From: Bacillota bacterium
Lineage (GTDB): Bacteria; Bacillota; Limnochordia; DTU087
NCBI GenBank assembly: GCA_012519025.1
Contig: JAAYQZ010000005.1
Coordinates: forward strand, 1 to 33,038
Direction of reading: 5' to 3'
DNA length: 33,038 nt
Part shown: positions 1 through 33,038 of the stretch, piece after piece
Layout of the letters: every line of letters begins with the position of its first letter
Position numbering within the stretch: the stretch's first letter is position 1
Translations under genes and position numbers: made by a program
The notes under the pieces: model-generated
The model's input: only the letters and a program-made list of their open reading frames with translations
What the model was told of the DNA's origin: nothing
Database searches by the model: none

Positions 1-312
1 CTGACATTTCCGCTGTGGACAGCCTTTCTTCCTGCGGCGCTGGCGTGGACAGCTGCAGGTTTTCGAGGCATGAGCCCGGAAAGGCTGATCAGCACCAACA
101 TTCTATCTTTAGTACTTGGCCCTCTCATCGGGGCCTATATAGTTTCATCACCGATCGCCGTAAACGAAGCAACAGCTGTAGCATTCACCTCACTTAGACA
201 TTCTATCGCCATCACAATTGCAATTATGCTGCCTCTTTGTATAGTGTGTAGTTTAGCAGGACTCGCCGCCAGAGGCGCTTTAGCAAAAAGGATACACCCA
301 TCGGCTAAATGA
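1..312 (+). CDS. C-terminal part of an integral membrane transporter (possibly MFS), 5' end outside the window
   Basis: Frame 1 is open from base 1 (LTFPLWTAFLPAALAWTAAGFRGMSPERL...) to the stop at 312; hydrophobic helices and a basic C-terminus. Confidence 0.55.
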   Translation: MTFPLWTAFLPAALAWTAAGFRGMSPERLISTNILSLVLGPLIGAYIVSSPIAVNEATAVAFTSLRHSIAITIAIMLPLCIVCSLAGLAARGALAKRIHPSAK

Positions 313-474
313 AGCCAAGAAGGTTTTTTCCTGTTTTCACCGAACTATACCCGAAGTTCTATTTTAGTGATCATATTCGGTCAGGGGAGGGGGGCAGTGT
401 ATACGGTCAATGTACATTTGGAGTGGAGTCACAAATTGATAGACCGTCTCTAATTCAAAAAAGGAGGAAATGTT

Positions 475-2187
475 GTGAGAAGAAAGTTTAGTGTTTTGAT
501 TGCCTTTGTGCTGGCAGCTACTTTCATATTGGGAGCGCTTGCCATGCCAGGATTGGCAGCAGCCGAATTCAAAGATTACGGGCCGGTTGTTGATGAGATC
601 ATCATGCCCATCATCAAAGAAAGCACCGCCCTTAGAATCGCTTTTGAACGAGGTGAAACTGTCGTATGGCCGGGTCTGACACAGCCTGCTGATATTGATC
701 AAGCAAAATCTTTGGATTATGCCGACATGCGCATGACCTTAGGTTTTCACATGTTCTACTTGTGCTTTAATATGCGCAAAGCCCCCTACGACGCCCCAGT
801 TATTCGACAAGCTATGGCCCACATCACTGACCGTGACAATATTATCCGGACGTTATTTAAGGGATACATGCTGCCTATGACCAGCTTTGTACCCCAGGCC
901 TCTGCATTCTACAAAGAGGACCTGCCCACATATCCCTTCAACCTTGCCCGGGCTGCTGAAATTCTCGATGAGGCCGGTTATGTGCTCGATGAAACCGGCA
1001 GGAATAGAATTGATCCGAAAACAGGTAAACCTCTTCCGGAAATGAAAATTTTTACACCAACTTATGAAGTAGCACCCACCTCTGCTGAGCTCGGCAAAAT
1101 GATCGCTGATTCAGCTCAGAAGGTTGGCCTTCCCGTGGTACCGGAGCCAATGGATTTCAACATTATGCTTGACAAGATCGACATACACGACTTTGATATG
1201 TACGTATTGGCATGGTCGCTCAGCCGCAACCCAACCCATCTGGTTAACTTTTTCCACTCTAACCAGGATGTAGAGGCCGGTTACAATAATCCGGGGATCC
1301 GTGACCCGAAACTAGATCGTGTTCTCGATCTATTGGATACTGCTCCCGAACTGCAGACTGCCAGAGTTGCGGCAGATGAAGCACAGTTAATCCTAGCGAG
1401 AGAAATGCCTTACATTCCTCTTTACTCACGCCCGTATATCGATGCATTCCGCAAAGATATGGTAACAGGCTATATAGATATGATGGGATACGGTGCAGCC
1501 AGCAACAGCAACCAATGGACCTTCCTCAACGTCAGCCGTGTGGACGAGTCAGGTAACCCCGTCCCTGGAGGCACAATCCGTTGGGCACTAGAAGAAGAAC
1601 CCAAGAATCTCAACCCGGCTACAGCTTCCAGTGCATACGAATGGAATGTGCTTGATAGGCTGTTTGATGGTCTATATGCCATGCATCCGGAATCACTAGA
1701 GGACATGACATGGATGGCCAAAGATTGGGATGTAGATACTTGGACGACTGATGCCGGTAGTGAAGGCACCACCATTACCTGGTACCTCCACGATGGCCTC
1801 AAGTGGTCTGATGGAATGCCCTTTACCGCAGAGGATATTAAGTTTACCATCGATTTCTTGAAAGAGAATAAAGTGCCTCGCTATCTGCCCAACACGGAAG
1901 ATATTGCAAAGGTAGAAGTTATCGATGAACTCACGGTAAAAGTATACTTTGATACAGTCAGTTACTGGCACCTGTACAACGCTGCTTTGAGCTTCTTGCC
2001 AAAGCACATCTGGGATGATGTTGAAGATTACAACTCCTTCGAGCCTTGGCTTGAGCCCCATCCGACAATGGAAGGGTTTACAAAGCTGGTTGGGCACGGT
2101 CCATTCATGTTGAAAGAATATCGACCGGGCGAGTTCGTAAGACTTGTCAAAAACCCCAACTACTGGCGCCTGGGTCCAGCTAACTAA
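475..2187 (+). CDS. Family-5 (peptide/nickel-type) ABC transporter substrate-binding protein with circularly permuted domain order
   Basis: GTG start after AAGGAGGAAATGTT; signal peptide MRRKFSVLIAFVLAATFILGALAMPGLAAA; canonical C-part motifs (VDEIIMPIIKESTA, FNMRKAPYDAPVIRQAMAHITDRDNII, YPFNLARAAEILDEAGY, YIPLYSRP) come before canonical N-part motifs (GGTIRWALEEEPKNLNPA, LHDGLKWSDGMPFTAEDIKFT, GHGPFMLKEYRPGEFVRLVKNPNYW). Confidence 0.92.
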   Translation: MRRKFSVLIAFVLAATFILGALAMPGLAAAEFKDYGPVVDEIIMPIIKESTALRIAFERGETVVWPGLTQPADIDQAKSLDYADMRMTLGFHMFYLCFNMRKAPYDAPVIRQAMAHITDRDNIIRTLFKGYMLPMTSFVPQASAFYKEDLPTYPFNLARAAEILDEAGYVLDETGRNRIDPKTGKPLPEMKIFTPTYEVAPTSAELGKMIADSAQKVGLPVVPEPMDFNIMLDKIDIHDFDMYVLAWSLSRNPTHLVNFFHSNQDVEAGYNNPGIRDPKLDRVLDLLDTAPELQTARVAADEAQLILAREMPYIPLYSRPYIDAFRKDMVTGYIDMMGYGAASNSNQWTFLNVSRVDESGNPVPGGTIRWALEEEPKNLNPATASSAYEWNVLDRLFDGLYAMHPESLEDMTWMAKDWDVDTWTTDAGSEGTTITWYLHDGLKWSDGMPFTAEDIKFTIDFLKENKVPRYLPNTEDIAKVEVIDELTVKVYFDTVSYWHLYNAALSFLPKHIWDDVEDYNSFEPWLEPHPTMEGFTKLVGHGPFMLKEYRPGEFVRLVKNPNYWRLGPAN

Positions 2188-2211
2188 AACTGTTAAACAC
2201 TAAGATAAATA

Positions 2212-2243
2212 ACTGCCGCCCCCGGGAGTCTCGGGGCGGCGGT
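2212..2243 (+). other. Intercistronic GC-rich stem-loop between the SBP and permease genes
   Basis: actgccgccccc / ggggcggcggt inverted repeat, no strong T-tract; a typical position for an SBP mRNA-stabilising or attenuating hairpin. Confidence 0.6.
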
Positions 2244-2276
2244 TCCCTTGGTAAGGCGGAGTGAGGTGAGTAGATC

Positions 2277-3260
2277 TTGGGCTTTCGTTCGTACCTCGTG
2301 AAACGTATATGGTACGCATTATTGGTTTTAGTTGTTATTTTAACATTCAATTTCGTTCTTTTTAGAGTTATGCCCGGTGATCCGGAAAAAATGATTATTG
2401 ATCCCAACTTCACTGTGGAGGCCAAGCAAGAACTCCGACGACAATATGGATTAGACGAACCCATTTTAAAGCAATACACAAACTATATGACATCTCTTTT
2501 AAAATTCGATATGGGATTATCTTTCAACACTCGTCGGCCTGTTTGGTCGGAACTTAAAGAAAGACTGCCTAACACACTTATACTATTCCTGGCAACATTT
2601 GTCAGCACAGCAGCAGTGGGGATATCTTTAGGGGTATTTTCAGCTGCAAACAGGGGCAGATTCAATGAGAAATTTGTAGTCGGTGCCGGGCTGTTTGCCC
2701 ATGCAGTGCCTGGATTTTTCATTCAGCTCTTATTACTACTTTTACTGGGTTATTACTGGCCGATCCTGCCAATCCACGGGACCATGAGCGCACCACCTCC
2801 CGATGGCGGTTTTGCTGTGCTTCTAGATCGACTGTGGCATCTAATACTGCCGGCAGGCTCCAACATGATCCTTGGCTTTGGTTCTTGGGCCTTATACACC
2901 CGCAACACCATGCTGGAAGCTCTTTCTCAGGATTATGTTACGACTGCACGGGCAAAAGGCCTGCCCAAAGGTGATATTATGTACCACCATGCCCTGCGCA
3001 GTGTCTTACCGCCTATTGTCACCTTGGTATTCATGTCACTGCCCGGAGCAGTGAGCGGGGCAGTCATCACAGAAAGCATTTTTTCCTGGCACGGTGTGGG
3101 CAGATATCTTCTGGATGCTACTTTGCAGATGGATTACCCTGCAGCTCAGGGGGCGTTTTACTTGATTGCATTGTCTGTTATCATATCCAATTTATTAGCG
3201 GATATCGCTTACGGTCTTGTTGACCCGAGAATCCGCGTAGGGGCAGGTGGTCCTAAATGA
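2277..3260 (+). CDS. Peptide ABC transporter permease, DppB/OppB family
   Basis: TTG start; N-terminal GFRSYLVKRIWYALLVLVVILTFNFVLFRVMPGDP; EAA-loop-like DYVTTARAKGLPKGDIMYHHALRSVLPP; C-terminal LADIAYGLVDPRIRVG. Confidence 0.92.
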   Translation: MGFRSYLVKRIWYALLVLVVILTFNFVLFRVMPGDPEKMIIDPNFTVEAKQELRRQYGLDEPILKQYTNYMTSLLKFDMGLSFNTRRPVWSELKERLPNTLILFLATFVSTAAVGISLGVFSAANRGRFNEKFVVGAGLFAHAVPGFFIQLLLLLLLGYYWPILPIHGTMSAPPPDGGFAVLLDRLWHLILPAGSNMILGFGSWALYTRNTMLEALSQDYVTTARAKGLPKGDIMYHHALRSVLPPIVTLVFMSLPGAVSGAVITESIFSWHGVGRYLLDATLQMDYPAAQGAFYLIALSVIISNLLADIAYGLVDPRIRVGAGGPK

Positions 3261-4840
3261 CTCAAAGCACAAAAACCACGCAGAAAATAGAAGCAGCTAG
3301 GGCCGCAGCTTCCGCTGCTCCCAGACCCCTGACTTTTTGGGAACAATATCGGCGCAATACCCAAGGAATGATTGGGCTTGCCATTGTCTTGGTCTATGTG
3401 TTGGTGGCTGTATTTGCACCATACATCGCACCTCACGACCCTATGAATGACCTGTATCTTGCAGACAGTCACTCAGGGCCCATCTGGCTTTCGAAAATAT
3501 CGAAAAAGCACCAGGGACTTCCACCTACTATACGCTTAACGCTGAACTACGGGGATTGGAAAGTAGACAAATCAGAGGATATTGCCATTGTTGGTCAGGA
3601 GTATCAAACTGGCACAGGCATGGACATCACCCTGCCTGCTGCCTTGAAGGATGAGCCGATTGGGATCGATGATACCCCTGCAGCAACCAGCCCTTGGACG
3701 AGCACCTTCCAGTGGGATCCCTTCGGGTCCTCAGAAGCGTCCACTGAGCAAGAGACCAATACAGCAGCTTCAGTTGATGCTGCTGTATTCGAATATGTTT
3801 TCAATTACGAATATCGTAAACCGCAAACTTTCAGCGCAAAATTTGAATATGACATAGAGGCCCCGCAAGATGCTGAAACTCAACTTCTGCTTGAGTTTGT
3901 CACACCGAGCGGCAAGTCTTTTGAGCTGTGGGACACTACAGCAACCGGCGGTGTTCGTTCAGCCACAGCTTTAGTCGATGCTCGGGACTACGATCTTAAA
4001 AATCGTTTAAAAATATCGTTTTTTGATGAGCCTACTGATGTAGTATTTGCTGAGCAAGGTGACTACACCCTGCGCCTGACAGCAAACACTGATTCTCCCA
4101 ATGGACCTGTTGTTGTCAAACTCAAACCGATGGAATTTGGTGTGTTGGGTATGTTATATGGCTTGTTGGGTGTCGATCACATGGGTTCCGACATTTGGTC
4201 ACAGCTCATATATGGGACTCGCATCGCTTTGGCGATCGGCCTATCGGCTGCATTTATCGCCGTCATCATAGGAACATCAGTTGGAATGGTTGCCGGCTAT
4301 ATCGGCGGGATGGTAGATGAGGTGCTCATGCGAGTGGTCGATGTTTTGCTTGCAGTTCCTACCATGCCCATTTTGATTATCTTAGGTGCACTATTTGGGA
4401 AAAGCGTAGCTAACGTCGTAATTTTGCTGGCTCTGTTTTCTTGGATGGGGGTTGCGAGAATAGTCAGATCCCAGGCCTTATCTCTTAAAGAGCGCACCTT
4501 TGTGGAGTCAGCTAAGGCTTCGGGAGCATCAAGCGGATATATTATGCTGTCACACATTTTACCCAACACCATGCCTTTGATTTTTGCTAATTTGGTGCTC
4601 CGTATTCCCAGTGCCATTTTGACTGAGGCATCTTTGAGCTTTCTGGGTTTAGGAGATCCTCGTGTCCCCACCTGGGGCAGAATACTGCAAAACTCCAGGC
4701 AATTTGGTGGCTTTACTAAAATGGCGTGGTGGTGGCTGTTGCCTCCGGGCCTTGCCCTAACTTTCTTAAGTTTGGCGTTTGTTTTTATCGGCAACGCCGT
4801 CAATGAAATTCTTAATCCACGATATAGGGAGAGATCGTAA
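3257..4840 (+). CDS. Peptide ABC transporter permease, DppC/OppC family, with a large insertion after TM1
   Basis: ATGA overlap with the upstream gene; TM1 GMIGLAIVLVYVLVAVFAPYIAPHDPMN; GVDHMGSDIWSQLIYGTRIALAIGLSAA; RTFVESAKASGASSGYIMLSHILPNTMPLI; C-terminal NAVNEILNPRYRERS. Confidence 0.92.
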   Translation: MTQSTKTTQKIEAARAAASAAPRPLTFWEQYRRNTQGMIGLAIVLVYVLVAVFAPYIAPHDPMNDLYLADSHSGPIWLSKISKKHQGLPPTIRLTLNYGDWKVDKSEDIAIVGQEYQTGTGMDITLPAALKDEPIGIDDTPAATSPWTSTFQWDPFGSSEASTEQETNTAASVDAAVFEYVFNYEYRKPQTFSAKFEYDIEAPQDAETQLLLEFVTPSGKSFELWDTTATGGVRSATALVDARDYDLKNRLKISFFDEPTDVVFAEQGDYTLRLTANTDSPNGPVVVKLKPMEFGVLGMLYGLLGVDHMGSDIWSQLIYGTRIALAIGLSAAFIAVIIGTSVGMVAGYIGGMVDEVLMRVVDVLLAVPTMPILIILGALFGKSVANVVILLALFSWMGVARIVRSQALSLKERTFVESAKASGASSGYIMLSHILPNTMPLIFANLVLRIPSAILTEASLSFLGLGDPRVPTWGRILQNSRQFGGFTKMAWWWLLPPGLALTFLSLAFVFIGNAVNEILNPRYRERS

Positions 4841-4842
4841 CC

Positions 4843-6879
4843 ATGGCCCTACTCGAAGTAAAAGACCTTAAAATGTATTACCGGACCCTAAGGGGCCATG
4901 TCCGGGCGGTTGATTCCGTCAGTTTCGAAATCGAACGCGGCAAAGCCCTTGGTATCGCCGGTGAATCCGGTTGTGGAAAGTCCAGTATGGCCTCCGCCCT
5001 TTTGCGTCTTCTGCCATCCAATGGAGCCTACCACGGCGGCAGCGTGATTATGGACGGTCAGGACCTTTTGAAAATGCCGGAGGAGCGTTTCCGCAAAGAA
5101 ATCCGCTGGAATCGTATTTCCATGGTTTTTCAAGGTGCAATGAACGCCCTAAATCCGGTACACCGCGTGGGAGAGCAAATTGTTGAAGCAATATTGAGCC
5201 ACGAAAACGTGTCTCGCAAAGAGGCTGTGGAAAGGGCAAGAGAGCTTCTGCAATTGGTAGGCATCAATCCCCAGCGGTTTTCAGAATACCCCCACGAGTT
5301 TAGCGGGGGTATGAAACAACGTTCCATTATCGCCATGGCTTTGGCCTGTCACCCGGACCTAATTATTGCCGATGAACCGACAACGGCCCTTGATGTGATG
5401 GTTCAAGCCCAGATCCTTAAGGCCATGGGGGAACTAAGGGAGCGTTTGGGCTTATCCATGATGCTCATCACCCACGACTTATCAGTTATAGCGCAAACCT
5501 GCGATTCAGTTGCCATCATGTATGCCGGCAAAATTGCGGAATATGGCAGTGTGATGGATGTATATACTAACCCTGCCCACCCATATTCCCACGGTCTGCT
5601 GGGTTCTTTCCCCAACATTCAAGCCGAGCGATCGGAAGTCAGATCCTTACCGGGTTTCCCTCCTAACCTTCTTGCACCCCCATCGGGCTGCAGATTCCAC
5701 CCCCGCTGCCCGCTGGCAGATGAAATGTGTATGGAGGTGGAACCTGAGGTCCGCCGGGTTGATGATTCAGGGCGTGTTGTAGCCTGCCACAAAGCCGAAC
5801 TGGTATTGGAAGGCAAGAAATTGTGGGAGCCAATGGGAGCCAGTGCCGCCCGGGATACAGGTAAAAAGACTATTTTGGAGGTCAGCGACCTGGTCAAGCA
5901 CTTCCCCGTTCGCATGGGGCTGCTAAAATCATTAAGTGCAAAAGAGCAGCCTGCTCTGCGTGCAGTGGATGGCGTTTCCTTCGATGTTTACAAAGGAGAA
6001 ATTCTGGGTGTTGTGGGTGAATCGGGCTGTGGTAAGACAACATTAGCCCGCAGCATCTTGCGATTAATTGATCCCACCAGTGGAAAAGCGATTTTTGAGG
6101 GAACGGACATTTTAGATAAAGATGCTCTCCAGATGAAGACCCTGCGGCGCAAGATGCAGGTCATTTTCCAGGATCCTTACGAATCAATGAATCCCCGTAT
6201 GGATGTTCAGACAATTGTCTCTGAACCGCTGCGGATCCAGGGTTTGTTTAAAACAACTCATGCTGCCCGCGAAGTGGTTGCCAAGGTGCTTAGTGATGTA
6301 GAGATGATACCACCGGAGGAATATATGGGAAGATACCCCCACGAGCTTTCCGGTGGCCAGCGTCAGCGAGTAGCCGTAGCAAGGGCCCTGACGTTGGATC
6401 CCGATTTCATTGTAGCTGATGAACCAGTATCGATGCTTGATGTCTCTATCCGAGGCGAAGTCCTCAATTTAATGCTTAATTTATCGAGATCCCAAGGCGT
6501 CACTTTCGTCTATATCACGCATGATCTCGCCACTGCAAGACACATTTGTGACCGAATAGCAGTTATGTATCTTGGCAAGATAGTAGAACTGGGTACTGCG
6601 GAGGAAGTAATTGGATCACCGCGACACCCCTACACTTCAGCTTTAATCGGGGCTGTTTTCGTGCCGGATCCCAGACACAGAGGATTTACTCAATTGCTGA
6701 GGGGTGAAATCCCAAGTCCCGTGAACCCACCCTCAGGCTGCAGATTACACCCTCGATGCCCTTATGCTACAGCAATATGCAAAGAGGTCGAACCGGAGCT
6801 GACACTTTACGAAGGCACACATCAATCTGCATGCCATCGCACGGAACAAATACAAGACCAACTGCGCCAGATTGGTTAA
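4843..6879 (+). CDS. Fused dipeptide ABC transporter ATP-binding protein (DppD-DppF type, two ABC domains)
   Basis: Two Walker A motifs (GESGCGKSS, GESGCGKTT), two LSGG-type signatures (FSGGMKQR, LSGGQRQR), two oligo_HPY Cys-rich tails (GCRFHPRCPLADEMC..., GCRLHPRCPYATAIC...). Confidence 0.95.
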   Translation: MALLEVKDLKMYYRTLRGHVRAVDSVSFEIERGKALGIAGESGCGKSSMASALLRLLPSNGAYHGGSVIMDGQDLLKMPEERFRKEIRWNRISMVFQGAMNALNPVHRVGEQIVEAILSHENVSRKEAVERARELLQLVGINPQRFSEYPHEFSGGMKQRSIIAMALACHPDLIIADEPTTALDVMVQAQILKAMGELRERLGLSMMLITHDLSVIAQTCDSVAIMYAGKIAEYGSVMDVYTNPAHPYSHGLLGSFPNIQAERSEVRSLPGFPPNLLAPPSGCRFHPRCPLADEMCMEVEPEVRRVDDSGRVVACHKAELVLEGKKLWEPMGASAARDTGKKTILEVSDLVKHFPVRMGLLKSLSAKEQPALRAVDGVSFDVYKGEILGVVGESGCGKTTLARSILRLIDPTSGKAIFEGTDILDKDALQMKTLRRKMQVIFQDPYESMNPRMDVQTIVSEPLRIQGLFKTTHAAREVVAKVLSDVEMIPPEEYMGRYPHELSGGQRQRVAVARALTLDPDFIVADEPVSMLDVSIRGEVLNLMLNLSRSQGVTFVYITHDLATARHICDRIAVMYLGKIVELGTAEEVIGSPRHPYTSALIGAVFVPDPRHRGFTQLLRGEIPSPVNPPSGCRLHPRCPYATAICKEVEPELTLYEGTHQSACHRTEQIQDQLRQIG

Positions 6880-6896
6880 CACTAAAATTGGTGAAA

Positions 6897-6939
6897 AATA
6901 TGCCCCAATGCCTTTGCGGTGTTTGGGGCATATTTCTTC
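6897..6939 (+). terminator. Rho-independent terminator downstream of the peptide ABC operon
   Basis: Perfect 11-bp stem atatgccccaa / ttggggcatat, then ttcttct. Confidence 0.8.
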
Positions 6940-6986
6940 TATCACATTGCTTGTCAGATTATATTCCAACCCAAGGAGGACACGGT

Positions 6987-8363
6987 ATGTTGGAGCTGCT
7001 TAAGACAGTTATTCAAAATTGTAATGGCTATGGAGAGGTTAGGTACCACCACCGAATTCACACGGCAATAGAAGCCCGCAACAGCACCTTAACCAAAGTT
7101 GAGCACAGGACCCTATCAGGTGCCGGGGTACGGGTGCTGGTCGATGGCTGTTGGGGATTTGTTTCAACAAATGACGTTAGTGAAACTGGTCTGAAGCGTG
7201 CCTTGTTTGAGGCAGAAACGGCGGCCAAAACCGGTGCCGCCCTTCGTAAAACCAAGGTAAATCTGGCACCGGCAGCACAGGCCCAAGGTGAATTCATCTA
7301 TTACGAGCAAAGTGAAGAACCTGATATCGCCACCAAAATCCAAACTGTCCTGGATGCGGAGGAGATGATCCGCAAATCTTCTGCTTTGGTTACCGGCAGC
7401 ATTACAATGTATACACAGTATGAAGATGAGAAGTTTATCGTTAATTCCCACGGGGCAAGCACACACATCCTGGACAACAAACCAAGCTTCCACGTAATCG
7501 CTACAGTGGCCCGAGATGACCAGCTCGAAACTGGATTGAAATCGGTAGGTGTAACCGGCTCTTGGCGGGATCTACTTAAGCAAAGCGACTTAAACACCCT
7601 TGCAAAGGAAGCAGTTGAGCTTGCCATAAAGAAGCTAGATGCCGGTTATGCCAAAGGCGGCCAGTATACAGTTATTCTTGATCCTGCCCTTGTCGGCGTC
7701 CTAGCCCACGAAGCTATTGGCCACACAGTGGAAGCAGATTTCGTGCTCAGCGGCTCTGTTGTCCAAGGCAAAATTGAACAACAGGTGGCCAGCAAGCTTG
7801 TGACTATGGTAGACGATGGAACAGTAAACGGTGCTGTGGGAATGGTGCTTGTTGACGATGAGGGCGTCCTTGGGCAAAAGACAACTATAATTGAAAGCGG
7901 CATTCTAAAAGCTTATCTGCATTCAAGGGAGTCGGCTTCCATTTTCCAAGCAGAACCCCGGGGCAATGCACGGGCATTCACCTACTTGGACGAACCTCTC
8001 ATAAGGATGACCAACACTTTCGTACTGCCCGGTGAGGACAATCTAGATGACATGATTGAGGGAATCAAAGACGGTTTTCTCTTAAAAGACCTTGGACAAG
8101 GCGGTCAAGCTGACTCCACTGCTGAGTTTATGTTCGGAGTTGCTGAGGCCTACCGCATCACAAACGGGAAACTCGGTGAAATGGTCAAAGGCGTTACCAT
8201 CTCCGGCCAAGCCTTTGACGTTCTTAAAAGCGTGGACGCTGTATCAGCGGATTTTCTTATGGAAATGGGAGCAGGACACTGCGGCAAATTTCAGCTGGCC
8301 AAAGTGGACAGCGGCGGCCCTTACCTGCGCTGTAAGGTGACTGTAGGTGGTCATCATGACTAA
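6987..8363 (+). CDS. tldD: TldD family metalloprotease
   Basis: ATG at 6987 after AAGGAGGACACGGT; HEAIGHTVEADFVLSGS zinc-site motif; GNARAFTYLDEPLIRMTNTFVLPGE; the 6756 start of the ORF track overlaps the upstream gene and is not used. Confidence 0.93.
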   Translation: MLELLKTVIQNCNGYGEVRYHHRIHTAIEARNSTLTKVEHRTLSGAGVRVLVDGCWGFVSTNDVSETGLKRALFEAETAAKTGAALRKTKVNLAPAAQAQGEFIYYEQSEEPDIATKIQTVLDAEEMIRKSSALVTGSITMYTQYEDEKFIVNSHGASTHILDNKPSFHVIATVARDDQLETGLKSVGVTGSWRDLLKQSDLNTLAKEAVELAIKKLDAGYAKGGQYTVILDPALVGVLAHEAIGHTVEADFVLSGSVVQGKIEQQVASKLVTMVDDGTVNGAVGMVLVDDEGVLGQKTTIIESGILKAYLHSRESASIFQAEPRGNARAFTYLDEPLIRMTNTFVLPGEDNLDDMIEGIKDGFLLKDLGQGGQADSTAEFMFGVAEAYRITNGKLGEMVKGVTISGQAFDVLKSVDAVSADFLMEMGAGHCGKFQLAKVDSGGPYLRCKVTVGGHHD

Positions 8364-9741
8364 AACTAATTCCGACTTACTGGGAGGGAGCGCTTTGAAC
8401 AGCTCTGAACTTTGCACGGATCTTATTGAACAAGCGGTAAAGATGGGTGCCAAGGACGCTGAAGTTTTTCACATCAAGTCTCGAACATTGGAGGCGGTGT
8501 TCGAAAAGAACGACTTGCAGGTACCCAAAGGCGATAATTACCAAGGTCTTGGTATACGAGTGCACATCAGTGGTGCCGGCGGCGTAAAACAAGGCTTTGC
8601 TGCCACCAATGTCTTATCTCCCGACTCCCTGCACAGTACTCTTGAAACAGCCTTAGCCATCGCCAAGGCATCTCCCTCAGATCCCTATCATTGGATACCG
8701 GACCCACAGCCAGTCAAATCAGTAGAAGCAATCTACGACTCGACTGCTAGGGAGATGACGCTTCAAGATGTGGTCAAAGAGGGTGCACAACTCGTAGATG
8801 CGGCCCGCGGTTGCGATTCTAGAATCACTTTAGATTCAGCCAGGTACGCAGTTGACATACTGGAAAAGACCATTGTCAATTCAAAAGGAATTCATTTAAA
8901 AGAAAAGAGCTCTGTTTTCAGCTGTATAGGCCTGGGGTTTGCAAGAGATGGGGATGATATATCATCTTTTGACGCAGAGGTTGCAGTAAAATGCCATTAC
9001 AGTGAGATTGATCCCGCCCAAACCGGTATAAGACTTGCTGAAAAAGTGATATCTGCTTTGGGCGCTGCTGCTGTCCCCAGTTTCAGGGGAAGTATCATCA
9101 TCACCCCATACGCCGCTGAGGAATTGGTAGTAGATCCAATTTTCTTTGCTTGTAATGCTCAAAATGTACAAAGCGGTCGATCGAAATGGGCAAATATGCT
9201 GGGTGCTAAAGTTCTGTCACCACTGATTTCCATAACAGACGATCCTACTATACCCGGTGCCGTAGGTTCCACCGCATTTGATCGGGAAGGAGTCCCCCCA
9301 AAAACCTTAGCTGTCATAGAAGAAGGCGTGCTCAACCACTACTTCTATAATTCGTATACAGCCCAGAAAGATGACACGGCCTCCAACGGCAGGGCTTCAG
9401 GTGGTGATGACTCCATTCCGGGAATTTCAACAACCAATCTTATCGTTGCCCCTGGGGAAGTCTCTTTAAATGACATGATTGCTTCATGTTCCAAAGGACT
9501 TTTGATCAACAGGTTCTCCGGGAATGTCGACCATGTCAGCGGGGATTTTTCCGGTGTAGTCAAAGGTGGTCAATATATTGAAAACGGCAAGATCAAGCAC
9601 CCCGTCAAAGAAGTCATGATCGCCGGCAATATCTATGATCTGTTGAAACAAGTAGCGGCCGTTTCTAAGGAATATATCGAAACCGAAGATGCGAAATTGC
9701 CCTACATCCAAATTGAAGGTTGCTCCGTAACGGGCCGATAG
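8347..9741 (+). CDS. pmbA: TldD/PmbA family protein (TldE/PmbA subunit)
   Basis: Overlaps the tldD 3' end; TTNLIVAPGEVSLNDMIASCSKGLLINRFSGNVDHVSGDFSGVVKGGQYIENGKI is characteristic of PmbA. Confidence 0.92.
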   Translation: MVIMTKTNSDLLGGSALNSSELCTDLIEQAVKMGAKDAEVFHIKSRTLEAVFEKNDLQVPKGDNYQGLGIRVHISGAGGVKQGFAATNVLSPDSLHSTLETALAIAKASPSDPYHWIPDPQPVKSVEAIYDSTAREMTLQDVVKEGAQLVDAARGCDSRITLDSARYAVDILEKTIVNSKGIHLKEKSSVFSCIGLGFARDGDDISSFDAEVAVKCHYSEIDPAQTGIRLAEKVISALGAAAVPSFRGSIIITPYAAEELVVDPIFFACNAQNVQSGRSKWANMLGAKVLSPLISITDDPTIPGAVGSTAFDREGVPPKTLAVIEEGVLNHYFYNSYTAQKDDTASNGRASGGDDSIPGISTTNLIVAPGEVSLNDMIASCSKGLLINRFSGNVDHVSGDFSGVVKGGQYIENGKIKHPVKEVMIAGNIYDLLKQVAAVSKEYIETEDAKLPYIQIEGCSVTGR

Positions 9742-9784
9742 ACAAGCTTTAGTCTAAAGCCACGTTTGACCCCGGAACCGGGCC

Positions 9785-9833
9785 GGGCCCATCACCGCGG
9801 ATTACACCATCACTAAAGGGGTGGGGCCCTTTT
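9785..9833 (+). terminator. Probable terminator after tldD-pmbA
   Basis: gggccc-at-cacc / ggtg-gggccc bulged stem followed by tttt. Confidence 0.5.
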
Positions 9834-9837
9834 GGGG

Positions 9838-9863
9838 TTCGACATCCTATTTCGACATCCTAT
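9838..9863 (+). repeat. 13-bp perfect tandem direct repeat (ttcgacatcctat x2) upstream of the nitroreductase gene
   Basis: Read directly from the sequence. Confidence 0.9.
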
Positions 9864-9883
9864 AATGAAAGGAGATCAACAAA

Positions 9884-10663
9884 TTGAATGAAGTACTTAA
9901 TGTTATCAAGCGCCGCACTTCGCTCCGGCGTTACAAAAATGCACCTATCAGTGAAGTAGATTTGGATAATTTACTGCAAGCAGCGGTGAAAGCACCTACC
10001 GCGGGAAATATGATGCTTTATTCCATTCTAGTCATCGAAGAGCAGAACACAAAAGATATCCTCAGCAGGACCTGTGACAACCAACCTTTTATCGCTACGG
10101 CACCGCTTGTAATGGTATTCCTTGCCGATATACAGAGGTGGTTTGATTACTATCAACTCCAAGGGGTAAAAGAATTCAGCACCCGTAAAGGACTGAAGTT
10201 CAAAGGGCCCGATCTAGGAGATCTTTTTATCTCTGTAAGTGATGCGCTAATTGCAGCTCAAACCGTCGTCATCGCCGCGGAAAGCCTCGACATAGGCTCA
10301 TGCTACATAGGGGACATTATGGAAAACTATGAAACCCATAAGGAATTGTTGGATTTGCCAAAGTTTGCATTTCCTATAGGCATGCTTTGCCTGGGATACT
10401 ATCCCAAGGATTATGAACCGCAAGTGCGGCCCCGATTTGATCGAGAATATATTGTGTTTGATGAAAAATACCGCAGCCTCGATGAAGGAGAGCTCAGAAA
10501 AATGTTTGCTGAACGGGAAACTGCTTTCCCCCGTGACAACAAATTCGGTGCAGCGAATGCGGCACAATTCATGTATGCCCGCAAACAAGGTGCTGAATTT
10601 GCAAAAGAGATGCACCGCTCCATCGAACAGGCCTTGAAAAACTGGCAGGGCATGGATATATAG
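9884..10663 (+). CDS. Nitroreductase family FMN oxidoreductase
   Basis: TTG start with AAAGGAGATCAACAAA; MNEVLNVIKRRTSLRRYKNAPISEVDLDNLLQAAVKAPTAGN; SVSDALIAAQTVVIAAESLDIGSCYIGDI. Confidence 0.9.
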   Translation: MNEVLNVIKRRTSLRRYKNAPISEVDLDNLLQAAVKAPTAGNMMLYSILVIEEQNTKDILSRTCDNQPFIATAPLVMVFLADIQRWFDYYQLQGVKEFSTRKGLKFKGPDLGDLFISVSDALIAAQTVVIAAESLDIGSCYIGDIMENYETHKELLDLPKFAFPIGMLCLGYYPKDYEPQVRPRFDREYIVFDEKYRSLDEGELRKMFAERETAFPRDNKFGAANAAQFMYARKQGAEFAKEMHRSIEQALKNWQGMDI

Positions 10664-10689
10664 GATTATCCAAGCCCCCCGTTAAACTC

Positions 10690-11373
10690 TCACTCACGCA
10701 AAAAAGGCGGAGGCCACCCCTTTATAGTGCTTCCGCCTTTGATCCAACGGAAGTTGCATCTGTCACTGCCTTCTGAAAGAGTCTTTGTTCTATGAAATCC
10801 CCAGCCTCGTGTTCTGTGGGTGACAAAATCTAAAAAACAATAGAATGGCAGAAATTCCAAGGCATCATGCTTTGCGTACCACTTTTGAGTACCGCACTCC
10901 AAAAAGTTATAACCATATACATCTGTTCCTGCCACAAACTCCCACACCCAATCACCCGGATACTGACGCTGTCGTGATAACTTTGCCCGCTTCTTCTCTT
11001 TGGCAATAAATGTCTTGGTCAACACAAATGAGCTTGACGGCAATTTCCTAACACTGCTGCAAACAGAACGGTAGATAAGCCTGCCAACTTCCCGGTCAGA
11101 TTTTCCTTCTGCACGCATTGCTTTATATAGTGCCAGACTGGTACCGGATCGAATGAGGTGTCGTGTCATCGGATTGCTATCTCCCCCAATGTAGGGCAGT
11201 GTTGCTATAATTTCGGCTTCCTCCCTTTTGGCCTCAGATAAAATATGGGCCGCTGTTTCATGCCCGTAATCTGCTGCCAAAAAAGGCTGCCAACTCTTTG
11301 CATGCCTATCAAATTCCTGGAAAATCAAATGCCGCCGGGGTAAGTAATAATCATTTTGAACATTCTCTTCCAC
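10690..11373 (-). CDS. L-2-amino-thiazoline-4-carboxylic acid hydrolase-like (ATC hydrolase family) protein
   Basis: YNFLECGTQKWYAKHDALEFLPFYCFLDFVTHRTRGWGFHRTKTLSEGSDRCNFRWIKGG matches the family pattern as I recall it (yN..eC, C..D, Rt.tl..G.d.CdFr). Confidence 0.7.
   Translation of the reverse strand: MEENVQNDYYLPRRHLIFQEFDRHAKSWQPFLAADYGHETAAHILSEAKREEAEIIATLPYIGGDSNPMTRHLIRSGTSLALYKAMRAEGKSDREVGRLIYRSVCSSVRKLPSSSFVLTKTFIAKEKKRAKLSRQRQYPGDWVWEFVAGTDVYGYNFLECGTQKWYAKHDALEFLPFYCFLDFVTHRTRGWGFHRTKTLSEGSDRCNFRWIKGGSTIKGWPPPFLRE
10703..10740. terminator. Possible bidirectional hairpin overlapping the 3' end of the ATC-hydrolase-like CDS
   Basis: aaaggcggaggc / gcttccgccttt inverted repeat between the convergent genes. 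Confidence 0.45.
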
Positions 11374-11555
11374 TGCCTAAACCTCCTTATCAACCCAATA
11401 CATTTTCGACCATAGCCTGGCAATCCCTTTGGTCGCAACTTAGCTTGAAAAAGCGGGCACTATATCCATAACACGGAAATTCCATACCCCATCTGGAAGG
11501 TAACCAGCCCCAAGAAAGAGAACCAAATACATAAAACCAGGAGTAAAAATCTAAT

Positions 11556-12107
11556 ATGACAAACGAATATTGTCCAAGACCTCATTTGGATTTCGGCCTT
11601 ATCCAGGTATATACAGGCGATGGAAAAGGCAAAACCACCGCCGCCCTTGGCCAGGCCTTACGGGCCGCAGGTAGAGGGTTAAAAGTGTTCATGGCGCAGT
11701 TTATGAAGGGTCAACAAACCGGTGAGCTCTTGATTGCACCCAAACTATCCCCTCAATTGGTCATAAAACAATACGGTTCCGGCGAGTTTATCATCGGAAG
11801 GGAGCCTAGTGCAGAAGAACAGGCCCTGGCCCAAATGGCTCTTTTCGAATTTAAGGAAGCCCTGCACAGCGGTGAATACGATATTTTGATTCTTGATGAG
11901 ATAAGCCATGCCATCCAACTTGGGCTTGTGGGCTTAAAGGATGTCCTAGGGATGCTTAAAAGACGACCCAACTATGTAGAACTTATTCTCACCGGAAGCG
12001 GCATGCCCAAAGAGATTATTCGCCATGCTGATCTTGTCACGGAAATGATTGCCGTCAAGCATCCTTATGAGCAAGGAATTGAAGCTCGCATGGGCATTGA
12101 GTTTTAG
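11556..12107 (+). CDS. cobO: Cob(I)yrinic acid a,c-diamide adenosyltransferase (CobO/BtuR family)
   Basis: P-loop GLIQVYTGDGKGKTTAALGQALRAAGRG; FMKGQQTGE; ILDEISHAIQLGL; LTGSGMPKEIIRHADLVTEM; KHPYEQGIEARMGIEF. Confidence 0.93.
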   Translation: MTNEYCPRPHLDFGLIQVYTGDGKGKTTAALGQALRAAGRGLKVFMAQFMKGQQTGELLIAPKLSPQLVIKQYGSGEFIIGREPSAEEQALAQMALFEFKEALHSGEYDILILDEISHAIQLGLVGLKDVLGMLKRRPNYVELILTGSGMPKEIIRHADLVTEMIAVKHPYEQGIEARMGIEF

Positions 12108-12203
12108 ACTGCAAGACCAAGGAGTTAAGGGGTCGGTGTAGAATACTTTCTAATAGACATTATTAAATGACTAAAGAATGATTTATGAGGAGGAGGCTAA
12201 TAT

Positions 12204-13289
12204 ATGAGCAAGAAATATCGCCTAGGAGTCATTGGGTTTGCTCACATGCACATACTTACTTTGATGGAGAATTTTGCAGAGCTTCCCAATGTAGAATGGG
12301 TGGCATGTGCGGACACAAAGCCTGACACACCCACTATATCCCGGGAATGGGGGACTAGAGGGGACAATCTAAAAGTAGCCCTTGACAAGATTGGAGTTCC
12401 TAAGTCTTATGATGATTACAAGGAGATGCTTGCCCAAGAAGAGTTTGACATCATTATTGTCTGCTCGGAGAACGCTAAGCACTCTGAGGTGGTCCAGGAA
12501 ATAGCTAGAGCCGGTGTGCACGCCGTGGTTGAAAAACCGATGGCAACTACTTATCATGACGCACTGTTAATGGCAAGGGCAGCCCAAAACAATAATGTTA
12601 AACTTGCTATTAACTGGCCCAGCACCTGGAGGGCAGCCAACAGATTGGCTACAGAACTGATTGCCGATGGTGCAATCGGTGATGTGTGGAAGTTCAAGTA
12701 TGCCAACTTTGCTTCCCGGGGCCCATTTGAATATGGCCAAACTCTCACCGGTGAAGAAAAAGCCGCTGAATGGTGGCACCAAAAAAATACAGGTGGGGGA
12801 GCCTTTCTCGATTACTGCTGCTATGGTGCTTGTCTGTCACGCTGGTTTATTGGTCAACCGGCTGTAGGCGCTTACGGTTTGCAGGCAAACTTTGCGAGCC
12901 ATTATGGTGATGCCGATGACAACGGCCTGGTTATGGTTAAATTCCCCAACTCAGTTGCTGTACTGGAGGGTTCCTGGAGTACTTCCCACTTTGGAGTACC
13001 CAATGGCCCTATAGTTTACGGCACTACGGGAACTTTGGTTTGTGAGAGAAATACTGTAACCATCTATAGAGGTTTCCGCGATGAGCCCATCGTGCATGAG
13101 GCTGAGCCGCTTCCGGAGCACCGCAACAACGTTGCTAAAGAATTTATGCATCATCTAGAAACCGGAGAGCCTTTGCATCCAACTCTTGACATGGAAATTA
13201 ACTTAGACGCGATGGCCATCTTAGATGCCGGGCTTCGCTCAGCAAGTTCAGCTCAATTTGAGTTGGCAAAAGATGAAATCTGGGGTTAA
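12204..13289 (+). CDS. Gfo/Idh/MocA family oxidoreductase
   Basis: [65 protein letters not shown]. Confidence 0.9.
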
Positions 13290-13315
13290 AAACTAATATA
13301 AGGGGAGATGTTCCG

Positions 13316-14101
13316 ATGCGGATAAAACAGCTCAGACTTTTTACAACAGATCCTGAGCATGTGGATGATCGGCACGAAAAAACACCTTCCCGTAGTAAGG
13401 CCATTTTAGAGTCGAGTTTAGATACATCTTCAACAGACCAAGTGCCGCGTACCCTCAATGATGTGCGCGGCACTGTCCATCCACCACCTACCGCTAATGA
13501 TGAAACACCGGGTTTGTGGGCAACCGAACCTTCCCGGTGTACGCTTCCCACACTTGATGCAATATCACGGGCAGTGGCCGAATGCAGTGCATGCGGCCTT
13601 TGTAAAACCCGCAATAAGACTGTTCCTGGGGAAGGAAGCGCAAACGCCCGACTCATATTTGTCGGTGAAGGGCCGGGGCGTGAAGAAGATGCCCAAGGTC
13701 TGCCTTTTGTCGGTGCAGCCGGCAGACTTTTGGACAAATTGTTGCTGTCGATGGAACTAAAGCGCAGTGATGTGTTTATCGGCAATGTTGTTAAGTGTCG
13801 TCCACCTCGCAACCGCGATCCCAGGCCGGAGGAAACAGAAGCCTGCATGCCGTTCTTAGCTAGACAAATCGAGTTGATTAAGCCCGATGTTATGGTCATA
13901 CTTGGGGCCACAGCCCTTAGAGCATTAGTAGATGCTAAAGCGAGAATTACCGCTGCTCGAGGAAAATGGATTAGACGGAGCGGCATCATGATTATGCCTA
14001 CCTTCCATCCCGCCGCCCTTTTGAGAGATCCCTCTCGGAAAATACTAGTATGGGAGGACATGAAGAAAGTTTTACATTTTCTCAACAATACTCCGCAGTA
14101 G
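13316..14101 (+). CDS. Uracil-DNA glycosylase, family 4 (Fe-S type)
   Basis: [86 protein letters not shown]; a poorly conserved-looking ~75-aa N-terminal extension. Confidence 0.93.
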
Positions 14102-14125
14102 TCACCGATTACCCAAAGACGCAGG

Positions 14126-15121
14126 TCAATCAAAATACAAAAGTCGGTTTTCATCAGCTGATTGGCGGGCCAAAAGAGCTGCCCGGGCAGCATAAAAAGA
14201 ATCCTCGGCACTCACAAGGCATTGGCCTAGCCCCCGTATCTGGGCTACAAAGTCTGCAAAAATGCCCCTTTCAGCCACAAAAGGGAGACTTTCTTGCCCA
14301 TCATTGTCGGCATTCAGTAAATAAACATGTCCATCTTTAACCTCAATGATCCCATCAGTACCAACGACCCTCAAACGATCATCGTCATGGGATAGGGCAC
14401 TTTCCGGCCTAAAATAATCAATCGTGATAGATGCTGCCACTTCATTAGTCAAAGTGAAGTGACAGCTTGCCGCCACCTCCAAGTCCCCATGCCCTTGATT
14501 ACAAAGACGCGAGTGGGAAGCAAAAACAGACACAAATCGTTCACCACTAAACCAGTGTACCCAATCTACAGCGTGGATTCCCACCCAGGGAATTGTACCT
14601 CCACACGTTTCCCGCTTCCGAAAAAACGCCGGTCTATCTCCTAATTTGTAGGATTTTTGAGCACTAATCAAGCGCACATAACCTATTTTACCGTTCCTCA
14701 CTTGCTCCCAAGCTGTGAGAAAACTTGGGTGATACCTAATTCCAAACATCGCAGCCAAATGTACTTTTGCTTCACTATAGGCCTGCCTAACACCAATCAG
14801 TTCCTCCAAAGTCAATGCCATAGGTTTCTCGGCAAACACATGTATATTGCGGCTCAATGCTTCTATAATAACCTGGGCTAAATCGCCAAATTGGCAAGCA
14901 ACCACGACCAGATCCGGTCTAAGTTCATCAAGCATAGAATGATAGTCCGTAAAAACCTGACAACGGGGGCTGAACTCCTTGACCTTGCTGTAGAGCCCAT
15001 CTATACCTTCACCATCCGAACCCGGGGAAACTCCCACAATGTCTACATTACTATAGGGCACATCCTGCAAAACATATCCGACATGCCCGGTAGAACCAAT
15101 CATACAGATCCTCAGTTTCAT
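14126..15121 (-). CDS. Gfo/Idh/MocA family oxidoreductase
   Basis: [74 protein letters not shown]. Confidence 0.88.
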
Positions 15122-15151
15122 TTGCGCCCCTTTCCCGATTATAAAGCTGTA

Positions 15152-16279
15152 CTACTTCTTGGGATACCCCATTTCCCGCAGTGCTTTGATTACCTGTCCT
15201 CCCAACGGAGGGCATCCTCTTTCAAACACCCCATGCTCGTGCCAACGTCCGGCACAATTGCCGTACAAGAGCACATCAGCAGCAGGACTGATATCCGGCA
15301 GTGTTTCTACAGGTCCCGCAATAACTACAAGTTCTGTTTCACCACCAAGCCATCCCAGCTCTTCGGCTTGTTTCAGGCCGCAGCCTAAAGCCTGGCGACA
15401 GCTGTTGCAAACAGCCGGTGCTATAATGGTGACCCGATCGCGAAATTCGTCAATCGTGGTATGAGCCTTTTCAAAACTATTGTGGTACGGCTCAGGGGAA
15501 AGACCCTTCAATTCAATGTCCTTTAAATGAATAGGCCCAAGGCCTCGGCGATTAGCCTCCACCAAATGATCTACCTCTCCTGGACTGTAGCCAACGATTC
15601 TTGAAGCAACAGCATCTACCGCCACCGGGTTATCGCCGGCTATGATCAAGTTAAGCGGTAAAGGCTTTGCCGGCCCGGGGAAGTTCCCTTCCGCACAAAT
15701 AATAGCATCGGTGACAACAAGCTGAGAAGGCCGATACATATTGATATCAATTATGGATCTATCAAGCCCACAAAGATGCACCATCCGGGTGTAATCTCGC
15801 GGTAGTAATCCCATCAAATTTTTCAACGCATTGGACATCAGTGTTAAGGCGTGAGTGCGAAGACCGGGCAGATTAATAAATACTTGGCAGTCATCAACAA
15901 TCTTTGGCATAGGCACATCAAAAAATAGACCCTTGGCCCCGGAAATGCGAATATCTCGACGAGGAGCATCATCGAAACTGATAATCTTAGCGATATCGTC
16001 CAAACCACTGTCTTCCAAGTTGCTGTAAACACTGGAAGTGCGCTCACCAATGACTATTTCGCCGCCCAATTCCTTGACCAACAAAGCCACTGCTTTAATC
16101 ACCCGCGGGCTTGTAATCAAGCCTGTGTCCTCTTTTTGTGGAACGAAGAGATTCGGCTTGATTAAAACAACATCACCTCTTTTTACAAACCTTCCCATGC
16201 CACCTATAAGATCGATTGCAGTTTGAACAGCTTGTCGAATGTCACCATTTTCCACCTTGACCAAGCTTACCTGAGCCAT
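15152..16279 (-). CDS. DUF362 domain-containing protein (putative Fe-S protein)
   Basis: KRGDVVLIKPNLFVPQKEDTGLITSPRVIKAVALLVKELGG; INLPGLRTHALTLMSNALKNLMGLLPR; ADAIICAEGNFPGPA-type region; CNSC...CG. Confidence 0.85.
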   Translation of the reverse strand: MAQVSLVKVENGDIRQAVQTAIDLIGGMGRFVKRGDVVLIKPNLFVPQKEDTGLITSPRVIKAVALLVKELGGEIVIGERTSSVYSNLEDSGLDDIAKIISFDDAPRRDIRISGAKGLFFDVPMPKIVDDCQVFINLPGLRTHALTLMSNALKNLMGLLPRDYTRMVHLCGLDRSIIDINMYRPSQLVVTDAIICAEGNFPGPAKPLPLNLIIAGDNPVAVDAVASRIVGYSPGEVDHLVEANRRGLGPIHLKDIELKGLSPEPYHNSFEKAHTTIDEFRDRVTIIAPAVCNSCRQALGCGLKQAEELGWLGGETELVVIAGPVETLPDISPAADVLLYGNCAGRWHEHGVFERGCPPLGGQVIKALREMGYPKK

Positions 16280-16487
16280 AAGTGTGCCTCCTCATTTTGC
16301 CTATATGGATTCCAATTTACGAACTGGGATGACCCCTAACGTTATTTAGCTCAACGTTTGGCTTTTCCTCCCTTTTCTTTAATTCGTTCGAATTCGCCTA
16401 AACCGGCAGGGGCAGGAGCTGATCGATTTTTACCGAATGCATGTGTAGTCATCTGTGAGGTCAAACAAGTTATTTAGGGGGTAGATT

Positions 16488-18476
16488 ATGACTTATACCA
16501 CAGTGGAAATAATGGGCACTAAAGTCGCCATCCACAGCTTCAATACAATCATCGTAGGCTCTGGGGCGGCCGGGTTGAACGCCGCCGATCAACTGTATTC
16601 ACACGGGCAGCCTGATATAGCCGTTGTAACCAACGGCCTTAACATGGGTACAAGTCTAAATACTGGCTCTGACAAGCAAACTTACTATCGCCTTACCATG
16701 TCGGGCAATACCCCCGATTCACCCGGGGAAATGGCAAACGATCTTTACAGCGGCGGCAGCATGGACGGGGACATCGCCGCGGTGGAAGCCGCATCATCTG
16801 CACGTTGCTATTTTCGTCTAGTTGAAATTGGGGTTCCGTTCCCCCACAACCGCTTTGGGGAATATGTTGGTTATAAGACAGACCACGACCCACGCCAACG
16901 GGCAACTTCAGCCGGTCCCCTCACCTCCCGGTACATGACAGAAAGCCTATTAAAGCAAGTGCGCGGAAAAGCCATCCCCATATTCGAGGGTTATCATGCC
17001 ATCGGAATACTGACAGACCCCGCTGGCAGTAGGGCGCTGGGGATCCTCACCATTAACGAAAAAGGCCTTAAAGATCCAAATACGCGTTATGTGGCCTTTA
17101 ACTCAACAAATATAATCTACGCAACCGGAGGCCCCGCGGGTATATACCAGGCCTCTGTTTACCCCGAATCCCAAGTAGGCGCGACCGGTATTGCATTAGA
17201 GGCAGGAGTCAAAGGAAAAAACCTTACTGAATGGCAGTATGGAATTGCATCCCTGAAATTCAGGTGGAACCTTTCCGGCACATATCAACAAGTGCTGCCA
17301 AGCTACGTTTCCGTGGATTCCAAAGGGATAGAGAGGGAGTTTTTGCAGGATTACTTTGATACTCCCGGGCAGATGCTGGATGCCATTTTCCTCAAAGGTT
17401 ATCAGTGGCCGTTTGATCCAAGCAAAACATTTAACCAGGGCTCATCTTTAATTGATTTGCTGGTTCACCAAGAAACCGTTTTAAAAAATAGAAGAGTGTA
17501 TCTTGATTACACCCGCAACCCCTCATGGGGCAGTAAAAATGGTGAACTCGATTTTTCGCTGCTCGGTACGGAAGCCTATGAATATTTGCAACAGTCAGGG
17601 GCACAGTTTGGCACACCCATACAGCGCCTGGCGGCCATGAACCAGCCTGCCATTGAACTGTACAGCAGGAATGGCATCGATCTACATAGCGAGCGTCTTG
17701 AAATTGCTGTCTGCGCTCAACACAACAACGGTGGGCTTGCAGGGGACATTTGGTGGGAAAGCAACTTAGCCCACTTCTTCCCCATTGGTGAGGCTAACGG
17801 TACCCATGGTGTCTACCGTCCCGGAGGAAGTGCATTGAACTCAGGTCAGGTCGGCAGTTTGCGAGCAGCCCAATTTATTGCCCACAACTACCAAATGGCG
17901 CCTCCAAGCATAAAAAACTTTGTGAAAGAAACCCGAAGGCAAATGGAAGAGAAACTCCGACTGGGCCATATATTTACCAGCAGTATGCACGGCCCCGGCA
18001 ATGTGGACCAAATCCGCACCAACTTGGGAGAGCGCATGACCCAAGTGGGGTCCCATATACGTTCACTGGATGAAATTTCCCGAGCAGCTGATGCAGCCTT
18101 AGCTGAACTTAGCTCCTTGCCGGAAACGACACAGCTTGCTTCTTTAGAGGATTTGCCGGCGGCTTTTCAGAATCGGGATCTGCTGCTTTGCCAGTATATT
18201 TATCTAAAAGCCATGGCCAACTATATTGAAACAGGCGGAGGCAGTCGCGGTTCATACTTGGTTCACGACCTCAAAGGAGAACTGCCAAAAGAAGGTTTGC
18301 CAGATGTTTTCCGCTTGCGGCCCAATGACAAACGCTTTTCCAGTCGCATCCAAGAAGTACAGTTCTGTGACGGACAGTGCCATTTTCAGTGGAGACAAAC
18401 AAAACCACTGCCCACTGGGGAGCAATGGTTTGAGACAGTCTGGAAAGATTATCGGGATGGCACTGTGTTTCGCTAA
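16488..18476 (+). CDS. FAD-dependent oxidoreductase, FrdA/SdhA/AprA-like flavoprotein
   Basis: FNTIIVGSGAAGLNAADQLYSHG dinucleotide-binding fold; IIYATGGPAGIYQASVYPESQVGATGIALEAGV; GEANGTHGVYRPGGSALNSGQVGSLRAAQFIA. Confidence 0.88.
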   Translation: MTYTTVEIMGTKVAIHSFNTIIVGSGAAGLNAADQLYSHGQPDIAVVTNGLNMGTSLNTGSDKQTYYRLTMSGNTPDSPGEMANDLYSGGSMDGDIAAVEAASSARCYFRLVEIGVPFPHNRFGEYVGYKTDHDPRQRATSAGPLTSRYMTESLLKQVRGKAIPIFEGYHAIGILTDPAGSRALGILTINEKGLKDPNTRYVAFNSTNIIYATGGPAGIYQASVYPESQVGATGIALEAGVKGKNLTEWQYGIASLKFRWNLSGTYQQVLPSYVSVDSKGIEREFLQDYFDTPGQMLDAIFLKGYQWPFDPSKTFNQGSSLIDLLVHQETVLKNRRVYLDYTRNPSWGSKNGELDFSLLGTEAYEYLQQSGAQFGTPIQRLAAMNQPAIELYSRNGIDLHSERLEIAVCAQHNNGGLAGDIWWESNLAHFFPIGEANGTHGVYRPGGSALNSGQVGSLRAAQFIAHNYQMAPPSIKNFVKETRRQMEEKLRLGHIFTSSMHGPGNVDQIRTNLGERMTQVGSHIRSLDEISRAADAALAELSSLPETTQLASLEDLPAAFQNRDLLLCQYIYLKAMANYIETGGGSRGSYLVHDLKGELPKEGLPDVFRLRPNDKRFSSRIQEVQFCDGQCHFQWRQTKPLPTGEQWFETVWKDYRDGTVFR

Positions 18477-18503
18477 CCTGGACACCCCCGTGCCAACTGT
18501 TGG

Positions 18504-19841
18504 TTATGTGCTGGAACGTGTTTTATATATTTCAGTATCAAAAATAGCACACCCCGCCTCTTTACCTTCCCGCATTAGCTGTGTGCAGCGGCTGCAGGTG
18601 ATACAGGTTTTACGCGAATTCATTGTCCCGGTTTCCAAAAGCTCTTTGGCAAAATCAGGATAGGCAAAAGCCCCCCGGCCAACACCAACCATGGTCACCC
18701 AGCCGTTGCGAATATTGGCGGCGCCGGCATTGCCCAAAAATTGTCTCAACCAGCTGTATCCGCTGCCGATGACAGCCATTTCAGGGACACTTTCCTGCAC
18801 TATTCTTGCTGTCTCCATTAACCGAGCAACACTAACTAAAGGATGTTCCGCAGGAAGCTGACCCCCGGTAACCGGCAAATCGTAAGGTCGATTTACATGC
18901 GGATTGTGATAGGGATTGCCTGCAGTGATATTAAGTAAAGGAACTCCGTTCTCAAAAAGCATGCCTGCCAGCTTCACCATCTCATCTAAACCCATTTCTC
19001 GGCTGCCCGCCTGTTTTACAGTTCCCCACCCGTAAGGATAAGGATGATCGTCATATGCATTTATACGAGTGGTCACAATTAACTCATCGCCCAGACGGTT
19101 TTTGATTTTGCTGATGGTGTTGATCAAAAAGCGGACCCTGTTCTCAAAAGAGCCACCATACTTACCTTCCCTGGTGTAGCCGGCCAAAAGCTCAGAAGTG
19201 AGATAGCGATGGCAGTGTTTTACATCTACTGCATCAAAGCCCGCTTCCAAGGCCAGTTCAGCAGCATCGGCACACTGATCCTCCAAATTGCCAAGTTCCG
19301 CATCGGTAATCGGTACTTGATCGGGGTAAACATGGGTTTCCCCATCCAATATTGGATCATGGAAGGCAATAATGGGCCGAGGCACTCCTTCAGGTTTTGC
19401 ATATCTCCCCGAGTGAGTTAACTGCAGAACAGTAAATGGTCTGTGGTGAGGACCGCATGATTCCCTGGCTGCTGTTTGGGTTTGCGCAACCAAACGACGA
19501 AAGCTGGACAGTGTATCTTTGTTCAACATCAGCTGCCGCGGATTGGCTCGTGCCGTGGGAGCGACTGCAGTTGCCTCAAACCAAATCAAGCCTGCTCCGC
19601 CTCTTGCAAAACGTTCGTAACGGCGAAAGGTAAGTGGGCCCGGCTTCCCCTCAAAGGTACCGTCCTGTCCTTCCATAGGTTGAATAGCTATCGCATTTGG
19701 CGCATATTTTCCAGCAATATTTACCCTATGCCCCAGGTTCGATACATCATCGTCAAATTCAAGCTGCAAACCAAGTTCCCGGCAGGCTGCCTCTATGGAA
19801 CCTAGATCCTTATAACGAAATCTCTTGTGCTGATTTCGCAT
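18504..19841 (-). CDS. NADH:flavin oxidoreductase / Old Yellow Enzyme family with C-terminal Fe-S Cys motif
   Basis: IAIQPMEGQDGTFEGKPGPLTFRRYERFARGGAGLIWFEATAV; LQLTHSGRYAKPEG; GFDAVDVKHCHRYLTSELLAGYTREGKYGGSFENRVRF; CITCSRCTQLMREGKEAGC. Start taken at MRNQHKRF; the ORF-track start at 19934 is an alternative. Confidence 0.88.
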   Translation of the reverse strand: MRNQHKRFRYKDLGSIEAACRELGLQLEFDDDVSNLGHRVNIAGKYAPNAIAIQPMEGQDGTFEGKPGPLTFRRYERFARGGAGLIWFEATAVAPTARANPRQLMLNKDTLSSFRRLVAQTQTAARESCGPHHRPFTVLQLTHSGRYAKPEGVPRPIIAFHDPILDGETHVYPDQVPITDAELGNLEDQCADAAELALEAGFDAVDVKHCHRYLTSELLAGYTREGKYGGSFENRVRFLINTISKIKNRLGDELIVTTRINAYDDHPYPYGWGTVKQAGSREMGLDEMVKLAGMLFENGVPLLNITAGNPYHNPHVNRPYDLPVTGGQLPAEHPLVSVARLMETARIVQESVPEMAVIGSGYSWLRQFLGNAGAANIRNGWVTMVGVGRGAFAYPDFAKELLETGTMNSRKTCITCSRCTQLMREGKEAGCAIFDTEIYKTRSST

Positions 19842-19906
19842 CACACCCATCCCTTCAATTGGCTGTACGACAAAATACCTCGTCCGGAATGCTGAAGTGG
19901 ATTTGC

Positions 19907-21010
19907 CTAACCCCAAAGATACGGCCGTACACAAACCGGAGTGGGCACTTTCGTCTCACTAATCTGCTCAAGCCTACCCGTGTTTCTATCTATCCGAAAA
20001 ATAGTAATATTGTCGGTGTCCTGATTACCCACGAGCATCAAGCTCCCCGTAGGCTCAATCGCGAAACCACGAGGAGTTCTCCCACCTGTTTTTTGAAATC
20101 CTACGCACTCTAATCTACCGGTGTTTTTGTCGACACTGTATATTGCTATACTGTCATGTCCGCGGTTAGAGCCATAGACAAACCTGCCGTCAGGGGTTAT
20201 ATGGATATCCGCTGTAGTATTGGAGACCTCTGCCCCATCCGGAGCAGTGGGCACTGTATGTATCAGACTCAAGGTCCCTTGATCTTTGTGGTAGGTACAA
20301 GCACTTATGCTGGAATCAAGCTCGTTAATCACATAGAAATGTTCTCCGGCAGGGTGAAAAACTCCGTGCCTTGGACCAGCACCGGGGTGCATCTTGGTAA
20401 AAGAAATCCGGCTGGGTTCCAGAGGTTGAAGAGCCTTTCGATTAAATCTATAAATCATCACCTTATCTGTACCTAAATCAGGCACAAGGACGTACTTGTT
20501 GGCCCTATCAAGGACCGATGAATGCGCGTGGGGTCTGGTTTGCCGTTTCGGGTGGACGCCGCTGCCTTCATGCCTGATCAATTGGACTGCATCGCCTAAA
20601 CCACCGTTAGCAATCGGGAAAACGCACACACTGCCGCTGGAATAATTGGATACAAACACATGCGTATTCAAGTCATTTACAACAATATGGCAGGGATCCG
20701 CGCCTAATGTCGCTTTCTGGTTCACAAAAGTCAGTTTACCCGAGTCCGATTCCACTTTAAAAACACTGGCGGCACCTGATTCTTGTCCCTGGAATTCATC
20801 TACCTCATTGACTGCGTACAGAAAACAGCGCCTTGAATCAAGAGTCAAATACGAGGGGTTAACGGCTTCCACCTTATCAATTAAGTTCATACTCCCAGTC
20901 TGCAGATCCAGGTGGAAAACATATATACCTTCACTCTTAGTATCAGACAGTCGGTTGGTGCCAAAACGGACTGTATATGTACCAACATATACGAAAACCT
21001 TCTTTGCCAT
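19907..21010 (-). CDS. Lactonase family protein (6-phosphogluconolactonase-like 7-bladed beta-propeller)
   Basis: KVFVYVGTYTVR; PSYLTLDSRRCFLYAVNEVDEFQGQESGAASVF; HPKRQTRPHAHSSVLD; GPRHGVFHPAGEHFYVINELDSSISAC; TADIHITPDGRFVYGSNRGHDSIAIY. Confidence 0.92.
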   Translation of the reverse strand: MAKKVFVYVGTYTVRFGTNRLSDTKSEGIYVFHLDLQTGSMNLIDKVEAVNPSYLTLDSRRCFLYAVNEVDEFQGQESGAASVFKVESDSGKLTFVNQKATLGADPCHIVVNDLNTHVFVSNYSSGSVCVFPIANGGLGDAVQLIRHEGSGVHPKRQTRPHAHSSVLDRANKYVLVPDLGTDKVMIYRFNRKALQPLEPSRISFTKMHPGAGPRHGVFHPAGEHFYVINELDSSISACTYHKDQGTLSLIHTVPTAPDGAEVSNTTADIHITPDGRFVYGSNRGHDSIAIYSVDKNTGRLECVGFQKTGGRTPRGFAIEPTGSLMLVGNQDTDNITIFRIDRNTGRLEQISETKVPTPVCVRPYLWG

Positions 21011-21052
21011 TTGACTTCCTCCTGTTCCCGCCCCACTGTTTCTCGTTTGAAT

Positions 21053-21877
21053 CTATTTAATCCCACTCAATCCAGACATACCTTCGATGAATCGGCGCTG
21101 CAAAACTACAAATATCAGCAGCAAAGGCAGCGTTGACACCACTGAGGCACTCATGAGCAGATGCCATTCCGTTCCATAGGCACTTACAAATCGCGCTAGT
21201 CCTAGAGGTAAAGTTTTTAAACTTTCGATGGATATAGAAATTAACGGCCATAAAAAAGAGTCCCAATTGCCTGTGAATGTTATGATGGCGAGGGCACTCA
21301 AAGCAGGCTTGAGCAGCGGCAGCACAATACTGAAAAACAATCTGACTTCTGAACATCCGTCTATACGCGCAGCCTCAAGGTAGTCATCCGGCAGACCAAC
21401 AATAAACTGCCTCATCAGAAACACACCAAAAGGCGTCATAGCAGCCGGCACGATCAGCGCCCAATAGGTATCAAGCCAACCCAAGTCCCTTACCAGAATA
21501 TAAAGCGGTATGACAATTACAGTAAAAGGAACCATCATAGTCGACAAAATAAAATAAAAAACTATCCTGCGTCCTCGATAAGTACCCTTCGCTAAACTAT
21601 AACCTGCCATAGCCGAGAACATTAGATTGAAGACGACAACACAGGCAGCCACAAACACACTGTTCAAAAAGTAGCGATGCAAATCAAACAAGGTGAAAAT
21701 GTCTACGTAATTAGCCCACCTAACTTCTGGCGGAATCAAGCGAATAGGCATTCCAAAGATATCCTGTTTGCGCATCAAGGACGCGCTGAACATATAAAGC
21801 ACCGGTGCAGTGGACAGCAAAGCACCCCCGGTAATGATAATATAGAAAACAGCATTCCTTACCCGCTTCCTGTTCAT
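21053..21877 (-). CDS. Carbohydrate ABC transporter permease (MalG-type)
   Basis: MFSASLMRKQDIFG; SLAKGTYRGRRIVF; EAARIDGCSEVRLFFSIVLPLLKPALSALAIITFTGNWDSFLWPLI; LQRRFIEGMSGLSGIK. Confidence 0.93.
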   Translation of the reverse strand: MNRKRVRNAVFYIIITGGALLSTAPVLYMFSASLMRKQDIFGMPIRLIPPEVRWANYVDIFTLFDLHRYFLNSVFVAACVVVFNLMFSAMAGYSLAKGTYRGRRIVFYFILSTMMVPFTVIVIPLYILVRDLGWLDTYWALIVPAAMTPFGVFLMRQFIVGLPDDYLEAARIDGCSEVRLFFSIVLPLLKPALSALAIITFTGNWDSFLWPLISISIESLKTLPLGLARFVSAYGTEWHLLMSASVVSTLPLLLIFVVLQRRFIEGMSGLSGIK

Positions 21878-21878
21878 C

Positions 21879-22757
21879 TTATCCCTCTTTCCCGAAACCG
21901 AAGAATCGCAGCTGCAGCAGGCTGAATGCCATCAAGACCATAAACAGAACCATTGATGCCGCGCAAGCTAAACCCATTCGCAGATACTGAAACCCGTTTT
22001 CATATATAAACAACGGCAGGACTCGTGTCGCGGATCCGGGACCTCCCCTAGTCATTAAATAAGCGGGAGTAAAGACCTGAAATGCTGAAATTGTGGAAAT
22101 GATGACAACATACAAAAGCACCGGCTTCAACAAGGGAAGAATAATATGCCAAAAAACACGCAGGGAATTGGCTCCATCTATTTTAGCGGCTTCCGTGTAT
22201 TCCTTTGGTATTGAACCCAAGCCGGCCAACAGAATAACCATATTGGCAGGCATCACTTTCCATATATTCGGTATTATAAGAGCAGCCAAGACGAGTCTGG
22301 GATCATTTAACCATCGTATATTCCGAAAACCGAACAGATCAGTTACAGCAGTAAGCACACCAAAAGACGGGTGGTAGATAATTTTCCAAAGAACACACCA
22401 TACAGTCAAAGATACAACAAAAGGTAGATAATACAGCATGATATACATATCTTTACCGCGAAACTCCCGATTAAAAAGCACAGCCACAGCTAAAGCAATG
22501 ATCCACACCGGAATAACTGAACCAAAAACATATTTTGTGGTCACTTGGAATGAGTTTATAAACTGGCTTGATGTAAAGAGATTCTGGTAGTTGGACAAAC
22601 CAATGTACTTTGGTACCGAAACAATATTCCACTGATGAAGGCTGAGCCAGAAGGTTTGTATGATGGGCCAAACATAAAATATCCCAAAAAAAGCTACTGC
22701 GGGGATGACAAAAATAATACTCCAGAGCCTTCGCTGCTGTTCATAACTTAACATCAA
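21879..22757 (-). CDS. Sugar ABC transporter permease (MalF/UgpA-type)
   Basis: LWSIIFVIPAVAFFGIFYVWPIIQTFWLSL; YTEAAKIDGANSLRVFWHIILPLLKPVLLYVVIISTISAFQVFTPAYLMTRGGPG. Confidence 0.93.
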   Translation of the reverse strand: MMLSYEQQRRLWSIIFVIPAVAFFGIFYVWPIIQTFWLSLHQWNIVSVPKYIGLSNYQNLFTSSQFINSFQVTTKYVFGSVIPVWIIALAVAVLFNREFRGKDMYIMLYYLPFVVSLTVWCVLWKIIYHPSFGVLTAVTDLFGFRNIRWLNDPRLVLAALIIPNIWKVMPANMVILLAGLGSIPKEYTEAAKIDGANSLRVFWHIILPLLKPVLLYVVIISTISAFQVFTPAYLMTRGGPGSATRVLPLFIYENGFQYLRMGLACAASMVLFMVLMAFSLLQLRFFGFGKEG

Positions 22758-22775
22758 ACGTCTACTCCTTTGCTG

Positions 22776-22807
22776 TGGTCCCCAACCCCTAACCGGGGGT
22801 GGGGACC
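22776..22807 (-). other. Intercistronic stem-loop between the sugar SBP and permease genes
   Basis: ggtccccaacccc ... gggggtggggacc inverted repeat; coordinates approximate. Confidence 0.6.
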
Positions 22808-22836
22808 CACCATCAGTAACTCTCGCCTGACCTGTA

Positions 22837-24111
22837 CTACAAGCCTACAGCACCCAATGCTTCTTTTTGGGCTCTTTCCATGACTTGACGTACATCCACC
22901 GGCGCACTCGTAACTTCACTGACGGCCTGCAAAAGAATATGGGCCAGTTCGTAGTACTGAGTAGAGCTGAACTGGTATTTCGAATATTCAAAGTCAGCTA
23001 CAAAGGTTTCCATCAAAGGTTCTGCTTCAATGAGCTGATCCATCTTGCCTTTAAGCGGTTGAATGAATCGGACATTATTCCACCACAATCCCTGGTGCTC
23101 AGTGGCAGCGAAAGCAGCGAATTTCCAAGCCAGCTCCCGATTGCGGGAATGGGGGTTTACCATCCATGCCCAAGAATACTTTGTAGTTACCCGTGGAGAC
23201 CCTTCAAAAACCGGAAACGGCATGACGCCAATCTCCATATCAGGCTTTAGTCCCCTGGTGAATCCCATATGAAACGGTCCACCTAAAACCATAGCCACTC
23301 TGCCATAAGCAAAGTCTTCCACATGGTCCTGCAGAACAAAGGCTGGATCACTGGTTTCATACTTAAATACCAGATCCTGCAGTAACTGCACAACCGTAAT
23401 TACTTCTTCAGAGTCGAACTGAGGCATCCCCGTCTCAGGATCCACCAATTCGCCCCCCAACTGCCTGACCCAAGGTTCAACAGTTTGGCTGATCCAATTG
23501 GGCAATCGCCACTCAAATTCAATCCCACTGCGAATTCGTCTATTCTTTTCAATCTTGGTCAGTTTTTGGCCAAGCTCAATAAATTCCGCAACTGTCATAG
23601 GTTCGGTTGCCGAAGGATATGGCAGCCCCGCTTCGCGGAAAGCGGCCTTATCATAATAAACACTTAAAGTGTTGTACTCAGAGATCCCCGCTGTGTAGAG
23701 AGTACCATCAACCTTGAAGGCTTCTAGGGCACCGGGTTCAAACAATGTCTCAAACTCCGCTTGGCTGTCTACACCAAATGCCGAAGGCATCACCGCGTCA
23801 ACCATGTCACTTTCAAGCATCTGTGGAAATACATTGTCTGCTATCCAGTAGACATCAGGACCAACGCCTGCCGCAAAAGCGGTAAATAGCTTGGTTTCGA
23901 AATCATCATGCGGTACATAGTCAAACCGGATATTTACATCTGGATACAGTGCTTCAAATTGCTGAATTATTTCTTTGTTAGCCACGACTGCAGGCTCATA
24001 ACCATGGATCCAATAAACCAATTCCGTTTTGGCATAAATAACCCCGGAAAAGCCTAGTAGGACAACCGCAGTTGTGATCAATAAAGCGAAAATAGAGTAA
24101 CGGCTTCTCAT
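22837..24111 (-). CDS. Sugar ABC transporter extracellular substrate-binding protein (SBP_bac_1 family)
   Basis: Signal peptide MRSRYSIFALLITTAVVLLGFSGVIYA; LVYWIHGYEPAVVANKEIIQQFEALYPDVNIRFDYVPHDDFETKLFTAFAAGVGPDVYWI. Confidence 0.92.
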   Translation of the reverse strand: MRSRYSIFALLITTAVVLLGFSGVIYAKTELVYWIHGYEPAVVANKEIIQQFEALYPDVNIRFDYVPHDDFETKLFTAFAAGVGPDVYWIADNVFPQMLESDMVDAVMPSAFGVDSQAEFETLFEPGALEAFKVDGTLYTAGISEYNTLSVYYDKAAFREAGLPYPSATEPMTVAEFIELGQKLTKIEKNRRIRSGIEFEWRLPNWISQTVEPWVRQLGGELVDPETGMPQFDSEEVITVVQLLQDLVFKYETSDPAFVLQDHVEDFAYGRVAMVLGGPFHMGFTRGLKPDMEIGVMPFPVFEGSPRVTTKYSWAWMVNPHSRNRELAWKFAAFAATEHQGLWWNNVRFIQPLKGKMDQLIEAEPLMETFVADFEYSKYQFSSTQYYELAHILLQAVSEVTSAPVDVRQVMERAQKEALGAVGL

Positions 24112-24515
24112 TTACTGTGCTCCCTTACTGTTTGTAGTGTCGTGTTTTAAAGCCTTGATTTGCGATGTTCTAGCTCGTACACACTTATGCGCCTGTTGAT
24201 CAATCGACATATATCGCCCCCCGCACGATGGCATTATGTAGACCCCATTTCCCGACAACAGGACAGTCTGCCAGACTGATTTCTCGCAAAATCATCGTAT
24301 TCCTCTTTTTCAGCGCTGTTTGCCAAAGGATTTCACTCCCCATTAGGAAAACATCATTTTGCAGGAAATCACCTGTTTGCGATCGGATTTTCACCCTAAG
24401 ATCACCGTGCAAATCCCAAATAAAAGAGGGGTTCGCATATCTCAAAGAGAAATGCTGGGATTGGAAAATCGACACACTAATAGATTTACAATTTTTTACA
24501 TGGAGGCATAGAGTA

Positions 24516-25457
24516 ATGCGCATAGGAGCTTCAATATGGCCATTCCGATGGGACGTGCCGTATGAAAAAGCGATCTCTCGGATTGCTGACTTGGGTTTTA
24601 AAGCTGTAGAGTTGATTGCCTGGAACGAAGAGATCTTAAACGGTTACTACACCCCCAAACGTACTGGAGAGCTGAAAAAAATCATTCGCGATAAAGGGCT
24701 TGTTTTATCGCAGTTTGTAAGTACCCCGAGCGGCATGGCTCATCCAGACAAAAAGGTCCGGGATCAAGCTGTAGAATATTTCAAAATGGCTTTGGATGTT
24801 TGTGTGGATTTAGAAGCCGAGCTTTTTAACGGCCTTCCCGACACACCATTCAGTGCTCCAGGCCCACAGCTCCCCGCTAGGCCACACGTTCAAAAGTTTC
24901 AAGTACACACACCAAACAATGATCCTGATGCTTGGAAGAGAAATTGGGACAACTACGTTGAAACCATGCGACACTGTATGGCCTTATGTGAAGCAGCTGA
25001 CTTAAGATATGCACTTGAACCCCACCCCTACAGTTACGTATTTAATGTTGGGTCCATGCTCCGGCTCATTGAACATGTTGATTCACAAGCACTGGGCGTG
25101 AATTTCGATCCCAGCCACTTATTCCCTATGGGGGAAGTCCCTCATGTTGCTATATATCAATTGGGTGACCGAATCTTCCACGCCCACTTCTCCGATAACG
25201 ATGGTGTAACAAATGCTCATTGGCGACCGGGTAAGGGCAAAATCGATTGGACTGCTGTCATTCAGGCACTGAAAGACATAGAATTCGACGGAGTCATATC
25301 CATGGAGCTTGAGAATGTGCCGGGGGTATCAATAAGCAAAACCGAAGGTCCTAGTTACGCAAGTACCGATGCCACTGCCGAATTTGCCGCGGAAAACATC
25401 AAAGCCATTAAATACATCCAGTCCATCTGTAAACAGTTGGGTGTTGAATTTGACTGA
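24516..25457 (+). CDS. Sugar phosphate isomerase/epimerase family protein (xylose-isomerase-like TIM barrel)
   Basis: ATG at 24516 after TGGAGGCATAGAGTA; MRIGASIWPFRWDVPYEKAISRIADLGFKAVELIAW; LGVNFDPSHLFPMG; IFHAHFSDNDG; ISMELENVPG. Confidence 0.9.
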   Translation: MRIGASIWPFRWDVPYEKAISRIADLGFKAVELIAWNEEILNGYYTPKRTGELKKIIRDKGLVLSQFVSTPSGMAHPDKKVRDQAVEYFKMALDVCVDLEAELFNGLPDTPFSAPGPQLPARPHVQKFQVHTPNNDPDAWKRNWDNYVETMRHCMALCEAADLRYALEPHPYSYVFNVGSMLRLIEHVDSQALGVNFDPSHLFPMGEVPHVAIYQLGDRIFHAHFSDNDGVTNAHWRPGKGKIDWTAVIQALKDIEFDGVISMELENVPGVSISKTEGPSYASTDATAEFAAENIKAIKYIQSICKQLGVEFD

Positions 25458-25495
25458 TTGACAAATTGAGCAGATGGCCAAAAACAGTCTAATCG

Positions 25496-25522
25496 AAAAG
25501 GGGCTCCAAAGCCCCTTTTCCT
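25496..25522. terminator. Bidirectional Rho-independent terminator between convergent isomerase genes
   Basis: aaaaggggct-ccaa-agcccctttt. Confidence 0.85.
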
Positions 25523-25546
25523 GTTTTGCCCAGAGCGAAGTTTGCA

Positions 25547-26422
25547 TCAAACGGCACCCAAAAGCCTGCGCAAAGCATCAACAGCTTCTCGTGCCCCTTC
25601 CAGACGTGTTTTCCCTTCTGGGATATAATGCGGTTCAAGAATAAGTGGGCCGCTGTATCCATCATCGAGCAAAGCGGAAATTTGATAGATATAATCAACC
25701 CCACCACTGCCTACCGGCACACAAAGCGGCTTACCGTCACCACCGAAAAACACATCCTTAACATGAACATGCCCAACCCGTCCCCTGATAGCCTCATACC
25801 CTTCTTTAACGCAATCCAGCTCTCCGGCATAAAAAGCATTGCCGGGATCCCAAAGTATAGTCAGATGGTCAAGCAAATTAGAAGGGGCGCTCTTTTTGAG
25901 ATAATCAAATAGCTCGCCCAACTCCCTTCCATAACGAGCATTACAAATCGGTTCATTCTCCACGGCTAAAATGAGCTTGTGCTTTTCGGCTATTTCCGCT
26001 GCTTCCAAAAGGCAGGCTGCAATTTTTTCAACAATGCTTGCTGACCAACCCACCCGCAAGAAAGTAAAAACTCTCAATAAAGGCGTATCGAAAATTTGAC
26101 AAAGCGCTGCTGCCCGTTCCAACAGCGAAAGCTGGTCTTTGAAAGTGGTAAACCCTTCCAACATAAAATCACCTTCACAGCCAACCTGGTCATTACCTTC
26201 CAAAGGTGACTTGAAAATTGGTGAGGAAATTCCCGCGACTTTGAGGTCGTATTCATCTAGTATTGATTTGGCCTCAAACACTGCATCATCCGGGAGTTCC
26301 AAAATATTCTTTCCATCGATGGTACGCAGTTCCACTAAATCAATACCAACACTTTCTACGAACCGGCAGCTTGTCTTTAAATCATCATGAACCTCGTCAG
26401 TAATTATCCCGAGCGGCAGCAA
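25547..26422 (-). CDS. Sugar phosphate isomerase/epimerase family protein (TIM barrel)
   Basis: GITDEVHDDLKTSCRFVESVGIDLVELRTIDGKNI; LAVENEPICNARYG; LTILWDPGNAFYAGE; VGHVHVKDVFFGGDGKPLCVPVGSGGVDY; LILEPHY. Confidence 0.9.
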   Translation of the reverse strand: MLPLGIITDEVHDDLKTSCRFVESVGIDLVELRTIDGKNILELPDDAVFEAKSILDEYDLKVAGISSPIFKSPLEGNDQVGCEGDFMLEGFTTFKDQLSLLERAAALCQIFDTPLLRVFTFLRVGWSASIVEKIAACLLEAAEIAEKHKLILAVENEPICNARYGRELGELFDYLKKSAPSNLLDHLTILWDPGNAFYAGELDCVKEGYEAIRGRVGHVHVKDVFFGGDGKPLCVPVGSGGVDYIYQISALLDDGYSGPLILEPHYIPEGKTRLEGAREAVDALRRLLGAV

Positions 26423-26795
26423 ACCATCTACCTCCCATCATGTGGTTGCCTTCTAATAGACCCTCACTGTCTTCTATTGCTGCTTACATTCTATAATTCA
26501 GCCAGATAAACCTTGATCAGGCCGGGCCAAAGGCTATGAATCAACCCGGTACCCGCAGTTTCTTAACCCAAACTTATAGATTGGGATTTTTCTGTTTTGT
26601 TTCCGTGGAAGGAATTAGGGGATCGAGGCAGAATTATTTAAGCAATGGATCGACTAGACGGACATTTCTGTTATACGCAGAGGTGTGTCGGATGATTAAC
26701 AACAATGGAAAGAGGGGGCAAAGCGGAAGTCGGTCCAGGTTCATTGGCATGCAATTACTGTGTTGGAGTGTCAAGACTTCTATGGGAGGTAAACT

Positions 26796-28715
26796 ATGAG
26801 AAGTAAAAGGCTAATATCAGGATTGCTCATGGCCATACTCGTTTTCTCGCTGGCTACCATCGCTTATGGTTACAACGAGGCTCCTATGTTGAAGGAATTG
26901 GTTGAAGTCGGCAAGTTGCCATCGGTGAATGAACGCCTGCCTAAAAACCCTATGGTTGTAGACGTTGTTGAGCGCATTGGTGATTATGGCGGCACTCTCC
27001 GCACATCCAGCATTGCAGCAGATAGTATGCTGGGGCCCCATGTGATCGTAATGGGTGACGGGATCTTAAAAACAGATTCAGACTACAGTACCGTGATTCC
27101 CAATGTCGCGGAAGCATGGGAGTTATCCGATGACGCCACAAGGTTGACCCTGCATTTAAGAGAAGGCCTTAGGTGGTCTGATGGTGTACCGTTTGATGCC
27201 GATGATATAATGTTTTGGTGGGATGATGTTGAACTAAATGAAGAAATCCGCCCTGTTGGGCCCAGCCGTCGAGTTTGGTGTCCCGGTGGAGAACCCATGA
27301 AAGTTAGGAAAATTGATGATTATACGGTGGAATTTGAGTTTGCCATTCCCAATCCACTGAATGTTAGAGAGTTAGCCCACGGTTCCGGTATGGCCGTTGC
27401 CGGCTTTCCGAAACATTATCTCAAGCAATTCCACCCCAAATATACCCCCAAGGAAGAGTTGGATAAAATAATTGCAGCAGATGATGCTTACGACTATTGG
27501 TATGAAATGTTTTTAGATAAAGCCTCAAGGAGCTCTGGTATCGCAATGCACCCCGGGGTGCCTACTTTATCTGCTTTCGTTGTGGTAAGCAAAGAGCCCG
27601 GTGTCATCCGCCTAGAGCGCAACCCCTATTATTGGAAAGTTGATCCGGAAGGAAACCAACTGCCCTATATAGACAAAGTGGTTGTAAGAAAGGCTTCTAA
27701 CATAACTACAGTTAACTCGCTTATCATCACCGGTGAGGAGGACTTCAACGGTTTCCACACAAGCCTTCAGAACCTCACAACATACAAACAATTTGAAGAC
27801 CAAGGTGATTATCGAGTCTTGCTTTATAATGGGATCTGGGGTACAGAAGTCATGATTCAGTTCAACCAGACATTAGATGATCCCGTTTGGCGAGATATAG
27901 TCAGAGATGTCAGATTCCGCCGCGGCATGTCACTAGCTATCAATAGAGAGGAAATCAACGATACCCTCTATTTCGGCTTAGGTGAACCCCGGCAGGCCAC
28001 TGTGGTTCCCATTTGCTCGTCTTTTGAACCGGAATTCGCAACGGCTTATGCCCAATACGATTTAGATGAAGCGAATAGACTGCTCGATGCAGTGGGACTG
28101 GACCAACGAGACTCCACCGGTTACAGACTGCGCCCGGACGGCAAGCGGTTTACCATAACTGTCGAGTATTGTGAAGCTGATACCCCCAAAACGCCTACAA
28201 TGGAGCTAGTTCGAGAATATTGGGAGGCAGTCGGTGTTCACACGAATTTGAAGCTGATCAGCAATACGCTGCTTGCTGAAAGAGTACCAACCAATGAAGT
28301 TCAAGTCGGTGTCCATCACGGTGACTATGGCACAGATTCACAATTCTATCACTATCCCGTTTGGTATGTGCCTTTGACGTTGGGATGGTCTACTTCTGTT
28401 TGGCCCCAATGGGCACGCTGGTTCACCAGCCACGGCACACAGGGAGAAGAACCTTCGCCAGAGGTTCTGCGGCTGATTGAGCTTTGGGAAGAAATGCAGG
28501 TTACTCTCGATGACAGTGAAAGAGTTGAACTCGGCAAAGACCTACTGCGACTCCACGCTGAAAATACCTGGTTGATAGGTACTGTAGGCAACGCGCCTTA
28601 TGTAGTAATCGCTAAAAACAACCTGCGCAACATACCGGAGACCGGCTGGTGGGGGTATGATGGGTTCTTTGGTTATGTATATTCCCCTGAGCAGTTTTTC
28701 CTTGAGCAAAATTAA
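26796..28715 (+). CDS. Family-5 ABC transporter substrate-binding protein (canonical domain order; no adjacent permeases)
   Basis: Signal peptide; EAPMLKELVEVGKLPSVNERLPKNPMVV...GDYGGTLRTS; LHLREGLRWSDGVPFDADDIMFWW; RLERNPYYWKVDPEGNQLPYIDKVVV; FRRGMSLAINREEIN. Confidence 0.93.
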   Translation: MRSKRLISGLLMAILVFSLATIAYGYNEAPMLKELVEVGKLPSVNERLPKNPMVVDVVERIGDYGGTLRTSSIAADSMLGPHVIVMGDGILKTDSDYSTVIPNVAEAWELSDDATRLTLHLREGLRWSDGVPFDADDIMFWWDDVELNEEIRPVGPSRRVWCPGGEPMKVRKIDDYTVEFEFAIPNPLNVRELAHGSGMAVAGFPKHYLKQFHPKYTPKEELDKIIAADDAYDYWYEMFLDKASRSSGIAMHPGVPTLSAFVVVSKEPGVIRLERNPYYWKVDPEGNQLPYIDKVVVRKASNITTVNSLIITGEEDFNGFHTSLQNLTTYKQFEDQGDYRVLLYNGIWGTEVMIQFNQTLDDPVWRDIVRDVRFRRGMSLAINREEINDTLYFGLGEPRQATVVPICSSFEPEFATAYAQYDLDEANRLLDAVGLDQRDSTGYRLRPDGKRFTITVEYCEADTPKTPTMELVREYWEAVGVHTNLKLISNTLLAERVPTNEVQVGVHHGDYGTDSQFYHYPVWYVPLTLGWSTSVWPQWARWFTSHGTQGEEPSPEVLRLIELWEEMQVTLDDSERVELGKDLLRLHAENTWLIGTVGNAPYVVIAKNNLRNIPETGWWGYDGFFGYVYSPEQFFLEQN

Positions 28716-28739
28716 AGCATATGACACCCAATAAACTAG

Positions 28740-28769
28740 AAAGTGCCGGGTCGTAAGGCCCGGCACTTT
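28740..28769. terminator. Rho-independent terminator
   Basis: aaagtgccggg / cccggcacttt perfect 11-bp stem. Confidence 0.85.
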
Positions 28770-28820
28770 GTTCAATAAAACCAAAAACCCCCAAAGCCAT
28801 TCAGCAATGGAGGTTTTCGA

Positions 28821-28896
28821 TGGTGAGCCATCTGGGATTCGAACCCAGGACGCCCGGATTAAAAGTCCGGTGCTCTGCCGACTGAGCTAATGGCTC
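28821..28896 (-). tRNA. tRNA-Lys (anticodon TTT), CCA encoded
   Basis: Reverse complement GAGCCATTAGCTCAGTCGGCAGAGCACCGGACTTTTAATCCGGGCGTCCTGGGTTCGAATCCCAGATGGCTCACCA; cloverleaf arms pair. Confidence 0.97.
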
Positions 28897-28899
28897 AAA

Positions 28900-28975
28900 T
28901 GGTGCCGAGAGCCGGAATTGAACCGGCGACACGGGGATTTTCAGTCCCCTGCTCTACCGACTGAGCTATCTCGGC
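28900..28975 (-). tRNA. tRNA-Phe (anticodon GAA), CCA encoded
   Basis: Reverse complement GCCGAGATAGCTCAGTCGGTAGAGCAGGGGACTGAAAATCCCCGTGTCGCCGGTTCAATTCCGGCTCTCGGCACCA. Confidence 0.97.
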
Positions 28976-28980
28976 CAAAA

Positions 28981-29057
28981 TGGCGGAACCGACGGGACTC
29001 GAACCCGCGATCTCCGGCTTGACAGGCCGGTGTGTTAACCAACTACACCACGGTTCC
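28981..29057 (-). tRNA. tRNA-Asp (anticodon GTC), CCA encoded
   Basis: Reverse complement GGAACCGTGGTGTAGTTGGTTAACACACCGGCCTGTCAAGCCGGAGATCGCGGGTTCGAGTCCCGTCGGTTCCGCCA. Confidence 0.97.
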
Positions 29058-29060
29058 CTA

Positions 29061-29136
29061 TGGTGGGCGAAACAGGACTTGAACCTGTGACCCCCTGCTT
29101 GTAAGGCAGGTGCTCTCCCAGCTGAGCTATTCGCCC
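29061..29136 (-). tRNA. tRNA-Val (anticodon TAC), CCA encoded
   Basis: Reverse complement GGGCGAATAGCTCAGCTGGGAGAGCACCTGCCTTACAAGCAGGGGGTCACAGGTTCAAGTCCTGTTTCGCCCACCA. Confidence 0.97.
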
Positions 29137-29220
29137 AAAAAGGCCTTTGCGTGAGCCGCATGACCAATTATAGCATCCCTCCCATCTGAAGTCAACAAGG
29201 AAATACATCGGTAGGCCGAA

Positions 29221-30456
29221 TCACGCATCATCAAGTAATCTCTTTTCACCTTTTAGCTCTTGGATGGGTGTGACATTTTGTGTTACCTCCAGTACTCCGA
29301 TGTACTCTCCCGCATTATCCCGAACAGCAAAGTAGCGGATATAGATAAGCTGGCCTTTTAGCCGAATCCAGAAGTCCGCCACATCCCGCGTTCCGGCCCG
29401 GAAGTCGTCGATAATTTCTGTCACTACATGGACACTTTCAGGTGGGTGGCAATTTTCCACCCTGCGCCCGATGATGGCCTTAGTCCGAGCAAAAATCCTT
29501 TCAGAACCCTGGGAGAAATACCGGACAACATTGTCCCCATCGACAAAGGTAATATCCACAGGCAAGTGATTAAAGATTAACTCAATCTCTGGCAAGGTCA
29601 AAATACCTGTAGATAGCTGCAAATGCCCCTCAGGGATTTGGGTAGGTGTTGTCTCGATCTTGCGGCTTCGTGTCGGTTGCCATTGGTGCGAAGGCGTAAT
29701 GAGTGTATAGCCAATCTCATCACTTTCCTCAGCGACAGCCTGCCATTCGCCTTCGGACAATGTCTCCAGACACATGGGAAACAGGATCTTTTCTTCTTTG
29801 TAGATCATATCCTGCATGGCCTTGAGGACAGGACGGACCTGTGCCTCACTCTGTTTGATCAGCTCATCCCCAGATAGTGTACCTACCTCTATCTGCTGTA
29901 AGAGGACAGAAGTTTTTTTCAAACCGGCGCGGATATCGTCATGGATAGACCACATGACACCTGGAGGGCCTGTGATCCCGTTCCGCTCCAAAAATGGGAA
30001 CAAGATATTTTCTTTCCTGCTATAGTGCTTCTCTACTTCACTTAGCTTGGTGTGAAGTTCTTGCCACCTATTCAGGAGTTCTTGGTTCGCCTCCCTACTA
30101 GATTCTAATCGATTAAGCACCTCCTGCAAATCCCTGATTACTTTTTCCAGAGCCTCATTCTCTAAACGAAAAGTATGGATGGGATGTCCTGGAACACTTT
30201 CAGATGGTGGCTGGACATCTAATGCCTCCTGGAAAACGCTTACATGGACATCACATAAGCGTTTAATCTCTGCCTCTGGGATACCTTCGTCGATAAGTGC
30301 CTGCTCCAGTTGGGAGATCTCGGTTCCTCCAATATCTTCAATGAGAGCCCTGAAGCGGTCCTTCACGTCCTCTACTGATTGACCTGCGTGTAAATCCCTA
30401 ATTATTCTTTTGAGCTGCTCCTGTCGGTAGGCTCGATTATTGATCAGCTCAGTCAC
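29221..30456 (-). CDS. DUF438 domain-containing protein with hemerythrin-like and PAS domains
   Basis: N-terminal DUF438-like region; HPIHTFRLENEALEKVIRDL...HYSRKENILFPFLERNGITGPPGVMWSIHDDIR hemerythrin ligand pattern; C-terminal PAS IELIFNHLPVDITFVDGDNVVRYFSQGSERIFART. Confidence 0.9.
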   Translation of the reverse strand: MTELINNRAYRQEQLKRIIRDLHAGQSVEDVKDRFRALIEDIGGTEISQLEQALIDEGIPEAEIKRLCDVHVSVFQEALDVQPPSESVPGHPIHTFRLENEALEKVIRDLQEVLNRLESSREANQELLNRWQELHTKLSEVEKHYSRKENILFPFLERNGITGPPGVMWSIHDDIRAGLKKTSVLLQQIEVGTLSGDELIKQSEAQVRPVLKAMQDMIYKEEKILFPMCLETLSEGEWQAVAEESDEIGYTLITPSHQWQPTRSRKIETTPTQIPEGHLQLSTGILTLPEIELIFNHLPVDITFVDGDNVVRYFSQGSERIFARTKAIIGRRVENCHPPESVHVVTEIIDDFRAGTRDVADFWIRLKGQLIYIRYFAVRDNAGEYIGVLEVTQNVTPIQELKGEKRLLDDA

Positions 30457-30568
30457 ATCTTCTTCCTCCTCGATGAGTATTTGGGGTTCTTGATCCCTTG
30501 TTAAGAGATCCTTTGTTTAGATAATAGTTTCCCCACCCGGGAGCCTCTCAAACATTGAAAAGACGGAA

Positions 30569-31057
30569 CTAGCCGACCGATACAGTACATATGGTCATGA
30601 TCTTGTAGACCAACAGCCCCGCTGGTACCTCTACCTTGACTACATCCCCCGGCTTACGGCCTAGAATCGCCTGGCCTACAGGAGAACGATGGGAGATTAG
30701 GCTAGCGGCAGGATCAGCCTCAGCCGACCCCACTATCATGAACTCCATCTCTTCGCCAGTACTGATATCATGCAGTCGCACCCTGTGACCCACTCGCACT
30801 TCATCTGTGTCTAGCTCTCTCGGCTCAATTACCTTGGCATTCCTTAGTAGATTCTCCAGAGCCTGAATTCGACTCTCAATAAAAGCCAATTCCATCTTGG
30901 ACGTCTCATAATCTGGGTTTTCCCATGTGCCTCCTGTAGACAAGGCATCTCGCATTACCGTGGCTGCTTCCTTGCGTCGTACTGTCCTTAGGTAGGTCAG
31001 ATCGTTTTGTAGTCTCTGCAATCCCGCTAAGGTAAGAAAGACTTCTTTCTCAGCCAT
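30569..31057 (-). CDS. GreA/GreB-family transcription elongation factor-like protein
   Basis: MAEKEVFLTLAGLQRLQNDLTYLRTVRRKEAATVMRDAL...GGTWENPDYETSKMELAFIESRIQALENLLRNAKVIE; C-terminal DPAASLISHRSPVGQAILGRKPGDVVKVEVPAG. Start set at MAEKEV rather than the ORF-track start. Confidence 0.9.
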   Translation of the reverse strand: MAEKEVFLTLAGLQRLQNDLTYLRTVRRKEAATVMRDALSTGGTWENPDYETSKMELAFIESRIQALENLLRNAKVIEPRELDTDEVRVGHRVRLHDISTGEEMEFMIVGSAEADPAASLISHRSPVGQAILGRKPGDVVKVEVPAGLLVYKIMTICTVSVG

Positions 31058-31211
31058 AGGAAATCTCAACTCCCTGCCATACTGGTTGCTAGCAGTATAT
31101 TCACCAGTAGCCATTGACTTGCTGGAGAAACCTTCCACGGTCAGGCCTTTGGATAAACATAAATGGATGTGCTAATCCTACTTTCAGGAGGGAGTGAAGG
31201 AGGCAAGCTGA

Positions 31212-32084
31212 ATGCGTAGTCTATGGAATGGCTCAATTAGCTTTGGCTTGGTCAACATACCTGTTAAGCTGTATGCAGGTACATCCAGCAATGATATCAA
31301 GTTCAATTACCTTCATAGTGTCTGCCATACACCGCTTAAGTACCAAAAAACATGCCCCACCTGCCACAAAGAGGTTGGCGAAGAGGAAATCGTCAGGGGT
31401 TACGAATTCCAAAAAGGCCAATATGCAATCATGGATGACGCTGATTTCGAAGCCATCACACCTGACAAAACCCGCGCGATTGACATTCTCGATTTTGTTG
31501 AGCTGAAAGACATTGATCCGGTTTATTTCCAAAAGACGTATTTTTTGGAGCCCCAGGAAACTGGCATCAAGGCTTACCACCTATTGAAAAAAGCTATGCT
31601 GGGAAGAGAGCAATTAGCCATTGCCAAAATCGTCATTCGTTCCCGTGAACACTTGGCGGCTTTGCGTGTCTATGGTTCTGGATTGGCACTAGAGACAATG
31701 TACTACCCAAATGAGATTCGTTCCATCGAAGAGTTAGTGCAAGTAACCACAGAACTTACCATTGCTGACCGGGAATTAGAGATGGCTATGATGCTCATTG
31801 ACAATCTAACAACCAAATTCACCCCAGAGAAATACGAGAATGAGTATCAAACCATGCTACTTGGTGTCATCGAGCAAAAGATCGCAGGCAAAGAAGTAAC
31901 CCTAGCGGAACAGCCACCTGCCGCCGGAAAAGTCATCGATCTTATGGCAGCCCTTGAGGCAAGTGTCCAGGCTACCAAGGACAAAGCCGGGCAAACCGAA
32001 GAGCTGCTATCTGACCAGGATGGTTCCCGCCTAAAAACTAGGCGTAGGGGCCGCCAGCGGCCAGAGACCGAGGAGACAGGCTAA
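31212..32084 (+). CDS. ku: Bacterial Ku protein (non-homologous end joining)
   Basis: MRSLWNGSISFGLVNIPVKLYAGT; LHSVCHTPLKYQKTCPTCHKEV; IVRGYEFQKGQYAIMDDADFEAI; FLEPQETGIKAYHLLKKAM. Confidence 0.96.
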   Translation: MRSLWNGSISFGLVNIPVKLYAGTSSNDIKFNYLHSVCHTPLKYQKTCPTCHKEVGEEEIVRGYEFQKGQYAIMDDADFEAITPDKTRAIDILDFVELKDIDPVYFQKTYFLEPQETGIKAYHLLKKAMLGREQLAIAKIVIRSREHLAALRVYGSGLALETMYYPNEIRSIEELVQVTTELTIADRELEMAMMLIDNLTTKFTPEKYENEYQTMLLGVIEQKIAGKEVTLAEQPPAAGKVIDLMAALEASVQATKDKAGQTEELLSDQDGSRLKTRRRGRQRPETEETG

Positions 32085-33038
32085 ATGGCAACGGGATTAC
32101 CCACCTACCTAAAGCCCATGCTAGCCCAAACGGCGGAGCCCTTTGACTCTCACCTATTCTTGTTTGAACCAAAATGGGATGGGTTTCGCTGCCTTGCTTA
32201 CCTAGAAAAGCAGGGTACAAGACTGCAGAGTCGCAATGGGGTAGACTTAACTGGCCATTTTCCGGAACTCTCACGGTTACATCGGCAGATCACGACCACA
32301 CCGGCAATTCTGGATGGAGAAATTATTGTTTTCCATGAAGGGCGGGAGCTCTTTCACTTGCTTCAACAAAAGATGAGAAGAACACCCAAAATCAGCCCTG
32401 ATCCCAGGGACATCCCAGCACTTTTTATCGCCTTTGACATCCTCTATCGCCAGGGCAAGTCCCTCCTTCACCTACCCTTAGAGGAGCGGAAGATGCTGCT
32501 TAGCCAAGGTGTCACCACCAATGAGTATCTTCTCATCAATGGTTATGTACAGGAAGTGGGATTAGCGTTTTTCCAGGCGGCTGTAGCTCAAGGCAGAGAA
32601 GGAGTTATGGGCAAAAAGCTGGACAGCCCCTACCTACCGGGCAAGCGCACCAGGCTATGGGTTAAGATTAAACCCCTAAAAACAGTAGAGGCTGTAGTAA
32701 TCGGGTTCATCCCTAAATCCTCTAGAACCTTTGCCTCCTTGGCCTTGGGACAGTATCTTATGGAAAACGAGCGATTGATTTATGTAGGAAATGTTGGTAC
32801 GGGGTTCACCGAAGTAGCCATGCGGGAGATTCTAGCCAGCCTTACACCACTACCACCCGGAGAAAGGCCCCTAGTCCAACGAATCCCTAAGAGCCTACCT
32901 TCAGTAACTTGGGTCAAACCGGAAATGGTAGTGGAGGTTGGCTACCTAGAATACACTCCCAGTGGTAATCTAAGGCATCCAAGCTATCGTCGTATACGGG
33001 AGGATCTTCTGCCCAAGCGGTGTCTGTTCCAAGGCACC
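32085..33038 (+). CDS. ATP-dependent DNA ligase (LigD ligase-domain type), truncated by the window end
   Basis: ATG directly after the ku stop; LPTYLKPMLAQTAEPFDSHLFLFEPKWDGFRCLAYLEKQGTRLQSRNGVDLT (lysyl-AMP motif EPKWDGFR); no stop before the window end, so missing from the ORF track. Confidence 0.93.
   Translation, partial: MATGLPTYLKPMLAQTAEPFDSHLFLFEPKWDGFRCLAYLEKQGTRLQSRNGVDLTGHFPELSRLHRQITTTPAILDGEIIVFHEGRELFHLLQQKMRRTPKISPDPRDIPALFIAFDILYRQGKSLLHLPLEERKMLLSQGVTTNEYLLINGYVQEVGLAFFQAAVAQGREGVMGKKLDSPYLPGKRTRLWVKIKPLKTVEAVVIGFIPKSSRTFASLALGQYLMENERLIYVGNVGTGFTEVAMREILASLTPLPPGERPLVQRIPKSLPSVTWVKPEMVVEVGYLEYTPSGNLRHPSYRRIREDLLPKRCLFQGT

Follow-up and report, generated by a model that had tools for sequence, protein, structure and literature searches.

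Natural circular permutation of a cluster C substrate-binding protein encoded ahead of an Opp-type importer

The DNA stretch analysed here (the window; 33,038 nucleotides, contig JAAYQZ010000005.1 of the Bacillota assembly GCA_012519025.1) carries a gene for an SBP_bac_5 substrate-binding protein (SBP) whose parts appear in an unusual order, which raises the question whether this order is natural, how it may have arisen and whether the product still serves an importer. The original prediction, made from sequence alone, was a natural circular permutation. Profile tests, a rotation scan, the existence of a conserved permuted family and the operon context speak for this claim, and the product of 475–2187 is very likely a cluster C SBP that became circularly permuted in nature and serves the importer encoded directly downstream.

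Canonical SBPs of this type are described here by the order A-B-C; the window protein has the order B-C-A (CP1), and the order C-A-B is termed CP2. The open reading frame 475–2187 (forward strand, as are its parts, the importer genes and the second SBP described below) starts with GTG and encodes a single uninterrupted SBP_bac_5 protein of 570 residues. As read from the sequence, a ribosome-binding site AAGGAGG (461–467) lies 7 bases ahead of the GTG, and a type I signal peptide without lipobox (...AMPGLAAA followed by EF; 475–564) extends to approximately residue 30, the mature N-terminus from residue 31 on being EFKDYGPVVDEI. Segment B, the canonical middle part (residues 37–172; 583–990; segment HMM, E 3e-68), starts just past the NPNYW motif and runs to the LDEAGY motif. 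It is followed by segment C, the canonical C-terminal part (residues 187–343; 1033–1503; segment HMM, E 2e-80), and by the junction between the old C-terminus and the old N-terminus (1504–1566), which includes the linker SRVDESGNPVP and the best rotation cut. Segment A, the canonical mature N-terminal part up to NPNYWR (residues 365–565; 1567–2169; segment HMM, E 3e-106), begins with GGTIRWALEEEPKNLNP at residue 365, corresponding to base 1567, and the protein ends with KNPNYWRLGPAN. The predicted layout, in which the post-NPNYW segment leads the mature protein, the canonical C-terminal region comes next and the N-terminal part comes last, holds exactly, as does the prediction that the short linker leads into the canonical mature N-terminus from about 1567. 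The claim of a clean cut, with nothing obviously duplicated or lost, holds only in part: the joint is not fully seamless, since the old termini are bridged by about 11 linker residues and the new ends, RLGPAN and EFKDYG, include a few residues without a clear counterpart in DppA (DppA loop 233–237).

The swapped order is evident from comparison with the family profile PF00496 (cut-off 32.4 bits). In native order the protein matches in two stretches (219.8 bits), the better of which aligns residues 37–261 to profile positions 146–362, and in a genome-wide profile search positions 146–362 precede positions 5–156 along the DNA. When the protein is rotated (363–570 joined to 37–362), as the original prediction had suggested for a check, a single end-to-end match is obtained, covering profile positions 5–362 of 368 with a score above the native one (240.9 bits). 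A full canonical match without rearrangement, which would have refuted the prediction, is absent. For the rotation scan, the mature protein was rotated at every sixth residue and scored with an HMM of 49 canonical proteins, E. coli DppA among them. The score of the window protein rises from 200.9 bits natively to 363.0 bits at best (profile 45–520 of 541), with the best cut near residue 348, at the boundary between old C-terminus and linker. The controls, comprising DppA, one canonical paralogue from the same genome and the second SBP of the window (26796–28715), all score best unrotated; the last, which gives one Pfam stretch (1–357), is indeed in normal order, as had been claimed. Two other CP1 proteins and the CP2 protein L037 gain by rotation like the window protein; the CP2 protein L042, from which the signal peptide had not been removed before scoring, shows no gain. 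Matches in the PDB are likewise in swapped order, with residues 359–563 aligning to 11–199 of entry 5isu and residues 32–170 to 199–337. Along the rotated chain the family profile is covered in full and only once. The parts are homologous to one protein, each occurring once and swapped within a single reading frame, as expected of a circular permutant.

The arrangement is not confined to the window. When typed by one HMM per segment (the old N-terminal A, the middle B and the old C-terminal C), 108 distinct proteins are assigned to the three cyclic orders A-B-C (50), B-C-A (43) and C-A-B (15), and to none other, the 43 B-C-A proteins coming from approximately 40 genomes of the phylum. Matches spanning a permutation junction are found in 20 of the 73 genomes of the class (17 CP1 and 3 CP2) and in 34 of the 399 sampled genomes of the phylum. 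Intact B-C-A frames in relatives share 48–86% identity; permuted single frames show 73–85% identity within the family and about 50–62% in other families of the class. The arrangement is conserved within one clade. Besides its one permuted gene, the window's own genome contains about 20 full-length paralogues of canonical order, and viral contigs yielded no relative. The annotation of the permuted genes, where one is given, reads merely "ABC transporter substrate-binding protein", and because automatic annotation names them so plainly they have been overlooked.

A second, different permutation, of which the original prediction had no view, is present in the CP2 proteins, where a second clade is cut elsewhere, at the loop after the motif LxxAGYxxDxxGxLxxP. 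These proteins start with the segment past this motif and end with the motif itself. Pfam detects profile positions 2–283 as one uninterrupted stretch at their C-terminal end, and L037 regains a single Pfam match once rotated. In DppA numbering, CP1 opens loop 233–237 and CP2 opens loop ~371–374. The hosts of CP2 include the window's phylum, Alphaproteobacteria and haloarchaea, with C-A-B operons in annotated haloarchaeal and alphaproteobacterial plasmids; outside the window's phylum, the only one surveyed systematically, CP2 is carried by plasmids of Nitratireductor, Ketogulonicigenium, Microvirga, Halalkalicoccus and Halostagnicola. According to this survey, the subfamily was cut and rejoined at two places and kept in many bacteria and some archaea.

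In trees computed after rearranging all segments into canonical order, CP1 forms one clade (support 100/100), as does CP2 (87/73, or 100/98 after removal of nine mostly long-branch rows). CP1, CP2 and one canonical lineage together form a single group (100/99), and the canonical lineage (L034, L038, L040, L191 and L192) is placed beside CP1 with support of 93/89, and of 96/93 in a second tree. A single CP1 plus CP2 clade is not firmly rejected by the AU test (p 0.144 and 0.0535). With CP1, CP2 and a canonical lineage united in one supported subfamily, the data are read most simply as two permutation events, which is not proven. As to the route, a canonical gene would have been duplicated and fused and its outer parts lost, most simply twice in one permutation-prone subfamily. 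Tandem duplication with fusion and terminal loss had been proposed in the original prediction and remains an inference: in two genomes (G217 and G314) the CP1 operon is immediately preceded by a canonical operon with the full set SBP-OppB-C-D-F, whose SBP belongs to the sister lineage of CP1; this fits the route without proving it. Tandem pairs of CP1 genes are found at three loci (L051, L052 and L053). As a separate observation, L192 as well as these three loci has two tandem permuted SBP genes ahead of one OppB-OppC set.

Downstream of the permuted gene lie an OppB/DppB-like permease (2277–3260; PF00528 and PF19300), an OppC/DppC-like permease of 527 residues with a large extracytoplasmic insertion (3257–4840; PF12911 at residues 27–65 and PF00528 at 339–524) and a fused OppD-OppF ATPase of 678 residues (4843–6879; internal two-domain match). 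The gene order SBP-OppB-OppC-OppD-OppF recurs in nearly all CP1 loci examined, so that a search for homologues of the same order beside the same permeases, which the original prediction had proposed, has a positive outcome; fusion of OppD with OppF is seen in the window's family, most other CP1 loci having two separate genes. One CP1-type gene (L185, G217:C74) is an orphan without an Opp operon, located near other ABC transporter ATPase genes. The insertion in the window OppC (about 200 residues, ~90–297; 3524–4147) follows the first transmembrane segment and is predicted by AF2, with moderate confidence, to form a β-sandwich (pLDDT values of ~65–85 in the predicted strands); the transmembrane part was not modelled successfully. 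Foldseek indicates a resemblance to CBM/MAM jelly-rolls, which is a weak lead only. An OppC with a large, similarly placed extra segment is shared by all 17 CP1 operons measured, in which its transmembrane block starts at residues 237–329, versus 67–105 in most others; a long OppC with such a segment also occurs in two CP2 operons (350 and 368) and an intermediate one in a canonical operon (170). The canonical sister lineage is nearest to CP1 among canonical-order proteins in the tree (96/93), but differs from it in order and in having OppB rather than OppC enlarged in most loci; at L186–L190, L191 and L192 this OppB has 390–412 residues and a split match. At L050 (8794–10323), and likewise at L177, the OppC frame stops early (509 residues, with the transmembrane match cut at 455), possibly through an assembly frameshift. 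The window operon is followed by a TldD/TldE (PmbA) metallopeptidase pair (6756–9741), the first gene of which probably starts later, because its open reading frame overlaps the ATPase gene; 29221–30456 encodes a protein that combines DUF438, hemerythrin and PAS domains.

The AF2 prediction for the window SBP, which had also been suggested as a check, reaches a pLDDT of only 47.6 from a shallow alignment of 12 close sequences, and the model was not used. No PDB sequence spanning either permutation junction was found among the PDB matches, which carry the halves in canonical order. With a poor model and no structure, retention of the fold is only inferred. In oligopeptide-binding proteins the two chain ends are close neighbours within domain I (PMC10924461), and for this reason joining the termini and opening a surface loop would leave the fold intact; the chain would then fold as the usual two-lobed Venus-flytrap protein, bind a small ligand and deliver it to OppB/OppC. 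Strong conservation, the export signal and the operon position indicate that the protein is a working Opp-type binding protein, which is likely, in the absence of ligand, expression or structure data. The dN is 0.10 relative to a relative of 85% identity; no whole-gene dN/dS can be given, as dS is saturated. Motifs such as FHS are conserved. In DppA, Arg383 and Asp436 (R383 and D436) hold the carboxyl and amino groups of the peptide (PMC12136057). The equivalents in the window protein are E198 and a gap, so that a dipeptide bound as in DppA is probably not the ligand. The lipobox is absent in all 43 CP1 proteins and also in 15 of 16 canonical paralogues of the same genome; lipid anchoring was considered as a reason for the permutation and discarded, as lack of the lipobox is not distinctive.

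The window protein resembles cluster C SBPs (DppA, OppA, AppA and NikA; PF00496) in its whole profile, its signal peptide and the OppB, OppC, OppD and OppF homologues of its operon; it differs from them in the order B-C-A with joined old termini, and from DppA in lacking the dipeptide-holding residues. None of the NCBIfam equivalog cut-offs (Opp4A, NikA, DppA and others) is reached. A natural circularly permuted binding protein that binds ligand has been described in Treponema pallidum, namely TpMglB-2 (Tp0684; "Type Ic / Cluster Bc"; PMC4990184). Like the window protein it is a naturally permuted ABC-transporter binding protein, but it belongs to Type I / cluster B and is associated with glucose (PMC4990184); in a Pfam search the window SBP matches PF00496 alone and no cluster B sugar-binding family. 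The moved part of TpMglB-2 is only 13% identical to EcMglB, which left its origin open, whereas every segment of the window protein is clearly homologous; moreover, only one permutation is described for TpMglB-2 (PMC4990184), and two permuted orders occur in the cluster C subfamily. The claim that no permutation had been described in the SBP_bac_5 class holds for the open-licence literature searched, in which we found none, the precedent being in another SBP class only; mention elsewhere remains possible.

Several alternative explanations can be weighed against these data. An assembly or gene-calling artefact, in which the ends of tandem canonical SBP genes were joined or a repeat was collapsed, might be suspected because the genome has some 20 paralogues, the source genomes are mostly fragmented drafts and tandem SBP genes are known (L051–L053). 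However, the identical cut and order recur in 43 sequences, with a signal peptide, a stop codon and, some 100 bases further on, OppB; C-A-B copies are present in complete plasmid records, and the genes of a tandem permuted pair are each complete alone. Misassembly, named beforehand as a possible refutation, is excluded by the 43 distinct permuted sequences from ~40 genomes; an adjacent hidden second copy, another such refutation, was sought, and no further SBP segment was found around 475–2187. The artefact reading is rejected on the recurrence of one order across many genomes and can be regarded as practically ruled out. A role as sensor, chaperone or decoy that kept its operon, instead of uptake, could be inferred from the missing DppA ligand residues, the large OppC insertion and the one orphan CP1 gene (L185). 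It is highly improbable, however, given that the gene is nearly always the first of a complete SBP-permease-ATPase operon and that motifs such as FHS are conserved; moreover, many members of cluster C have non-dipeptide ligands.

With respect to origin, it cannot be dismissed that only one permutation took place, that a second cut later turned B-C-A into C-A-B or C-A-B into B-C-A, and that the sister lineage returned to canonical order: both permuted clades share one group with one canonical lineage (100/99), and the AU test gives no firm rejection of one permuted clade (p 0.144 and 0.0535). This scenario requires an extra step, and the best tree places the canonical lineage next to CP1 (93/89 and 96/93). 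Gene fission with later fusion of two half-genes is a recognised alternative to duplication; PMC3320104 describes both models of how permutations originate. It is considered unlikely, as no independent half-genes are seen except contig-end pieces, and the upstream canonical sister operon in two genomes and the tandem CP1 pairs favour duplication. Two events are retained as the simplest reading, with duplication as the inferred route. A bolder reading, for which the evidence is evenly balanced, is that one cluster C subfamily was permuted twice at different loops, that the B-C-A type and its permease, with the β-domain gained by OppC, changed together, and, with the same reservation, that all three cyclic orders work as transporter components in bacteria and archaea.

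Permutation has rarely been observed in natural SBPs, the sole precedent found being one spirochaete-type sugar SBP, whereas permutation of cluster C is widespread here. Canonical sisters are available for comparison in the same genome and even in the next operon. It thus becomes testable how permutations arise and become fixed, by duplication or by fission, how moved termini affect docking to OppB/OppC, and which cut sites are tolerated by nature in a type of scaffold from which biosensors are widely engineered.
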